A stretch of DNA of 64,000 nucleotides. Origin: Hufsiella arboris. Its GTDB lineage: Bacteria > Bacteroidota > Bacteroidia > Sphingobacteriales > Sphingobacteriaceae. The notes under the pieces are model-generated. The model saw only the letters and a program-made list of their open reading frames with translations, had not been told where the DNA came from and did no database searches. The DNA lies in assembly GCF_009834875.1 (NCBI RefSeq), contig NZ_WVHT01000005.1, positions 248,001 to 312,000 of the forward strand, written 5' to 3'. Every line of letters starts with the position of its first letter. Within the stretch, counting starts at the first letter, position 1. The position numbers were made by a program, and so were the translations under genes. This document shows positions 1 through 64,000 of the stretch, one piece after another.

Positions 1-185
1 AGCGTTGGTAAGTAAGCAGGAGCTGCCAACTGCATTGTTAGCCATTGACTGATTTCCGTGTGCGTGCCGAAGATAAACTCGCCGACTGCAATAAGCTTAA
101 TAATCAGGAAAACAAGCACATTAATGCCAATGAACAGGTTTAGCCTGTTTCCTGAATCCCAGATTTTATACCTGAAGCTGTTCAT
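1..185 (-). CDS. Rhomboid-like membrane protein, N-terminal part (cut by window edge)
   Basis: Only the first 61 codons are present; the gene runs off the left edge. The start is the ATG at 185-183. The peptide begins MNSFRYKIWDSGNRLNLFIG and continues into a hydrophobic segment (about residues 18-35), followed by a polar stretch with FGTHTEISQW. A hydrophobic first helix and the place directly behind another rhomboid gene fit the second rhomboid-family protein often found after mutL in Sphingobacteriaceae. The catalytic Ser/His region lies outside the window, so family membership is inferred from context. It is 12 bases downstream of the preceding rhomboid gene and is probably cotranscribed with it. 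Confidence 0.6.
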   Translation of the reverse strand, partial: MNSFRYKIWDSGNRLNLFIGINVLVFLIIKLIAVGEFIFGTHTEISQWLTMQLAAPAYLPT

Positions 186-197
186 TTTACTGAATAA

Positions 198-896
198 TTA
201 ATTGAGGCGATGCAGCTTCCAAACCTTAATGATGATGAATCCGAAGAGAGCTCCGCCGAGGTGGGCAAAATGTGCTACCGAATCACCTGAGTATTGTGCT
301 ACACCTAAATATAATTCCAATACAATATACAACGGAACTATGTATTTTGCTTTGACTGGAACCGGTATAAACATCAAAAAAAGTTCAGCATTTGGAAAAA
401 GCATCCCAAATGCGATTAATATCCCGAATATAGCACCCGAAGCACCTACAACCGGCCCGTAATAAATCGCCTGAAGCGTTTCTATCTGTTGCGGCAAAAT
501 TGATGCGGGCAGGCTTTCGGGAACACGAACTGAACCGACAATTTGAAAAACTTCAAATGCCTGGACCGCAAACTGCAATACAAGAGCACCAATACCGGTA
601 ATAAAATAGAAGTTCAAAAAACGTTTGGGCCCAAGGACATATTCCAGGGTGGGGCCAAATGAGAAAAGGGCGAACATGTTAAAGAAGATATGTGCCCAGC
701 CACCATGCATGAACATATAGGTGATTACCTGCCAGATTTTAAAATAAGGAGACGCTGGATAAAACGCTCCGAGCCATTGAAGTAATGGCAGATTTTTAAA
801 AATTAATGTAGCGAGAAAAAAAATAATATTTATGATAATCAGATTTTTGGTAACGACCGGGATATTTGAAAAAGGAGATGATCTGAAAGCGCTCAT
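198..896 (-). CDS. Rhomboid family intramembrane serine protease
   Basis: A 232-residue polytopic membrane protein. Rhomboids cleave transmembrane helices inside the bilayer with a Ser-His dyad. The catalytic serine sits in GASG (residues 151-154, Ser153) and the partner is His212 in HFAHLGG. The early-helix motif HGGWAHIFFNMFALFSFGP (about 64-82) is also typical, including the conserved His and Asn of the oxyanion region. Length and spacing are normal for a small bacterial rhomboid, so it should be active; the substrate is unknown. It lies 15 bases after mutL and 12 bases before a second rhomboid-like gene, so the three probably share a transcript. Nothing links rhomboid activity to mismatch repair; the grouping looks like operon convenience. 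Confidence 0.93.
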   Translation of the reverse strand: MSAFRSSPFSNIPVVTKNLIIINIIFFLATLIFKNLPLLQWLGAFYPASPYFKIWQVITYMFMHGGWAHIFFNMFALFSFGPTLEYVLGPKRFLNFYFITGIGALVLQFAVQAFEVFQIVGSVRVPESLPASILPQQIETLQAIYYGPVVGASGAIFGILIAFGMLFPNAELFLMFIPVPVKAKYIVPLYIVLELYLGVAQYSGDSVAHFAHLGGALFGFIIIKVWKLHRLN

Positions 897-911
897 ATAG
901 TTTTTTGTGTG

Positions 912-2756
912 TTATTTTTCGAACTTTTGTAAAAGCTCTTCTAACGTAAAAGTAAGTATAATGGGTTTGCCCTGTAGCGAAATATTTGGCGAATCGCATG
1001 CAAAAAGTTCATCGATTAAAGAGTTTCGCTCCTCCTGGGATAATTGTGTTCCGGCCTTAATTGACGAATTTCTCGCCAGTGTCCGGGCAAGATTATCACG
1101 TTTGTCTAGTTTTAATGCAGACATATTGTTTTTAAAACCTTCCATTAAATGTTCCAATACTTCAGCTTCACTGATCGAGGAACTGATATCGGCAGGAATT
1201 CCTTCAACTACAAGAGTGTTTCGGCCAAATTCCCTTACCTGGAATCCAAGCGCCCTGATGTCGGGCAACAACTCTTTTACCAGTTCGAAATCTGATGGAC
1301 TTAGGGAAACTGTTTGCGGAAAAAGACTTTGCTGACTGGCGCCCTGACGGCTCTCAAGCTGTTGCAAAAAACGTTCATAAAGTATACGTTCGTGTGCAGC
1401 CTGCTGATCGATAAGCATAAATCCCGATTTAATCTGCGATATCAGGAAGCGGTTGTGCAGTTGAAAAATTTGCTTTTCTGCAGGTTTTTGGATGCTCTCA
1501 GAAATGTTTTCTTCGGGCATAGCCATTTGATGCTGTGTATAAGCAGGATTTTCAACTATCTCGTAAAGAGAGCCCCAGTTTTTACTCCTTTCCTTTTGTT
1601 CGAAATTTCTTAAAAAGGGTAGTTCCCGTTCGTTCTTTTCTTCTGTTTTGAAAGGATTGAAATTTGGGTTGAAACTAATTTGCGGTGGTACTATATCTTC
1701 GGGCGACTTCGGGGTTATCATATTGCTGAATCCTGTCTCCTGGTCAAAATCCAAAGAAGGTGTTATATTATACCGGCCTAATGATCGTTTTACGGCCGAG
1801 CGTATAATTGCATAAATCGACTTTTCATCCTGGTACTTAATTTCTGTTTTGGTTGGATGTACGTTAATATCGATTTTCGCCGGATCAATATCGATGAATA
1901 AAACATATAAAGGATAACTGTCATCAGGCAGCAATTCCTGGTATGCCGTTAAAACCGCGTGGTTGAGATAAGGGTCCTTGATAAAGCGGTTGTTAACAAA
2001 AAAAAACTGTTCACCCCTTGTCTTTTTTGCAAACTCAGGTTTTCCGATAAAGCCTTTTAAATTGATTATTGAAGTTTCCTCTTCAACCGGAACAAGTTTT
2101 TGGTTATAAGCATTTCCAAAAAGATGGACAATGCGTTGTTTCAGAGATCCTGGGGTAAGATGAAATAGTTCATTCCCTTCGTGATGGAGGCTGAAAAATA
2201 TACCGGGATTTGCCAGGGAAACACGTTGAAACTCGTCAATAATGTGACGCATCTCCACGGGATTACCCTTTAAAAAGTTACGGCGTGCAGGCGTGTTGTA
2301 AAATAGGTTTTTAACACTGGTGCTTGTTCCGGCTGGTGATGAAACCGGCTCCTGGCTGATTATCTCAGAGCCCTCGATTTTTATACAGGTCCCGAGTTCA
2401 TCGGTATGTCGCCTTGTCCGCAGCTCAACCTGTGCTATCGCCGCAATCGATGCCATCGCTTCGCCACGAAATCCCATTGTGCGAATAGCGAATAAATCAT
2501 CTGCCTTACGTATTTTAGATGTCGCATGGCGTTCAAAGCACATGCGGGTATCTGTTACACTCATTCCGCAGCCATTGTCAATCACCTGAATTAACGCTTT
2601 TCCGGCATCCTTTAATATCAATTGGATTTTATCAGCTCCCGAATCAATCGAATTTTCAATTAATTCTTTAACTGCTGAAGCAGGCCGTTGAACGACCTCG
2701 CCGGCGGCAATTTGATTAGCAACAGAATCGGGTAAGAGCTGGATAATATCTAACAT
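912..2756 (-). CDS. mutL: DNA mismatch repair protein MutL
   Basis: GHKL ATPase that couples MutS mismatch recognition to strand incision and excision. The N-terminal ATPase motifs are clear: ELIENSIDSGA (Asn-containing motif I, about 32-42), DNGCGM (60-65), TMGFRGEA (93-100) and GTSTSVKNLFYNTPARRNF (143-161). A variable, Pro/Glu-rich linker (about 335-425) leads to the C-terminal dimerisation domain. That domain has DQQAAHERILYE (450-461), the place of the metal-binding endonuclease motif DQHA(X)2E(X)4E, with His replaced by Gln. The usual final CPHGRP box reads SPN...GKP here, so nuclease activity is uncertain. I prefer the ATG at 2756 (or the adjacent one at 2759) because family members begin just before DIIQLLPDSVANQIAAGEVV. 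The -7 box ends 8-11 bases upstream. Confidence 0.96.
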   Translation of the reverse strand: MLDIIQLLPDSVANQIAAGEVVQRPASAVKELIENSIDSGADKIQLILKDAGKALIQVIDNGCGMSVTDTRMCFERHATSKIRKADDLFAIRTMGFRGEAMASIAAIAQVELRTRRHTDELGTCIKIEGSEIISQEPVSSPAGTSTSVKNLFYNTPARRNFLKGNPVEMRHIIDEFQRVSLANPGIFFSLHHEGNELFHLTPGSLKQRIVHLFGNAYNQKLVPVEEETSIINLKGFIGKPEFAKKTRGEQFFFVNNRFIKDPYLNHAVLTAYQELLPDDSYPLYVLFIDIDPAKIDINVHPTKTEIKYQDEKSIYAIIRSAVKRSLGRYNITPSLDFDQETGFSNMITPKSPEDIVPPQISFNPNFNPFKTEEKNERELPFLRNFEQKERSKNWGSLYEIVENPAYTQHQMAMPEENISESIQKPAEKQIFQLHNRFLISQIKSGFMLIDQQAAHERILYERFLQQLESRQGASQQSLFPQTVSLSPSDFELVKELLPDIRALGFQVREFGRNTLVVEGIPADISSSISEAEVLEHLMEGFKNNMSALKLDKRDNLARTLARNSSIKAGTQLSQEERNSLIDELFACDSPNISLQGKPIILTFTLEELLQKFEK

Positions 2757-2766
2757 CATAAACAAA

Positions 2767-2774
2767 CAAAGTTA
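2767..2774 (-). promoter_or_regulatory. mutL promoter, -7 element
   Basis: Read on the minus strand this is TAACTTTG, a full match to the Bacteroidota -7 consensus TAnnTTTG. No clear TTTG is seen at the -33 position. The element ends only 7 bases before the first ATG (2759), so the mutL transcript would have almost no leader. Confidence 0.5.
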
Positions 2775-2927
2775 GATATTTTATACGCTTAGTGTTTTTT
2801 AATTAGCAATTGATTTTTGTCAATTTTGTAATGATAATGTCGCTTTGTGAATAATGTGTTGATTTAATATTATTTTTTTAAAGCCTTTTCAATAAATACT
2901 TTGATTTTTTACATTGTTTAAAATAAT

Positions 2928-2941
2928 CGGGAACGTTCCCG
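2928..2941. promoter_or_regulatory. 14-bp perfect palindrome, candidate operator
   Basis: CGGGAACGTTCCCG is a perfect dyad in an otherwise AT-rich stretch. It lies 12 bases upstream of the -33 box of the small transcription unit that follows, where an activator or repressor would bind. The regulator is unknown; the size and symmetry would suit a LacI-type or similar dimeric protein. Confidence 0.45.
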
Positions 2942-2953
2942 GGCTCACTTTCA

Positions 2954-2984
2954 TTTGCATAAACGAAATAATGCTATTACCTTG
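2954..2984 (+). promoter_or_regulatory. Promoter of the small transcription unit
   Basis: TTTG at 2954-2957, then 20 bases, then TACCTTG at 2978-2984. This is close to the Bacteroidota promoter TTTG-N19..23-TAnnTTTG, with one T missing in the -7 box. The predicted start of transcription is near 2990, about 15 bases before a small ORF. Confidence 0.5.
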
Positions 2985-3004
2985 AATTAAAATTCACCAC
3001 CAAA

Positions 3005-3073
3005 ATGTATGTTGTGCCTATGATGAAAATGGTACAAAATTTCATGAAAGACGATGCTTCCTGCATCAACTAA
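3005..3073 (+). CDS. Possible 22-aa methionine-rich micropeptide
   Basis: ATG at 3005 and TAA at 3071-3073 give a 22-residue peptide starting MYVVPMMKMVQNFMK and ending in DDASCIN; five of 22 residues are Met and there is one Cys. There is no strong purine-rich ribosome site, as is common in Bacteroidota. Support comes only from position: directly after a promoter and before a terminator. It could equally be a chance ORF inside a small RNA. No known family recognised. Confidence 0.3.
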   Translation: MYVVPMMKMVQNFMKDDASCIN

Positions 3074-3143
3074 ATTGAAAAAGGAGTAACCTCCAAAAAA
3101 ATTATTGTGGCCATGCCACTGATGGGACTATTCAAACTAACCT

Positions 3144-3173
3144 AACTGCCCGGAACAACCGGGCAGTTTTTTT
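3144..3173 (+). terminator. Intrinsic terminator of the small transcription unit
   Basis: A 10-bp stem AACTGCCCGG/CCGGGCAGTT (3144-3153 with 3159-3168), loop AACAA, and seven T in a row at 3167-3173. Textbook rho-independent form on the plus strand. Confidence 0.85.
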
Positions 3174-3244
3174 ATGCAACAATTTTGAAGCTTTTACCTT
3201 ATATAATTCTTATGAATGATATATTTAACGCTTACTGAGACAGC

Positions 3245-4882
3245 ATGAGAACAACCTTAATCTTCGCAGCAAGTCTTTTTTTCTTTATCTCATGTAAACA
3301 AAGGCAAAAGCCCGTTGACATGATTTTTTTAAACGGAACTGTTTATACCGTAGATAGTTCATTTGCAACGACAGAGGCATTCGCTGTGAGCCGGGGCCGG
3401 ATTGTTGCCGTTGGAAGTACCGATGCAATTGAAACTGCTTATTCTTCGAAAAACACAATCGATCTTGAAGGTAAAAGCGTTTATCCGGGATTCATCGATG
3501 GGCATAGCCATTTTTATCGTTATGGGGAAGGTTTGAAATCGGTAGACCTTACAGGCACAAAAAGCTGGGATGAAATTGTTGAGATGGTAAAAATCTTTTC
3601 GGAAGTAAATCCGGACGGTTGGCTGCTGGGCCGGGGCTGGGATCAGAATGACTGGCAAGCAAAAGGTTTTCCTGACAATACAGAGCTAAATAAATTATTC
3701 CCTACGCGGCCGATTCTTCTGTCACGGGTAGACGGTCATGCTGCGATAGCTAACCAGGCCGCGCTCTCTCTCGCGGGCATTACAGCCGGACAAAAAATTG
3801 CTGGCGGTAAAATCGGAACAAAAGATAAAACACTGACAGGGCTTCTTGTTGATAACGCGGTCGACCTGGTATCTGCTAAAATTCCTCCCTTTACCATTAA
3901 GCAAATGAACGATGCGCTGCTTGCAGCACAATCGAATTGCATAAAAGTTGGGTTAACCAGCGTTGTTGACTGCGGCTTGGATTATCCGATGATAAGCGTT
4001 ATTGATGCTCTTCAAAAAAACAACCAGCTGAAAATGCGGGTGTATATGATGCTGTCGGATAACGAGAAAAACGTTAATTATCTGTTTAAAAACGGTGCTT
4101 TTAAAACTTCACGCTTAAATGTCAGATCTTTCAAAGTGTATGCAGACGGTGCATTAGGATCCAGGGGTGCATGTTTATTGAAGCCCTATTCAGATGATCC
4201 CTCAAACAGCGGATTCCTGTTAAGCAGTAAAGAACATTTTCAAGAGATGGCTGAAAAGCTTTATGACAAGGGTTTCCAAATGTGTACACATGCTATCGGA
4301 GATTCGGCCAACAGGCAGATTTTGAATACTTATGCGGCGGTTTTAAAAGGAAAAAATGATCGCCGGTGGAGAATTGAGCACGCGCAGGTAATTGACCCGG
4401 CTGATTTCAAAATATTTGGTGACAACAATATTATTCCTTCTGTTCAACCTACACATGCCACGTCTGATATGTATTGGGCCGGTCAGCGACTAGGCGATAA
4501 ACGTCTTAAATCGGCGTATGCTTACAAAGATTTACTTAAACAAAATGGTTGGGAAGTTCTTGGAACCGATTTTCCGGTTGAAAGTATCAATCCAATTCTA
4601 ACTTTTTATGCTGCGGTGACAAGAAAAGATGCGAAAGGCTATCCGTCTGGCGGTTTTCAAACAAACAATGCTCTGTCGCGGCAGGAAGCGTTAAAGGGAA
4701 TGACAATTTGGGCCGCTAAAGGTAGTTTTGAAGAAAAGGAAAAAGGAAGTATTGAACAGGGGAAATACGCCGATTTCGTAATACTTGATAACGATATAAT
4801 GAAGGCATCCCCACAAAAAATTTTAAAAACCAACGTATTAACAACATATATCAATGGTGAAAAAGTCTACCAGAAAAAATAA
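3245..4882 (+). CDS. Amidohydrolase family 3 lipoprotein (YtcJ-like)
   Basis: A metal-dependent hydrolase of the amidohydrolase superfamily, probably an envelope protein. The N-terminus is a lipoprotein signal (FFFISC, Cys at about 17). The metal-ligand pair is in GFIDGHSHF (about 80-88). Further family motifs are VDGHAAIAN, ADGALGSRGA, the HAIGDSANRQIL His motif and IEHAQVID, with the late Asp in TDFPVES. This order is typical of family 3 (YtcJ) proteins of about 540 residues. The natural substrate is not predictable; relatives act on N-substituted or cyclic amide bonds. The following gene begins 5 bases after its stop, so the two form an operon. No clean promoter was found in the short stretch between the upstream terminator and the ATG. 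Confidence 0.9.
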   Translation: MRTTLIFAASLFFFISCKQRQKPVDMIFLNGTVYTVDSSFATTEAFAVSRGRIVAVGSTDAIETAYSSKNTIDLEGKSVYPGFIDGHSHFYRYGEGLKSVDLTGTKSWDEIVEMVKIFSEVNPDGWLLGRGWDQNDWQAKGFPDNTELNKLFPTRPILLSRVDGHAAIANQAALSLAGITAGQKIAGGKIGTKDKTLTGLLVDNAVDLVSAKIPPFTIKQMNDALLAAQSNCIKVGLTSVVDCGLDYPMISVIDALQKNNQLKMRVYMMLSDNEKNVNYLFKNGAFKTSRLNVRSFKVYADGALGSRGACLLKPYSDDPSNSGFLLSSKEHFQEMAEKLYDKGFQMCTHAIGDSANRQILNTYAAVLKGKNDRRWRIEHAQVIDPADFKIFGDNNIIPSVQPTHATSDMYWAGQRLGDKRLKSAYAYKDLLKQNGWEVLGTDFPVESINPILTFYAAVTRKDAKGYPSGGFQTNNALSRQEALKGMTIWAAKGSFEEKEKGSIEQGKYADFVILDNDIMKASPQKILKTNVLTTYINGEKVYQKK

Positions 4883-4886
4883 TACA

Positions 4887-6719
4887 ATGCTCCAAAAGGA
4901 AATTCAATCTATCTGTCTTTTTATATCAAGTTTCTTATTCCTGTTTTGCTCAACCGCATGCGGGCAAACCCATCAGCAAAATGAGGTCTGGCTGCAGGCT
5001 GAACATCAGGCGGAATTAAATACGGTGGTTTTAAATAATCAGTCAGGGTTGTTGCCATTAAAATCGCTCGAAGCAACACAGATAGCCAGTGTCGGTTTTG
5101 GCAATGTTTATCAGCCAGTTTTAGATAGCATCTTAAACAAGTATGAGAAAGTCGCAACCTACAACGGAGATAGTTACAGAGCCGCTGTGAACTTAAATGC
5201 ACTGTTTGACGATTTAAAATTCGGTAATACATTGATTATCACCTTGACGGATGCTGTTGTTAACGACCAGAAACTAATAGACTTTTTAACTGAAGTTCAG
5301 TCTCGAAAAAAACTCGCCGTTATTTACTTTGGTAACGGCCAGAATCTGGCAAAGCTCGATAAAATCACAGCTCCCCTCATATGGTGTTCGCTAAATACCC
5401 CGCAAAGCGTCACGATAGCTGCTGAGGCTGTGTTTGGAGGAATTAAGGTGAATAATAAGCTCCAACGCACTTTTTCGGCACATTATGCTTCGGGTGTAGG
5501 TTTTTCAATTGATAAAGTACGGTTGAAATACACAGTTCCTGAAGCTGTTGGACTTAACGCTGACGATTTGAATAAAATTGATAACATAGCCAGGGAAGCG
5601 ATCGCTGAACATGCTACTCCAAGCGCTGTGGTGCTTGTGGTGAAAGACGGAAACGTGATTTTTAACAAAGCATATGGATCGCATACCTATGAATCCACAA
5701 CACCTACAAAGATCACTGACATTTATGACCTGGCTTCTGTAACAAAAGTATCTGCTACAACGCCAACTGTTATGCAGTTGTATGATGAAAATAAGCTTCA
5801 GCTTGACAGCACTTTAAAATATTACCTTGCTCAAACACGTGCTATTGCTGATAAAAAAGATATCAAACTACGTGAGGTAATGCTTCACCAGGCGGGCTTT
5901 GTTCCGTTTATTCCATTTTACGAAAAGTTAAAGCCGGGTGATCATAGTACCGATTCATCGGCTTTATACACAACGAAAGTTGCCGATGGCTATTTTCTGC
6001 GCAAAAATTATTACCATGATGTGATGTGGCCGGAAATGCTTCATTCAAAAGTACTTACGCGAGGTAAATACGTTTACAGCGATTTGAGTATGTATTTTAT
6101 GAAAGAAATTGTAGAGGGTATTACCAGCGAGCCGCTTGACCAGTATGCGCTGGAGCATTTCTATAAACCTCTCGGAATGCAGACCGCAGGTTTTAACCCC
6201 CGGACAAGATTTAGCAAAGACCAGATTGTGCCAACCGAAAATGATACGTATTTCCGCAAAAAGTTGTTGGAAGGCTATGTTCACGACCAGGGAGCTGCAA
6301 TGGTAGGCGGTGTTTCGGGTCATGCCGGTTTATTTGCTAGCGCTAATGATCTTGCCATTTTATACCAAACGTATCTCAATCGCGGTACATATGGAGGTGT
6401 TCAATATTTTAAGCCGGAAACGATAGATATGTTCACTGCCAAACAATCGGACGTTAGTCGTCGCGGACTTGGATTTGACAGATGGGATCCGGAAAGCACT
6501 ACAGGATACCCCTCAAAACAGGCAACTCCTAAAACGTACGGGCATACCGGTTATACAGGCACTTGTGTTTGGGTTGATCCCCAATATAACCTGGTTTATA
6601 TATTTCTCTCTAACCGGGTTTATCCAAAGGTTACCGACCAGCTGTCAACTTTAAGAATACGGCCAAGGATACAGGATGCCATTTACGATGCGATTAAGAA
6701 AAGCACTCCTGTAAATTGA
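4887..6719 (+). CDS. Serine hydrolase (class C beta-lactamase fold) with an N-terminal GH3 C-domain-like part
   Basis: A secreted 610-residue protein. I start it at the ATG at 4887, not at the upstream in-frame ATG at 4854 inside the previous gene, because a signal peptide (MLQKEIQSICLF..., ending near STAC-GQ) begins there. Residues about 35-200 resemble the C-terminal domain of family 3 glycosidases (TVVLNNQSGLLPLK and later strands). Residues about 215-600 form a penicillin-binding/beta-lactamase domain with SVTK (Ser284, Lys287), YSD (397-399) in place of YxN, and HTGYTG as the third box. Bacteroidota often have longer fusions GH3_N-GH3_C-beta-lactamase of about 1000 residues; here the catalytic GH3 N-domain is absent. 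The role is probably peptidoglycan or D-amino-acid peptide hydrolysis; resistance function is not implied. Confidence 0.85.
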   Translation: MLQKEIQSICLFISSFLFLFCSTACGQTHQQNEVWLQAEHQAELNTVVLNNQSGLLPLKSLEATQIASVGFGNVYQPVLDSILNKYEKVATYNGDSYRAAVNLNALFDDLKFGNTLIITLTDAVVNDQKLIDFLTEVQSRKKLAVIYFGNGQNLAKLDKITAPLIWCSLNTPQSVTIAAEAVFGGIKVNNKLQRTFSAHYASGVGFSIDKVRLKYTVPEAVGLNADDLNKIDNIAREAIAEHATPSAVVLVVKDGNVIFNKAYGSHTYESTTPTKITDIYDLASVTKVSATTPTVMQLYDENKLQLDSTLKYYLAQTRAIADKKDIKLREVMLHQAGFVPFIPFYEKLKPGDHSTDSSALYTTKVADGYFLRKNYYHDVMWPEMLHSKVLTRGKYVYSDLSMYFMKEIVEGITSEPLDQYALEHFYKPLGMQTAGFNPRTRFSKDQIVPTENDTYFRKKLLEGYVHDQGAAMVGGVSGHAGLFASANDLAILYQTYLNRGTYGGVQYFKPETIDMFTAKQSDVSRRGLGFDRWDPESTTGYPSKQATPKTYGHTGYTGTCVWVDPQYNLVYIFLSNRVYPKVTDQLSTLRIRPRIQDAIYDAIKKSTPVN

Positions 6720-6812
6720 TTGCGTAACGCGTAAATTGACCCGCTGTAAACAATTAGATAATCTGGATGCTTTTACTTTGCAGAAGAATACTTAACGCAT
6801 TATAGGTTATTA

Positions 6813-7952
6813 ATGAAAATTGGAATCGTTTGTTATCCCACTTTCGGGGGAAGCGGAGTTGTAGCAACTGAGTTGGGCAAAGCTTTGGCTGATAAAGGCC
6901 ATCAGGTGCATTTTATTACGTACAGCCGCCCTGCCCGGCTTGACTTCTTTTCCGAGAATTTGTTTTACCACGAAGTTTCCGTTGCTGATTATCCACTATT
7001 TGATTTCGCGCCGTATGAGAGCGCTCTTTCAAGTAAGCTGGTAGATGTGGTGCGTTTTGAGAAGCTTGACGTTCTGCACGTGCATTATGCCATTCCACAT
7101 GCTTCTGCGGCGTTTATGGCTAAGCAGATTTTAAAATCTTATGGCATCAATATTCCGGTGGTAACAACGCTGCACGGCACAGACATCACGCTTGTTGGAA
7201 AAGACGTGACTTACAAACCGGTGGTCACTTTTTCTATTAACCAGAGCGATGGTGTAACGGCAGTTTCTAATCACTTAAAAAACGATACGTATAGCCATTT
7301 CGAAATAACCAACGAAGTTCGGGTGATTCATAACTTTATTGACTTGAACCGGTTTAGCCTTAAGCCGAAAGATCACTTCAAAAAAGCGATAGCTCCAAAT
7401 GACGAGCGTATTATTATCCACACATCAAATTTCAGAACAGTAAAGCATACCGGCGATGTTATCAGGATCTTTAAAAAACTTTCGGATGTTATTCCTTCGA
7501 AGTTGCTGATGGTAGGCGATGGCCCTGATCGGGTAAATACAGAACAGTTATGCCGGCAACTAGGAATTTCAGAGCATGTACGGTTTTTAGGTAAACAGGA
7601 TGCTATCGAAGAGATATTGTCAGTATCAGATCTGTTTTTAATACCATCAGGCTCGGAAAGCTTTGGCCTGGCTGCTTTGGAAGCTATGGCTTGCAAGGTG
7701 CCAGTTGTCTCTTCTAATGCGGGCGGCTTACCTGAGTTAAATATTGACGGCGTAACCGGCTTTTTAAGTGACGTTGGTGATGTTGATAAAATGGCTAACG
7801 ATTCTATTAATATTCTGAAAGACGACCAGGTGCTGGAAACTTTCAAAGAAAATGCGTTAAAACAGGCAAAACTATTTGACCTGAGTCTAATCTTGCCTGT
7901 TTACGAGAGTTTCTACGAAGAAGTAATTGAGCGTGTTAAAGCGCTTGTATAA
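6813..7952 (+). CDS. bshA: N-acetyl-alpha-D-glucosaminyl L-malate synthase BshA
   Basis: GT4-family glycosyltransferase that joins GlcNAc from UDP-GlcNAc to L-malate, the first step of bacillithiol synthesis in the cytoplasm. The N-terminus IGIVCYPTFGGSGVVATELG is the characteristic BshA signature. Also present are HVHYAIPHA, TTLHGTDITLVG, and the C-terminal nucleotide-sugar motif GSESFGLAALEAMACKVPVV with the ExxxxxxxE pattern, followed by NAGGLPE. Length 379 matches the family. Its stop is one base from the stop of the convergent lactonase gene, so transcription of the two converges with no spacer. The bacilliredoxin-like ytxJ at 18457 supports a working bacillithiol system in this genome. 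Confidence 0.95.
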   Translation: MKIGIVCYPTFGGSGVVATELGKALADKGHQVHFITYSRPARLDFFSENLFYHEVSVADYPLFDFAPYESALSSKLVDVVRFEKLDVLHVHYAIPHASAAFMAKQILKSYGINIPVVTTLHGTDITLVGKDVTYKPVVTFSINQSDGVTAVSNHLKNDTYSHFEITNEVRVIHNFIDLNRFSLKPKDHFKKAIAPNDERIIIHTSNFRTVKHTGDVIRIFKKLSDVIPSKLLMVGDGPDRVNTEQLCRQLGISEHVRFLGKQDAIEEILSVSDLFLIPSGSESFGLAALEAMACKVPVVSSNAGGLPELNIDGVTGFLSDVGDVDKMANDSINILKDDQVLETFKENALKQAKLFDLSLILPVYESFYEEVIERVKALV

Positions 7953-7953
7953 G

Positions 7954-9072
7954 TTACTTCACGAATAAAAGACAAACAGGACGGCCAATATCAAGTTTGT
8001 TTCCATTCTGACTTAACAGTCCCGTTTTCTTATCTCTTTTAAATACAAAAATGTCATCAGTATCCTGATTCGCAGCCAGTAAGAAATTACCAGATGGATC
8101 AATGCTGAAATCACGTGGTGCTTTTCCCATCGTAGACTGACGGCCGGCGTATGCTAGCTTTCCGGTTTTAACGTCAATAGAATAAATTATTATTTCATTT
8201 GCGTCACCTCGGTTGGAAGCATATAGGAATTTTCCATCGTCGGAAATTTTAATAGCGGCGGCTCCGGTTTGGCCTTTAAAGTCGGGAGCAAGCATTGTTA
8301 TTTCCTGGAATTGTTTCAACGTACCATCCTTGTATATGAAGGCGTCAACACTTCCGCTCATTTCCTGCACCAGGTAAGCGAATTTTTTATTTGGATGAAA
8401 AACCAAATGCCTTGGCCCATTGCCTGGTTTTACAGTCACATAGGGTGTTTTCGCAACGCTAAGCGGCTTTTCTGAGCCGGCCTTATTTAATTGATAGATG
8501 TTGATCTTATCTGTACCCAAATCGCTCACAAACAAATAATTATTATCCGGCGAAAGAACGGTGCTGTGAACATGTGGCGCTGCCTGCCTGTCTTTATTTA
8601 CACTGCTGCCTTCATGCTGAATGGTTTGCACATCGGCGGTCAACGATCTGTCATGCTGAATTTTTAATGCAGATACAGAGCCGCCCGCGTAGTTGGCTGT
8701 AAAGGCATAATTGTCTTTTGCATCAACTGTTACATAGCAGGGACCTTCGCCAACATTTTGTTTGTTTTTAAAGTCAAGCTTGCCAGAAGCTTCATCAAAT
8801 CCAAAACCAAAAACACTTCCGTTTCGTTCCTTCCCAAATTCAGAAACCGAATAAACCGTTTTCTTATCATGTGAAATTGCGAGGTATGATGGATTCTCAA
8901 TGCCAGTTGCCTTGTTTTTTAAAGTAAGATTGCCGGTGTGGCTATCAAAATCATAAACATAAATACCCTCACTTTTTCCTGTGTTGGTATAGGTGCCGAT
9001 CAATAGCGTGCTTTTTTGCGCCAAAGCCGCCAAAGGAATTGTCAGAGCCATTATTGCAATTAATTTTTTCAT
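7954..9072 (-). CDS. Lactonase-like seven-bladed beta-propeller protein, exported
   Basis: A 372-residue protein of the YbhE/Pgl lactonase family (6-phosphogluconolactonase / muconate cyclase type propeller). The first 18 residues (MKKLIAIMALTIPLAALA) form a Sec signal, so it acts in the periplasm or outside, unlike cytoplasmic Pgl. Motifs of the family are TLLIGTYTNTGKSEGIYVY at the start, ENPSYLAISHDKK, EGPCYVTVD, PHVHSTVLSPD, NGPRHLVFHPNKKFAYLVQE and APRDFSIDPSGNFLLAANQ. The conserved His and Arg of the active site are present in these. The actual substrate is unknown because most exported Bacteroidota members are uncharacterised. Confidence 0.88.
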   Translation of the reverse strand: MKKLIAIMALTIPLAALAQKSTLLIGTYTNTGKSEGIYVYDFDSHTGNLTLKNKATGIENPSYLAISHDKKTVYSVSEFGKERNGSVFGFGFDEASGKLDFKNKQNVGEGPCYVTVDAKDNYAFTANYAGGSVSALKIQHDRSLTADVQTIQHEGSSVNKDRQAAPHVHSTVLSPDNNYLFVSDLGTDKINIYQLNKAGSEKPLSVAKTPYVTVKPGNGPRHLVFHPNKKFAYLVQEMSGSVDAFIYKDGTLKQFQEITMLAPDFKGQTGAAAIKISDDGKFLYASNRGDANEIIIYSIDVKTGKLAYAGRQSTMGKAPRDFSIDPSGNFLLAANQDTDDIFVFKRDKKTGLLSQNGNKLDIGRPVCLLFVK

Positions 9073-9140
9073 TGTTAGTCTGCGGATTGATTAATGTTAG
9101 TTCCGTTAAATCGTGATGCAATTTAAAATTTGTTTACAAT

Positions 9141-9167
9141 AAAAAAGCCTCAGAAGGCTGAGGCTTG
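9141..9167 (-). terminator. Intrinsic terminator after the pseudouridine synthase gene
   Basis: Stem GCCTCAG/CTGAGGC (9147-9153 with 9158-9164) with a 4-base loop. On the minus strand it is followed by six T, so it stops transcription coming from 9174-10457. Confidence 0.8.
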
Positions 9168-9173
9168 TCTTAA

Positions 9174-10457
9174 TTACATTAAATGTTTCAATTGGATTAT
9201 CTCTTTTTCGTCTAAGTATCTCCAGCGGCCACGAGGTAAATCTTTTTTTGTAAGATTAGCGTATACAGCTCTGTCTAATTTAACTACCTCATATCCAAGT
9301 TGTTCGAAAATCCGTCTTACGATACGGTTTTTTCCACTGTGTATCTGAATTCCAATTTCACGTTTACTAGCGCCCTGAACATATGAAACGCTGTCAGGTT
9401 TAATAAATCCGTCTTCTAGTTCCAATCCAAAAGCAATTTTATTAAGATCTCCCTGTGTCAGGCTTTTATTTAACTCCGCGTGATAAAGTTTGGTAATGTT
9501 GTTTTTGGGATGTGATAATTTATCAGCGAGATCACCGTCATTAGTCATCAGAAGTAAGCCAGTGGTATTCCGGTCAAGTCGCCCGACAGGATATATCCGT
9601 TCGCGGGAAGCTTTTTCGACAAGCTCCATTACCGTGCGTCTTTCGTGTGGATCGTCTGTTGTTGTGATATAATCTTTTGGTTTATTCAACAGCACGTAAA
9701 CCATTTTTTCGCGTTTAAGCGTCTCGTTATTATAGCGTACTACATCTTTTGCGGGATTGACTTTATGGCCAAGTTCAGAAACTACCTCGCCGTTTACGGA
9801 AATTACGCCAGCCGATATCAGTTCGTCGGCTTTACGGCGGGAACAAATTCCCGCGTTCGAGATGTAGCGGTTTAACCGGATCAAGCCATCGTTTTCTTTT
9901 GGCTTTCGTTCGCGATTTGGTGTTTTAAACGTTTCTTCATGTGTCCATTTCCGTTCACCGCCGCTAAAGTTTCTTTGTTCAGACCCGGAACTTTTTTGAT
10001 GAAATTTGCTTTTAAATTCTCCACGGTCGGCCGAATCTTTTCCAATTTTAGCGTCTTTGTCAAATTTGTTGTACGGCTTTGAGAATGATGAATTTCCCTT
10101 ACGGTCATCCCCTTTAAACGAAGGTTTGCCAGGCCTCTCATTCGAATCGAAGCGTTTTTTTTCACCGTCCCTGCTTCTGAATGGTTTGCTTCCTTCCGTT
10201 GATGAATCACGGCCATACTTTCTTGGAGAATCGCTTCGATTGCGGTCGTCTCGCGAAAATCCGCTTGGTTTATCGAAGGTCTTTTTCTTGAACCCAAAAG
10301 GACGATCCTCACTGGAAGAAGATTTGTCGGAGCCGCTTTTAAAACCACCCTTCTGATCTTTGTCAAACAATCTTGGTCTTTTACTGTTGGGTTTCTCGTC
10401 GCGGTTGAACTTTTTGGACTTGTCGTCGCGACTGTTCCTGAAATTTTTTGATGGCAT
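9174..10457 (-). CDS. RsuA/RluB-family 23S/16S rRNA pseudouridine synthase with a long disordered N-terminus
   Basis: Isomerises uridine to pseudouridine in rRNA; most similar in motif pattern to RluB-type enzymes acting on 23S rRNA. The catalytic half spans about residues 190-427: an S4 RNA-binding domain (RLNRYISNAGICSRRKADEL), then the active-site motif GRLDRNTTGLLL with catalytic Asp295, and the late motif GKNRIVRRIFEQLGYEV. The first ~190 residues are almost only Lys, Arg, Asp, Ser, Gly, Phe and Pro, with no predicted fold. This low-complexity basic head is found in many Bacteroidota homologues and probably increases RNA affinity. The out-of-frame ORF overlapping this region is a by-product of the composition. 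Confidence 0.92.
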   Translation of the reverse strand: MPSKNFRNSRDDKSKKFNRDEKPNSKRPRLFDKDQKGGFKSGSDKSSSSEDRPFGFKKKTFDKPSGFSRDDRNRSDSPRKYGRDSSTEGSKPFRSRDGEKKRFDSNERPGKPSFKGDDRKGNSSFSKPYNKFDKDAKIGKDSADRGEFKSKFHQKSSGSEQRNFSGGERKWTHEETFKTPNRERKPKENDGLIRLNRYISNAGICSRRKADELISAGVISVNGEVVSELGHKVNPAKDVVRYNNETLKREKMVYVLLNKPKDYITTTDDPHERRTVMELVEKASRERIYPVGRLDRNTTGLLLMTNDGDLADKLSHPKNNITKLYHAELNKSLTQGDLNKIAFGLELEDGFIKPDSVSYVQGASKREIGIQIHSGKNRIVRRIFEQLGYEVVKLDRAVYANLTKKDLPRGRWRYLDEKEIIQLKHLM

Positions 10458-10602
10458 GATACGCTTTTCTATCCTTTTTTAAGGGGGGTGCAAATTTATA
10501 AAAATAACATGAAAATTTAGCTATGTGTTTGATTTTCAGTGATACTTTTTTCTCGACAAAAAACAGAGTTTAAATGGTTATAAAGACGGTTTTTCGTAAC
10601 TA

Positions 10603-10634
10603 TTTGGTAATTAGGCTAATATTGGTTAAGTTTG
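10603..10634 (+). promoter_or_regulatory. Promoter of the lytic transglycosylase gene
   Basis: TTTG (10603-10606), 20-base spacer, TAAGTTTG (10627-10634): an exact match to the Bacteroidota housekeeping promoter. It lies inside the upstream extension of the longest ORF and so shows that translation starts at the ATG at 10667, giving a leader of about 26 bases. Confidence 0.8.
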
Positions 10635-10666
10635 CAAACTTTTTTTGTTTAACTAAAAGAAAGCAC

Positions 10667-11494
10667 ATGATAAAGAAACACTTATTAGCGTGCTCAGTGA
10701 TGTTGGTTTTGACAGTGTTAATCAAAGCATCTATTTACCAGGTAAAACCCGTTCAAACGGTTAGTAAAAAAACATCACAAAATGAGCAGACTCTGGCAAC
10801 AGAGGTCAAGGCTGAAGCTCCTAAATCAAGGCTTAATTTCGCCAACGAAGATCTTCCGGTAGGCGATCCAAAAGTAAATTACAAGGTTTATAAAGCGCTT
10901 AAAAATCATTCTTACGAGAAAATTCAAACAACCAAACTGCATCGTAAGGCTATGCAATGGTTTCCGGTAATTGAGCCAATCCTTCGTATTTATGGAATTC
11001 CCGAAGATTTTAAATACATTCCATTGGTAGAAAGCGGATTGCAAGCCGGAACATCTCCTAAAGGCGCTTCGGGCTATTGGCAGTTTATGCCCGGAACAGC
11101 AAGGAATTACGGTTTAAGGGTAAATTCGGCGGTTGATGAACGGCAGGATATGCGCAAATCGACAGTTGCAGCATGTAAATATCTCAACGAGATGTATAAA
11201 AGCCTTAAGAGCTGGACACTTGTTGCTGCGGCATATAACCTTGGAGATGTGAAGCTATTGCGTCAGATCAATCGTCAAAATCAGGATAATTATTTTAAAC
11301 TGAAGCTGAATCGTGAGACAGGCTCCTACATTTATAACCTGGTGAGCATGAAGCAGATTATTGAAAATCCGTCAAAATATGGCTTTGTGGAAAAGCCAAA
11401 ACTACTTGCTTATAAAAATGCTAAAAAGAGTGACTTTAAGGATCCAATCGTTGAACGCATTGGTTTGCAACTCTATAACCCACAGGTAAACTAA
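10667..11494 (+). CDS. Lytic transglycosylase (SLT domain), membrane-anchored or exported
   Basis: Cleaves the MurNAc-GlcNAc bond of peptidoglycan to form 1,6-anhydro ends. The start at 10667 is fixed by the promoter just upstream; the longer reading from 10574 would begin before the promoter. Residues 5-24 are a signal sequence or anchor. The SLT (GH23) domain covers about 85-250: the catalytic Glu122 in YIPLVESGL, then SPKGASGYWQFMPGTARNYGL, and AAYNLGD near the end. This is the MltD-like arrangement, without LysM repeats, so targeting to the wall relies on the membrane anchor. Length 275 residues. It is followed by its own terminator, so it is monocistronic. Confidence 0.9.
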   Translation: MIKKHLLACSVMLVLTVLIKASIYQVKPVQTVSKKTSQNEQTLATEVKAEAPKSRLNFANEDLPVGDPKVNYKVYKALKNHSYEKIQTTKLHRKAMQWFPVIEPILRIYGIPEDFKYIPLVESGLQAGTSPKGASGYWQFMPGTARNYGLRVNSAVDERQDMRKSTVAACKYLNEMYKSLKSWTLVAAAYNLGDVKLLRQINRQNQDNYFKLKLNRETGSYIYNLVSMKQIIENPSKYGFVEKPKLLAYKNAKKSDFKDPIVERIGLQLYNPQVN

Positions 11495-11505
11495 TAAATT
11501 AGCGG

Positions 11506-11557
11506 CGGCTGTGCCGGCAAATACATCGTTTTAGGCTGTCGGCACAGCCGTTTTATT
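11506..11557 (+). terminator. Probable intrinsic terminator after the lytic transglycosylase
   Basis: An 11-bp perfect inverted repeat CGGCTGTGCCG/CGGCACAGCCG (11506-11516 with 11540-11550) separated by 23 bases and followed by TTTTATT. The loop is long for a classic terminator but the stem is very stable. Confidence 0.65.
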
Positions 11558-11624
11558 ACATCAGCTCGACGCTTCCTGCTAAAAAAATTCGCATCTTTAC
11601 CTTTCATTTTCCGAAGGATTTTTT

Positions 11625-14468
11625 ATGAGTAACACGGTCACCGATCTCGGCGAGCAGAAAGATTTAGAAGTTTACGGAGCAAGGGTTCACAACCTTAAAA
11701 ACATTGACATTTCATTTCCCAGGAACAAACTGGTTGTAATTACCGGTTTAAGCGGCAGCGGAAAATCATCATTAGCCTTTGATACGATTTACGCCGAAGG
11801 CCAGCGGCGTTACATGGAAACCTTCAGCGCTTATTCGCGGCAGTTTTTGGGTGGTATGGAACGTCCCGACGTCGATAAAATATCCGGCCTTAGTCCTGTT
11901 ATCGCAATCGAACAAAAAACCACTTCAAAAAATCCGCGGTCGACTGTTGGAACCATCACTGAAATATACGATTTTTTGCGTTTGCTTTTTGCCCGTGTTG
12001 GTGAAGCATTTTCTTATGTTACCGGCGAGAAAATGGAACGGATGTCTGAGGATCAGATCATAAAAACCATTCTCGAAAGGTTTGATGGCAAGCCCATGAA
12101 CATCCTCGCTCCGGTAGTTAAAGGACGAAAAGGGCATTATCGTGAACTTTTTGAACAGATCAGAAAACAAGGATTTCTCAAAGTGCGTGTTGATGGGGAA
12201 ATAGAAGATATCAGGCCTAAAATGCAGCTTGACCGTTACAAAGTTCATGATATTGAAATCGTTGTTGATCGCTTAATCATACAGGAGAAGGATAAAAATA
12301 GGGTGCGTCTGTCAGTTCAACAGGCTTTGAAAATCGCAAAAGGTATTATCAAGATTTCTGACAAGGATAACAATGAATTTTTCTTCAGCAAGTTCTTAAT
12401 GGATCCCGCTTCGGGAATTTCTTACGACGAACCGCAACCAAATACCTTCTCGTTTAATTCGCCTTATGGCGCATGCGAACGTTGCGATGGGCTGGGCTAC
12501 ATATTTGAAATCGATGAGCTTTCGGTAATGCCGAATCCGAAATTAAGCATTCTGCAGGGTGGACTGGCGCCACTTGGTGAGTACCGGGAAACGTGGCTTT
12601 TCCAGGTGTTGAAAGCTCTATCCAAGAAATATGATTTTTCATTATCGACACCTATCGAAAAACTTTCACGCGAAGTAATAGAGATTATTTTGAACGGCAC
12701 CCATGAAATTTTAACCGTTCCGGTCGAATACAACAAGTGGAACGTACAAAATTATCAGATCACTTTTGATGGTATAATTAAAATTCTTGAAGAGCAAACG
12801 GAACGCAGGGGCGATGAAACAATGGAGGATCTGGAAAATTTCAGGATTCTCAAAACTTGCCCGGTTTGTGAAGGCGCAAGGCTTAAGAAAGAATCGCTGC
12901 ATTTTAAGGTTGATCATAAAAATATATTCGAGCTGGCTTCGATGGATATTTCGTTACTCGGCGCCTGGTTTAACGAGTTAGAAGACAGGTTGAACGAGCG
13001 GCAAAATGTAATTGCTAAAGAAATTCTAAAAGAAATACGTGCCCGGATCGGTTTTCTGCTTGATGTAGGATTGAATTACTTAACACTTGATCGTACAGCG
13101 AAAACATTGTCGGGCGGTGAAGCACAGCGTATAAGGCTTGCAACGCAAATCGGTTCACAACTGGTAAACGTTTTATATATTCTGGATGAACCAAGTATCG
13201 GGCTTCATCAGCGCGATAATGCCCGTCTGATTTCAGCTTTAAAGAATCTTCGTGATATCGGCAATTCTGTACTTGTTGTTGAACACGATAAGGATATGAT
13301 CCTGGAGGCGGACTATGTGATTGATATGGGTCCTGCGGCCGGTGTACATGGCGGAGAGGTTGTTGCAGAGGGTAGCCCTGAAGAAGTCAAAAAGATAAAA
13401 ACGCTCACCACCGCTTATCTGAGCGGCGAAAAGGAAATTGAAATTCCTAAAAATCGCCGCAAAGGGAATGGAAAAACGCTGGTTCTTAAAAATGCTACCG
13501 GAAACAATCTGAAAAATGTAACCGCAAAATTTCCCTTGGGAACATTTATCGCGGTGACAGGTGTCTCTGGAAGCGGGAAGTCCAGCCTGATTACTGAAAC
13601 GCTATACCCTATTCTTAATCACCACTTTTTCAGAGCAAAAAAACAGCCGATGCCTTTCAAAAAAATTGAAGGACTCGAGCATATTGATAAAGTAATTGAG
13701 ATCGATCAGGCACCTATTGGCCGCACGCCGCGGTCAAATCCTTCGACTTACACCGGGGTATTTTCCGATATCCGCGCCTTGTTCGTGCAGCTGCCGGAAG
13801 CAAAAATCCGTGGATATAAACCGGGTCGTTTTTCATTTAATGTGAAGGGCGGGCGCTGCGAAACATGCCAGGGAGCGGGCATGAAACTTATTGAAATGAA
13901 CTTCCTTCCCGACGTACAAGTGCCTTGTGAAGAATGCGGCGGAAAAAGATATAATCGGGAAACACTCGAGGTTCGTTATCGTGGTAAGTCAATCAGCGAC
14001 GTACTCGACATGAGTATCGAGGAAGCTGTGCCCTTTTTCGAGCCGATACCGGCGATCTACCGAAAAGTCAAAACACTTAACGATGTAGGGTTGGGCTATA
14101 TTAAATTAGGGCAGTCATCAACCACCTTATCCGGTGGAGAAGCCCAGCGGGTGAAGCTCGCAACTGAGCTATCTAAAAAAGATACTGGTAAAACATTTTA
14201 TATTTTAGATGAACCGACTACAGGCCTTCACTTTGAAGATATTAACGTGTTGCTTGGCGTTTTAAACAGGTTGGTTGATCACGGGAATACCGTACTTGTT
14301 ATCGAACATAATCTTGACGTAGTGAAAGTTGCAGATTGGGTTATCGATCTTGGTCCTGAAGGAGGATCCGGCGGCGGAGAAATACTGTTTGAAGGAACCC
14401 CCGAAAATCTGATAAAAAATGAACGAAGTCACACCGGCAAGTTCCTGAAAATTGAAATGGGGAGATAG
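11625..14468 (+). CDS. uvrA: Excinuclease ABC subunit A (UvrA)
   Basis: DNA damage sensor of nucleotide excision repair; a dimeric ABC ATPase that loads UvrB at lesions. Two ABC modules are visible: Walker [10 protein letters not shown] (about 43-51) and GVSGSGKSS (about 645-653), signature [12 protein letters not shown] (first) and [12 protein letters not shown] (second), and Walker [11 protein letters not shown] and [10 protein letters not shown]. The zinc-module pairs are CERCDGLGY with CPVCEGARL in the first half, and CETCQGAG with CEECGGKRY in the second. The length of 947 residues and all motifs are normal, so the protein should be functional. It appears to be transcribed alone; a weak -7-like TACCTTTC lies 18 bases before the ATG. 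Confidence 0.98.
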
Positions 14469-14561
14469 CTTATTTTTTAGACCGCGGCGGTAAACTTTTT
14501 GCAGAAGAATGGGTTTGATTAAGGTATAATTGATCGAAGGCAGTATTCTAATACTTTTCAC

Positions 14562-16061
14562 ATGCTTAATCTTCTCACATCAACCCAGATACGCCAGGCA
14601 GATTCACATACAATTAGTAAAGATCAAATCAGTTCTATCGATTTGATGGAGACTGCGGCTGTAGCTTTTACAGATATTTTCACAAACCAATATCCTCAAA
14701 AAAGCACATCAATAAGCATTTATTGCGGTACCGGCAACAATGGTGGTGACGGCCTGGCAATTGCGCGACAATTAAAGCAACGTGGCTATTCTGCTATTTC
14801 CGTTAAGATAGCCAGGTTTACCGACAAAGCCAGCCCTGAATTTGATGCAAACCTTAAACGGTTAGCCGAGGTAGATGTAGCACCCGTTGAAATAAAGAAC
14901 GATAATTTTGAGGGTGAAAATGCGGTCGTTGTAATTGATGCCTTATTGGGTACAGGTTTAAGCCGGCCGGTGGAAGGGTATTACAGAGCATTAATCGAAT
15001 TTCTGAATAAGATTCCCGCCAAAATTGTTTCTGTTGATATTCCTAGCGGTTTCTGTTGTGAGGATCATATTGATCCGAAAGCAGCAGTTATACATTCCGA
15101 TTTAACAATTACCTTCCAACTTCCAAAAATTAACTTTTTCTTCCCGGAATCAGGTGCGGCTATTAATCGCTTTGAAATTGCTGATATAGGCCTGGATGAA
15201 GAATTTTTAGCCGGGCAGGATAGCCATTTCAAATTGATTCGCCGTGAGGACGTTCAAAAAATACTGAGACCGCGTAAGCAATTTAGCCATAAAGGTACTT
15301 TTGGGCATGGATTGATAGTTGCGGGCAGCGATCAAACTATGGGTGCTGCATTGCTTTGTGCAGAAGCCTGTATGCAAACCGGAGCCGGTTTGACCACTGC
15401 CTGTATTCCGCCACAGGGGCTTGCCGGCTTGAATGCCCGAATTCCTGAGATAATGGCAATAATCAGGGAACGCTCGTTTACATTTACCGATTTGGAAAAA
15501 TATAATGCCATTGCGGCTGGCCCGGGACTTGGATATAGCGAAGAAACAGTGAAGCTGATCAAAGACATGGTTTTAAAGTCGCAGGTGCCATTGGTTATTG
15601 ACGCAGACGCTTTGAATATGTTATCGCAACGACTGGAATGGCTCAAAAAATTACCTGACTATTCAATTCTTACGCCGCATATGAAAGAGTTTGACCGATT
15701 ATTTGGCCAGCATAACACTTGGTGGGGCCGTGTAGAAACTGCGAAGAAGAAGGCCGCGGAAAATCAGTTGATAATTGTGTTGAAGAACAGGTATACCTTT
15801 ATCGTCATGCCGGATGGAAAGGTTTGTATCAATCCCACAGGAAGTCCGTCAATGTCTACAGGCGGAATGGGTGACGTATTAACGGGCATGATTGTATCAT
15901 TCCTCGCCCAAGGCTACGAACCTAAAGATGCGGCAATTTTAGGAACGTATATTCATGGATATTGTGGCGAAAACTATCCGGGCTACATTTGTCCGCCATC
16001 GGCGCTGGTAAAAAATATTCCAATAAAAATTTCAGAGATAATGGGAGAAAATTGGCTTTAA
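14562..16061 (+). CDS. nnr: Bifunctional NAD(P)H-hydrate epimerase / ADP-dependent dehydratase
   Basis: Repairs hydrated NADH and NADPH: the N-terminal YjeF_N (NnrE) domain epimerises the R form and the C-terminal ribokinase-like (NnrD) domain dehydrates the S form with ADP. The N-domain shows GTGNNGGDGLAIAR (about 51-64) and VDIPSGF; the C-domain shows GHGLIVAGS, the conserved DADALN and the ATP-site sequence SMSTGGMGDVLTGM. At 499 residues it is a normal fused enzyme. The start MLNLLTSTQIRQAD matches the family N-terminus. A weak promoter (ATTG-N19-TACTTTTC) ends only 2 bases before the ATG, so the leader would be negligible. Its 3' end faces the anti-sigma gene with a 12-base gap. Confidence 0.95.
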   Translation: MLNLLTSTQIRQADSHTISKDQISSIDLMETAAVAFTDIFTNQYPQKSTSISIYCGTGNNGGDGLAIARQLKQRGYSAISVKIARFTDKASPEFDANLKRLAEVDVAPVEIKNDNFEGENAVVVIDALLGTGLSRPVEGYYRALIEFLNKIPAKIVSVDIPSGFCCEDHIDPKAAVIHSDLTITFQLPKINFFFPESGAAINRFEIADIGLDEEFLAGQDSHFKLIRREDVQKILRPRKQFSHKGTFGHGLIVAGSDQTMGAALLCAEACMQTGAGLTTACIPPQGLAGLNARIPEIMAIIRERSFTFTDLEKYNAIAAGPGLGYSEETVKLIKDMVLKSQVPLVIDADALNMLSQRLEWLKKLPDYSILTPHMKEFDRLFGQHNTWWGRVETAKKKAAENQLIIVLKNRYTFIVMPDGKVCINPTGSPSMSTGGMGDVLTGMIVSFLAQGYEPKDAAILGTYIHGYCGENYPGYICPPSALVKNIPIKISEIMGENWL

Positions 16062-16073
16062 TTAAAAGCTTAA

Positions 16074-16913
16074 TCAGATAGCTCCCATCGCAATCATTTG
16101 TTCCATTGTTGGACTTGCGCTGCCCCCGCGAGGTTCGAGTGTAACCGCAAACGCCTGTGCACGTTCAATAGCTTTCATTCTTTTCATGCCTAAGCTATCG
16201 GTGGCGCTGTCAAAAACTCCCAGGTCGACTGGTTTGCCATCAACAAGTGCCCAAAGCTGATATTGATGAGTTTGATCGGTTGCCGGCATTTTTAACGCGG
16301 CGAAGTCAATCAATACTTCGCTCTTGCGCGGGTTAAAAGCAACTATCATGCTTGCTGACGGAGCATTTTTCGTTCCCTGCAGCCTGATCATTTTGAAATC
16401 CGGATTTTTTAAAATGCTTAGGGAAGTGCTCGATTCCTTGAGCTGTTTATCCAGGTAGTTAACCCGGTTTGAAAACTGCTGGTTCGACGTAAGCAGATTG
16501 GCGATCTGCTCCTTTGAATTTTGAAGCCGGCTATAAAGTACAAATAAAGCAATCCAGCTTATAAGCAGCAATAATAAGGAAGCAGCAAAGCTGTATCGAT
16601 AAAAGTTATTGTCTTTGAGAGGTACAATTTTAGGCACCTCGCGTATCGGTTTGGCGTTAACAACTGGCTCGAACGAGTCATCCTCATCAAAATCAAGAGC
16701 CTGCAGTACCTTAATCTTTAATTTTTCGGAAGGATCAATAGCATGACTGCGGGCATATCCTTCAACCGCGGCTTCAATGGCAGATAGCTCCGATTTTACA
16801 TCGGGATATTGAGCGGCCATAGCTTCAACTTCTCGCATTTCGTTTTCAGGCAGATCGCCTAAAACGTAAAGCTCAAGTATGCCACTTTCAATATATGTTT
16901 TTATATCTTCCAC
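16074..16913 (-). CDS. Anti-sigma factor, RskA type
   Basis: A single-pass membrane protein of 279 residues. The cytoplasmic N-terminal zinc-less anti-sigma-like domain (about 5-75; YIESGILELYVLGDLPENEM) should hold the ECF sigma factor encoded one base upstream. A transmembrane helix follows at about 107-128. The periplasmic C-terminal domain carries the RskA/anti-sigma-K features (HQYQLWALVDGKPVDLGVF). Release would require regulated proteolysis or a conformational signal, but no cognate signal is visible. It is the last gene of a likely lipA-sigma-anti-sigma transcript. Confidence 0.88.
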   Translation of the reverse strand: MEDIKTYIESGILELYVLGDLPENEMREVEAMAAQYPDVKSELSAIEAAVEGYARSHAIDPSEKLKIKVLQALDFDEDDSFEPVVNAKPIREVPKIVPLKDNNFYRYSFAASLLLLLISWIALFVLYSRLQNSKEQIANLLTSNQQFSNRVNYLDKQLKESSTSLSILKNPDFKMIRLQGTKNAPSASMIVAFNPRKSEVLIDFAALKMPATDQTHQYQLWALVDGKPVDLGVFDSATDSLGMKRMKAIERAQAFAVTLEPRGGSASPTMEQMIAMGAI

Positions 16914-16914
16914 T

Positions 16915-17463
16915 TTAATTAAAAAAAGATCTTAATGTTATTATAGCCGATCTAAGCCTAGTCTTAACAGTTCCTAATGGAATATCCAGTTCCTCGGCGG
17001 CTTCCACATGAGTATATCCCCTAAAATAAACCAGGTCGAGAATCGATTTTTGCTCTGGTTTAAGCTTTCCCACTAACTCCTTAACCCCAAGTGTTTCAGG
17101 ATTCAAAGCGGTGTTTTGCCTCTCATCAATCAAATTTACGGTATTTTCAATGTCTTGGTTTTTGGCAGTATTTTTAAAGTCCTTTGAACGGACTTTGTCA
17201 ATAGCCAAATTACGGGCAATGTTGACCATCCATGTAAACAGGCGCCCTTTCGACGAATCAAATAAAGGGAATGAATTCCATATTTTTACGAAGGTTTCCT
17301 GTAAAATATCCTCGCTTAGCTCTTCATGCTGTATAATGCGATTAATTACACCAAACAGCGAAGCTGAGTACATATCATATAAAGCCTCCGCGCCAATTTT
17401 TTTCTTTTGTCGCAATGCATCAACCAGATCATGCTCGGTAAGCGTAATTTTCCTGGTTTTCAT
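16915..17463 (-). CDS. ECF RNA polymerase sigma factor (SigK-like)
   Basis: A 182-residue sigma factor with only regions 2 and 4. Region 2 contains SEDILQETFVKIWNSF and GRLFTWMVNIARNLAIDKVR (about 55-95). Region 4 is the helix-turn-helix YFRGYTHVEAAEELDIPLGT (about 145-165). It is partnered with the RskA-type anti-sigma factor whose gene starts one base after its stop. The start at 17463 lies only 25 bases after the lipA stop, which leaves no room for a separate strong promoter, so autoregulation of the usual ECF type would need a promoter inside lipA. The regulon cannot be predicted. Confidence 0.93.
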   Translation of the reverse strand: MKTRKITLTEHDLVDALRQKKKIGAEALYDMYSASLFGVINRIIQHEELSEDILQETFVKIWNSFPLFDSSKGRLFTWMVNIARNLAIDKVRSKDFKNTAKNQDIENTVNLIDERQNTALNPETLGVKELVGKLKPEQKSILDLVYFRGYTHVEAAEELDIPLGTVKTRLRSAIITLRSFFN

Positions 17464-17488
17464 TAAAAGGCCTTAAGAAACTTTAGGA

Positions 17489-18370
17489 TCATTCAAATTC
17501 GAAGAGGTGCTTTTCCGCGTGGTAAGATGATCGTACCAGCGGTCCACTCTCAACGTATCTGAAACCCATATTTAAGCCAATTTGTTTGTAATAAATAAAT
17601 TGTTCGGGTGTTATCCAGTCGATTACCGGGTGGTGTGCTCTTGTTGGTTGCAAATATTGGCCTAAAGTAAGAATATGGACACCGGCATTCCGAAGATCTG
17701 TCATAGCTTCGATGACGTCTTCTTCTGTTTCTCCAAGGCCGAGCATAATACCAGACTTGGTGCGCAATCCTTCAGCAGCTATATGGCTAAGACATTCAAG
17801 GCTGCGGTCATATTTCGCCTGGATGCGAACTTCGCGGGTTAACCGCCGTACTGTTTCCAGGTTGTGCGAAACGACTTCCGGCCGAACAGCCAGAACCCTT
17901 TTTAAATTTTCCCAGTTTCCTTTAAAATCTGGCAATAAGGTTTCAAGTGTCGTTTCAGGACTTTCCTTGCGAATGGCATTTATTGTTTCGGCCCAGATTG
18001 TAGATCCCCCGTCTTTCAAATCGTCCCTGTCAACAGAAGTAATAACACAGTGTTTTACCTGCATTAGTTTTACCGAGGTAGCGACACGGTTGGGCTCATC
18101 GAGATCAACAGCCAGTGGACGCCCTGTAGCAACTGCGCAAAAAGAACACGAACGTGTACAAATATTACCGAGGATCATGAAAGTTGCTGTGCCTGCACCC
18201 CAGCATTCGCCCATGTTAGGGCAGTTTCCGCTTTCGCAGATGGTATGAAGCTTATGAGTATCAACAAGGCTGCGCACATGCGCATATTCTTTACCAACAG
18301 GCAGCTTAACCCGAAGCCAGTCTGGCTTGCGTTGAACCTGATTGGCAGGAATTACAGGCAAATCAATCAT
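17489..18370 (-). CDS. lipA: Lipoyl synthase LipA
   Basis: Radical SAM enzyme that inserts two sulfur atoms into octanoyl groups on lipoyl domains of 2-oxoacid dehydrogenases and the glycine cleavage system. Both Fe-S clusters are present: the auxiliary cluster Cys45, Cys50 and Cys56 in [12 protein letters not shown], and the radical SAM cluster Cys71, Cys75 and Cys78 in CTRSCSFC. The C-terminal RSSYHAE Arg-Ser-Ser motif is also there. Length 293 is normal. The -7 promoter box ends 4 bases before the ATG, while the family N-terminus (IDLPVIP...[13 protein letters not shown]) starts right at this ATG, so the mRNA is probably leaderless. No lipB is seen here. Confidence 0.97.
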
Positions 18371-18374
18371 AGAA

Positions 18375-18405
18375 CAAAAGTATGTGATAATGCTTAAAAC
18401 ACAAA
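18375..18405 (-). promoter_or_regulatory. lipA promoter
   Basis: On the minus strand: TTTG (18405-18402), 19-base spacer, TACTTTTG (18382-18375). This is a full match to the Bacteroidota promoter. The element ends 4 bases before the lipA ATG at 18370, predicting transcription to begin at or beside the start codon. Confidence 0.8.
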
Positions 18406-18456
18406 GTGTAAACAGGAATTGTGACCTGCCTGTTGCTTTTAAATTTATCCCAATGA

Positions 18457-18786
18457 TCAGGCGATCATGCTTGCGGCATCTTCCGCGGAAATTTCTCCAT
18501 GAGAAGTTTCATAAACACATTCGCCGTCTTTAATCAGCAAAAGTTGTGGCGATTCGTGATGTATATGGAAAAGCTCCGCTACTTTATTTGAAACATCACG
18601 GTAGCTGATTAAATCTAAAAAGTAAACAGGCGTGTTCTCTGGTAAAGCTTCGCGTTCAAATTCAAACTTACGTTTAGCCATCATGCTGATTGAACAGCGT
18701 GTGCTATGCTTAAATATGATGCTGTAACCGTTATTGTTCTTTATTTCCTGAAGTTGCTCAGGCGATGTAAGTGGTATCCAATTCAT
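18457..18786 (-). CDS. ytxJ: Bacilliredoxin-like protein YtxJ
   Basis: A 109-residue thioredoxin-fold protein of the bacillithiol-system redox family (YtxJ, monothiol bacilliredoxin). The single conserved Cys31 sits in [10 protein letters not shown] where a CxxC would be in thioredoxin; the middle [10 protein letters not shown] carries the cis-Pro of the fold. It would remove bacillithiol from S-bacillithiolated proteins. Its gene is not next to bshA, but both lie in this window. A -7-like TATTTTTG on the minus strand (18819-18812) precedes the ATG by 26 bases. Confidence 0.9.
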
Positions 18787-18811
18787 AGATAGTTAGACTT
18801 ATTATTACATG

Positions 18812-18819
18812 CAAAAATA
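18812..18819 (-). promoter_or_regulatory. Possible ytxJ promoter, -7 element
   Basis: TATTTTTG on the minus strand matches TAnnTTTG. The best -33 candidate is an ATTG 16 bases further upstream, which is too close, so only the -7 box is supported. Confidence 0.35.
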
Positions 18820-18868
18820 ACAAAGCCTGCTCGGCCAATGTAAAAATGAGTGTAAAAAGCCTGTAATA

Positions 18869-18988
18869 TTAAGCTCCTCTGCGGGATTTTGGATAAGAAT
18901 TATATGCCGGGCACGACTTTGAAGAGCATGACTCAAGTACGCTGGCAGAGATAAATAATGCTAAAACTCCGATTGCTAATCTTTTCAT
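18869..18988 (-). CDS. Small lipoprotein, 39 aa
   Basis: A short ORF: ATG at 18988, stop at 18871-18869. The peptide starts MKRLAIGVLALFISASVLES, with a lipobox-like ending at Cys21, followed by CSSKSCPAYNSYPKSRRGA. The mature part would have only 19 residues with two Cys and a basic tail. A promoter with the right spacing lies directly upstream (19036-19005), which supports a real gene. It is a type of tiny lipoprotein seen in Bacteroidota genomes but commonly missed by annotation; function unknown. It is not part of the ribH or ytxJ coding frames. Confidence 0.65.
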   Translation of the reverse strand: MKRLAIGVLALFISASVLESCSSKSCPAYNSYPKSRRGA

Positions 18989-19004
18989 ATACTTTTTGAG
19001 AGCT

Positions 19005-19036
19005 TAAAGGTATAAATTAACTTATTTATTTACAAT
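19005..19036 (-). promoter_or_regulatory. Promoter of the 39-aa lipoprotein gene
   Basis: On the minus strand: ATTG (19036-19033), 20-base spacer, TACCTTTA (19012-19005). This is one mismatch from consensus in each box. It ends 16 bases before the ATG at 18988. Confidence 0.5.
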
Positions 19037-19042
19037 TGTTTG

Positions 19043-19543
19043 CTAATGTTTGAAGTTAAGCCTGTTCTTTAAATCAGCCATTTGAATAGCTGTTGCAGCA
19101 GCCTCTTCACCTTTGTTGCCATGTTTGCCGCCTGCACGGTCCTGAGCTTGCTCCTGGTTATCGGTTGTTAGTACTCCAAATATCGCCGGCTTGCCGTGTT
19201 TAATCGCAAGTTGGGTTATACCGTTTGCCACAGCGTTACAGATAAAATCAAAATGCCGTGTCTCGCCCTGTATCACGCAGCCAAGACAAATAACGGCATC
19301 AATTTTTTGGCTCGTTAAAGCCATATCCGCACCCGATGTAAGTTCAAAACTTCCGGGGACTTCGATTACCAGAATATTCTCTTCCAATGCTCCTTTATTT
19401 TGCAGGAAATTATAAGCTCCGGTTAATAAAGCATTAGTTATTTCGGCATTCCATTGCGCAACAACAATTGCAAACCTGTATGGAGAAGCATCCGGAATTG
19501 TTACGTTAGAAAAATCAGAAAGGTTTTTTAGTTGAGTTGCCAT
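19043..19543 (-). CDS. ribH: 6,7-dimethyl-8-ribityllumazine synthase
   Basis: Condenses 5-amino-6-ribitylaminouracil with 3,4-dihydroxy-2-butanone 4-phosphate in riboflavin synthesis, usually as a pentamer or 60-mer shell. Clear motifs: FAIVVAQWNAEIT at the N-terminus (substrate-binding Trp), VPGSFELTSGADMAL, LGCVIQGETRHFDFICNAVA with the catalytic His, and FGVLTTDNQEQAQDRAG. Length 166 is normal. It is a free-standing ribH; no other rib gene and no FMN riboswitch are nearby. A hairpin separates it from the TPR gene upstream. Confidence 0.97.
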   Translation of the reverse strand: MATQLKNLSDFSNVTIPDASPYRFAIVVAQWNAEITNALLTGAYNFLQNKGALEENILVIEVPGSFELTSGADMALTSQKIDAVICLGCVIQGETRHFDFICNAVANGITQLAIKHGKPAIFGVLTTDNQEQAQDRAGGKHGNKGEEAAATAIQMADLKNRLNFKH

Positions 19544-19558
19544 TGATATAAAAAAGAA

Positions 19559-19590
19559 ATGGTTATCATGATATTAATCACAATAACCAT
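19559..19590 (-). terminator. Possible terminator between the TPR gene and ribH
   Basis: An 8-bp stem ATGGTTAT/ATAACCAT (19559-19566 with 19583-19590) with a 16-base loop. Read on the minus strand it is followed by TTTCTTTTTT. The weak AT-rich stem suggests partial termination only. Confidence 0.45.
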
Positions 19591-19611
19591 CTAAAGTTTT
19601 ATCTATAATAA

Positions 19612-20283
19612 TTATTTAGCTTCTGCACGAGCGATGTATGAATCGATCACAGCAGCTTCTGCGCTTTCAGGGTAATTCGCCTTGATCTTTTTATAAGCAT
19701 CAAGCGCTGATTCAAAATCTTTCTGTTCTTCGTAAACCAAGCCGAGCTTCTTTAAGAACAATGGTGTAGTAAATGAATTGTCGCTTTTATCAGCGGCTTT
19801 TTTATAATAAGTAGCGGCTTTTTTATAATCTTTCAATTCACTGTATGCATCACCCATCATACCTAATACCAGCGGGTCAATAACCGGGCTGCCAGTATTG
19901 CTGTAATTTCCTAAAGCATCCAGTGCTTTTTGGAACTCTCCTTTTTGCAGATACAAGCCTCCCAGGTATGCGTTGGCAAGGTTTGCAGACTTAGTGTTAG
20001 AATATTCTTCCGCAATTTTTTCAAATCCCGGATAAGATCCGTCGCCTTTTATCGCGCGGTCTTCCAATGAGTCAACGGCTACGTATTCTTCCGCCTTAAA
20101 AATTTCGTTTGCTGCTTTTTCAGCCCGCGGAGCCAGGTAAAATTTTTGGTAACCAAAATATAAAAGGACAAGCGCAACAATAGCACCGCCAATAAATACC
20201 AGGCTTTTCTGATTCTCCCTCACAAAGTTCCCCGAACCTGGTTTAACAGGTGTTTGAATATTATCTGTTTGATTTTTCGCCAT
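19612..20283 (-). CDS. Membrane-anchored tetratricopeptide repeat protein (YfgM-like)
   Basis: A 223-residue protein with one N-terminal membrane helix (about 30-48, LVFIGGAIVALVLLYFGYQKF) and a periplasmic TPR array. At least three TPR units are visible: around ANAYLGGLYLQKGEFQKALD, GMMGDAYSELKDYKKAATYY and LGLVYEEQKDFESALDAYKK. Its layout (short basic N-tail, one helix, TPRs) resembles YfgM/ancillary SecYEG translocon proteins, but TPRs only indicate protein binding, so the partner is unknown. It has its own promoter at 20336-20306. Confidence 0.85.
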   Translation of the reverse strand: MAKNQTDNIQTPVKPGSGNFVRENQKSLVFIGGAIVALVLLYFGYQKFYLAPRAEKAANEIFKAEEYVAVDSLEDRAIKGDGSYPGFEKIAEEYSNTKSANLANAYLGGLYLQKGEFQKALDALGNYSNTGSPVIDPLVLGMMGDAYSELKDYKKAATYYKKAADKSDNSFTTPLFLKKLGLVYEEQKDFESALDAYKKIKANYPESAEAAVIDSYIARAEAK

Positions 20284-20305
20284 TTGCGTAAAAAATTAAA
20301 GTCTG

Positions 20306-20336
20306 CAAAAATAATGTTTTCAACTATACATGCAAC
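20306..20336 (-). promoter_or_regulatory. Promoter of the TPR protein gene
   Basis: On the minus strand: GTTG (20336-20333), 19-base spacer, TATTTTTG (20313-20306). The -7 box is a full match; the -33 box has TTG. It ends 22 bases before the start codon. Confidence 0.55.
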
Positions 20337-20425
20337 ATCTATTATCAATAGGTTTTTTTCTTATGAGTTGTTAACAAATATTCTGCTTGCAGTCGACTAC
20401 AAAACAGGGTAATTTACTTTAAATG

Positions 20426-20461
20426 TTTGAAAATCATGGTTCTATGTTCTTTTTATATTCG
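20426..20461 (+). promoter_or_regulatory. Possible promoter of the structured RNA
   Basis: TTTG at 20426-20429 and TATATTCG at 20454-20461, 24 bases apart. The -7 box has one mismatch and the spacer is slightly long. Transcription would begin near 20466-20468, just where the GC-rich structured segment starts. Confidence 0.35.
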
Positions 20462-20465
20462 TCCC

Positions 20466-20550
20466 GTGTTCTGCTCATACTGCACAGGCCTTAGCCGCAT
20501 GGCCGGTATCCGCGGCACCCGGGTTTAACTGTGAGCGGTCCGCCTACAAA
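20466..20550 (+). ncRNA. Candidate structured small RNA of unknown family
   Basis: A GC-rich island of about 85 bases in an otherwise AT-rich 320-base gap between the divergent TPR and recF genes. It has nested complementarity: CTGCTCATA (20471-20479) with TGTGAGCGG (20530-20538, including G-U pairs), inner GCCGC (20494-20498) with GCGGC (20512-20516), and a GGC/GCC mini-hairpin with loop CTTA at 20487-20496. It contains no ORF. Size and single elongated hairpin would suit a signal recognition particle RNA, but the hallmark GGAA-type tip motif is not visible, so I do not assign it. The rest of the gap holds only promoters. Confidence 0.45.
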
Positions 20551-20586
20551 ACATTGGTGCATTTACTATTAAACCCAAATTTTATC

Positions 20587-20594
20587 TAAGTTTG
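20587..20594 (+). promoter_or_regulatory. recF promoter, -7 element
   Basis: TAAGTTTG, a full match to TAnnTTTG. The best -33 candidate is a TTTA about 21-22 bases upstream. The box ends 9 bases before the recF ATG at 20604 and overlaps a TTG that is the first codon of the longer ORF, which rules that start out. Confidence 0.6.
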
Positions 20595-20603
20595 AATCCC
20601 CTT

Positions 20604-21710
20604 ATGGAGCTTGAAAAACTTTCGTTATTAAATTTTAAAAACTATACCGAGGCTGAGTTAAATTTTTCTTCCTCAGTAAATGCTTTTACAGGAGATAACG
20701 GCGCTGGCAAAACCAATTTGCTGGATGCCATTCATTATCTGTGTCTTTGCAAAAGTTATTTTAATCCGGCCGACGTACAGCAAATTAAAAGCGACACGGA
20801 GTTTTTTATGCTTCAGGGAAGTTTTGAGAAAACTGACAGGTCTGAATTAATATCATGCTCGATGAAACGCGGGCAGAAAAAACAATTTAAACGTAACAAA
20901 AAAGATTACCAGCGGCTTGCCGATCACATCGGACTCTTTCCTGTCGTAATGATCTCTCCTTATGATATCAGCATAATTATCGAAGGCAGTGAAGAACGCC
21001 GCCGTTTTATCGATAACTCGATCTCGCAAACGGATAATCAATATCTCGACGAACTGATCAGTTATAATAAGAACCTGGCGAACCGGAATGCATTGCTTAA
21101 GCAGATTGCAGATACCGGAAGATATGATCCGCAGCTGCTCGAAATTTTTGATGAACAATTATCATTATCCGGAGATAAGATATTCCGGAAACGAAAAGAG
21201 TTTGTTGATGTTTTCATTCCACTGTTTAATGCTCATTATCAATACCTATCGGAGAATGCAGAGCAAGTAGAGTTGATTTATGAATCACAGCTGAAAGATG
21301 AGAATTTTCGTGAGTTATTGAAACGTTCGACCGAGCGTGACAGGGTATTGGAGCGTACCACGAACGGTATTCATAAAGACGATCTGCAATTTAGTATTCA
21401 CGGGATGTCTATGAAGAAGTTCGGTTCGCAGGGCCAGCAAAAGTCGTTTTTGATCGCTCTGAAACTTGCACAGTATTCGTATTTGGTACGGCAGAAAGGT
21501 TATAAGCCATTATTGTTGCTGGATGACATATTTGATAAACTGGATGATAAGCGTATCCGAAAATTGATGGAGATGGTATCACACGAAGATTTTGGCCAGA
21601 TATTTATTACTGATACAAGCAGCTTGCGTGTTGGTAAAATTTTCGAAGATATCCGGGTGAAAGTGAAGATATTTGCTGTTGATCACGGTAACGTAGCCGA
21701 AGTCAATTAA
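20604..21710 (+). CDS. recF: DNA replication and repair protein RecF
   Basis: ATP-binding SMC-like protein that loads RecA at single-stranded gaps with RecO and RecR. Walker A is GDNGAGKTNLLDAIHYL (about 33-49); the signature-type stretch FGSQGQQKSFLIALKLAQ and Walker B PLLLLDDIFDKLDD lie near residues 273-315. The start is the ATG at 20604 (368 residues), because it aligns with the standard N-terminus (short beta strand then FKNY) and because the TTG at 20592 lies in the promoter. The mRNA would have almost no leader. The DUF721/DciA gene follows after 9 bases, an arrangement common in Bacteroidota. Confidence 0.95.
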   Translation: MELEKLSLLNFKNYTEAELNFSSSVNAFTGDNGAGKTNLLDAIHYLCLCKSYFNPADVQQIKSDTEFFMLQGSFEKTDRSELISCSMKRGQKKQFKRNKKDYQRLADHIGLFPVVMISPYDISIIIEGSEERRRFIDNSISQTDNQYLDELISYNKNLANRNALLKQIADTGRYDPQLLEIFDEQLSLSGDKIFRKRKEFVDVFIPLFNAHYQYLSENAEQVELIYESQLKDENFRELLKRSTERDRVLERTTNGIHKDDLQFSIHGMSMKKFGSQGQQKSFLIALKLAQYSYLVRQKGYKPLLLLDDIFDKLDDKRIRKLMEMVSHEDFGQIFITDTSSLRVGKIFEDIRVKVKIFAVDHGNVAEVN

Positions 21711-21719
21711 CAAACAGAC

Positions 21720-22010
21720 ATGGGCCGTACCAACGATAAACCATTAAAAGAAGTTTTTGAACAGATGCTGAAAGTTTATAAGCTTAAGCGGAAGTTTGAT
21801 GAAACCTCGCTCATTGCCGCCTGGCCTGAAATGATGGGACAATCGATTGCCAATCGAACCAAAACCATTTATATACGTGATAAAAAGCTTTTTCTGCGGC
21901 TGGAGTCATCGGTGATCAAAAATGAGCTGATAATGATTCGCTCACAGATCATGGAAAAAATGAACGAAAGGGCAGGTAGCGTTGTTGTAGAGGAAATAAT
22001 ATTCCTGTAA
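21720..22010 (+). CDS. DUF721 / DciA-like helicase-loading protein
   Basis: A 96-residue protein of the DUF721 family. Members related to DciA help load the replicative helicase DnaB in bacteria that lack DnaC or DnaI. Visible family features are a basic helix with LKEVFEQMLKVYKLKRKFDE, followed by AAWPEMMGQSIANRTKTIYI and the strand-rich KLFLRLESSVIKNELIMIR. The small size corresponds to the core domain only. It sits 9 bases after recF and probably shares its transcript, which places it with replication and repair genes. The DciA role is inferred from the family, not proven for this clade. Confidence 0.85.
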   Translation: MGRTNDKPLKEVFEQMLKVYKLKRKFDETSLIAAWPEMMGQSIANRTKTIYIRDKKLFLRLESSVIKNELIMIRSQIMEKMNERAGSVVVEEIIFL

Positions 22011-22035
22011 AATCAACCAGCGATCTTACAGGAAT
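22001..22035. terminator. Possible bidirectional terminator between dciA-like gene and ndk
   Basis: A 10-bp perfect inverted repeat ATTCCTGTAA/TTACAGGAAT (22001-22010 with 22026-22035), loop of 15 bases, lying between two convergent genes and overlapping the end of the first. There is no good T-tract on either side, so termination efficiency is uncertain. Confidence 0.4.
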
Positions 22036-22045
22036 AAAAGTTTTG

Positions 22046-22465
22046 TTAAAACCTTTCGAAAGCTGAGAAAAAGAAGCTTCCTTCAATTTCAGCATTTTCA
22101 TCAGAGTCTGAACCATGTATCGCGTTCGCGTCAATTGACTTCGCGTATTTGTTACGGATCGTTCCTGCTTCAGCTTTGGAAGGATCAGTAGCGCCAATCA
22201 GTTTGCGGAAATCTTCCACCGCATTTTCTTTCTCTAAAATAGCTGCAACAATTGGTCCTGATGACATGAAAGAAACCAGTTCGCCATAAAAAGGGCGTTC
22301 TTTGTGAACCGTGTAAAATTGTCCTGCAATTTCATCGCTTAAGCTGGTGTATTTCATCGCGATGATTTTAAAACCACCTTGTATAATGTCATTTAAAATT
22401 GCACCGATGTGTCCGTTTCCAACTGCATCAGGCTTAATCATGGTGAAAGTTCTGTTTGTTGCCAT
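22046..22465 (-). CDS. ndk: Nucleoside diphosphate kinase
   Basis: Transfers the gamma-phosphate of ATP to nucleoside diphosphates, keeping the NTP and dNTP pools balanced. The N-terminal [10 protein letters not shown] motif and the phospho-histidine motif NAIHGSD (His117) are intact, as are the ERPFY and [13 protein letters not shown] segments that bind substrate. Length 139 is standard. It is monocistronic and convergent with recF-dciA. Its -7 box TACCTTTG lies 25 bases upstream of the ATG. Confidence 0.98.
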
Positions 22466-22490
22466 TTCTCTTTTTTATATAAAATCGCCG

Positions 22491-22498
22491 CAAAGGTA
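22491..22498 (-). promoter_or_regulatory. ndk promoter, -7 element
   Basis: TACCTTTG on the minus strand matches TAnnTTTG exactly. No TTTG is seen at the expected -33 position. Confidence 0.45.
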
Positions 22499-22589
22499 TG
22501 CTTTTAAAGTCACACTTGCCATTGGCCGACTGGGTTAAAACACTAATAATCTGGAATGTTTTTGCACGACAAAAAAAAATAATGTTATT

Positions 22590-22619
22590 ATTGTATCGTG
22601 CAGGTTTTTAATAGCTTTG
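22590..22619 (+). promoter_or_regulatory. nrnA promoter
   Basis: ATTG (22590-22593), 18-base spacer, TAGCTTTG (22612-22619). The -7 box is a full match. Predicted transcription start is about 10 bases before the ATG at 22636, so the leader is very short. Confidence 0.5.
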
Positions 22620-22635
22620 CATTCTTTTTAAATTG

Positions 22636-23646
22636 ATGTCAGAGATAGCACTGCTGAGAGACTTATTAGCGCACCCTAAAAATATTGTTATAACCACGCA
22701 TCACAAGCCTGATGGCGATGCAATGGGTTCCTCGCTCGGTATGTACCACTATCTTGAGCAGAAAGGACACACAGTTCGTGTGATCACGCCAACAGATTAT
22801 CCTGTTTTTTTGCATTGGCTTCCAGGTAACCCAGAAGTTATAATTTATACGGAAAAAATAACGGAAAGTGATAAGTTGATTGAAAATGCAGACCTGATTT
22901 TTTGCCTTGACTTTAACGCGCTTTCCCGCATTAACGAAATGGGCGAAAAGGTCCGGGCCTCGGCGGCAAAAAAAATTATGATCGACCATCATCTCGAGCC
23001 GGAAGGCTTTGATGATTTCAGGCATTGGAGCATTAATGCTTGTGCAAGCGCCCAGCTGGTTTATGATTTTATTGCTAATCAAATGAATGAGCCGGAACTT
23101 GTGAATAAGGACGTGGCAACATGTCTTTATACCGGGATTATGACGGATTCCGGATCGTTCCGCTTCCCATCAACCACAGCCGAGGTACACCGTATCGTTG
23201 CTGAACTTATAGCTGCGGGTGCCGAAAACTGGAAGATCCATCAGCAGGTTTATGATAACTTTTCTGAAAACAGGCTGAGGTTTTTAGGCTATAGCCTTCT
23301 GAATAAGCTGGAAGTGCAGTCGGAATATTGCACCGCATTTATTTCAATTAATCAGGAAGAGCTGCAGAAATATAACATCATAACCGGTGACACGGAAGGC
23401 CTGGTTAATTATGCGTTAACAATCAACGGTGTAAAGCTTGCCGCTTTAATTATCGAAAGACCCGATAAAGTGAAATTGTCGCTTCGATCAAAAGGCGATT
23501 TCCCTGCCAACGAAATATGTAAAAGATATTTCAACGGCGGTGGTCATCGAAACGCTGCCGGCGGCTATTCTGAAAAATCCCTGGAGGAGACAGTGAATCA
23601 ATTTAAATCAATATTACCAGAATATAAAAGTTTATTAATCCAATAA
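22636..23646 (+). CDS. nrnA: Bifunctional oligoribonuclease / PAP phosphatase NrnA
   Basis: DHH-DHHA1 phosphoesterase that degrades nanoRNAs and may dephosphorylate 3'-phosphoadenosine 5'-phosphate. Metal motifs: HHKPDGDAMGS (about 22-32), the Asp in CLDFN, MIDHH (Asp117, His118, His119), and a later TDSGSFRFP. The DHHA1 substrate motif GGGHRNAAGG is near the C-terminus. I start at the ATG at 22636; the codon before it is a TTG that extends the ORF by one residue. It lies 12 bases before the first FKBP gene and could be cotranscribed with it. Confidence 0.93.
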   Translation: MSEIALLRDLLAHPKNIVITTHHKPDGDAMGSSLGMYHYLEQKGHTVRVITPTDYPVFLHWLPGNPEVIIYTEKITESDKLIENADLIFCLDFNALSRINEMGEKVRASAAKKIMIDHHLEPEGFDDFRHWSINACASAQLVYDFIANQMNEPELVNKDVATCLYTGIMTDSGSFRFPSTTAEVHRIVAELIAAGAENWKIHQQVYDNFSENRLRFLGYSLLNKLEVQSEYCTAFISINQEELQKYNIITGDTEGLVNYALTINGVKLAALIIERPDKVKLSLRSKGDFPANEICKRYFNGGGHRNAAGGYSEKSLEETVNQFKSILPEYKSLLIQ

Positions 23647-23658
23647 TTATCTGAAAAA

Positions 23659-24621
23659 ATGAAAAAAAGTTTAGTTGTTTTAGCAGTTGCTACTCTTGGC
23701 TTCGCGAGTTGCCAGCAGTATAAAAAGGGAGATGGCGATTTGCTTTATAAAATCAATACTGATAAAGACGGTCAAAATATCAAAGAAGGCGACTTTATCG
23801 CTTTTAAAGCCATTGAAAAAACAGAAGGTGACTCAGTATTATATAGCTCATATGACTATGACCGCCCTTCGATGATGCCAGTTCAAAAACCGGTTTTCAA
23901 GGGAGACTTATACACCGCGCTAACTTTATTAAGTGAGGGCGATAGTGCTACCTTTAAAGTAAACATCGATTCGATGGAGAAAAAAATGGGCATGCCGAAA
24001 CCAGCAGGTTCAAAAGACAAGTACTTAGTGTTCAATATTAAGGTAGAGAAAGTTATTCCGAAAGGAAATTTGACCGACAGCATTTTCAACGGCAAAATTC
24101 AGCAATATCTTAAAGACGAAGCTGAAACAGCACGTAAAGGTGAAGCTGGTAAAATTAACGCTTATATCACGTCGAAAAACCTGAAACCTACTGTAACTGC
24201 ATCAGGGCTTAAATATGTTGTGGAAAAACAGGGCGCAGGCATAAAGGCTAACGTTGGTGACACAATCGAAGTGAACTATACAGGATCTTTCGTAACCGGA
24301 AAAGTGTTTGACACAAGCATCGAATCAATCGCGAAAGAAAACAAGCAGATTTATAATGCAATGCGTCCTTACAAGCCGATCAAACTTCCGGTTGGAGTTC
24401 AGGCTTCAATTCCTGGTTTTGATGAAGGTTTGGCTTTATTCCCTAAAGGAACAAAAGTGAAATTAATCCTGCCTTCTAACCTGGCTTACGGGCAACAAGG
24501 AAATCAGGCAATCCCACCGTACACTCCGTTGGTGTTTGATATTGAAGTAATTAATATAATTCCCAAATCAGCGACAGCAGCAGCCGCTCCGGTAACAACT
24601 CCGGCTCCGGTTAAAAAATAA
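23659..24621 (+). CDS. FKBP-type peptidyl-prolyl isomerase, lipoprotein
   Basis: A 320-residue envelope folding factor. The lipoprotein signal ends ATLGFASC (Cys19). The FKBP domain occupies about 185-305: GDTIEVNYTGSFVTGKVFDTS, PGFDEGLALFPKGTKVKLILPS and LAYGQQGNQAIPPYTPLVFDIEV, which carry the conserved Asp, Phe and Tyr of the active pocket. The N-terminal half is a second, degenerate FKBP-like region (LLYKINTDKDGQNIKEGDFI...) probably used for dimer or substrate contacts. A short Ala/Pro tail ends the protein. It is followed by a strong terminator and then by a paralogue. Confidence 0.92.
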   Translation: MKKSLVVLAVATLGFASCQQYKKGDGDLLYKINTDKDGQNIKEGDFIAFKAIEKTEGDSVLYSSYDYDRPSMMPVQKPVFKGDLYTALTLLSEGDSATFKVNIDSMEKKMGMPKPAGSKDKYLVFNIKVEKVIPKGNLTDSIFNGKIQQYLKDEAETARKGEAGKINAYITSKNLKPTVTASGLKYVVEKQGAGIKANVGDTIEVNYTGSFVTGKVFDTSIESIAKENKQIYNAMRPYKPIKLPVGVQASIPGFDEGLALFPKGTKVKLILPSNLAYGQQGNQAIPPYTPLVFDIEVINIIPKSATAAAAPVTTPAPVKK

Positions 24622-24630
24622 AAACGATAC

Positions 24631-24665
24631 AAAGGGTGTTCGATAATTCGAACACCCTTTTTGCT
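24631..24665 (+). terminator. Intrinsic terminator between the two FKBP genes
   Basis: A 13-bp perfect stem AAAGGGTGTTCGA/TCGAACACCCTTT (24631-24643 with 24648-24660), loop TAAT, then TTTG. Very strong hairpin; the second FKBP gene starts 6 bases downstream, so it must be read through or have another start. Confidence 0.85.
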
Positions 24666-24670
24666 TTGAT

Positions 24671-25663
24671 ATGAAAAAATTACTCTATTACATTTTCCCG
24701 GCACTGTTTGCACCGATTGGCGTGCTTGCCCAGGATGCTTCGTTTAAAACAACATCGAAAGGGGCGCAATATAAAATCTTCACCAGTAATGCAGGCCCGA
24801 AAATCAAGTTGAACGACGTGATTACGTTTGATTTCACTCAAAAAACGGATAAAGATTCGGTGCTTCTTAGCAGCTATAAAAACGGGCAGCCTGTTAAAAT
24901 TCAAATACAAGCATCAAGAAGCGTCGCTGATTTGATGGATGTATTTCCGTTGCTGGCAGATAAAGACAGTGCGCTTGTAAAAGTTCCTACAGATTCAATC
25001 TTTAAAGATTACGAGGATCAACGCCCGCCGTTTTTGCCGAAGGGAAGCTTTATCAATTTCACAATAAAAATTGATAAGGTTCAAAGCCTGGAAGAAGCTA
25101 CAACTGAACGTCAGAAACAAATGGACGATATGAAGAACATGGAAAAAGCGACTTTAGCAAAATATCTTGCCGAAGCCAAATTGCCTGTTAAAGCAACGCC
25201 GTCCGGGCTGATTTATGTTATATCGAAAACTTCGGTTAAACCTAAGCCACTAAAAGGCGATACCGTTTTTGTAAATTATACCGGCCGCACTATTGACGGA
25301 AAAGTATTCGATTCAAGTGTTGAATCGGTTGCGAAACAAGCAGGATTGCAGCAACCAGGAAGAACATATGAGCCAATTAAAGTTGTTGTTGGAGAAGGCC
25401 AGGTAATTAAAGGCTGGGATGAGGGCTTGATGCTATTCAACGAAGGTGGTAGCGGAAAGCTAATTATTCAATCTGACTTAGGCTACGGCGATCGCGGTGC
25501 GGGTAACGATATCCCTCCATTCAGCACATTGCTGTTTGACATAGATATGGTTCGTGTTAAAAAGCCGAAGAGCGCAGTTAAGCCAGTTGCGGCTCCCGTT
25601 AAAAAACCAGTCGCTAAGCCAGCGACGAAAGCACCTGTTAAAAAGGTAGCTCCCAAAAAATAA
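24671..25663 (+). CDS. FKBP-type peptidyl-prolyl isomerase, exported
   Basis: A 330-residue paralogue of the preceding gene with a Sec signal peptide (MKKLLYYIFPALFAPIGVLA-Q) and no lipobox Cys. The FKBP domain (about 190-300) has GDTVFVNYTGRTIDGKVFDSS, VIKGWDEGLMLFNEGGSGKLIIQS and LGYGDRGAGNDIPPFSTLLFDIDM. The N-terminal half is again a degenerate FKBP-like region. A Lys/Ala/Pro-rich low-complexity tail of about 30 residues ends the protein, possibly for wall or membrane contact. Being a different sorting class from its neighbour suggests the pair serves two sites in the envelope. Confidence 0.9.
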   Translation: MKKLLYYIFPALFAPIGVLAQDASFKTTSKGAQYKIFTSNAGPKIKLNDVITFDFTQKTDKDSVLLSSYKNGQPVKIQIQASRSVADLMDVFPLLADKDSALVKVPTDSIFKDYEDQRPPFLPKGSFINFTIKIDKVQSLEEATTERQKQMDDMKNMEKATLAKYLAEAKLPVKATPSGLIYVISKTSVKPKPLKGDTVFVNYTGRTIDGKVFDSSVESVAKQAGLQQPGRTYEPIKVVVGEGQVIKGWDEGLMLFNEGGSGKLIIQSDLGYGDRGAGNDIPPFSTLLFDIDMVRVKKPKSAVKPVAAPVKKPVAKPATKAPVKKVAPKK

Positions 25664-25671
25664 TAACCTCG

Positions 25672-25734
25672 GGGTTATCTCAAATAATTAATTTTGCCGT
25701 TTTTAAGGTTGAACGAATTGTTTAGAGATAACCC
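25672..25734. repeat. Inverted repeat flanking the tatD promoter region, with an alternative hairpin
   Basis: GGGTTATCTC (25672-25681) and its exact complement GAGATAACCC (25725-25734) are separated by 43 bases that include a full -7 box TAATTTTG (25689-25696). The left arm can also pair with the sequence just before it (ATAACC 25663-25668 with GGTTAT 25673-25678, loop TCGG). So two structures compete. This may be a paired operator around the promoter or a switching leader; the right arm ends 11 bases before the tatD ATG. Confidence 0.45.
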
Positions 25735-25745
25735 TTATTATTTAT

Positions 25746-26513
25746 ATGATTTTAACAGATAGCCATACGCATATTTACTACGAAACGGATCCGGACAAGC
25801 TTAACGCGTTGGTGGATCGGGCGTTGAAAAATGGCATATCACGAATGTTTCTCCCCAACGTGGATGCTTCTTCTATTCCACTGGTAATGGAAACTTCTGC
25901 GAAATTTTCGGCTAACTGTTTTCCGATGCTTGGTTTACATCCCTGCGATGTTAAAGAGAATTACCAGGACGAGCTTGAAGAGATTCGCAATGCGATTAAC
26001 CAGTACAAAATCTTTGCGATAGGAGAGATCGGAATTGATCTTTATTGGGACAAATCGACACTTGAAATACAAAAAGAAGCGTTCAGGAAACAGATTTCAT
26101 GGGCGAAAGGTTTAGATCTGCCAATTGTTATTCATTGTCGGGATGCGTTCGATGAGGTTTATGAAATTTTATGTGAGGAAAAGGATGAGCTTTTAAAGGG
26201 AATATTTCATTGCTTTACCGGCGACCTGGAGCAAGCAAATAAAATAATTGAACTTGGCTTTTATTTAGGTATCGGAGGCGTTGTTACTTACAAAAATGCG
26301 GGCCTTGCTGAAGTTGTAGCTCAATTAAAAGCGGATAACCTGGTTTTAGAAACCGATTCACCTTATCTGACACCGGTTCCATTCAGAGGAAAACCGAACG
26401 AAAGCAGCTATCTGGTTTATGTAGCTCAAAAAGTTGCCGATTTACTTCAAATGAGTATAGAGGATGTGGCGTATATCACCACAGAAAATTCAAAAAAAAT
26501 ATTTTCTGTTTGA
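25746..26513 (+). CDS. TatD family metal-dependent hydrolase (DNase)
   Basis: A TIM-barrel two-metal hydrolase; TatD members have 3'-5' DNase/RNase activity and are sometimes D-aminoacyl-tRNA deacylases. Metal ligands are in DSHTHI (residues 5-10), GEIGIDLYWD, IVIHCRDAFDEVY, IFHCFTGD and the late Asp in LETDSPYLTPVP. The length of 255 is standard. The last 50 bases overlap an upstream in-frame extension of the asparaginase reading frame, but that gene starts later at 26560, so there is a real 46-base gap. The substrate in this organism is unproven. Confidence 0.92.
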   Translation: MILTDSHTHIYYETDPDKLNALVDRALKNGISRMFLPNVDASSIPLVMETSAKFSANCFPMLGLHPCDVKENYQDELEEIRNAINQYKIFAIGEIGIDLYWDKSTLEIQKEAFRKQISWAKGLDLPIVIHCRDAFDEVYEILCEEKDELLKGIFHCFTGDLEQANKIIELGFYLGIGGVVTYKNAGLAEVVAQLKADNLVLETDSPYLTPVPFRGKPNESSYLVYVAQKVADLLQMSIEDVAYITTENSKKIFSV

Positions 26514-26559
26514 ACCTTTCTCTTTTGAAAGAATTAAACACGAAATTCGACAGTACTAT

Positions 26560-27618
26560 ATGACCAGAATTTTAATCATTTACACCGGCGGTACCATTGG
26601 CATGGTAAGTGATTCTGGCTCAGGCTCGTTGGTTCCGCTCGATTTCAGCCAAATACTGGAAAATGTCCCGGAATTAAAACGACTGAACTACCAGATCACC
26701 GTTCATTCATTCCATCCGATTATCGATTCGTCGAACATGAAGCCCGAAATTTGGATAGAGCTAGCCGAAAAAATAGAAGAACGATATGATGAATTTGACG
26801 GTTTCGTAATCCTTCACGGATCTGACACCATGGCCTTTACCGCATCGGCATTAAGTTTCATGCTCGAAGGGTTGAATAAACCGGTTGTGTTTACCGGCTC
26901 CCAGCTTCCTATCGGGCAGATACGAACCGACGCGAAGGAGAACCTCATTACAGCGCTTGAAATAGCTACCAGCAAAAAAACTAACGGCAAAGCTAAAGTG
27001 CCGGAGGTTTGTATTTATTTTGATTTTCAGCTATTTCGTGGTAATCGGGCATTTAAATATAATTCGGCAAAATTTGAAGCGTTCAGGTCGCCAAACTACC
27101 CTGTATTAGCCGAAGCAGGTGTTCATTTACGTTATAACGAAGCGAGCATCAGATCCTGCGATGACTGTGTGTTCAGGGTTCATAAGCGATTGGATAATTC
27201 AATAGCAGTTTTGAAGCTTTACCCTGGTATCAGCAAGGATACGGTATCTGCAATTGTCAACTCCGATGCGAAAGCGATTATCATGGAGGCATTTGGTGCC
27301 GGTAATGCTACAACCGATGAGTGGTTCCTGAATTGCCTGGAATCTGCAATTAAAAGAGGAAAGATTATTCTTGATATCTCTCAATGTAAGGTTGGGATGG
27401 TCGAGATCGGCCGTTACGAAACAAGCCAGGCTCTTAAAGAAATGGGTGTGGCAAGCGGTTTCGACATGACGTTTGAGGCAGCTGTTACTAAATTGATGTT
27501 TTTGCTTGGACGCGGTTTCACAAACGACAGAATTAAGGAATTGCTCGAGACAAATCTTCGGGGAGAGCTTTCCAATAACATGAATACTCTCTATCTGAAA
27601 AAGAATACACTTTATTAA
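26560..27618 (+). CDS. ansA: Type I (cytoplasmic) L-asparaginase
   Basis: Hydrolyses L-asparagine to aspartate and ammonia. Both catalytic Thr motifs are intact: YTGGTIGM (residues 8-15) and HGSDTMAFTASALSF (86-100), plus the GSQLPIGQIRTDAKENL stretch. The longer ORF begins at 26464 inside tatD; the family N-terminus starts at the ATG at 26560 (352 residues), without a signal peptide, as expected for type I. Its last 4 bases overlap the end of the convergent cheB gene. Confidence 0.93.
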   Translation: MTRILIIYTGGTIGMVSDSGSGSLVPLDFSQILENVPELKRLNYQITVHSFHPIIDSSNMKPEIWIELAEKIEERYDEFDGFVILHGSDTMAFTASALSFMLEGLNKPVVFTGSQLPIGQIRTDAKENLITALEIATSKKTNGKAKVPEVCIYFDFQLFRGNRAFKYNSAKFEAFRSPNYPVLAEAGVHLRYNEASIRSCDDCVFRVHKRLDNSIAVLKLYPGISKDTVSAIVNSDAKAIIMEAFGAGNATTDEWFLNCLESAIKRGKIILDISQCKVGMVEIGRYETSQALKEMGVASGFDMTFEAAVTKLMFLLGRGFTNDRIKELLETNLRGELSNNMNTLYLKKNTLY

Positions 27619-28199
27619 CTGTTTAACGAGTTAATGAAGTCGCTCATGTCTTTTGGCTTTAACAGGAAATCTGGTTTGACCCTGTTAATCGCTTTTTGCG
27701 GCATAAAGAAAACTTCCGCGGTTGAGGGATCCTGAACGGCGAAAGTGCCGCCAGCCAATTTAACGGCCTCTACTCCAGCCGATCCATCCTCATTGGCACC
27801 CGAAAGTAATAAGCACGTAAGTTTGGTAAACGGCGCTTCCGCAGCGGTTTGAAAAGTCAGATCAATGCTAGGCCTGCTATAATTCACTTTTTCTGAAAAA
27901 TCGAGCGAAAAGGTTAAATTTCGCTCAACAAGGAGATGATAATCTGCCGGTGCAACATAGATCACTCCGCCGTTTACAGGCTCTTTTTCCTCTGCTTCCT
28001 TTACAGGTGTATGTGTTCTGAACGTTAACAGTTCGACTAACGGAGAATCATCCCCTGCCTTACGGTGCAGCACCATGACAATTGCCAGGTCTGGACCTAA
28101 TTGAATGAAAGGGAGAAATTGTAGTATCACCTCCAAACTACCGGCCGACCCGCCTATCAGCAGAAGATTTTTTGCAAGCGTTAGACCGTTTTTCGCCAT
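27615..28199 (-). CDS. cheB: CheB-type methylesterase domain protein without receiver
   Basis: A stand-alone protein-glutamate methylesterase domain of 194 residues; a full CheB would carry an N-terminal receiver, missing here. The catalytic triad is present: Ser18 in GGSAGS, His45 in MVLHRKAGD and Asp138 in SGANEDGSAGV. It should therefore hydrolyse methyl-glutamate esters. No chemoreceptor, CheA or CheW is encoded nearby, so the methylated target is unknown. The start codon overlaps the end of the CheR gene by 19 bases, which implies tight translational coupling, and its 3' end overlaps ansA by 4 bases. Confidence 0.88.
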   Translation of the reverse strand: MAKNGLTLAKNLLLIGGSAGSLEVILQFLPFIQLGPDLAIVMVLHRKAGDDSPLVELLTFRTHTPVKEAEEKEPVNGGVIYVAPADYHLLVERNLTFSLDFSEKVNYSRPSIDLTFQTAAEAPFTKLTCLLLSGANEDGSAGVEAVKLAGGTFAVQDPSTAEVFFMPQKAINRVKPDFLLKPKDMSDFINSLNS

Positions 28200-29002
28200 A
28201 TTTTTTCGCGTTGTATTTGTTTGAAGTTTTTCGCGATCGGTGAAAATCTGATACTCTCCTTAGAGCCCAGCGCCAGGAATCCCAAATTTTCCAGACTTTC
28301 GTTAAAAAGGTCGAATACAGTTGTCTGCAGATTTCGGTCGAAATAAATAAGTACGTTACGGCAAATTATAAGTTGAAACTCATTGAATGAGCTATCCGAT
28401 ACCAGGTTGTGAGTAGCAAAAATCATCTTTTGCTTCAAACTTTCATCAAATTTTGCCAGATCATAATTCGCTGAATAATAACTGGAAAAGTCTTTTTTTC
28501 CACCGGAAGCGATGTAGTTTTCGGAATATTGTTTCATCATTCCCATAGGAAAGATGCCGTTACGAGCTTTCTCTACCACACTAGGGTTAATATCTGTTGC
28601 GTATAGTAAAGATTTGTGATATAGATTGGCCTCTTTAAGCAGGATAGCCATCGAATACACTTCTTCGCCTGTTGAACATCCAGCGTGCCAGATCCTGATA
28701 AAGGGGTAGGTGCCGAGCGCGGGCAAGACCTCTTCTCTCAAAACGCGGTAAAAAGACGGATCACGGAACATTTCGGTAACGTTTACCGTAATCTCTTCAA
28801 TGAATCGTTTCAGATAATTGGGGTCATTTATTACCTTATAACGCAATTCAGCAAAACTCGGAAACTTGTCTAACGTGAACAGCCGGTTTATCCTGCGCTT
28901 TATCGAAGCTTTTGAGTATTCGGTAAAATCGTAGCCATAAAGTTCAAAAACATCGTTTAGCAAAATTTCTACATCTTCATCATGTATGGCACTTATATCC
29001 AC
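28181..29002 (-). CDS. cheR: CheR-type protein-glutamate methyltransferase
   Basis: SAM-dependent methyltransferase of the CheR family, 273 residues, with no TPR tail. The N-terminal CheR_N helical domain (about 5-70) is followed by the conserved VTEMFRDPSF and the SAM-binding IWHAGCSTGEEVYS (about 104-117). LLYATDIN, ICRNVLIYF and the late LGSKES segments complete the family pattern. Together with the overlapping CheB it could set the methylation level of a signalling protein, maybe the large hybrid kinase of the same operon. Its gene starts 18 bases after the stand-alone receiver gene. Confidence 0.92.
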   Translation of the reverse strand: MDISAIHDEDVEILLNDVFELYGYDFTEYSKASIKRRINRLFTLDKFPSFAELRYKVINDPNYLKRFIEEITVNVTEMFRDPSFYRVLREEVLPALGTYPFIRIWHAGCSTGEEVYSMAILLKEANLYHKSLLYATDINPSVVEKARNGIFPMGMMKQYSENYIASGGKKDFSSYYSANYDLAKFDESLKQKMIFATHNLVSDSSFNEFQLIICRNVLIYFDRNLQTTVFDLFNESLENLGFLALGSKESIRFSPIAKNFKQIQREKIWRKTV

Positions 29003-29020
29003 AGATAGCGTATGTTTTTA

Positions 29021-29392
29021 TTACAAATATTTTTGTAAGATTTCTATTAGCGCGTCCACATTCACAGGTTTTGAAACATAATCCACCGCACCGGCACGCA
29101 AGCAGCGTTCCCTGTCGCCAACCATCGCCTGGGCAGTAAGCGCAATAACAGGTATCTGCGACGTGTTCCTGGTTTTGCGCAGTTCAGCTATGGCTTCATA
29201 ACCGTCCATGTCAGGCATCATCATATCCATTAAAATAATGCCAATATTGTTATTGTTCTGCAAAATTTTAAAGGCTTCAGCTGCTCCGGGGGCACTAAAG
29301 CATTTATAACCTCTCGATTTTAGTACCAGGTTCAAGGCGAAAATATTTCGCGGGTCATCGTCAACGATGAGAATTTGTTTTGCTTCGTCCAT
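29021..29392 (-). CDS. Stand-alone response regulator receiver
   Basis: A 123-residue REC domain with no output domain. The phospho-acceptor is Asp56 in LMDMMMPDMDGYE; the acidic pair is in VDDDPRN and the conserved Lys in DYVSKPV. It is closely similar to the third receiver of the large hybrid kinase encoded just upstream (same DMMMP.DGYE, GDRE.C and SKPV. pattern), so the two probably arose by duplication. It may act as a shuttle in a phosphorelay. Start 12 bases after the kinase gene. Confidence 0.93.
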   Translation of the reverse strand: MDEAKQILIVDDDPRNIFALNLVLKSRGYKCFSAPGAAEAFKILQNNNNIGIILMDMMMPDMDGYEAIAELRKTRNTSQIPVIALTAQAMVGDRERCLRAGAVDYVSKPVNVDALIEILQKYL

Positions 29393-29404
29393 CTTTAAAA
29401 ACTC

Positions 29405-32400
29405 TTAGAACGCTTTGTCGTAAAGCCAGACGCGCAATAATGACAGTAATTGATCAATATCTACTGGTTTTGAAATATAATCTGAGGCACCTGCACTGAT
29501 ACATTTTTCCCGATCACCTAACATCGCTTTTGCGGTTACCGCCAATATCGGCAGATTTTTATATTTCGGGTTTTGCCTTATCTGTGTTGTTGTTTCATAA
29601 CCGTCCAGTTCTGGCATCATCATGTCCATTAAAATGAGGTCGACATCCGGATTTTCCTGCAATTGCTTAAGTGCTTCTTTTCCGTCTGTTGCCGAGATGA
29701 TGTTCATCTGATGCTGTTCGAGGGCTTTGGTTAACGAAAAAATGTTGCGAACGTCATCATCTGCGATAAGCACCTTTTTGTTTTTTAACACTTCGTTGAG
29801 CATTCCCAGCCGCTGCATTTGAGATTGCTTCTTTTCCGGATGCTCCTTTTCTTCTACAAGGTGAAGGAACAATGCAATTTCATCCAGTATCCGTTGGTAT
29901 GAATGCGCGGTTTTTACAACGATCGAATCGGCATATTTTTTTATCCGGCTTTCTTCGGCCTTAGAAAGGTTTTTACCGGTGAAAATAATTATTGGCAGAT
30001 TTTCAAGCCCCGGATTTTGCTTAACTGTTTCGAGTGTTTGATAAGCTGTTTGGTCTGGAATTCCCATATCGAGAATTACACAATCGACGTCCTGGTTCTG
30101 AAGAGCATTTACTCCTTCAGAAACGGAGTCTTTTATTTCCGCATTGATATTAAACGATTCAAGGAAGTACGCCAGTGCCTTTGCATGCTTTGGATTTTCC
30201 TCTACTATTAATACTTTTTTCGGATGCCGGTTTAATGCATCTTCCAGCTTCTGGAACATTTGCTGCATGTTTTCAATCGCGACAGGTTTGTTTATGAAAT
30301 CAACAGCGCCTTTCATGAGACTTTCTTTCTTGACCTCCATCGACGACATTATATGAACCGGAATATGCCTGGTCGCCGAATTGGTTTTCAACTCATTCAT
30401 TACCTGCCAGCCATCTTTCATCGGAAGCTGAATATCGAGCAATATTGCTTTGGGAGAGTAATGCAAGGCCATATCAAGAGCCTGATCTCCCCGAACCACT
30501 ACAATACCTTTATAGTTGCGTTTATGCGTAAAATTTAACAAGGCTTTGGCAAAGTTTGTATCATCTTCAACGATAAGGACAATATTGTCGCCTTGCTGTA
30601 TATTATTACGATCGTCAGGTACGTCCTCAGGAATCTCAGGAACAATAAATGAGGATGGCGCCGAAACCGTTCTTTCCGGTTTGAAAGTTTCCATAGCCGG
30701 TACTGGCGCTTCTGTCGTCGCATTTTCGTCGGGCTTATTTGGTGGAATAGTAAGGATAAAAGTACTTCCTTTATCTGGCTGGCTTTCTAATTGAATATCA
30801 CCACCTAACAGTTTCGCCAGTTCACGGCTTATTGACAGTCCGAGCCCCGTTCCGCCAAATTTTCTGCGTGTTGATCCGTCCGCTTGCTGGAATGCTTCGA
30901 ATATTAGTTTTTGCTTTTCTTTGGGGATACCGATACCCGTATCCGTTACAACAAATTTAATGTTGCTATCGTCTGTTGTGTCGATTTCGAGGTTGACAGA
31001 GCCCTTTGTGGTGAACTTTAAAGCATTCGATAGCAAGTTTTTAAGGATCTGATCCAGCCTCATCCGATCGGTTTCAAACTGCTGAGGCGCATTTTCTGCT
31101 ATCGAGATATTTAGTGCGAGGTTTTTTTCCCGGGCTATCGGGCTAAATAAAGATTGAAGGTCATTGACGACCTCCCGTGGAGTGACACGAGAATACTCAA
31201 GGTCCATTTTTCCGGATTCAATCTTTGAGAGATCGAGTATTTCGTCAATAAGGGAGAGGAGGCCGTTCCCGGAACTCTGAATTACTTTTGCCGATTCAAC
31301 CTGTTCGTCATTTAAATTAGCGTCGGTATTTTCAGATAATAAGCGCGACAACAGCAAAATCGAATTCAGCGGTGTACGTAGCTCATGCGACATGTTTGCC
31401 AGGAATTCAGACTTATATTTCGTGCTTATTTCGAGTTCCTCAGCTTTTCGCTGAATGTCAATATTTCGCTCAACAATTACCTGGTTCTTTTCTTCAAGCA
31501 GGCGGCTTCGTTCTTCGAGTTCCTGATTGGCTTGTAGAAGCTCTTCTTGCTGTACTCTTAGTTCCTCTTCAGAAACCTGTAATTTTTGTGCCTGCGCTTC
31601 CAGTTCAGTGTTCAGATTCTCAAGTTCAGAATGTTGTGCCTGTAATTCTTCTGATTGAGATTGTGTTTCTTCTAATAGTTCCTGAAGACGTTTTCTATTC
31701 TGCGAACTATAAATAGCGATGCCTATATTTCGTGAAACAGTATTAATAAATTCCACAATGTTATCACTGTAGCCGTTTACTGAAGCAATGCCGACGACAC
31801 CTTTTACCTTATTTTCATGGAAGATAGGGGTTACAATTATTTCTCGCGGACGGATTTCGCCAGCAGCGTAACTCACTGTGATAAACTCCGGATCGACATC
31901 TTTTACTATTATCTGCTTTCCAGAAGTAGCCACCTGGCCAACTATACCATCACTTAGCTTGATGGTGCGCCTATCCGGTTTTGGTAAAAACGCATAGCCA
32001 TTGTAATAATTAAGTTGGTCATTTTCGAGAATATAAAGGGAACCTAACTGGCTGCCGGTATAGTCTGCCACAAATTCCATCACAGAGCCGGTCAGTTCAG
32101 GCAGATCCTGATCGCCTATCATGCGGTCATTCAGGCCAGCAATACCAGCCTGCAGCCATTCTTTATCCTGAAGCAAGCTGAAAGAATATTCCAGCGAGCC
32201 AGCCATTTTATTAAGCGACAATGAAAGACTGCCGAGATTGTCTTTCTCTTCATCGGCTACGCGGGTGGTGTAATCGCCTGCAGAAATTTGTTCAGCAATT
32301 TTCTGGATGATATCGATCCGACGTGTGATGTCTTCGTCTTTTTTGGCAAGTACCTGTTGTAATCGTTCACGTTCTTTAAAGTCGCTTATTAAGCGGAAAT

Positions 32401-32992
32401 AAAACGAGATCGTGATTCCTAAAGCTAGGATTGCGGCTATAATTATTACAATCGGAGTAAAGCCCGCAAATGCATTCATTTTCTCGGTGCGTGTCTGGAG
32501 GAACGAGCGCTCCATTTGCTCCATCTTTTTAATAAGTGCGCGGGTTTGATCCATATAGGATTTGCCCTGCAATAACTGGGCGACGCTCACAGCCCGGTTT
32601 TGCTGTTTCAGATCAATAAGATTTTGAAGTATGTTAAGCCTGTTGCCGATCATGAGCTGCAGGCTGTCGCAATTCTGTTGCTGAACATCATTATCAATTG
32701 TTAATGATTTGATGCGCTTAACGGCAGAGAGAGCTTTTTGCGAAGAGCCTTTATAGGGATCTAAAAAAACTTCGTTCCCTGTAAGTAAATATCCCCGCTG
32801 TCCGGTCTCCGCGTCCTTCATTGTAGAAATAACGCCATCCAATTCCTGAATCACATTATTTGTGTGATCCACCATTTCCGAGCTTGTCAGCAAGTTTTTA
32901 ATGCTAATGTACGAAGCCAGCGAGCTGATTAATAAGATAATCAGCGAAATGCTAAATCCTATCTGCAAATTCCTGGTAAATGAATTTTTCAT
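29405..32992 (-). CDS. Hybrid sensor histidine kinase with CHASE3, HAMP, GAF and three receivers
   Basis: A 1195-residue inner-membrane sensor. Order: TM1 (about 11-30), CHASE3 periplasmic sensor (about 35-175), TM2 (about 178-198), HAMP (about 200-275), GAF (about 285-430), long Glu/Gln-rich coiled coil (about 437-525), HisKA with His536 in ANMSHELRTPLNS, HATPase_c (about 640-750, N box NLLSNALKF and G boxes GTGIG-like DTGIGIP and GGTGLGLS), then receivers with Asp853, Asp975 and Asp1123. The middle receiver is degenerate (EEN instead of DDD-type acidic pocket, TAH instead of Lys region) and may not be phosphorylated. The gene order in the operon suggests it phosphorylates the stand-alone receiver and is modified by CheR/CheB. 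Confidence 0.93.
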   Translation of the reverse strand: MKNSFTRNLQIGFSISLIILLISSLASYISIKNLLTSSEMVDHTNNVIQELDGVISTMKDAETGQRGYLLTGNEVFLDPYKGSSQKALSAVKRIKSLTIDNDVQQQNCDSLQLMIGNRLNILQNLIDLKQQNRAVSVAQLLQGKSYMDQTRALIKKMEQMERSFLQTRTEKMNAFAGFTPIVIIIAAILALGITISFYFRLISDFKERERLQQVLAKKDEDITRRIDIIQKIAEQISAGDYTTRVADEEKDNLGSLSLSLNKMAGSLEYSFSLLQDKEWLQAGIAGLNDRMIGDQDLPELTGSVMEFVADYTGSQLGSLYILENDQLNYYNGYAFLPKPDRRTIKLSDGIVGQVATSGKQIIVKDVDPEFITVSYAAGEIRPREIIVTPIFHENKVKGVVGIASVNGYSDNIVEFINTVSRNIGIAIYSSQNRKRLQELLEETQSQSEELQAQHSELENLNTELEAQAQKLQVSEEELRVQQEELLQANQELEERSRLLEEKNQVIVERNIDIQRKAEELEISTKYKSEFLANMSHELRTPLNSILLLSRLLSENTDANLNDEQVESAKVIQSSGNGLLSLIDEILDLSKIESGKMDLEYSRVTPREVVNDLQSLFSPIAREKNLALNISIAENAPQQFETDRMRLDQILKNLLSNALKFTTKGSVNLEIDTTDDSNIKFVVTDTGIGIPKEKQKLIFEAFQQADGSTRRKFGGTGLGLSISRELAKLLGGDIQLESQPDKGSTFILTIPPNKPDENATTEAPVPAMETFKPERTVSAPSSFIVPEIPEDVPDDRNNIQQGDNIVLIVEDDTNFAKALLNFTHKRNYKGIVVVRGDQALDMALHYSPKAILLDIQLPMKDGWQVMNELKTNSATRHIPVHIMSSMEVKKESLMKGAVDFINKPVAIENMQQMFQKLEDALNRHPKKVLIVEENPKHAKALAYFLESFNINAEIKDSVSEGVNALQNQDVDCVILDMGIPDQTAYQTLETVKQNPGLENLPIIIFTGKNLSKAEESRIKKYADSIVVKTAHSYQRILDEIALFLHLVEEKEHPEKKQSQMQRLGMLNEVLKNKKVLIADDDVRNIFSLTKALEQHQMNIISATDGKEALKQLQENPDVDLILMDMMMPELDGYETTTQIRQNPKYKNLPILAVTAKAMLGDREKCISAGASDYISKPVDIDQLLSLLRVWLYDKAF

Positions 32993-33061
32993 TTATTTAT
33001 GTAATCTTAATAGTTCGAGTGATGATGCGGTGATTGATGCGATGCGACGATAAGCAAAGAA

Positions 33062-34171
33062 TTATTGGATAACCGGCATTCTAAAATAAAACGTAGATCC
33101 CTTATCAGGGCTACTTTCAACACCAAATTCAGCACCGTGAAGTCGCAAAATTTCAGCGCAAATATATAAACCTATACCTAAACCCTGGAAGCGATTGGTG
33201 TTTGCTTCTACGCGGTAAAATTTTTCAAAGATATCTTTTTGCTTTTCCTCAGGAATACCGATGCCAAAGTCAGTAACCCTCACCGTCAGTACATTGCCAT
33301 TAACATTTGCCGAAACATGTGCTTCTTTGCGATCGGGGGAATATTTAAAAGCGTTTGTTAAAAAGTTTATCAGCACTTGTTCAATGCGGATTGCATCGCC
33401 AAATAGCTTAGCATCATCATAGTTTCCGTTAACAAGCACATTAAAGTCGTCATGCGTCTGTGTAATTATATCTATGGCGCTGTTTAGCAAGGGTCCGAAT
33501 GCAAATGGCTCCTTATTTAATTTTAACTTTCCGCTTTCAATCTTGGAGATATCCAGTAAATCAGCGATGAGACCATTTAGTTTTTCGAGCTGCTGCCCGG
33601 TTCTGTCGAGATATGACTTTGTTTTTTCAACGTCGTTGTCTATCGCCCGCTGTGAAAGCTGCAGATATGCTTTGATACTGGTAAGCGGTGTTTTTAATTC
33701 GTGGCTGGCTATACTGATAAATTCGTCTTTCTTTTTCTCCGCTTCTTTACGGTATTCGATTTCTTCAAGCAACGCTTGTTGCATACGATACAATTCGTGC
33801 GTTTGCTCATAAAGCCGGTAAAATGTTTTAACCTTTAAAAGCAGAATGTCAGCATCAACGGGCTTTGTGATATAATCCAGTCCGCCGGACGCATATCCTT
33901 TAGTTATAAACTTTTTATCTGTATTAACGGCCGATAAAAAGATGATGGGCGTGTCTTTTGATTTACTGTATCCGGTTACCGCTTCCGCCACTTCGAAACC
34001 ATCCATCCCCGGCATTTGTACATCCAGTATAATAAGTGCGTAATCGTTCTTAAGTATTTTTTTAAGGGCTTCTTCGCCGGAAAGTGCAATATCTACTTCG
34101 AAGTTATGAAGTTCAAGAATTTGTTTTAACGAAAATATATTCTCTGGTTTATCGTCAACTATTAATATCAT
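33062..34171 (-). CDS. Response regulator-histidine kinase fusion
   Basis: A soluble 369-residue protein with an N-terminal receiver (Asp50 in LIILDVQMPGMDGFE, Lys in ITKPV) and a C-terminal kinase: HisKA His157 in IASHELKTPLTS, then HATPase_c with NFLTNAFKY, DFGIGIP and GLGIGLYI. I use the ATG at 34171 (MILIVDDKPENIF), which gives a normal receiver start; the longer ORF adds 15 residues unlike the family. It is the first gene of the minus-strand signalling operon. A receiver-kinase fusion usually lies downstream of another kinase, so it would be driven by an upstream histidine kinase or by the hybrid kinase here. A TAATTTTG -7 box on the minus strand lies near 34248-34255. Confidence 0.9.
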   Translation of the reverse strand: MILIVDDKPENIFSLKQILELHNFEVDIALSGEEALKKILKNDYALIILDVQMPGMDGFEVAEAVTGYSKSKDTPIIFLSAVNTDKKFITKGYASGGLDYITKPVDADILLLKVKTFYRLYEQTHELYRMQQALLEEIEYRKEAEKKKDEFISIASHELKTPLTSIKAYLQLSQRAIDNDVEKTKSYLDRTGQQLEKLNGLIADLLDISKIESGKLKLNKEPFAFGPLLNSAIDIITQTHDDFNVLVNGNYDDAKLFGDAIRIEQVLINFLTNAFKYSPDRKEAHVSANVNGNVLTVRVTDFGIGIPEEKQKDIFEKFYRVEANTNRFQGLGIGLYICAEILRLHGAEFGVESSPDKGSTFYFRMPVIQ

Positions 34172-34270
34172 TATACGGGCTAAGCATGGCGTTTGTCGAA
34201 ACGCTGAATTAAGCAATCTTCAACAACAGCCTGATTTTTAAAAAGTTTTAAAAGTCGGCAAAATTAACAC

Positions 34271-34930
34271 TTATTTAATAAGATATGGTTTTAAGGCTTT
34301 TTCCCAAATAGAATAACCCTGCCGATTCATATGCAACTTGTCTTCTATAAATATTTCAGGCCGCATTTTTCCATTTTTGTCGAGCATTAAGTCATACACA
34401 TTAATGAAAACTGCATTAACTTCTTTCGCTAAAAACTGGCGTATCAAGGCATTGGATTTTCTTGCCTTATCCTGATACTGCGCCCTTACCGGACTGGGCT
34501 TAATAGAAATGTAAGCAATTGGTACGTTTGGTAATTGAGTCCTTATCGTTTTATATAATACCTTAAACCTGCTTAGTAAGGAGTCTGGTGTAGCGGTTGC
34601 CTCCGGTAAATCGTTTTCTCCTACATAAACTACAATTTGCCTTGGCTGATAAGGGAAAATCAGATCATTTGCGTAATAAGTTATATCGCTGGTTATTGCA
34701 CCGCCAATACCTCTATTAATAACCTTGTAATTGCCAAACGCCTCATCAAGGCTGGTCCATTTTCTGATGGATGAACTGCCAATAAATAAAATGGGATTTG
34801 CCGGCGGTGAATAGATATTATCGAACTTTTTAATCGTTGCAATGTCGTCCGCGTAGGCATGTGTTTGTGAAAGTACAGTGCTGTTTAAGCCCGTTGCTAA
34901 AATCAAAAATGTAAAAAAGAGTTGCTTCAT
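34271..34930 (-). CDS. SGNH/GDSL-family hydrolase, exported
   Basis: A serine esterase or acyl-hydrolase with a flavodoxin-like fold. A signal peptide is seen from the ATG at 34930 (MKQLFFTFLILATGLNSTVLS). Motifs: block I FIGSSSIRKW (nucleophile Ser), block II GIGGAITSD (Gly), block III VGENDL (Asn), block V DKLHMNRQGY (Asp and His). The nearest relatives are the small esterases with GSSSIR...WTSL, whose substrates are unknown. Four bases separate it from the symporter gene, so the pair is an operon. The upstream ATG at 34963 overlaps the symporter coding region. Confidence 0.88.
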   Translation of the reverse strand: MKQLFFTFLILATGLNSTVLSQTHAYADDIATIKKFDNIYSPPANPILFIGSSSIRKWTSLDEAFGNYKVINRGIGGAITSDITYYANDLIFPYQPRQIVVYVGENDLPEATATPDSLLSRFKVLYKTIRTQLPNVPIAYISIKPSPVRAQYQDKARKSNALIRQFLAKEVNAVFINVYDLMLDKNGKMRPEIFIEDKLHMNRQGYSIWEKALKPYLIK

Positions 34931-34934
34931 TGTA

Positions 34935-36191
34935 TTAAAGTATTTCGGTTTCCTGCTTTTCAACCAGTAGTTTATATTTTTTAATATCTAAAGCTTTTTC
35001 GCTTTTAGCGATCACTACAGTAGCTACGGTGTTGCCTATAAAGTTAATTACGGCCCTGCCTTCACTCATAAACCGGTCAATGCCAATAAGTAATGCTAAC
35101 CCTTCCAGAGGAATAATTTTTAATGCAGTAAGTGTGGAGGCAAGAACGATAAAACCGCTGCCTGTTACGCCGGCAGCTCCTTTGCTGGTTAACAGTAAAA
35201 TGCCGATTACTGTTAATTGTTGTCCAAAGCTTAGATCTATATGAAATACCTGCGCCAGAAAAATAACACACATGCTAAGGTATATCGTGGTTCCGTCGAG
35301 ATTAAAACTATATCCTGTCGGTATTACCAGCCCGATAACTTCCTTGTCGCAACCGGCTTTTTCAAGTTTCATCATCACCGATGGCAATACTGCTTCGCTG
35401 CTGCTTGCTCCAAGCACGATTAAAATTTCGTCCTTTATATAGCCCAGCAATTTCCAAAGGCTGAATTGGTAATACCGGCAAATAGCATTCAGGATAACGA
35501 AAACAAAAAGAAATCCGGTGATGTAAAAGGTTAGCAAAAGTTTACCCAATACGGCGAGGCTGGCAAAGCCAAATTTCCCAATGGTATATGCCATTCCGCC
35601 AAAAGCACCCAAAGGACTGAACCGCATAACAATCTGCAGAATATTAAACAGTACTTTGTTTAGTTTTTCGAAGCTGAGAATAATGCTGCCGCTTTCTTTT
35701 CCAAGCCATTTTAACCCGATGCCAAATAAGATACTGAAAAATAAGATTTGCAAAATGTCTCCTTTAGCGAATGCCTCAAATATGTTAGATGGGACAATAT
35801 GTGAAAAGAATTCGCCCCATTTGAACGCGGCAGCCTCCCTGGTATACTCGGATATTTTAGCGCTGTTACTATGAGTTATTGGAATTCCGGATCCTGGTTT
35901 TACAATATGGGCTACATATAAACCAGTGATCAGCGCCAGCGTTGTTACAATTTCGAAGTAAATAATAGCTTTTCCGCCGATACGTCCCGCTTTGCCCAGG
36001 TCGCTGGCACCGGCGATACCAAGCACAATTGTAAAGAAGATCACCGGTGCAATCACCATCCTGATCATGTTAATGAACGTTTCACTGATCACTTTGGCAG
36101 ATTCAGAAAAATGAGGAAAGAAAAACCCGGCAATGACACCAGCTATTATTCCGATAAGGACCTGGATATAAAGGATCTTTATATACTTCAC
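34935..36191 (-). CDS. Dicarboxylate/amino acid:cation symporter (DctA/GltP family)
   Basis: An inner-membrane transporter of about 418 residues with roughly eight helices and two re-entrant hairpins. Family motifs: NMIRMVIAPVIFFTIVLGIAG (hairpin 1 entry), the GASSSEAVLPSVM motif near 265-280, and GYSFNLDGTTIYLSM around 290-305, then GSGFIVLASTL and GIDRFMSEGRAVINFIGN. These are the substrate- and Na+/H+-binding regions of GltPh-like carriers. Substrate is probably C4-dicarboxylates or glutamate/aspartate; the sequence does not tell which. Likely first gene of a two-gene operon with the SGNH hydrolase. Confidence 0.92.
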   Translation of the reverse strand: MKYIKILYIQVLIGIIAGVIAGFFFPHFSESAKVISETFINMIRMVIAPVIFFTIVLGIAGASDLGKAGRIGGKAIIYFEIVTTLALITGLYVAHIVKPGSGIPITHSNSAKISEYTREAAAFKWGEFFSHIVPSNIFEAFAKGDILQILFFSILFGIGLKWLGKESGSIILSFEKLNKVLFNILQIVMRFSPLGAFGGMAYTIGKFGFASLAVLGKLLLTFYITGFLFVFVILNAICRYYQFSLWKLLGYIKDEILIVLGASSSEAVLPSVMMKLEKAGCDKEVIGLVIPTGYSFNLDGTTIYLSMCVIFLAQVFHIDLSFGQQLTVIGILLLTSKGAAGVTGSGFIVLASTLTALKIIPLEGLALLIGIDRFMSEGRAVINFIGNTVATVVIAKSEKALDIKKYKLLVEKQETEIL

Positions 36192-36415
36192 GGTACAATA
36201 TTAACAAAGCATTTCAGATTCGCTGAATCAGACGGGATTATTAACGTTCTGTAACAACATTGTAAGATTGATGAAAAACAGTTGTTCTGCGACTATTCCA
36301 TCTGATGAAAGCTCTTAATTTTTTGCTGCTAGTTATGAGTGGGTTCGCCGGGTTTGTAAATAAGTTGGTATCTTTTGCTGCCTTAATTCGTTAAAACGAG
36401 TACTTAACCCTTATC

Positions 36416-36946
36416 ATGAAATTTTTATACTTATTTGCCTTGTTACTCTGTGCTCAAATTTGTGCTGCTCAAAAACTTTATCTCGAAGATTTGCAGCAAG
36501 CTCTGAACCTGAGCCAAAATGAATGCGAAGAATTTTTATTCCAAAAGGGATATGTTTTTACCAGGCAAGGTTCGCGGAGTGAAAACGGTCAGAATATAAA
36601 TACCTATACAACAAAAGGAAATAAACTGATCAAAACTCCAAAAACACTGATCAAAGTGATCGGACCTAATCCTAAATCAGATTATGTGTGTTATCAAACT
36701 TATGATCATTATGAGTTTGACGAATTTGAAAGGATGATTAAAGAGGAAGAAAATTACACCCGTTCAGATACTGTCGGAAGTGACCGTTCACGTCAGTATC
36801 ATAAAGACGAATTCAAAATAAGCTTTGAAACGAAACGCGAACCAGAAAAAAGTCTGTATACCATAACCCTGTACCATGCAAGCCTTGTCAAACGAAAACT
36901 ATCGCTTCCTAAGTTTTTTAAGAAGCGGGAAGATGATGGCAGGTAA
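36416..36946 (+). CDS. Hypothetical exported protein
   Basis: A 176-residue protein of unknown function. Residues 1-18 are a Sec signal (MKFLYLFALLLCAQICAA). The mature part is strongly charged and rich in Lys, Glu, Asp, Tyr and Thr, with a central basic/acidic segment (FDEFERMIKEEENYTR) and no membrane helix or clear motif. It ends in KKREDDGR. No neighbour points to a role: it stands alone between the symporter and the SusC/D locus and has its own hairpin terminator. Confidence 0.6.
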   Translation: MKFLYLFALLLCAQICAAQKLYLEDLQQALNLSQNECEEFLFQKGYVFTRQGSRSENGQNINTYTTKGNKLIKTPKTLIKVIGPNPKSDYVCYQTYDHYEFDEFERMIKEEENYTRSDTVGSDRSRQYHKDEFKISFETKREPEKSLYTITLYHASLVKRKLSLPKFFKKREDDGR

Positions 36947-36960
36947 AGCCGTATCATCTT
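36930..36960 (+). terminator. Hairpin terminator after the hypothetical exported protein
   Basis: Stem AAGATGAT/ATCATCTT (36930-36937 with 36953-36960) with inner GGC/GCC pairing, overlapping the last codons, followed by TTTAATTATTTAAT. T-rich but interrupted, so moderate strength. Confidence 0.45.
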
Positions 36961-37054
36961 TAATTATTTAATGGTCAGACGTACCAGTTTAATATAAACT
37001 TCTCTCACCGTAATAAGCTTGTCAGAACTTTCGCATTTGCTGCCGATAGTCAGT

Positions 37055-37081
37055 TAGGCTATTACAACCCCCTATAGCCTA
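37055..37081. repeat. Inverted repeat in the SusC upstream region
   Basis: TAGGCTAT (37055-37062) and ATAGCCTA (37074-37081), perfect 8-bp arms separated by 11 bases. It lies about 125 bases upstream of the SusC promoter in the 385-base gap, which otherwise holds only the promoter at 37206-37235 and a small leader hairpin (CATCGA/TCGATG, 37263-37282). It could be an operator or a transcript hairpin. Confidence 0.35.
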
Positions 37082-37205
37082 TTCTTGCAGATTTACTCTC
37101 CATCTCCGGCTAACATTTTTTGTATAAACATTAACAAAAACGTTACAGGAGGCATGCTTACTATCCTAATTTCACACACTGAACAGTTGCATAAAAGCTG
37201 GTGCT

Positions 37206-37235
37206 TTTGCGACAATTATAACCAGTTTAATTTTT
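37206..37235 (+). promoter_or_regulatory. Promoter of the susC-like gene
   Basis: TTTG (37206-37209), 18-base spacer, TAATTTTT (37228-37235), one mismatch in the -7 box. The leader would be about 90 bases. Confidence 0.45.
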
Positions 37236-37331
37236 AAAACCTTAACTCAAGATGGAGAAGCGCATCGACTGAAATATCGATGAATTGCTTTTGAAAACTA
37301 ACCAATTATTATCAAGTCTAAATGGATTCAA

Positions 37332-40300
37332 ATGAAGAAAAAAGTACTTCTAAAAAGATTTGACAGGCTAAGTAAAACAGCATTTATATGTTTGCTGCTT
37401 ATTTTTTCCTGCTATTATTCTTTTGCCCAACCCCGGCAAATCAGTGGTGTTGTAACCGAATCAAATGGCAGCCCGCTGGCTGGTGCTAGTGTCAAAATAA
37501 AAGGCACGTCAACAGGAGCTTCAACAAATGCAAGTGGAGCTTTTAAATTACAAGTTCCGGGCAATTCGGTTCTCGAGGTTAGCTTTACCGGCTATCAAAC
37601 TCAGGAAGTTGCGGTTGGAGATAAAGCAACAATAAACGTCGTGCTAATCCAGGGGGTAAGTAATTTAAATGAGGTGGTTGTTATCGGGTACGGTACCACC
37701 AGGCGTAAGGATCTTACCGGTTCTGTCAGTTCGGTTAGCGCGGCTACTATTGAGAAGGTGCCCGTAACTTCATTCGATCAGGCGTTACAGGGCCGTGCTT
37801 CGGGCGTACAGATCGTTAATAACGATGCAAGTCCGGGCGGTAATGTCAGCGTGTTAATCAGAGGCACAGGTAGTTTGGCAACAAACGGTAACAGTCCTTT
37901 ATATGTGATAGATGGATATCCTGTAGAAACAGGCGGAATCAATAATATCAACCCAAGCGATATCGCATCTATCGATATATTAAAGGACGCTTCTGCTACC
38001 GCTATTTATGGTGTTCGTGCCGCAAACGGAGTAGTTATCGTCACAACAAAGCGCGGCAAAAAGAATACTGCGCAGGTATCGTTAGATGTTTATAATTCGC
38101 TACAAAGTCAACCTAAAACTTACGATGTTCTAAATGCACAGGAATTCGCGACGCTCGCTAACTACGTAGCTGCGAATGATCCCGCTAAGCAGTTTAATAT
38201 TTTGCCTGCATGGAGCAACCCCTCGGCGCTTACGAATGCTGACTGGCAGGACGAAGTTTTTCGCAATGGCTACACTCAAAACTACAGCCTGGCAATCCGA
38301 GGAGGTAGTGACAAAGTACAGTCGGCTGCCTCGGTAGGATATTTCGACCAAAAGGGTATCGTACTGGCGTCATATTTTAAACGACTCTCTTTGGGGCTTA
38401 ATCTTGATTTTCAACCGGTAAAATGGCTTAAGTCAGCTACAAGTGCGAAGTATTCTTATACGACTAATAATAATCCACTTGGTACCGGAAGCCTTGGTGT
38501 CATAGCGCAGTTGCCGCCAACACTTGACGGCGGGAATAAGCTTACCGCCGAAATAAAAGACAGCCAGGGTAATTATGGCTTTTATAACCCTATTTATACA
38601 TATGTCGCAAAATGGTATAACCCAGTTTATAATGTAGAGAATAATGTTTCTCAGGGGAAAAACCAATACTTTTTAGCTAACTCGTCACTGGAAGCTACTA
38701 TCGTAGACGGACTTAAAATTAAAACAAACGCCGGAGCCACGATTACTTCCGGTAAAGGCTATTATTACGCGCCACAGGATAACCGCCTGGTTAATCAGTA
38801 TGGAGCGCAGGCAGGAGCAACGCAAAACGCAAACTTCTCTCAAAGCGAAAATACCTCGTTCGACTGGCTTTGGGAAAACACTATTTCCTACGACAAATCT
38901 TTTGGCAAACACACCATTGGGTTACTTGGTGGTATATCAGCGCAGGAAGTGACATTTAACAATTTTGGAGGCAGTGGAGTTCCGCCAAACAGTGTAATTA
39001 AAGATTTGTCGCAGGTGCAAACAGGTACGTTGAAACTTAACAGCACTGCAGAAAGCGTTCAATCTCTCGCATCACAGTTTGCAAGAGTGAATTACAGTTT
39101 CGCTGACCGTTATTTCATAACAGGAAATATACGCCGTGACGGTTCGTCGAAATTTGACAGCGACCACAAGTACGGCGTTTTTCCATCCGGTGCTGTGAAA
39201 TGGAGAGCTAAAAGTGAATCGTTTTTAGAGAATGTAGATTGGCTGGCCGACCTTAGCTTCCGCGGAAGTTACGGTGAGGTGGGTAATCAAATACCTATTA
39301 CGCCTTTTGGTTACCAGGCTTTATATTCTACTGGTTCGCAACCCAGCAATTCAGGAAACCTGGGCTACGCATTTGGTAAAATCGGTGGAAGTAATGGAAC
39401 CTACCAGGCGGGAATAGCATCTGTGCAGCCTGACAATCCATCTTTAAAATGGGAAACAGATTACATGACTGATATTGGTGCTGACTTTGCGTTTTTTAAA
39501 GGCGACCTAAATTTTACGGTCGACTGGTTTAATCGTAAATCAAAGGACTTTTTGTTGAATATCAGTGTTTCCCCACAAACAGGATATAATACTTTGCCAC
39601 AGAATATCGGAACAATGAGTAATAAAGGCTGGGAGTTTGGTGCAAATTATAATCACCTGTTTAACCAGTTCAGATTCGGTTCAACTCTTACACTTTCCAT
39701 AATCCGCAATAAACTGACCTCACTAACCAGCGGTACAAACTACATTACCAATTTCGGCGGTGTAACGTTAACAGGCCAGGGCTGGCAAACATTTACTCAA
39801 ACATTCATCGGCCAGCCGGTAGGTGAGTTTTACGGCTACAGGTCATTAGGAATAATTCAGTCGCAGGCACAGATAGACGCTTTGAATGCAGCCGCTGTGG
39901 CGAAAGGAAATAGCTTTTATTATTTAGCTCCAACCGGTCCCGGCGATCGTTTATTTGAAGATATAAATGGCGACGGAACCGTAAATGCCAGCGACCAGGT
40001 CAGTATAGGCAGTCCGCAGCCAAAATTTTACGGTGGCCTAAATCTTGACGGCTCTTTTAAAGCCTGGGACATCAACTTGTATTTTTACGGCGTTTATGGT
40101 AACAAGATCCTGAATTACCAGGAAAGCAACCTGGAGTCGTTCCAGGGGCGGGGTTCTGTAAGCATCGAAAACGTAAGCAAAGACTACTATAATGGTGCAT
40201 GGACGCCAACTAATCCTTCAACCACTTATACGAGGGTTTTATATAATGACGACAATAATCAGAACGCTGTCCCTTCAGATCATTGGATTGAAAACGGAAG

Positions 40301-40541
40301 TTTCCTAAAGTTGAAAAATGTCACGGTAGGTTATACGTTTCCAGCAAGTCTAACAAAGAAGATAGCGATGTCGAGAGTGCGGGTCTACGTTTCTTCGCAA
40401 AACCTGTTTACAATCACCAATTACACAGGGCTTGATCCGGAAATTGGTTTACAGGGCGGCAATGCTACGCAGAACGGAGTTGATAACGGTACCTATCCGT
40501 CTTCCAGATTTTACACCATGGGTTTAAACGTAACGTTTTAA
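37332..40541 (+). CDS. SusC/RagA-type TonB-linked outer membrane receptor
   Basis: A 1069-residue outer-membrane transporter for glycans or peptides. After the signal (to about residue 33) there is a carboxypeptidase-like Ig domain (about 36-110, ISGVVTESNGSPLAGASVKIKG), the SusC marker NEVVVIGYGTTRRKDLTGSV, the plug (about 125-240, PLYVIDGYPVE, SIDILKDASATAIYGVRAANGVV) and a long beta-barrel ending in the aromatic YTMGLNVTF (terminal Phe). The partner SusD lipoprotein follows after 21 bases. Together they form the lid-and-barrel pair that brings oligomers into the periplasm by TonB energy. Confidence 0.97.
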   Translation: MKKKVLLKRFDRLSKTAFICLLLIFSCYYSFAQPRQISGVVTESNGSPLAGASVKIKGTSTGASTNASGAFKLQVPGNSVLEVSFTGYQTQEVAVGDKATINVVLIQGVSNLNEVVVIGYGTTRRKDLTGSVSSVSAATIEKVPVTSFDQALQGRASGVQIVNNDASPGGNVSVLIRGTGSLATNGNSPLYVIDGYPVETGGINNINPSDIASIDILKDASATAIYGVRAANGVVIVTTKRGKKNTAQVSLDVYNSLQSQPKTYDVLNAQEFATLANYVAANDPAKQFNILPAWSNPSALTNADWQDEVFRNGYTQNYSLAIRGGSDKVQSAASVGYFDQKGIVLASYFKRLSLGLNLDFQPVKWLKSATSAKYSYTTNNNPLGTGSLGVIAQLPPTLDGGNKLTAEIKDSQGNYGFYNPIYTYVAKWYNPVYNVENNVSQGKNQYFLANSSLEATIVDGLKIKTNAGATITSGKGYYYAPQDNRLVNQYGAQAGATQNANFSQSENTSFDWLWENTISYDKSFGKHTIGLLGGISAQEVTFNNFGGSGVPPNSVIKDLSQVQTGTLKLNSTAESVQSLASQFARVNYSFADRYFITGNIRRDGSSKFDSDHKYGVFPSGAVKWRAKSESFLENVDWLADLSFRGSYGEVGNQIPITPFGYQALYSTGSQPSNSGNLGYAFGKIGGSNGTYQAGIASVQPDNPSLKWETDYMTDIGADFAFFKGDLNFTVDWFNRKSKDFLLNISVSPQTGYNTLPQNIGTMSNKGWEFGANYNHLFNQFRFGSTLTLSIIRNKLTSLTSGTNYITNFGGVTLTGQGWQTFTQTFIGQPVGEFYGYRSLGIIQSQAQIDALNAAAVAKGNSFYYLAPTGPGDRLFEDINGDGTVNASDQVSIGSPQPKFYGGLNLDGSFKAWDINLYFYGVYGNKILNYQESNLESFQGRGSVSIENVSKDYYNGAWTPTNPSTTYTRVLYNDDNNQNAVPSDHWIENGSFLKLKNVTVGYTFPASLTKKIAMSRVRVYVSSQNLFTITNYTGLDPEIGLQGGNATQNGVDNGTYPSSRFYTMGLNVTF

Positions 40542-40562
40542 CAAACGCTAAATAGTAAGAAA

Positions 40563-42329
40563 ATGAAATTAATAAAATATAGTGCTTTAATATTGACTCT
40601 AATAACGATGGTGCTGATTCCACCGGGTTGTAAAAAGAGTTTCCTGGAGCAAACAAATCAGCAAAATTCGACCGCCGATGCCAGTTTTCAGAAATCACAG
40701 GATGTAGTGGCACTCGTGAATTCAATTTATGATGCCTATCAGAGCAGCGATCTTTTGAAAAAGTCTATCTGGTATTACGCTAACTTTTTCAGTCACGACT
40801 GGTATAACAATGGTGCTGACATTGCCTGGAACTCCTATACCATCAGTCCTAATTTTGGCGCCATTAATGTTTTCTGGAACAATGCTTACATAGCAATCGG
40901 CCGAGCAAACGCGGCGTTAAGAATTATAGCTACTGCCAAGGAGAATGGAGTGGTTACGCCGCAGCTTGGTGATCGTTTATTGGGTGAAGCCTACTTTTTA
41001 AGAGGCATAAGCTATTATTACCTGGCAGGAACTTTTGGCGGCGTACCGCTTGTGCTGAAAGAATACAAGGGTGGCGATCCGCTGCTTCCCAGAAATTCGC
41101 AGGATGAAGTATTTCAACAGGTTGTTGCAGATATGCAGCTGGCGGAGAAACTTCTTGAATCAAAAACAACATTACCTGCAGCCGAATTGGGGCGGGCGAC
41201 CAAAGGCGCAGCATACGGTTATGAAGGTGCCGCACAAATGTGGTTAAAGAATTACACCGGTGCGCTGGCCGCTTTTAATAATCCTGAGATCACGAACAAT
41301 TATCATCTTTTGCCGCGTTTCGTTGACGTAAACGAATTTAGCAATCAAAATAATGATGAATCGTTATTTGAAATTCAGTTTGACATCCAGGGATCACAAA
41401 GCTGGGACGGCGGCTGGCAAAACGGCGGTGAGGTGGCATGGATTGACGATTTCAGCTGGCCGCACGAAATCAGTGGCTTTGGCTACGATTACGCGAATCC
41501 AGGGCTTTGGTATTCATATCAGTCAGGCGATACCCGTAAACTTGCTACAGTCGTTGGTCCGGGAGATGAATTGGTTAGTCCGGGTATTATAGAAAAATGG
41601 GGCGGAATAAAAGGCTACGCCGTTGTAAAGGCGGGCTTTGAAAACAATGTAAAGGATAATACTAATCAGAAATATCCGTCATACGCCGGTGATGACGATA
41701 AGATTATTAACACTTGCGGTTCCTTCAGGCAGCCATGGTACGGAAATGACGGCACCCGCTCCGGATACTACTGTGCAAAGAAATGGCGCGATCCTAATCT
41801 TACCGGTGCAAACGGCAATTCAACAATCTTCGGTTCGCAAAACCAGGTTTTGTTACGTTATGCTGAAATTCTGCTTGACCGGGCTGAATGCAAAGTTCGT
41901 ACTGGAGATGTAGCCGGAGCAATGGCGGATATTAAATTGGTGAGAGATAGAGCCTGGGGAGCAAATTCCGGCGGCACAGCGGCTCCTGCGGTAATGCAAG
42001 ACGGACTGACTTATGATGGCAAGCCGACGCAACCTATAACTGATCCGCTTCAAATGGTACTGAGCGAATATCGTCATGAGCTAACTGCGGATTATTCGCT
42101 GTTTTATAATCTTCGCAGAGCTGGACCTGGTGTCGCTTCGGCATTTATTAAAGCCGCCTATAATACAAACGAATCTTTGCTGCCTCAAGCCTACCCATAT
42201 GGTCCAACGGCCGATGGTCAATTGCACGGAGTTTGGTTTACTTCCTTGCCAGCAGGGAAGGACATCTGTCCAATTCCTAAACCGCAAATAGGTCTTAATC
42301 CAAACCTTACGCAGAATCCTGGTTATTAA
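40563..42329 (+). CDS. SusD/RagB-family nutrient-binding lipoprotein
   Basis: A 588-residue surface lipoprotein, lid of the SusC barrel. The lipoprotein signal ends near PPGCKKSF (Cys23). Family features are the TPR-rich N-terminal helices (AIGRANAALRI, LLGEAYFLRGISYYYLAGTFGG, RATKGAAYGYEGAAQMWL) and the late RYAEILLDRAECKVR and EYRHELTADYSLFYNLRR. Trp/Tyr-rich loops in the middle (SYQSGD, WPHEISGFGYDY) suit a glycan-binding site, though the sugar cannot be read from sequence. It is followed by a strong terminator, so susCD forms its own transcript. Confidence 0.96.
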   Translation: MKLIKYSALILTLITMVLIPPGCKKSFLEQTNQQNSTADASFQKSQDVVALVNSIYDAYQSSDLLKKSIWYYANFFSHDWYNNGADIAWNSYTISPNFGAINVFWNNAYIAIGRANAALRIIATAKENGVVTPQLGDRLLGEAYFLRGISYYYLAGTFGGVPLVLKEYKGGDPLLPRNSQDEVFQQVVADMQLAEKLLESKTTLPAAELGRATKGAAYGYEGAAQMWLKNYTGALAAFNNPEITNNYHLLPRFVDVNEFSNQNNDESLFEIQFDIQGSQSWDGGWQNGGEVAWIDDFSWPHEISGFGYDYANPGLWYSYQSGDTRKLATVVGPGDELVSPGIIEKWGGIKGYAVVKAGFENNVKDNTNQKYPSYAGDDDKIINTCGSFRQPWYGNDGTRSGYYCAKKWRDPNLTGANGNSTIFGSQNQVLLRYAEILLDRAECKVRTGDVAGAMADIKLVRDRAWGANSGGTAAPAVMQDGLTYDGKPTQPITDPLQMVLSEYRHELTADYSLFYNLRRAGPGVASAFIKAAYNTNESLLPQAYPYGPTADGQLHGVWFTSLPAGKDICPIPKPQIGLNPNLTQNPGY

Positions 42330-42350
42330 TTGGTTAATTGTATTTGGTAA

Positions 42351-42382
42351 GCCGCCTTTTGAGATAAAAGGCGGCTTTTTTT
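42351..42382 (+). terminator. Intrinsic terminator after susCD
   Basis: Stem GCCGCCTTTT/AAAAGGCGGC (42351-42360 with 42366-42375), loop GAGAT, followed by seven T. It also forms a hairpin for the opposite strand before the end of the convergent lipoprotein gene. Confidence 0.9.
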
Positions 42383-42391
42383 AGTATGTTT

Positions 42392-43117
42392 TTAAAAGTT
42401 CAGGTTTCTGCCTACAACATGAGTCCATTTTCGCTGCTGATCTATTGAGTAGAATACAATCTTTCGGCCCTCTATAACTCCCAATAAGCCTGTATCGAGG
42501 TAGAACATACCGTCAACTTTGTCATTGCTCGTAAAATCTATGCCAGACTGATATTCCCAACTTCCTTGTGGATTTAAAGTATAAAACTTTACAGTTCTAT
42601 CTTTCCTTACGCCAATGAAAGAGCCATTAAGATAAAATGCACCGTCGATGTTCTGATCATTAATAAAATCTTCATCGGCCCGATATCTCCATGTTCCTTG
42701 TTTGTTTGTTTCAAAAAACTTAATTGTTTTACCATTCCAGGCTCCGATCGAATTTCCTTTAAAATAAAATATGCCATCAACACCATCCGGAATTGTCAAG
42801 TCTTTGCCCGGGCTGTATTTCCATTGTCCCTGCCTGTTGGTCCAATAAAATTTAACCGTTTTGTCTTGCCTCACACCTATAAAGCTTCCTCCAAAGTAAA
42901 TAGCTTCATCGATCGGGGTAGTGCTTTTAAAGTCCTTGTCGTCATTGTAAACCCACGCCTTTGTATCTTTCCCGTCGTAAAATTTAATTATTTGCCCCTG
43001 CCGGATTCCTACAAAATTACCCTCGACATAAAAAGCCTGTGTGTCGGTTGAATTTTTGCATTCTGAAAATAGCAGTAATGAAATGGTTAATAAAGAAAAG
43101 TTGAGTACACTTCTCAT
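42392..43117 (-). CDS. Lipoprotein made of five ~44-residue repeats, probable small beta-propeller
   Basis: A 241-residue protein starting at the ATG at 43117 (MRSVLNFSLLTISLLLFSEC); Cys20 is the probable lipid site, with an unusual Glu before it. The mature part is five tandem repeats of about 44 residues. Each reads roughly F-Y-x-x-G-(S/N)-F-(I/V)-G-V-R-x-x-(K/R)-(T/I)-(V/I)-K-F-Y, then a turn, then W-x-Y, and closes with (V/I)-D-G/E. The last copy is shortened. Five repeats of this size are the arrangement of a five-bladed propeller such as tachylectin-2, so a carbohydrate-binding role is possible, but this is inference from repeat number and pattern. It lies on the opposite strand in the SusCD locus, convergent to susD. 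No known family recognised. Confidence 0.75.
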   Translation of the reverse strand: MRSVLNFSLLTISLLLFSECKNSTDTQAFYVEGNFVGIRQGQIIKFYDGKDTKAWVYNDDKDFKSTTPIDEAIYFGGSFIGVRQDKTVKFYWTNRQGQWKYSPGKDLTIPDGVDGIFYFKGNSIGAWNGKTIKFFETNKQGTWRYRADEDFINDQNIDGAFYLNGSFIGVRKDRTVKFYTLNPQGSWEYQSGIDFTSNDKVDGMFYLDTGLLGVIEGRKIVFYSIDQQRKWTHVVGRNLNF

Positions 43118-43441
43118 GTTTAATCGCTGTTTAGTTAGTATATCCATTATATCTCTCTTAGAGTCATCGTTCCAATTGCCTTTCGACCACTGAATTTAAA
43201 AATTAAACTTACTGGCTTCAGCATATTCAATTATAATTTGATGCAAAATTGAGTAGAGAATGGAAAAATAGTATTACTACGGAAAACCGGCTCTGTATTA
43301 GATTTGGTTGTTCAGGCTACGTCTGATTTGATATAACTAATTAATAAACCCGTTTACAGAGAAATATTGAACGATTTTCTGTCAACTCAGAGATAAATAA
43401 GTTCAAGCATCGTATCGGAATGTTTTGTTACTTATTGCTTT
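43118..43441. other. 324-base divergent intergenic region
   Basis: Holds the upstream regions of the five-repeat lipoprotein (minus) and the FG-GAP protein (plus). The AT content is high. I see no clear promoter match, operator, ORF or stable hairpin; any promoters must be weak or activator dependent. Confidence 0.5.
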
Positions 43442-46400
43442 ATGAAGCTTGTTAAAAGAATGAAATTATTAAACTCTTTTTTTTTGCTGTTAGCAGCCAC
43501 AATTCTTTTTTCATGCAAGCGCCCTGCTCTCTTTCAGCAGGTGTCTTCCTCGCATTCGGGTATCCATTTCAATAATAAGATCACTGAAAATGATACAATT
43601 AATCCGTTGGACATTGTAAACATATACAATGGCGGCGGCGTTGGCGTCGGCGATTTTAATAACGATGGTTTACAGGATCTCTATTTTACCGGGAATGTTG
43701 TTTCTAATCGTTTATATATTAATAAAGGCGATTTTAAGTTTGAGGATATAACCGAAAAGGCTGGAGTTGGCGGCATGGGAAGATGGGGACGTGGTGTTTC
43801 AGTCATCGATATCAATAACGATGGTTTGCTGGATTTATACGTTTGCAATACGATTTATCAAGATTCTACACGGCGCTGCAATCTTTTGTACATAAACCAG
43901 GGTACTGATAAGCAAGGAATCCCACGCTTCAAAAACATGGCAAAAGAATACGGGCTTGATATCAATGTCCAGTCGACTATGGCCGCTTTTTTTGACTATG
44001 ATAACGACGGACGGCTCGACATGTATTTAACAGTTAACGAAGCCAATGAGCATTACTATCCGAATGTCTTCGGATCAAAGGATCAGAATCACGTCGCGAG
44101 CCTTGGTCGGTTATATCACAACACCTGGAATTCGGAATTAAATCATCCTGTTTTTAGTGACGTTTCAGCAAAGGCGGGCATTAAATACGAAGGTTTCGGG
44201 CATGCGGCAACTATTGTTGATATAAATCGCGACGGCTGGAAAGACATTTACGTAAGTAATGATTTTTTGTCATCTAATCTGCTTTACATCAATAATCACG
44301 ACGGTACATTCACAGACAGGTCGAAAGAGTATTTTAAGCATACCTCGTTCAATGCAATGGGGCAGGATATTGTAGATATTAATAACGATGGACTGGCGGA
44401 TGTTTTTGAGCTCGATATGAGTCCTGAAGACAATTATCGCAAAAAAATGATGCTCGGCGCAAACAGTTATCAGTCTGTGCAAAGTTTTGATCTTTTTGGT
44501 TACCAGTATCAGTATGTACGTAACACACTTCAGCTAAACCAGGGGCCGAGGGTTTTAGAGAATGATACGATCGGTAGCCCGGCATTTAGCGAGATTGGTT
44601 TTTTAAGCGGTATCGCCCAAACTGATTGGAGCTGGACTCCCGTGATCACAGATTTTAACAACGACGGCTATCGCGATATCATCGTTACTAATGGCTTTCC
44701 AAAAGACATCACCGATCATGACTTTATGACCTACCGGAAAAACGCTTTTTCTGTAGGATCAAAGCAAAAGGTGTTAGACCAGATACCGTCTGTGAAGATC
44801 AGTAACTACGCGTATATGAATAAAGGCGACCTCACATTTGATGACAAAACAAAAGACTGGGGATTGTCCGTCAATGATTTTTCAAACGGCGCTGTTTATG
44901 CTGATCTGAATAACGATGGTGCTATGGACCTGATCATCAACAATATCGATGATGAGGCGATGATTTATAAAAACACTTCGCGGGATAAGAATCCGGCCGG
45001 CAGCCATTACCTGCAGGTAAAGTTCAAAGGGAGCGGTGATAATCTGAACGGTTTAGGAGCGTGGGTTGATATTTTTTATGATCGCAATAAGCACCAGGTT
45101 GTCGAAAACAATCCTTACCGGGGATATCTTTCGTCGAACCAAAACATAGCGCACTTTGGCTTGGGAAATACCGGATCGCTGGATTCAGTCGTCGTGCGTT
45201 GGCCTAACGGAAAAAAACAAGTGTTAACCCATGTTAAAGCGGATCAGCTGTTGACTGTTAACCTGAGCGGCGCAAATGTTTTGTATTCATGGAATCAGCC
45301 AAAAACTGCAACACACACTTTATTTAAAGAGGTAACAAAAGAGCGAAATATCAAATACAACCACACAGAACGTGATTTTGTTGATTTTGAGATTCAGAAG
45401 TTAATGCCTCATAAACTTTCTGATTATAATCCGGCGCTGGCCGTTGCCGATATTGATGGTAACGGACTTGATGACGTAGTTATTGGCGGAAATTCGCTTC
45501 TTCCGGCGCAAGCCTTTTTACAGCAGGAAGATGGAAAATTCAAACAGCGAAGTCTTATTGTTGGAAATATTAATGCATTCCAGGATTATAAGGACGAGGG
45601 TATATTATTGTTCGATGCTAACGGAGATAATAAAGCCGACGTTTATATATCGCGGGGAGGTTATAAAAGCGCGTCCGGAGACACAACTTACCAGGACAAA
45701 CTATACATCAACGATGGCCGCGGTAATTTTAAATTATCTGAAAATGCTCTACCGGTAAATCACACCAGTAAATTATGTGTGCGGGGTTTTGATTATAACA
45801 GGGATGGCAAGCTCGACCTGTTTGTTTCTGGTAGAGTTGATCCCTGGAAATATCCAAAAGCCGTCTCCAGTTTTATATTTAGAAATGACAGTAAAAACGG
45901 AATTGCAAAGTTTACTGATGTAACGAATGAAGTAGCGCCAGCCTTGAAAAACATCGGGCTGGTTTGTGACGCACTTTTCAGTGATTACGACAATGACGGC
46001 TGGCCCGATCTGATTCTCGCGGGCGAGTGGATGCCGTTGACATTCTTGAGAAATGATCATGGTGTTTACAAAAATCTTACGCAATCATCAGGGATAGCTG
46101 GCAAGATCGGCTGGTGGAACAGCATCGTGGCCGGCGATTTTCGTCACACAGGCAGAATGGATTATATCATCGGAAATGTCGGCCAAAACACTCTATACCG
46201 GGCCAGCGAGCAGTATCCGGTTTACATCACAGCAAAAGATTTTGACAATATCGGCAGCTATAATGCAATACCTTCCATCTTTTTACCGGACCTGAACGGT
46301 GAAAAAAAAGAATTTCCGGCGATCGGCAGGGAAGATATGCTAAAAGAGATGATTAGTATGAAGAAGAAATTTACGAACTACAAATCATACGCCATTGCTA

Positions 46401-47032
46401 CTATGGATGAAGTAGTACCGGCCGCTCAAAGAGAAGGTGCCTTGAGACTGAGCTCAAATACTTCTCAATCCTGTTACCTGCGGAATGAGGGAAACGGAAA
46501 ATTTACGATGATACCTTTGCCGAATCTCGCTCAAATATCAGCAATCAATGGAATGGTGGTTGATGATTTTGACGGCGACGGCAATTTGGATGTAGTCATA
46601 AATGGCAACGATTACGGAACTGAAGTTGGTATCGGCCGTTATGATGCGTTAAACGGATTGATGCTTAAAGGCGATGGAAAAGGGGACTTTATACCGCAAT
46701 CTATCCTTCAAAGCGGCTTATACATTCCCGGTGATGGTAAAGCGCTGGTGAAATTTCAAACCGCATCGGGTAATTACCTGATGGCGGCAAGCCAGAACCG
46801 CGGCGCCTTAAAGATGTTCGAATTGAAAAGAAACGTGAAAATGATAAAGCTGCTGCCGAATGACGCAAGTGCCGTAACAATTTGTAAAAATGGAGCAAAG
46901 GAGAAACAGGAATTTTATTACGGAGCATCGTTCTTATCGCAGTCGGCGAGATTTATGTCTGTAGCCAGTTCCGCTAAGAACGTCCGGATAACGAATAACC
47001 AGGGACAAACCAGGATGGTATCTTTTAATTAA
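43442..47032 (+). CDS. FG-GAP/VCBS-repeat lipoprotein with ASPIC/UnbV domain
   Basis: A 1196-residue surface protein with a lipoprotein signal (ATILFSC, Cys at about 25). It contains many FG-GAP/VCBS calcium-binding blades with D-x-N-N-D-G-x-x-D (NNDGLQDLY, NNDGLLDLY, DNDGRLDMY, NRDGWKDIY, and others in the second half), which should build one or two propellers. In the middle (about 505-605) lies the ASPIC/UnbV domain (LQVKFKGSGDNLNGLGAWV, RGYLSSNQNIAHFGLG, VVRWPNGKKQVL). Such proteins often accompany SusCD loci in Sphingobacteriales and may bind glycan or process it; no catalytic residue is assigned. The next gene starts 14 bases downstream, so they form an operon. A second in-frame ATG lies 18 bases in. 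Confidence 0.9.
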   Translation: MKLVKRMKLLNSFFLLLAATILFSCKRPALFQQVSSSHSGIHFNNKITENDTINPLDIVNIYNGGGVGVGDFNNDGLQDLYFTGNVVSNRLYINKGDFKFEDITEKAGVGGMGRWGRGVSVIDINNDGLLDLYVCNTIYQDSTRRCNLLYINQGTDKQGIPRFKNMAKEYGLDINVQSTMAAFFDYDNDGRLDMYLTVNEANEHYYPNVFGSKDQNHVASLGRLYHNTWNSELNHPVFSDVSAKAGIKYEGFGHAATIVDINRDGWKDIYVSNDFLSSNLLYINNHDGTFTDRSKEYFKHTSFNAMGQDIVDINNDGLADVFELDMSPEDNYRKKMMLGANSYQSVQSFDLFGYQYQYVRNTLQLNQGPRVLENDTIGSPAFSEIGFLSGIAQTDWSWTPVITDFNNDGYRDIIVTNGFPKDITDHDFMTYRKNAFSVGSKQKVLDQIPSVKISNYAYMNKGDLTFDDKTKDWGLSVNDFSNGAVYADLNNDGAMDLIINNIDDEAMIYKNTSRDKNPAGSHYLQVKFKGSGDNLNGLGAWVDIFYDRNKHQVVENNPYRGYLSSNQNIAHFGLGNTGSLDSVVVRWPNGKKQVLTHVKADQLLTVNLSGANVLYSWNQPKTATHTLFKEVTKERNIKYNHTERDFVDFEIQKLMPHKLSDYNPALAVADIDGNGLDDVVIGGNSLLPAQAFLQQEDGKFKQRSLIVGNINAFQDYKDEGILLFDANGDNKADVYISRGGYKSASGDTTYQDKLYINDGRGNFKLSENALPVNHTSKLCVRGFDYNRDGKLDLFVSGRVDPWKYPKAVSSFIFRNDSKNGIAKFTDVTNEVAPALKNIGLVCDALFSDYDNDGWPDLILAGEWMPLTFLRNDHGVYKNLTQSSGIAGKIGWWNSIVAGDFRHTGRMDYIIGNVGQNTLYRASEQYPVYITAKDFDNIGSYNAIPSIFLPDLNGEKKEFPAIGREDMLKEMISMKKKFTNYKSYAIATMDEVVPAAQREGALRLSSNTSQSCYLRNEGNGKFTMIPLPNLAQISAINGMVVDDFDGDGNLDVVINGNDYGTEVGIGRYDALNGLMLKGDGKGDFIPQSILQSGLYIPGDGKALVKFQTASGNYLMAASQNRGALKMFELKRNVKMIKLLPNDASAVTICKNGAKEKQEFYYGASFLSQSARFMSVASSAKNVRITNNQGQTRMVSFN

Positions 47033-47046
47033 GCTTCGCAAAAAGG

Positions 47047-48657
47047 ATGATCAAAAGTATTTTATTGAACCTTGCTTTCCTTCTTACGGCAAAAATCGCT
47101 TTTTGTCAGGTGCCTGTAGCACCTATACCTAAGCTTGTTACAAGTAATGGCAGGCATTCTCTTATTGTGGATGGAAAGCCTTATTTCATGCTAGGTGCCC
47201 AGGTGCATAATTCTAGCGCCTGGCCTGCAATGATGCCACAAGTATGGAAAGCTGTTCAACAAATTCATGCAAACACGGTTGAAATACCTATTTATTGGGA
47301 ACAGGTAGAGCCGCAGCCTGGTAAGTATGACTTTTCCTTAATCAACACCCTAATTACCCAATCAAGGCAGCACAATGTTCGTTTAGTATTGTTGTGGTTT
47401 GCGACCTGGAAAAACGGAAGCAATCATTACATGCCGGCTTGGATGAAGAAGGATGCTGTTAAATATCCTAACATAACCGGAAAGAAAGGGCAGCCTATTG
47501 ATTCACCCTCGCCACATAGCGAAGCCACTCTTGCAGCAGATGCGAAAGCTTTTACCGCGGTGATGACCTACTTGAAAGGTGCTGATAAACAGCGGACGGT
47601 AATCATGGTGCAGGTAGAAAATGAGCCAGGTTCGTGGGATACTGTCCGGGATTACTCACCTGTCGCGCAAAAGTTATTTGAAAGTTCGGTTCCGGCTGCA
47701 CTATTAAAGCCCGATGTGCTTAAGGCATTGAACGTACCGGTAATGTCAAGTGGTACCTGGAAACAGGTGTTCGGAGAAAGGGCCGACGAGTATTTCCAGG
47801 CATGGTCCATCGCTCATTTTATCGGGCAGGTTGCCGCGGCCGGCAAAGCTATCTATCCCTTGCCGCTGTACGTAAATGCCGCGCTGCGCGATCCGCTTAC
47901 AAATCCGATGGCAAACGAATACGAAAGTGGCGGACCGACCGATAATGTTATTCCAATTTGGAAGGCAGCTGCTCCTGAGGTCGACTTGCTGGCTCCTGAT
48001 ATTTACTTGTCCGGAAGCGATAAGGTGTTGAAAGTTCTTGATTTATATAGCCGTCCAGATAATGCACTGTTTGTCCCCGAAGCGGGTTTTAAGCTGGAGA
48101 ACTCCAAATATCTTTATGAGGTAATCGCTCGTGGCGGTATCGGCTTTTCGCCGTTCGGAATTGATAATGATGGTAAAACCGTTTCTGAAGAAGCCGTTAC
48201 GCGTATTGAACCTTTTGCACAAGATTATGCGACAATTTCACCAATGGCGGCTGAAATTGCAAAATGGGCTTATGAAGGAAAGATCAATGCGGTAGTAGAG
48301 CATGAGGATCATGCGGACCAAACGATCGATCTCGGCCAATGGGAGGTAACTGTATCTTTTGGAGGTGACGGCCGCGGGAATGCAGCACCAGTTTACGACG
48401 GCTCAACAGGAAAATTAATGATCGTGAAGCTTGATGAAAATAACTTCCTGGCAATTGGGTCACGCTGTCATATAAAGTTTAAACCGATTGGAAATAATCG
48501 TGGTAAGGCCTGGCAGTATTTGAGCGTTGAAGAAGGTGATTATGAAAGTGCAGTGTTTAAACCGCTTCGGGTGCTTAATGGTGATGAAACGGATTGGGGC
48601 GGACCAGGCTTTGGACAAGCGCCAAAAGTATTGCGTGTGGCTTTAGTTGTGAGATAA
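47047..48657 (+). CDS. GH35-like beta-galactosidase family protein (DUF5597 type)
   Basis: A 536-residue exported glycosidase of clan GH-A. Signal peptide to about residue 20 (FLLTAKIAFC). The barrel carries VDGKPYFMLGAQVHNS, the conserved NTVEIPIYWEQVEPQPGKYDFS, acid/base Glu193 in VQVENEPGSW and a likely nucleophile Glu345 in FVPEAGF. The C-terminal ~150 residues (EHEDHADQTIDLG...) form the beta-rich DUF5597-type domain. Family enzymes mostly hydrolyse beta-galactosides, which suggests a galactose-containing glycan as the locus target, but linkage is unknown. Operon partner of the FG-GAP/UnbV protein. Confidence 0.87.
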   Translation: MIKSILLNLAFLLTAKIAFCQVPVAPIPKLVTSNGRHSLIVDGKPYFMLGAQVHNSSAWPAMMPQVWKAVQQIHANTVEIPIYWEQVEPQPGKYDFSLINTLITQSRQHNVRLVLLWFATWKNGSNHYMPAWMKKDAVKYPNITGKKGQPIDSPSPHSEATLAADAKAFTAVMTYLKGADKQRTVIMVQVENEPGSWDTVRDYSPVAQKLFESSVPAALLKPDVLKALNVPVMSSGTWKQVFGERADEYFQAWSIAHFIGQVAAAGKAIYPLPLYVNAALRDPLTNPMANEYESGGPTDNVIPIWKAAAPEVDLLAPDIYLSGSDKVLKVLDLYSRPDNALFVPEAGFKLENSKYLYEVIARGGIGFSPFGIDNDGKTVSEEAVTRIEPFAQDYATISPMAAEIAKWAYEGKINAVVEHEDHADQTIDLGQWEVTVSFGGDGRGNAAPVYDGSTGKLMIVKLDENNFLAIGSRCHIKFKPIGNNRGKAWQYLSVEEGDYESAVFKPLRVLNGDETDWGGPGFGQAPKVLRVALVVR

Positions 48658-48690
48658 ATAACTATTAAAGCCAGGGTTCAAGGTAAGCGT

Positions 48691-48724
48691 TTTGCAAAAA
48701 TTTTAATTGTTAAAATTACATTTA
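48691..48724 (+). promoter_or_regulatory. Possible promoter of the HTCS gene
   Basis: TTTG (48691-48694), 22-base spacer, TACATTTA (48717-48724), one mismatch in the -7 box. It would give the regulator its own transcript with a leader of about 40 bases, including a small CTGCTT/AAGCAG hairpin. Confidence 0.4.
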
Positions 48725-48769
48725 TTACTGCTTCAGAAGCAGGGAGTTAATTAAATCTGACAACCAATT

Positions 48770-51700
48770 ATGACCTATTTAAAGTCCTTTACGTTTCTGT
48801 TATTGGTTTTTTTAATCAGGCAAAATTTATATGGCCAAAACAACCGCTATAATTTCTCGCATTTAAATACCACGAACGGCCTTTCAGACAACCAGGTTAA
48901 TTGCATTCTTAAAGATCAAAAGGGCTTTATGTGGTTTGGTACTATATCAGGCCTTAGCCGATACGATGGGTATAAGTTCAAAGTTTTTAAACACAATGAT
49001 AAGGATCCCCATTCATTGGGCGAAAACAATGTAATTTCAATGAATGAAGGCCCGGAAAATAAATTGTGGATATTTACTCATAGTGCCATCAGCGTCTACG
49101 ATCCTGCTACCGAAAGCTTTTCTAATTATACCACAGACTTACTCGTTAAGTATAAGATATTAACAAATCAAATAAAATCGGTTAAAAAAGATGCCGCCGG
49201 CAATTTCTGGTTTCTTACAGATAAAAGGGGCCTGTATTGCTATCAGCCAAAAACTGGGAATACTTTTTTTTATAATACCTCGGCAAAATCAGCGGCCAGG
49301 ATAAATTCGAATAATGTTACAGGTATTGCAAATGAGGGTGTAAACAATGTATGGCTGGTTTATGATGATGGCGTTCTTGATAAATTAGACCTCCGGTCAA
49401 ATAAAATTGTAATACGGTATCATGGTATAGCCAAAGCTAATGGCAATAAAGGCCAGTCGTACGATATCACAGTGGATAATAAGAGCAACTTATGGATATT
49501 TTCAAATGCCGGTCCCGTAGGTGCGTTCTGTTATAATCCGCTTACAGGTTCTCTGGTACATTTCGCGAAAGATTCGCCTGCACACCGCCTTAACTCAAAC
49601 GTAATTAATAACGTTGTTCAAGCCGATGACAACAACATCTGGATCGGTACCGATCACGGGGGAATTAATATTGTTGATCCGTCCACTTACAAGGTGACAT
49701 ATGTGGTAAGCAAAGAGGATGATCCAAAATCACTTAGCGGAAATAGTGTCAATTTATATAAGGATAATTCGGGCATTATCTGGATTGGAACGTTTAAACA
49801 AGGTGCCGACTACTACCACAGCGGAATTATTCAATTTCCACTTAACAAACATTATATCAGCGATAAAAATAGTATCCCATTTGACGACGTTGACTGCTTT
49901 GCTGAGGACAGAACCGGAAATCTGTGGATTGGAACAAATGGAGGCGGGTTGATCTATTTTGACAGACAGGCGAAAACTTTCACCCGGTACAGGCACGACC
50001 CCGCAGATCCTAATAGTTTAGCCAATGATGTTGTCGTAAGATTATGTATTGATCATGAAAACAAGCTGTGGATTGGTATGTACTTTGGCGGGCTGGACCG
50101 GATGGAAAATGGAAAATTCGTGCATTACCGTCATAATGACAAGAACCCCAATAGCTTAACGGACGACCGGGTATATAGCATTCTGGAAGATTCGGATAAA
50201 AATTTATGGGTCGGCACCTTTTCTGGGGGACTCAACATATATGACCGCAAAAATGATTCATTTTCACATCCGCGTCTGCCATTAAGTTCTGAGTATACAT
50301 CTACTGTTTATGAAGACCGGCAGAAGAACATTTGGATAGGGCGCGATGAAGGAGTTGACGTCATACAAAAGGGATCGGGACGTATAAACCATTATTTTAA
50401 CGAGCCCAATAATCAGAGCAGTCTAGTTGCGAATGATGTAAATACTATTTTGCAAGATAGCCGGGGTTTTATCTGGATTGGCACAAAAGACGGCGTAAGC
50501 ATATTAGATCCTCGTACTAACAAGTTTTTTACTGATTCCGACGGTTTCAGATATCCCCCAGGTAATATCTCTAATATTCTGGAAGACAGCAGGGGCCAGA
50601 TATGGCTAAGTACTAATAATGGCTTATCGACTATTAAGCTGGTTAAAAATGGCAGCAAGTATCTGTTCAGTGTAAACAATTTTAACGAATTAGACGGCCT
50701 GCAGGGGCGAAGCTTCAATGTAAATGCAGCTTATAAGCTTAAAAACGGCGAACTCGTATTTGGAGGCGGGCATGGGTTTAATTTATTTGACCCACAACAC
50801 ATAAACACCGTTAAGTCGAAGAAAAATCTTGTTTTTACAGATTTTCAATTGTTCAATAAAAGTGTTGTTGTCGGTGATTCAGTCAACGGAAACGTGATTT
50901 TAAACAGGTCTATTTCGGAAACCCGCTCCCTCACATTAGATCACAATCAAAATGTGTTCAGTATAGAATTTGCAGCCTGTGATTATTTCAATCCCGAAAA
51001 AATTCACTACCAGTATTTGCTTGAAGGATTTGACAAAGGCTGGATAACATCGCCGGCTGACGAGCGAAGAGCGACATATACAAATCTGGATGCGGGCGAT
51101 TATATTTTCAAAGTAAGAGCACAAAATGAAAATAATATTACCAAGAGCAGCTTAATAACGCTCAAAATAAAGGTACTACCGCCGTTTTGGAAGTCGCCAT
51201 TTGCTTATGCGGCTTACGTTTTATTAGCAATGGGAATCTTATTATACATGCGTCGCCGTGGTATCGTAAAGCTGAAAAAAGAATTTGAACAGAAACAAGA
51301 AAAACTCGAAACAGAGCGCCGCGTTAATAATGAGCGTGCAGAAGCGCACCGTATGCACCAGCTCGATTTAATGAAGATCAAATTCTTTACCAATCTGAGC
51401 CACGAGTTTAGAACTCCATTGTCGCTCATCTTATCGCCAATTGATCATCTGATAAACACAGCTGATAAAAATGAAGAGAAACAACACCTTCAGATGATTA
51501 AGAGGAACGGCAAACGGCTACTTAACCTGGTCAACCAGTTGCTGGACTTCCGCAAAATGGAATACAACGAACTAAAGCTTCATTTAACGAAAGGTGATAT
51601 TATCCAATTCATAAAAGATGTCGCCGCGTCATTTACAGATGTCGCTGGTCAAAAGCAAATCCAGTACATTTTTGAGAGTGAGACTTGTTCATTCATCACA

Positions 51701-52939
51701 AATTTCGATCATGACAAGATCGAACGCATACTTTTCAACCTGCTTTCCAATTCGTTTAAATTCACATCTGCCGGCGGCCATATCAGCGTTATTTTAAATT
51801 TAACATCGGCTGATGTATTTCAAACCGACCTTAAAACGCTCGAAATTAAGGTTATTGATACAGGTATCGGGATACCTGCGGAAAAACACGAAAAGGTATT
51901 TGACCGGTTTTTCCAGGATAATATACCGGAAAACTTATTGAATCAAGGAAGTGGCATTGGGCTTTCTATCACAAAAGAATTTACTAAAATGCATGGTGGT
52001 TCTGTCGGGATCGAAAGCGAGCCGGGCTATGGAACATGTATTACGATTAAAATTCCATTATGCAGCCAGTCGTACGAGTTGGTAGTGCCTGTGCAGAACC
52101 AAATCGTCCTGCAGCCGGTTTTGAGTAAAACAGAAGATGTGTTAGGCTCAGCTAAGAAGCCGGTTATTTTATTGGTAGAAGACGACTACGACCTGCGTTT
52201 TTATCTCAAAGACAATTTAAAGAACAGTTTCCATGTAATTGAAGCGGCAAACGGAAAAGAGGGCTGGCAAAAGGCTTTGGCTTTGCATCCGAAACTTATC
52301 GTAAGCGATATCAGTATGCCGGAAATGAACGGACTCGATTTATGCAGAAAAATTAAAGCGGATAGCCGTACGGCACAAATACCGCTTATTTTACTAACTG
52401 CGCTAATTTCAGATGCGGACCAGCTGGCTGGCCTGGATAGCGGAGCCAATGACTACATCGCCAAACCTTTCAATTTTGAAATATTACTGTCGAAGATCAA
52501 TAACCTGCTACAATTACAGCAAACATTTAAAAACACCTTCAAAAAGCAAATCGACGTTGTCGCAAATGACATTGTTATCGTGTCAGAAGACGAAAAGTTC
52601 ATAAAGAATGCGTTTGATTGTATTGAAAAGAATATTACTAATCCAAATTTTTCAGTAGAAGAACTAAGCAGGAATTTGAATTTAAGCAGAGTATCGCTCT
52701 ACAAGAAACTGCTCACACTCACGGGCAAAACACCCGTCGACTGTATAAGGACTATACGATTGCAGAGAGCCGCGCAATTATTAGAAAAAAACCAGCTTAG
52801 TATAGCGAACGTTGCCTATGAGGTTGGATTCAACAATGCGGCGTATTTTGCTAAAGTGTTTCGTGAAGAGTTTAACATGTTGCCATCTGAGTATGTTGTC
52901 GAAATGCGAAACAGGGAAAAAGAGCATGTTGTCGGATGA
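48770..52939 (+). CDS. Hybrid two-component system (HTCS) regulator
   Basis: A one-polypeptide signalling protein of 1389 residues. Periplasmic sensor: two Reg_prop propeller-like halves (about 25-680; repeats ending in LWIGT, IWIGT or WVGTF) and a Y_Y_Y domain (about 715-800). One membrane helix (about 811-827) leads to HisKA (His878 in TNLSHEFRTPLSL), HATPase_c (about 980-1095; NLLSNSFKF, DTGIGIP, GSGIGLSI), a receiver with Asp1180 (LIVSDISMPEMNG) and an AraC-type double helix-turn-helix at the C-terminus (about 1285-1380). The order is the Bacteroidota HTCS type, sensing a breakdown oligosaccharide and activating its SusCD locus. The signal peptide is short and ends near YGQ. Confidence 0.97.
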   Translation: MTYLKSFTFLLLVFLIRQNLYGQNNRYNFSHLNTTNGLSDNQVNCILKDQKGFMWFGTISGLSRYDGYKFKVFKHNDKDPHSLGENNVISMNEGPENKLWIFTHSAISVYDPATESFSNYTTDLLVKYKILTNQIKSVKKDAAGNFWFLTDKRGLYCYQPKTGNTFFYNTSAKSAARINSNNVTGIANEGVNNVWLVYDDGVLDKLDLRSNKIVIRYHGIAKANGNKGQSYDITVDNKSNLWIFSNAGPVGAFCYNPLTGSLVHFAKDSPAHRLNSNVINNVVQADDNNIWIGTDHGGINIVDPSTYKVTYVVSKEDDPKSLSGNSVNLYKDNSGIIWIGTFKQGADYYHSGIIQFPLNKHYISDKNSIPFDDVDCFAEDRTGNLWIGTNGGGLIYFDRQAKTFTRYRHDPADPNSLANDVVVRLCIDHENKLWIGMYFGGLDRMENGKFVHYRHNDKNPNSLTDDRVYSILEDSDKNLWVGTFSGGLNIYDRKNDSFSHPRLPLSSEYTSTVYEDRQKNIWIGRDEGVDVIQKGSGRINHYFNEPNNQSSLVANDVNTILQDSRGFIWIGTKDGVSILDPRTNKFFTDSDGFRYPPGNISNILEDSRGQIWLSTNNGLSTIKLVKNGSKYLFSVNNFNELDGLQGRSFNVNAAYKLKNGELVFGGGHGFNLFDPQHINTVKSKKNLVFTDFQLFNKSVVVGDSVNGNVILNRSISETRSLTLDHNQNVFSIEFAACDYFNPEKIHYQYLLEGFDKGWITSPADERRATYTNLDAGDYIFKVRAQNENNITKSSLITLKIKVLPPFWKSPFAYAAYVLLAMGILLYMRRRGIVKLKKEFEQKQEKLETERRVNNERAEAHRMHQLDLMKIKFFTNLSHEFRTPLSLILSPIDHLINTADKNEEKQHLQMIKRNGKRLLNLVNQLLDFRKMEYNELKLHLTKGDIIQFIKDVAASFTDVAGQKQIQYIFESETCSFITNFDHDKIERILFNLLSNSFKFTSAGGHISVILNLTSADVFQTDLKTLEIKVIDTGIGIPAEKHEKVFDRFFQDNIPENLLNQGSGIGLSITKEFTKMHGGSVGIESEPGYGTCITIKIPLCSQSYELVVPVQNQIVLQPVLSKTEDVLGSAKKPVILLVEDDYDLRFYLKDNLKNSFHVIEAANGKEGWQKALALHPKLIVSDISMPEMNGLDLCRKIKADSRTAQIPLILLTALISDADQLAGLDSGANDYIAKPFNFEILLSKINNLLQLQQTFKNTFKKQIDVVANDIVIVSEDEKFIKNAFDCIEKNITNPNFSVEELSRNLNLSRVSLYKKLLTLTGKTPVDCIRTIRLQRAAQLLEKNQLSIANVAYEVGFNNAAYFAKVFREEFNMLPSEYVVEMRNREKEHVVG

Positions 52940-53025
52940 TCAATACAGCCAGTCAATGAGCTAGCGATTTAAATCGGGTGCCGTCATCGTATGATCCGAT
53001 TTATAAAACAGGAAAAATAATCGAG

Positions 53026-53451
53026 CTATTTTTCTTCAACATAATTTTTAAAATTGTTTAAGATCGCTTGCCAGCCGGCTTCCTGCATTTCAATAGGATT
53101 AACATCTTCCGGCTGAAATGATTCTGAAATTTTAACGGTTCCATTCTCCTCCGAAAACGAAACGCTCACCTTTCTGCCGTCATTAAGTGTGTACTCAATC
53201 AATTGATGCTGCTCTACTGTCGTGTACACGCCTGCAAAATCAAAGCTTACACTGCCATCCTTGGCGGCCATTGTTGTGCTGAATTTTCCACCCTTCTGTA
53301 AATCGTTTTCTGCATGAGGGCTGTGCCAGGTGTCTAAAGCAAATGCCCAATTTTTAATATGCTCGGGTTCGTTCCAAAATTTCCAGACTTTTTCTATGGG
53401 TGCCTGTACTTCAGCCTTAATTGTAATGGGGTTAATGCCAGATGTTTCCAT
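53026..53451 (-). CDS. SRPBCC (AHSA1-like) domain protein
   Basis: A 141-residue START/SRPBCC-fold protein. The N-terminal ITIKAEVQAPIEKVWKFWNEPEHIKNWAF is the classic start of the family, followed by GGKFSTTMAAKDGSVSFDFAGVYTTVEQHQLIEY and a final helix QEAGWQAILNNFKNYVE. It forms a hydrophobic ligand cavity; ligand and partner are unknown. No signal peptide. It lies antisense in the glycan locus and is probably unrelated to it. A -7 box TAGGTTTG (53481-53474, minus) precedes the ATG by 22 bases. Confidence 0.9.
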   Translation of the reverse strand: METSGINPITIKAEVQAPIEKVWKFWNEPEHIKNWAFALDTWHSPHAENDLQKGGKFSTTMAAKDGSVSFDFAGVYTTVEQHQLIEYTLNDGRKVSVSFSEENGTVKISESFQPEDVNPIEMQEAGWQAILNNFKNYVEEK

Positions 53452-53812
53452 TTAAGTTTTTATTTGATCAAGACAAACCTAGTAAATGCTTGTGATAAAT
53501 ATATGTACGATAAAGACAATTTAGGGGTCATTTACGCTGTTTGTTGAACTTCAAATAGTTTGAATACGCGTTCACTGGAATATCGCAGACACCTTAACCA
53601 GAATTAAAATAAGCCCGTTATTCTGTTGAAATGAGATGTTTAAAATCGGAAGCTGTAGTTTTAAGTTAGCAGGCGCCGCCCCAAATAAAAAATTATTGTA
53701 ATTTACCATTCAATACGCGGATCTGTAAAACATATCAGTTGGCATTTAAACCAATTATTTATCATTTGATCAAACAGTGAATTATTCATTGTACTCAATT
53801 TAATTTAAACAT
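53452..53812. other. 361-base divergent intergenic region
   Basis: Contains the SRPBCC -7 element at 53474-53481 on the minus strand. Upstream of the DUF1080 gene I see no full promoter match, only a TTTG at 53766-53769 without a good -7 box. A short GC-rich patch (GGCGCCGCCCC, near 53670) has no evident partner. No ORF of note. Confidence 0.45.
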
Positions 53813-54589
53813 ATGAAAGCAAAATTTTTGTTAACTACTTTAATTATCGGAGGTTCTTACATCGCTCAGGCGCAGCAGTCTGGTAAACCAGAAGACACTG
53901 AAGTTTGGGAGCCGGTACCAGTTAAAGTTACACCAAGCAAGCTTGTTGAACAAGCTCCGCCATCTGACGCAATTATTCTGTTTGATGGTAAAAATTTGGA
54001 CCAATGGGTATCGAACGCCGACCGCACCAAGCCGGCCGACTGGACGGTAAAAAATGGCATATTAACCGTAAATAAAAAAGCAGGTAACATCGAAACTAAA
54101 AAGGAGTTCGGCAGCTACCAGCTTCATATTGAATGGCGTGTGCCGGCTACGATCGCCGGAACCGGTCAGGCAAGAGGCAACAGCGGCGTTTTCCTGGCAT
54201 CGTTAGGTAAAGGTGATCCCGGATACGAACTCCAGGTACTGGATTCATACGACAACAAAACCTATGTAAATGGAATGGCCGGTAGCATTTACAAACAGCT
54301 TATCCCGTTGGCAAATCCTTCCAGGAAGGCAGGGGAGTGGAATGTATACGATGTTGCCTGGACGGCTCCTGTGTTTAACGAAGATGGCTCTGTGAAATCA
54401 CCGGCGAGGGTAACTGTTTTCTTTAACGGTGTGTTGGTTCAGAACAATATGGCATTGCTAGGCCCAACCAGATATATCGGCAAACCATCGTACGAGGCAA
54501 AACACGGTCCTGCGCCAATAAAATTACAGGCACACGGTGATCCAAGTGAGCCGATTAGCTTTCGGAATATTTGGGTAAGAGAGTTGTAA
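53813..54589 (+). CDS. DUF1080 (3-keto-disaccharide hydrolase type) exported protein
   Basis: A 258-residue protein with a Sec signal (MKAKFLLTTLIIGGSYIAQA). The rest is a concanavalin-like beta-sandwich of the DUF1080 family: IILFDGKNLDQWVS, DWTVKNGILTV, KKEFGSYQLHIEWRVP, GNSGVFLASLG, GYELQVLDSYDN, IYKQLIPLANPSRKAGEWN and the late PIKLQAHGDPSEPISFRNIWVREL. Family members act on 3-keto-glucosides or related sugars, or bind glycan. It is on the same strand as the SusCD locus and may belong to it, though an SRPBCC gene on the other strand lies between. Confidence 0.88.
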   Translation: MKAKFLLTTLIIGGSYIAQAQQSGKPEDTEVWEPVPVKVTPSKLVEQAPPSDAIILFDGKNLDQWVSNADRTKPADWTVKNGILTVNKKAGNIETKKEFGSYQLHIEWRVPATIAGTGQARGNSGVFLASLGKGDPGYELQVLDSYDNKTYVNGMAGSIYKQLIPLANPSRKAGEWNVYDVAWTAPVFNEDGSVKSPARVTVFFNGVLVQNNMALLGPTRYIGKPSYEAKHGPAPIKLQAHGDPSEPISFRNIWVREL

Positions 54590-54642
54590 TCAAATTTGAA
54601 CCAACCTTTGGTATTTATTTATACTACAAGGTTAGTGAGATT

Positions 54643-54680
54643 AAAAAAACCGGCAGATAAATTTATCTGCCGGTTTTTTT
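54643..54680. terminator. Bidirectional intrinsic terminator (38-bp perfect palindrome)
   Basis: A perfect 38-base palindrome: seven A, then CCGGCAGATAAAT and its complement, then seven T. It serves both the DUF1080 gene (plus) and the peptidase gene (minus), which converge here. Confidence 0.93.
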
Positions 54681-54683
54681 ATT

Positions 54684-57017
54684 TTAATTCGTCGAGTTTC
54701 TCGGGTCTGGTTTTAATTGGATATTAAACTCTTTCGGCGTTTCCAATCCCGCCAGGTTTTTTACGAAGTAATCCCATCGGCGACGCATCATGTAAGGACT
54801 ATAAGCCCCATAGCCGTGAGCGCTGTTTGGGAAGATCACAAGGTCGTAGTCCTTATTCGCTTTTTCAAGAGCTTCCACTACCAACAAGGTATTGTATGGC
54901 GGCACATTGTCATCCATCATGCCATGGGCAAGCATTAATTTTCCTTTCAGATTCTTCGCATAATTTTGGTTGGCCTGTGATTCATAATCTGCATTTTGTG
55001 CTAAGCCGTTGTAACGTTCGCCCCAGTCGTCCTCGTAGTTCCGGTTATCATGGTTCCCAGATTCGGATATGCCAACCTTAAAGAAATCCGGGAAACGGAA
55101 CATTGCAGCTGCTGTAGCAAAACCACCACCAGAATGGCCCCAAATGCCAACTTTTGCGGTATCCATGTAGGTGTACTTTGCAGCGAGTTGTTTAATTGCG
55201 CTGATCTGGTCTGGCAAAGTATTGATGGCCATGTTGCCATAACTCATATCATGAAAACTTTTGGAACGCAGCGGATTGCTGGTGCCTTCTAATTGAACAA
55301 CAATAAATCCAAGTTCGGCAAGTGCCTGGTTATCTCCGCGAGCTGCGGAAAACGACCAGCTTCCAACGCTTCCACCCTGCGGTCCGGGATAAATATAATC
55401 AACCACGGGATATTTACGGTTAGGGTCGAGCTTTGATGGTTTATAAACCAGTCCATAAATATCAGTTTTGCCATCTCCCGCTTTAACGGTGAATGGCATC
55501 GGCGCCTGCCATCCGATTGCTTTTAACCTGGAGACATCTGTTTTTTCCAGATTCATTACCAATCTCCCATCAAGTTTACGAAGCACTATCGTCGCCGGAA
55601 CATCGGGCTGCGAATAGCTGTCGATGAAATAATCACCTGATGGCGAGAATGTAATTTGATGATTTCCGGTTTCCGGGGTCAGCACCGTAAGATTTTTGCC
55701 GGAAAAATCTACGCGGCATAACTGTCCGAAATAAGGATTAACGTTTTGACGCCCGTTAGCAATAAAATAAAGCTGGCGATTTTTTTCATCCACCTTCAGG
55801 AGTTTAGATACCAGCCACTGGCCTTTGGTAATCTGGTTTTTCAGTTTACCGGTTTTTGCATCATACAAATACAGATGTCCCCAGTTGTCCCGTTCCGAAA
55901 ACCAGATGATCTCGTTACTTTTATCAACAAATCGCCAGTTTATACTGCCCCAGCCGGATTCGTATTGTGTTGCTACCTTTTCTTCAAATATTTCTCTAAC
56001 CTCGCCAGTCTGCGCATCCGCAATTCGTACTTTTTCCTCTTTATGATCCCGGGACGTTGATACAAACGCCAGTTTAGTAGCATCCTGATTCCAGTTGACA
56101 TCGTCGAAAGTTCCGCTGCTGGCAATATCATCACTTAATGTAGCGCGGTGCTGATCTGGCGGGATGTTCAAGACAATGACTTTCGAATCATCTACGTTAA
56201 TTATCACACGTTGAATGGTGGTTACAATGCTGTCGCCGGGTAAAGGATATTTCCATTGTTTAAGTACAGGCTTACCAACATTTGTTGTTACCAGGTACAT
56301 GTCGCTTGAATTGCGCTGATCCTGTTTAAACGTCGCGATTTTTTTTGAATCCGGAGACCATAGTAAAATCGGACCATCACTGGATTTCCAACCCGCATTA
56401 TCAGTGGCATAGCCGAAATCTTTAACGCCATCTTTAGTTAGCTGTGTCAGCTTTTGCGTTTGCAGGTCTTTAAGCCATAAATTATAATCTTTTATAAAAG
56501 CCGCCTTCTTTCCATCAGGGGATGTTATTTCCATTTTCCGTTGCCTGCGACCGGGCATTTCTGCGGAACCGGAATTGTCTGATTTACTGACTTCTGATAA
56601 TGTGTAATTGCTTAAATCATATTTCCAGCTTTTTCCTAATACCTTGAATTCAATCGACTTCATTCCATCTGCATAACTGAAAGACTGGAACGGGAGTTGA
56701 TTGCTGTTATAGATTTTTCCGGTTTGTTTAGATAAAGCTTCCGCTAATTTTGCCTGATCAAAAGCAGGTTTCCGGCTTGCCTTTGTCGGATCAATCAAAA
56801 CAAAATCGCTGCCTTTGGCGGATAAATTGCGGTACCAGAAGGTTTCTCCCGGCAGCCAGTTGGGGCTGACATTAGAGAAATCAACGAGTTGTTCTGTGTT
56901 AGATCCCAGAAAACGGGTAGCTTGTTTGTAGTCATCTTCCGTTAGAGCGGCCCGACTCTGTGCTGCCAAACTACCGGCGACGGTGATAAAGATTCCTGTA
57001 AGTAATATTTTTTTCAT
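54684..57017 (-). CDS. S9 family peptidase, DPP-IV-like
   Basis: An exported serine peptidase of 777 residues that removes dipeptides, usually X-Pro. The ATG at 57017 starts a signal peptide (MKKILLTGIFITVAGSLAAQ); the ATG at 57029 only adds MRQS. The first ~510 residues are the DPP-IV beta-propeller (LWSPDSKKIATFKQD, SPDGKKAAFIKDYNLWLKD). The hydrolase domain carries the nucleophile Ser629 in GHSGGG, an Asp in MMDDNVPPYN and His734 in NSAHGYG. Length and motifs are normal, so it should be active in the periplasm in peptide use. No gene of the region is an obvious partner. Confidence 0.95.
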   Translation of the reverse strand: MKKILLTGIFITVAGSLAAQSRAALTEDDYKQATRFLGSNTEQLVDFSNVSPNWLPGETFWYRNLSAKGSDFVLIDPTKASRKPAFDQAKLAEALSKQTGKIYNSNQLPFQSFSYADGMKSIEFKVLGKSWKYDLSNYTLSEVSKSDNSGSAEMPGRRQRKMEITSPDGKKAAFIKDYNLWLKDLQTQKLTQLTKDGVKDFGYATDNAGWKSSDGPILLWSPDSKKIATFKQDQRNSSDMYLVTTNVGKPVLKQWKYPLPGDSIVTTIQRVIINVDDSKVIVLNIPPDQHRATLSDDIASSGTFDDVNWNQDATKLAFVSTSRDHKEEKVRIADAQTGEVREIFEEKVATQYESGWGSINWRFVDKSNEIIWFSERDNWGHLYLYDAKTGKLKNQITKGQWLVSKLLKVDEKNRQLYFIANGRQNVNPYFGQLCRVDFSGKNLTVLTPETGNHQITFSPSGDYFIDSYSQPDVPATIVLRKLDGRLVMNLEKTDVSRLKAIGWQAPMPFTVKAGDGKTDIYGLVYKPSKLDPNRKYPVVDYIYPGPQGGSVGSWSFSAARGDNQALAELGFIVVQLEGTSNPLRSKSFHDMSYGNMAINTLPDQISAIKQLAAKYTYMDTAKVGIWGHSGGGFATAAAMFRFPDFFKVGISESGNHDNRNYEDDWGERYNGLAQNADYESQANQNYAKNLKGKLMLAHGMMDDNVPPYNTLLVVEALEKANKDYDLVIFPNSAHGYGAYSPYMMRRRWDYFVKNLAGLETPKEFNIQLKPDPRNSTN

Positions 57018-57120
57018 GCTTTGACGCAAATTTTAGGGCTGAAAATGCAAATAAAATCCGGAGATGCGAACTTGTGATCAAATAGTTACAAGAATACTGG
57101 CATTCAAAATCGTTTAAACG

Positions 57121-57147
57121 AAAAAGTGCCTGTAAAAGGCACTTTTT
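57121..57147 (-). terminator. Intrinsic terminator after the PepSY gene
   Basis: Stem AAAAAGTGCC/GGCACTTTTT (57121-57130 with 57138-57147), loop of 7 bases. T-tracts on both sides; it ends the iron-uptake transcript read on the minus strand. Confidence 0.85.
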
Positions 57148-57182
57148 GATTTCATAGTTCTAGTAAAGAGTTGCAGTAATAA

Positions 57183-58457
57183 TTATTGGACTGATATTGC
57201 CGGAGCCTTGGCCCAGGGCTGTTTTCGGTCAGTTGTTTGCTTTTCGGGACAGCCTTCTGTTTTTTTCCTATTTTTTTTATTTCGTTTGCCCCACCATACT
57301 AAAAAACCTGTAATAGGCAAACTTGCTCCGATCAGCGACGCCAGGAAAGCCAGCATCTTCCCGGGCAAACCGAGTATTGCACCAATGTGAATGTCGTAAT
57401 TCATTTTTCGCAATTTCTGACCAAATCCGGCTTTCTCATAAGGCACAGAATATGGGTCTTTACGAATTATTGGCTTAAGTGTGTACTGGTCAAATGTATA
57501 ACTCCTGCTGTTATAGAATTGCCCGGCAGTTGGATACACCGTAATTCCGATTGTGGCAGCTGCAGTTGCAGTGTCGGGGAAGTTGCAATAAAAGCCCATT
57601 GAGCGAGGATTTTCTGCAATCACTTTTTTCCACAACAGGTCCATCGCAACCTTCGGATCTTTGGCATTAGCGCGCTGTAAACTATCAGAGCTAAGCCTTC
57701 TGAACTCGGCCGCTTTTTCGCCGCCGGTTGTTACCCAGTATAGTCCGTTGCTAAACCAGCTTATGCCGAATACCATACCGGTGAGTGCGACAGCGAGTAG
57801 AAACAGTAGTGAATAAAATCCAAGGACATTGTGTAGGTCCAGGTTGACGCGTTTAAAAGAAGCGCCCCACTTGATTTTAAAACTTTTCTCGCGTGTTGAT
57901 TTGTTCCACTTTTTTGGATACCACCAAATCAGGCCGGTGATCAGCAGAAATACGAAAATTAGCGTGGCATAGTTAACTATAGGCCGACCAATGTCGTAAG
58001 GCAGCCAAAGGGCCCGGTGTCCGTTCAGGATAAAGCGAAAAAAATCTGGTTTGCCTCTTTTAGTAACTTCTTTTGAAATGATTTCTCCGCTATAAGGGTG
58101 GATTTTAAGCAACACGCCACCACCACCACGAACGAATTTTCCGGGCTTCCGCAGTGCTAAATTGATTACTTTTCCTTGCTGATAATTAGCATACGATGGG
58201 ATCATATCCGGATAAGCAACGTTTGCAATTCCCATTAATGCCGCAGGCGTTAACACCGGCTTAGCCTGATAAGCGACTTTAGATTCCGGTTCCAAAATGC
58301 TGGTAATTTCTTCGTTGAACACCCATATGCAGCCTGTTAAGCATACAATAAACACAATGATACCCGACGCAAGGCCCAGCCACAAATGCAGCCAGTTATT
58401 GATCCGTTTAAATAGGGTGTCTTTTTGTTTTTTATTTACTCTCTTTTCGGGTTCCAT
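57183..58457 (-). CDS. PepSY-associated TM domain protein (iron-uptake type)
   Basis: A 424-residue inner-membrane protein with about four helices. The first helix follows a basic tail (KRINNWLHLWLGLASGIIVFIVCLTGCIWVF); a central LHNVLGFYSLLFLLAVALTG with a His, and a final helix FLASLIGASLPITGFLVWWGKRNKK complete the PiuB/PepSY pattern. Conserved His in NGHRALWLP and DLHNVLGFY suggest haem binding and a reductase role for imported ferric complexes. It is the third gene behind a TonB receptor and a DUF4374 protein, the usual Bacteroidota order for siderophore uptake. Confidence 0.9.
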   Translation of the reverse strand: MEPEKRVNKKQKDTLFKRINNWLHLWLGLASGIIVFIVCLTGCIWVFNEEITSILEPESKVAYQAKPVLTPAALMGIANVAYPDMIPSYANYQQGKVINLALRKPGKFVRGGGGVLLKIHPYSGEIISKEVTKRGKPDFFRFILNGHRALWLPYDIGRPIVNYATLIFVFLLITGLIWWYPKKWNKSTREKSFKIKWGASFKRVNLDLHNVLGFYSLLFLLAVALTGMVFGISWFSNGLYWVTTGGEKAAEFRRLSSDSLQRANAKDPKVAMDLLWKKVIAENPRSMGFYCNFPDTATAAATIGITVYPTAGQFYNSRSYTFDQYTLKPIIRKDPYSVPYEKAGFGQKLRKMNYDIHIGAILGLPGKMLAFLASLIGASLPITGFLVWWGKRNKKNRKKTEGCPEKQTTDRKQPWAKAPAISVQ

Positions 58458-58483
58458 TGTGTCTGCTGATAAGAATTTCAGAA

Positions 58484-59695
58484 TTATTTTAAATACTGAA
58501 TAGCTGTAATGGTTCCGCCATCTACTTTCAAGCCTTGTGTAGCTGTTAGGGTTGAAGCATCAACTTTATACACGTAGCTGGTGCCGTCTTTCAGATTTAC
58601 GCCGATATAGCTGGTTTTACCGTCTTTGGGTGTATAGTTGTTCGTTGTAAGACTTTTAATATCAGTGGCATTAGGTAATCCGCTAACCTTCTTAAAGGTT
58701 TTGTCCGCTACATTTACAATGCCGACGGTTGTTCCTACCACATAGGCGCCTTTTTCAGCTTTTGCGGTTGCATTAACAACAAAAGTGTTGTTGCCCAGGT
58801 AGATCCAGTTCGTGATATTCATACCACCGCTTACCTCTTCAAAATTGAAATAGTAGGTTTTGTCAAACTCTGAGGTGCCGGCTTTAATACGGGTAATTGC
58901 CGAGGGTTTTGTTGAAGTTAATTTTCCACCGTTAGCAGCAACGGATGCCGAGAACGCGTATACATCATTATTTTCTGTCAGAGCAAGGCCATCAGTAAAG
59001 TATCTCCCTATAAAGCTGGTACGGTCGTCTTTTATAACTTTTTCCAGTTTCATGTCGGAATAGTTGAACACAGCAACCCAAGCGCTGTCGGGGTAATTTG
59101 TGGCAAAGCTGTTGTTGATGATAGTGAAATAAGGCGCATAAACCTTATCGCCAACTTGTTTGATCCAGCTGAAGTGAGCAAGCTCACCGTTGCCGGTCAA
59201 TGCTAATGTATTGGTAGTGCCCTCCGAAGTAATAAGCAGGCTGTTTGTGTTAACTTTATACCATGTTGACAAGGGCGTCGCGGGATTGCGGCTTATTTTA
59301 AACAGCAACAGGTCGTCCTTAACAGGAGCAAACGCCTGCACCGTTTCGGTTTGGAAGTTGGTAAGCTTATTTAATTTGCCGTCTTTGACGTTATAAGCAG
59401 TTACGGCACCCGGGTTACCCTGTCCGTAAAGCATGCTGAAGAATTTGTCGTTATATGTAACGTAATATCGATAGGTTCCATCCTGCTCCACGCCATTTCC
59501 GGCAGTAGAAACAGCACCCGTTTCAAGGCTTCCTGCTGTTAGCAGATAATCAGCTACACCTGTAGAAGCAGCCGGCGTTACTGTTAAAATATAATTGCCT
59601 GGATTTTCTGGAGTAACGGTTCCGTCATTGTCTTTTGAGCAGGATGCCAGAACGGCCATTACAGCGAGCGTCGCTAAGGTAGTTTTGATATTCAT
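58484..59695 (-). CDS. DUF4374-family lipoprotein
   Basis: A 403-residue lipoprotein with signal MNIKTTLATLAVMAVLASC (Cys19) and then a Ser/Asp-rich linker. The body is beta-rich and built from propeller-like blades (YRYYVTYNDKFFSMLYGQGN, KLEKVIKDDRTSFIGRYF, YYFNFEEVSGGMNITNWIY). The family is of unknown biochemical role but is regularly encoded between a TonB receptor and a PepSY protein, so a part in ferric-ligand capture or release is inferred. It starts 3 bases after the receptor stop. Confidence 0.88.
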   Translation of the reverse strand: MNIKTTLATLAVMAVLASCSKDNDGTVTPENPGNYILTVTPAASTGVADYLLTAGSLETGAVSTAGNGVEQDGTYRYYVTYNDKFFSMLYGQGNPGAVTAYNVKDGKLNKLTNFQTETVQAFAPVKDDLLLFKISRNPATPLSTWYKVNTNSLLITSEGTTNTLALTGNGELAHFSWIKQVGDKVYAPYFTIINNSFATNYPDSAWVAVFNYSDMKLEKVIKDDRTSFIGRYFTDGLALTENNDVYAFSASVAANGGKLTSTKPSAITRIKAGTSEFDKTYYFNFEEVSGGMNITNWIYLGNNTFVVNATAKAEKGAYVVGTTVGIVNVADKTFKKVSGLPNATDIKSLTTNNYTPKDGKTSYIGVNLKDGTSYVYKVDASTLTATQGLKVDGGTITAIQYLK

Positions 59696-59698
59696 ATT

Positions 59699-62035
59699 TT
59701 ACTTGTTTATGTTGTTTAAAAAATAGCGGAGATTTAGGTAAAAGGCTCTCCCGGGCTTTTGTAGACTAAAGTTGTCGTAAAGCAACGCATCTGTAATATT
59801 TCTGCATTCTAACCCCACATTATATTTGCCGCTTGCAACACTGTAAACCAGGTTAATATCGTGGCTCAGTTGCTGAGGAATGTCAAGCTTGTCGCCGCCC
59901 CGGCTTGGCCAATACAGGTAAAAAGCGTGGACGTAAAGCAGATTATACCCGATATTAAGATTGTTGCCTTTGCGGCCGACATTTCTGAGCGATACTGATA
60001 CGTCGCCATTCCCGAAGAAGTAAGGAATATTTGGCATCTGATCTTTATAAACCGGACTTACACCTGTGTATTCGGGTTCGTATTTTTGCAGGTTTTGCAG
60101 ATATTGATAGGTGATCGTGGTTCCCAGCGTTAGCCAGTTTTTGTAAGAGTACCTGATTTCTCCGTCTCCACCGACTGTCCTGACTCCGTCCCTGTTATCG
60201 GCAACTAACTTCGACTGGTTGTTATTTAGCCTGTTGTAAATGAAATTATCCGACCTGCGGTAAATGGCGTTGGCGTTTACCAGAAATTTACTGTTGCTGT
60301 TCGCGGAAAAGGCGTAGCTAACTCCGATGTTGAAGTTATTGCTCTGCTCCGGCCTTAAATTCGGGTTACCTTCCTGGTTTTCTACGTCGCCAAATATTTC
60401 CTGAGCTTCGGGCATCCGGTTCGTCAATTCATACGAAGATTTTATTTGAAGGGCAGGCAACAAGAAATAGGTCGCTGCAATTCCGTAACCAAACTTGTTT
60501 GTAGCTGCCGCATTTGCCGCGCTTCCGTTTATATTATTCTGATAGATATATTTTCCGAAAACAGATACACTCCAATTGTCTCGTACGTCGTAGCTGTAGC
60601 CGAGGCCCAATACATTTTTTTGTGTCTTTTTTGTAAGCTCGTTATCGGCACTTGACGGATTTATCGCATCGTTGCCTTTTCTGTTAAAGGTGGTAAACAC
60701 GTCACTCAGGGCCACTGACTGATGTTCGCCAATGCGATAGTTCACTACGGATGTAGCGATGCCGTTGTTGTTTTTGTATTTATACATGCTTTTGGACCGC
60801 TCACCATTAGACCCATTCGGCTTGCTGTTGCCATACCAATCATACCTTACGTTCATCGTGTCGATGTTTTGTTCACTTCCGAGGTTGTAATTCGCGTTAA
60901 GCGTGACATCAAGATTCTTTATGAGATTCGCCTTTTTGTATTTCAGGGTTGGCATGATAATATCACCTTTGCGGTGCCATCCGCCGAAAACTGATACCAT
61001 GCGGGCGCCGGTCTGTATTTCCTTGTAGTTTTTTCCGAGCGTAATTCCCAGCAGAAGCTTATCTGCCCAGGACTTGTCGACTACGCCAACATTGACGATC
61101 AGGTTTTCATTATGATATGTATCATGAAAGCGATTTAACAAGGTGTTGGGAGCGTAAGCTCCTGTATTAATGTCGGCGGCGTCCACTTTTACACGGTAGC
61201 TGTTATCCGAATAATTTTGAAATGCATTCAATTGAACTGTTAAGCCTCTTTTGTTGGTAAGCGCGGTATTGATTACGGTTCTGTGGGTATTGAATGACCC
61301 GTATGAATACGATGCGTCGATGTAATTACGGTAGCTGTCGCCGGTCACAATATTGATTGCTCCGCCAAGCGCATCGGAGCCAAGCCAGATAGGTACAACG
61401 CCTTTATACACTTCGAGCCGTTCAGCAACGTTTATCGGTATGTTATTGATCTGGAAGGAGGATCCGAAATTGTCCATGGGGATCCCATCAATAAAATACC
61501 TTACGTGATTACCTGAAAAACCGTTAAGAGAAAGATTAAAGTTTGATCCTACGCCGCCGGATTCACGGACGCGAATGCCTGATACCCGGTCTAATGCGCC
61601 AGCCAGATCAAGTGTTGTATTGTAAAGTTTTTTAGCGTCAACGGCTGTAACATTAAAAGCTTGCCGGTTGCTTTCCTGTGCCGCCGAACGACCGGTTACT
61701 GTAACCGTTTCCATGTTAACGATAGCGCTTTTGACAGCTATGAGCAACTCCGTTTCATTTCCGGTAGTGATTGTAATCGCCCGTTGCAGTGGTTTAATCC
61801 CGATACCGGTTATTGTGAGGGTGTATTTACCGGGGGCAATGTTCCTGATTGCGAACAAACCTGCGTTATCCGAAACCGTGCCGAATGCAGTATTTAAAAG
61901 TTTGACTGTCGCTGATTCAACCGGTTCTCCGGCTTCATTTTTTACGTACCCCTTCAGGGATCCGGTAGTTTGTGCGTTTGAAAAAATACTACAGGCACAT
62001 AGAAGTCCTAGTAGCAAAATTTGTTTAATTTGCAT
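59699..62035 (-). CDS. TonB-dependent receptor (probable ferric siderophore)
   Basis: A 778-residue outer-membrane receptor. After the signal (about 1-21) there is a carboxypeptidase-like Ig domain (about 22-105, GSLKGYVKNEAGEPVESATVKLLN), then the plug (about 130-235; RVSGIRVRESGG, IPMDNFGSSFQ, LEVYKGVVPIWLGSDALGGAINIVTG), and a barrel ending AFYLNLRYFLNNINK. Unlike SusC it is short and has no SusD partner. Its operon (DUF4374, PepSY) and the candidate iron operator upstream point to ferric-chelate uptake; the exact ligand is not predictable. Confidence 0.94.
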   Translation of the reverse strand: MQIKQILLLGLLCACSIFSNAQTTGSLKGYVKNEAGEPVESATVKLLNTAFGTVSDNAGLFAIRNIAPGKYTLTITGIGIKPLQRAITITTGNETELLIAVKSAIVNMETVTVTGRSAAQESNRQAFNVTAVDAKKLYNTTLDLAGALDRVSGIRVRESGGVGSNFNLSLNGFSGNHVRYFIDGIPMDNFGSSFQINNIPINVAERLEVYKGVVPIWLGSDALGGAINIVTGDSYRNYIDASYSYGSFNTHRTVINTALTNKRGLTVQLNAFQNYSDNSYRVKVDAADINTGAYAPNTLLNRFHDTYHNENLIVNVGVVDKSWADKLLLGITLGKNYKEIQTGARMVSVFGGWHRKGDIIMPTLKYKKANLIKNLDVTLNANYNLGSEQNIDTMNVRYDWYGNSKPNGSNGERSKSMYKYKNNNGIATSVVNYRIGEHQSVALSDVFTTFNRKGNDAINPSSADNELTKKTQKNVLGLGYSYDVRDNWSVSVFGKYIYQNNINGSAANAAATNKFGYGIAATYFLLPALQIKSSYELTNRMPEAQEIFGDVENQEGNPNLRPEQSNNFNIGVSYAFSANSNSKFLVNANAIYRRSDNFIYNRLNNNQSKLVADNRDGVRTVGGDGEIRYSYKNWLTLGTTITYQYLQNLQKYEPEYTGVSPVYKDQMPNIPYFFGNGDVSVSLRNVGRKGNNLNIGYNLLYVHAFYLYWPSRGGDKLDIPQQLSHDINLVYSVASGKYNVGLECRNITDALLYDNFSLQKPGRAFYLNLRYFLNNINK

Positions 62036-62064
62036 TGCTTTTTAAATAACACTTTGAGGAGCAA

Positions 62065-62113
62065 CCCAAGTAATTGGGCAAGCCGTACAGTTCCCGCTGT
62101 GCGGCTATTTTTT
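62065..62113 (-). promoter_or_regulatory. Structured 5' leader of the iron-uptake operon
   Basis: Between the predicted start of transcription (about 62114) and the receptor ATG (62035) lie two hairpins: AGCCG-ACAG/CTGT-CGGCT (62081-62090 with 62097-62106, one mismatch in the minus-strand RNA) and CCCAA/TTGGG (62065-62069 with 62074-62078). On the plus strand the first is fully paired (with one G-U) and followed by ATTTTTT, the form of a terminator for plus-strand transcripts, although no plus-strand gene is present. Confidence 0.5.
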
Positions 62114-62120
62114 AATGATG

Positions 62121-62151
62121 CAAATATATCTTTATTTAGACTTATTACAAA
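62121..62151 (-). promoter_or_regulatory. Promoter of the TonB receptor operon
   Basis: On the minus strand: TTTG (62151-62148), 19-base spacer, TATATTTG (62128-62121), a full match to the Bacteroidota promoter. The leader would be about 78 bases. Confidence 0.8.
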
Positions 62152-62154
62152 TAA
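62132..62154. promoter_or_regulatory. Candidate iron-repressor operator
   Basis: A 23-base imperfect palindrome with arms TTATTT and AAATAA around AGACTTATTAC. It covers the promoter spacer and the -33 box, the ideal place for a repressor. Together with the iron-type operon it suggests a Fur- or DtxR-class regulator; which class is inference. Confidence 0.45.
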
Positions 62155-62231
62155 TGTTTCAATTTGTCTGAATAGGCCTGTCAGGTTTATCGGTCGTAAT
62201 AGCTTTAAATCTCGGAGATAACGGTTTGCTG

Positions 62232-63056
62232 CTAGCTAAAAAGTGGCTTTGGTATACTGAAAGGGCACTTTCTCGACTGGTGGAATGGCTGCTCGGCTAT
62301 GTCGAGATTTTTGAATTGCTTTTTATATTGAGCTGGCAGAAGGCAGTCTCTTACTTGCTTCTGCAGCTGGAGGTTATTTAATATTCTATATATGCGAAGT
62401 AGGGGCAGCAACAGCGTTCCGTTGCCGAGCGATAATTTTTTCTGTACAATTTCCGGGCATAACGTAGCTTGCACCAATCTTAACAGAAGATACCTGGCGG
62501 TTCCCAAATGCTTTTTATATTGCTTAAAAAGGTGAATAGAATAGTCGCTTAACGCGAGATTGGTTTGCAAATGATTATCCCTGGCAAATTTCCAGGCTTG
62601 AAAGTTTTCAGGTAGATCTTTAACCTGCATGCGTATACCGACGTCGTGAAACGTCGCAAAAATTTCTTCCTTCTGTTCATCGGTCAGTTTGCGTTCCAGG
62701 AGTTCGTACGAGCGGATAGAATAATCAATCAGCATAAATAACACATCGCGATATGCCCAGTCTGGAATTGATTTTCCCCGCGACTGTTCAACGTGTTTAT
62801 GTATAAATGTAATCTGGTCAATGGATGCAAGGGCATCTTCGTAAGGTGAAAAGATGATTTTTTTTGCATAGGCAACCGTCGAAAATAATCGGCCGATTGG
62901 ATCCGCAGGAAGTTTGCCGGTAAAATAAAGCCAGTCCACTGCCTTGTTTAAGGCAAATTCTGCAGCGGCGCCGGCGAATATAAACAGGATTGTGTCCGCC
63001 TTGCTCCAAACCTGCCGTACAATCGAATTCTCATTAACGAAAAAGTTCCTGTTCAT
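62232..63056 (-). CDS. MpaB/Lcp-like oxygenase family protein (DUF2236)
   Basis: A 274-residue soluble protein, mostly helical. The N-terminal IVRQVWSKADTILFIFAGAAAEFAL and the central ITFIHKHVEQSRGKSIPDWAYRDVLFMLIDYSIRSYELL, with the paired His residues, match the DUF2236 (mpaB/latex-clearing oxygenase) pattern of haem-binding helices. Homologues cleave double bonds (Lcp on rubber) or act in mycophenolate synthesis, but most bacterial ones are uncharacterised, so the reaction is unknown. Its start overlaps the stop of the DUF2809 gene by 4 bases (ATGA), so translation is coupled. Confidence 0.75.
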   Translation of the reverse strand: MNRNFFVNENSIVRQVWSKADTILFIFAGAAAEFALNKAVDWLYFTGKLPADPIGRLFSTVAYAKKIIFSPYEDALASIDQITFIHKHVEQSRGKSIPDWAYRDVLFMLIDYSIRSYELLERKLTDEQKEEIFATFHDVGIRMQVKDLPENFQAWKFARDNHLQTNLALSDYSIHLFKQYKKHLGTARYLLLRLVQATLCPEIVQKKLSLGNGTLLLPLLRIYRILNNLQLQKQVRDCLLPAQYKKQFKNLDIAEQPFHQSRKCPFSIPKPLFS

Positions 63057-63454
63057 AATGTCGTTGTATTGGTTCGGTTAGAGTTTAAATTATATAGCAT
63101 CCTTTCGGCAGACCAGATCACCAACATACCCCAAGTGTACATCAGCATATCAATCCATGAAAACGACGTTTCCATCAGGATCCTTGCCGTGGGCGAATTT
63201 TTTAAACCAAGTATGTTTAATATATCAAAAAGTTGCAGGATCTCAATGAGATACGAGAACAACAGCACACCGAGCGCCGCGATGTAGTCATCAGTTTGAA
63301 CAAAGCTTTTTACAAGGCAATAAAGCAGGATCACGACGAGGAAGTCGCCTACGAAGGGGCGTATTATTGAATCGTGGCAAAATAGCGCGATTAAAATTTC
63401 GATCGCCAAAAGGATGGACGCGGAGATTAAGTAAGTTGATCGAAGCTTAAACAT
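63053..63454 (-). CDS. DUF2809 integral membrane protein
   Basis: A 133-residue protein with four predicted helices. The conserved DUF2809 features are present: HDSIIRPFVGDFLVVILLY, the YLIEILQ helix, and SFSWIDMLMYTWG near the end. The family has no known function. It overlaps its neighbours on both sides (by 8 bases upstream and 4 downstream), so the three genes form one tight operon. Confidence 0.88.
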   Translation of the reverse strand: MFKLRSTYLISASILLAIEILIALFCHDSIIRPFVGDFLVVILLYCLVKSFVQTDDYIAALGVLLFSYLIEILQLFDILNILGLKNSPTARILMETSFSWIDMLMYTWGMLVIWSAERMLYNLNSNRTNTTTL

Positions 63455-63950
63455 AAAGGGTGCGATTTTGTAAATCTCTCAGATCAACAGTCGCTCGATA
63501 TGCGATCAGCAAAGGAATTAGACCTAAAATGCCGAAAGAGCAGTCAATAAGCCGCCAGAACATGGGGATGTGCCGGGCCTGACCCGCAATGATAACGAAC
63601 GGAACAACAAGCAGACAAGCAAGGATGCCAAATTCAATTACCCAGATATTTTTTACAGGGTCTTTTAATGGCCCGATAAACAATACCGCTAAATTCAAGT
63701 GTGCAAATGCTAACCAGTCGGTTCCATAACTTAGGTACGGATATATATTATTAGTCGAAACAATAGCATGATAAACAGTTTCGAACCATTCTGCCACCAC
63801 AAAGGGAAAACTTGTTGAATGATTAACCAGCCATTTTAATTCGGTTTCAATTGGAAAGGCTGTAAGGCCACTGATCAGCAAGCCAACTATCATGATACTG
63901 ATGCAAATCCTTATTCTTAGCAGCAGGCGATTTTCGATTTTCATGTACAA
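63447..63950 (-). CDS. Hypothetical four-helix membrane protein
   Basis: A 167-residue protein with helices at about 9-29, 82-96, 103-125 and 134-150. The middle segment FPIETELKWLVNHSTSFPFVVAEWFETVYHA is amphipathic. Residues such as YPYLSYGTDWLAFAHLNLAVLFIG look conserved-type but match no family I recognise. It is the first gene of the operon with DUF2809 and the MpaB-like protein, so it may share their membrane-linked oxidative role. The 50 bases to the window edge are A/T-rich and show no clear promoter. Confidence 0.65.
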   Translation of the reverse strand: MYMKIENRLLLRIRICISIMIVGLLISGLTAFPIETELKWLVNHSTSFPFVVAEWFETVYHAIVSTNNIYPYLSYGTDWLAFAHLNLAVLFIGPLKDPVKNIWVIEFGILACLLVVPFVIIAGQARHIPMFWRLIDCSFGILGLIPLLIAYRATVDLRDLQNRTLYV

Positions 63951-64000
63951 AGCCAGTTTTAAAGTTTTTCGATTTTTTTTAAAAGTACTTTGAAAATCAA

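Follow-up and report, generated by a model that had tools for sequence, protein, structure and literature searches.

Most of what is known about RNA sponges comes from Proteobacteria. In E. coli, 3'ETS-leuZ, a spacer at the 3' end of a tRNA transcript, acts as a sponge for the small RNA RyhB, as set out in the available portions of the paper (PMC6191717), and in Bacteroides thetaiotaomicron FopS and GibS form families of multicopy small RNAs (available portions of PMC11697453). Here we compare with these systems a predicted small RNA encoded beside mutL in Hufsiella arboris and a multicopy element, the tail, that is complementary to it. As far as the available portions of PMC6191717 describe 3'ETS-leuZ, the likeness lies in a tRNA-transcript trailer that ends in an intrinsic terminator and is complementary to a small RNA; the differences are that here there are many tails, some without a tRNA, and a single dedicated RNA near mutL, that the sequences are other ones, and that the system is known from sequence alone. 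A tRNA 3' spacer followed by a terminator was seen for many tails, the gene being tRNA-like and missed by ARAGORN, and other tails have no tRNA. Like FopS and GibS, as presented in the available portions of PMC11697453, the tails are multicopy and combine a terminator hairpin with a conserved 5' stretch that is single-stranded, and both are found in phage sequence too. The tails differ in having a tRNA-like carrier and an RNA partner complementary to them; the word sponge does not occur in that paper. Homology to FopS was rejected: judged by the R1' seed sequence the tails are not members, the alignment score being not significant (236 of 2000 shuffles were as high), and FopS was not among the Rfam matches of one tail up to E 5 in an Rfam copy that may not include it.

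The window, the whole 64,000-nucleotide stretch of H. arboris DNA that was analysed, carries at 2954-3173 on the forward strand what is predicted to be a stand-alone small-RNA gene: it is intergenic, has its own promoter and intrinsic terminator, and is conserved as a unit. The promoter, TTTG-N20-TACCTTG (2954-2984, with TTTG at 2954-2957 and TACCTTG at 2978-2984), has a layout that we take to be the Bacteroidota type. With a start assumed 6 nt past the promoter element, the predicted RNA would be about 183 nt long (2991-3173). Near its 5' end is TTCACCACCAA (2994-3004), which is shared only with the copy in a genome of the same genus and is missing from other lineages. Toward the 3' end lie GATGGGA (3121-3127), whose complement CCCATC matches the hairpin loop of the tails, and the invariant block TCAAACTAACC (3132-3142), complementary to the tail sequence GGTTAGTTTGA; an intrinsic terminator with a 10-bp stem and a T run (3144-3173) completes the gene. 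The neighbours are the divergent mutL (912-2765, reverse strand; PF01119 and PF08676) and an amidohydrolase gene (3245-4882, forward strand; PF07969), the latter inconstant. The fold of 2985-3175, terminator included, has a z-score of -5.24, and none of 200 dinucleotide shuffles was as good. Within the predicted RNA, CAAACTAACC has a mean unpaired probability of 0.81, versus 0.51 across the entire molecule, and GATGG is mostly paired (0.34 unpaired). An Rfam 15 scan of the window gave no match at or above the gathering threshold. Matches below it, such as RcsR1 and azaaromatic, were rejected as the identity of the RNA: RcsR1 (RF02552) resembles it in the hairpins and terminator at 3097-3173, but the score of 23.7 bits falls short of the gathering score of 60, and the window RNA is no member.

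In the vicinity of mutL, 11 Sphingobacteriaceae-type genomes from five genera (g1, g6, g12, g20 and g41) carry the promoter, the terminator and the 3' block GATGGGA-N4-TCAAACTAACC. A DNA search of 41 genomes found, among the matches listed, two correctly spaced pieces in G001, a genome of the same genus, and alignment of the two copies showed that TTTGCA...TACCTTGAAT, TTCACCACCAAAA, GATGGGACTATTCAAACTAACCT and the terminator are kept; further copies were found in G041, G012 and G056. A covariance model of the 3' block scored 11 of 251 family genomes at 47.8-72 bits and the next best at 31.3 bits, among the matches listed; 10 of the 11 had supplied sequences for the model, and the eleventh (G100) was added by the model search. 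Exact TCAAACTAACC followed by a T run was present upstream of mutL in 8 of 69 genomes, as read from 69 of the 70 stretches taken at 74 mutL places (L081, where the gene start had been missed, was left out). Fixed-pattern searches of 301 and 400 genomes gave true copies in the window's own genome (G000), G001 and G041, and their remaining matches were rejected as overlapping long frames. No match to the window RNA was found in plasmids. In 10 of the 11 genomes the block reads away from mutL at a distance of up to about 0.6 kb, and in G012 the distance is about 2.6 kb. A regular expression for the promoter layout fits 8 of the 10 copies tested, with a spacer of 20 in each; the promoters of G081 and G063 are, by eye, one letter off. 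TCAAACTAACC is invariant and GATGG present in all 10 aligned copies and also in G100, with GATGGGA altered to GATGGA or GATGGT in G020, G070 and G063. The listed copies all have a terminator hairpin and T run, with stem sequences that differ from the window's, and copies from different lineages hardly align outside the 3' block. The RNAs of G041 and G012 (L032, L038) share a middle GGGGCAAAGTAGTG...ACGGGGAT...CCCCGAAAAAAA that the window copy is without. A conserved 5' stretch, ACAAACTCTTAATCAACAACTAAT, occurs with slight variation near the RNA start in the copies of genus g20 and G063 only (L048, L056, L063, L064, L066, L083 and L154).

The initial annotation had read this locus as a complete mini transcription unit, independent of both neighbours, that might be an unannotated regulatory RNA, a micropeptide gene or a peptide-controlled attenuator of the amidohydrolase, and had proposed a check for conservation in related genomes. 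All the features it named are present, and the check bears out the promoter, the 3' block and the terminator, but not the palindrome CGGGAACGTTCCCG (2928-2941), the 22-codon ATG frame (3005-3073), the 10-codon frame (3113-3145) or the GGAG/CTCC hairpin (3083-3094), all four of which are absent from the aligned same-genus copy. The palindrome lies outside the conserved unit and was rejected as a kept operator. Like the 22-codon frame, it is ordinary for this window, which holds 8 perfect 14-bp palindromes (2 with at least 8 G+C) and, on both strands, 262 ATG frames of 20-31 codons. The reading as a predicted regulatory RNA is supported by the unit, promoter to terminator, being kept in 11 genomes, and independence from the neighbours is borne out by its persistence while the downstream gene differs. 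As named by eye in the relatives, that gene is an amidohydrolase in G000, G041 and G012 and a serine-hydrolase-like frame in G056, G091 and G100; in G001 the next kb holds no co-oriented frame above 100 codons except one antisense to a MetRS-like frame.

A micropeptide gene or a peptide-controlled attenuator has the existence of the 22- and 10-codon ATG frames in its favour, and the relatives make either highly improbable. Across all 11 copies, frames of 10 codons or more yield, by eye, no common peptide, the invariant nucleotides fall in different frames, and both ORFs were rejected as genes. Attenuation of the amidohydrolase is unsupported because the RNA persists where no amidohydrolase adjoins it, and in the window a complete terminator stands before that gene. 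A conserved short ORF ahead of one regulated gene was not found among the copies; since the ORFs and hairpin are unconserved and the downstream gene changes, both the peptide and the attenuator readings fail. The RNA beside mutL would instead probably catch or control repeated small RNAs.

These repeated RNAs came to light through secondary matches of the 3'-block model in G000, G063 and G070, which have a hairpin loop GATGGGC followed by CAAACTAACCAATTATAAACC, a 21-mer of which the window's own genome has three exact copies and a fourth with one mismatch. On the opposite strand these matches are intrinsic terminators with GGTTTATAATTGGTTAGTTTG ahead of them, so the mutL-side block is the antisense of the tails in the same order: CAAACUAACC faces GGUUAGUUUG, and GAUGGG faces the tail loop. 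A tail consists of GGUUUAUAAUUGGUUAG, a suffix (UUUG in the RNA's five genera) and a covarying terminator hairpin whose loop is usually CCCAU; the window's own genome has three. Stem covariation in 18 equal-length tails was 0.558; shuffles gave 0.165, none of the 500 reaching the observed value, and 99.3% of stem cells were paired. The tails in the covariation, conserved-part, complementarity and permutation comparisons are a sample, and the search pattern for those in the first two contained GCCCATC, which accounts for part of the loop's constancy; among tails chosen by the core sequence only, the loops GCCCACC (L272), TCCCATA (L275), GCTCATC and CTCCCC also appear.

With up to 3 mismatches, the tail core was found in at least 77 of 111 family genomes and at least 18 of 25 genera. 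The suffix TTTG follows 61 of 66 tails among the matches listed (13 genomes, five genera; longer core, up to 3 mismatches). The pattern GGTTAGTTTGN{5,18}CCCATC matched in 15 of 111 family genomes, with 57 of its 59 places, the RNA's own reverse strand excluded, inside the RNA's five genera; the other two are a true tail (G083) and a place inside a frame (G108), and a reversed-pattern control gave 4 matches in the 111 genomes. Tails are present in G006 and G046, G022 has one TTTG tail, with another loop, and G083 has a TTTG tail as well, with the RNA not found in these four genomes by the 3'-block model, among the matches listed. Within the window, complement to the tail core gave 2 weak matches versus 0.34 expected. 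A search for a counterpart RNA in other genera with GATGGGAN{1,16}YDWACTAACC found 12 places in 111 genomes, 8 of them known and 4 inside long frames, and was set aside. The window's own genome holds a second candidate antisense RNA, CAAACTAACCAATTACAAACC (L168, G000:C1:323104-323124), which is complementary to the tail core plus suffix at 20 of 21 positions and has on one side TTTC-N19-TATCTTTA, which resembles a promoter, and on the other a hairpin resembling a terminator.

In many cases a tail forms the trailer of a tRNA-Leu-like gene whose variable arm is very long; other tails come after fragments of this gene or without any tRNA, and in the g15 stretches that were read they are short genes (e.g., L256, with TTTG-N19-TATCTTTG). 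The tRNA-like gene matched RF00005 at 34.9 bits, above threshold in a small search, and was unreported in a larger cmscan; its core is present in 65 of 111 family genomes. The variable arm holds a small hairpin, often with a GNRA-like loop (L172:1364-1471 and similar loci), the anticodon loop is apparently GUC, and in some genomes the gene occurs in tandem copies. A match of gene plus tail to named phages (7 Sinorhizobium phage records) was dismissed, as it covers 23% of the query and is a tRNA piece. At two loci (L192, L193) the tail follows only the 3' piece of the gene, with RadC-like frames nearby by eye, and these loci are perhaps an integration site. Such loci, together with the exact 17-nt tail core in 39 viral contigs, would suit a DNA-level site, such as an attachment site or relic, with no RNA function; we consider this very unlikely, given that the RNA gene keeps a promoter and terminator and the tail hairpins covary. 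In the viral contigs (L283-L321) the core often stands ahead of hairpins of other sequence, and 28 of the 39 have a T5 run in the tail stretch. Matches of viral contigs to the block pattern (21 stretches) were taken as chance, one having a T5 run within 50 nt and none being terminator-like.

Between an RNA and its own tails, the longest contiguous complement measures 11-12 nt in G000 and G001, 13 nt in G056, G081, G091 and G100, 13 and 16 nt (two tails) in G041, 16 nt in G012, 16-18 nt in G020 and G070, and 17 nt in G063. Shuffled tails gave means of 6.9-7.9 nt and maxima of 10-14 nt, and tails of other genera reach 12-14 nt. Most tails were fetched with a pattern demanding GGTTAGTTTG, a segment predicted to be 0.53 unpaired, and part of their lead over the shuffles follows from this selection. 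For G000 and G001, shuffles reach 12-13 nt, and the 11-12 nt match in the window's own genome alone would not convince. Only complement length beyond 10 nt and lineage matching are independent evidence. When six lineages were permuted, own pairing ranked first among the 720 arrangements (mean 14.84 versus a permutation mean of 13.39), a result that shared descent can inflate. Full-length duplex energies, which ignore internal structure and lie within shuffles for G001, were discarded as evidence. An accessible, conserved complement with lineage matching, as expected of a sponge, was seen for CAAACTAACC, with GATGG mostly paired and the match short in G000 and G001; the predicted pairing of GATGG inside the RNA speaks against free pairing with the tail loop. 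The complement extends 4-6 nt into the tail stem in G020, G070 and G063, so pairing and hairpin would compete there. Gene layout, conservation, complementarity and lineage matching are supported by the sequence.

The complementarity might also be an echo of common origin, for example from an old inverted tail copy, with the RNA a conserved small RNA aimed at mRNAs or a protein. In its favour, an A run, GATGGG and CAAACTAACC follow one another in the same order in the block and in the reversed tail, and the pairing is short in G000 and G001. Against it, the block contains no mirror of AGGTTTATAAT, the second conserved part of the tail, and the lineage-specific extensions fit their own tails best; we rate this origin as quite unlikely.

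On balance, and with modest confidence, we favour a clade-specific antisense or sponge RNA directed against the multicopy tail family. We infer transcription, pairing in the cell, the direction of control and an effect on the tails' regulatory targets. The tail RNAs would come both from independent short genes and from the trailer of the tRNA-Leu-like gene, and the 3' block GAUGGG-linker-UCAAACUAACC, directly before the terminator, would be the antisense module that pairs with them. It would mask the last part of the single-stranded tail stretch, to which some genomes add 4-6 nt of the 5' arm of the tail terminator stem. The mutL-side RNA, as sponge or anti-sRNA, would thereby titrate or destabilise the tail RNAs, which, judged from sequence, is most likely its job. 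Control could also run the other way, with the mutL-side RNA as the regulator and the tails as a sponge that holds it in check. The E. coli leuZ 3' spacer and RyhB, as described in the available portions of PMC6191717, offer a precedent; many tails are likewise trailers of a tRNA-Leu-like gene, and several tail copies face one RNA. By analogy this arrangement is conceivable, yet we regard it as unlikely: the RNA has no known target, and the tails (at least 77 of 111 genomes) are far more widespread than the RNA (11 of 251, among the matches listed) and so should have another job. It is this wider spread that leads us to favour an anti-sRNA over tails acting as the sponge.

Neither RNA was described in the literature searched (titles, abstract starts and passages, with most subscription journals outside its scope), and the tail 17-mer was absent from the main texts searched. 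The mutL-side RNA is a sponge candidate in Bacteroidota, and its partner family is widespread, multicopy and partly carried on an odd tRNA-like gene. Since the block and the tails differ among genera, swapping their sequences offers a test of the pairing, and with the tail family comes a small-RNA regulon yet to be studied. A bolder and doubtful extension is that co-evolution has led a single-copy host RNA to silence spreading multicopy small RNAs that ride on a tRNA-like gene and on integrating elements, the sequences tracking each other genus by genus; if true, this would amount to RNA-level control of mobile small RNAs.
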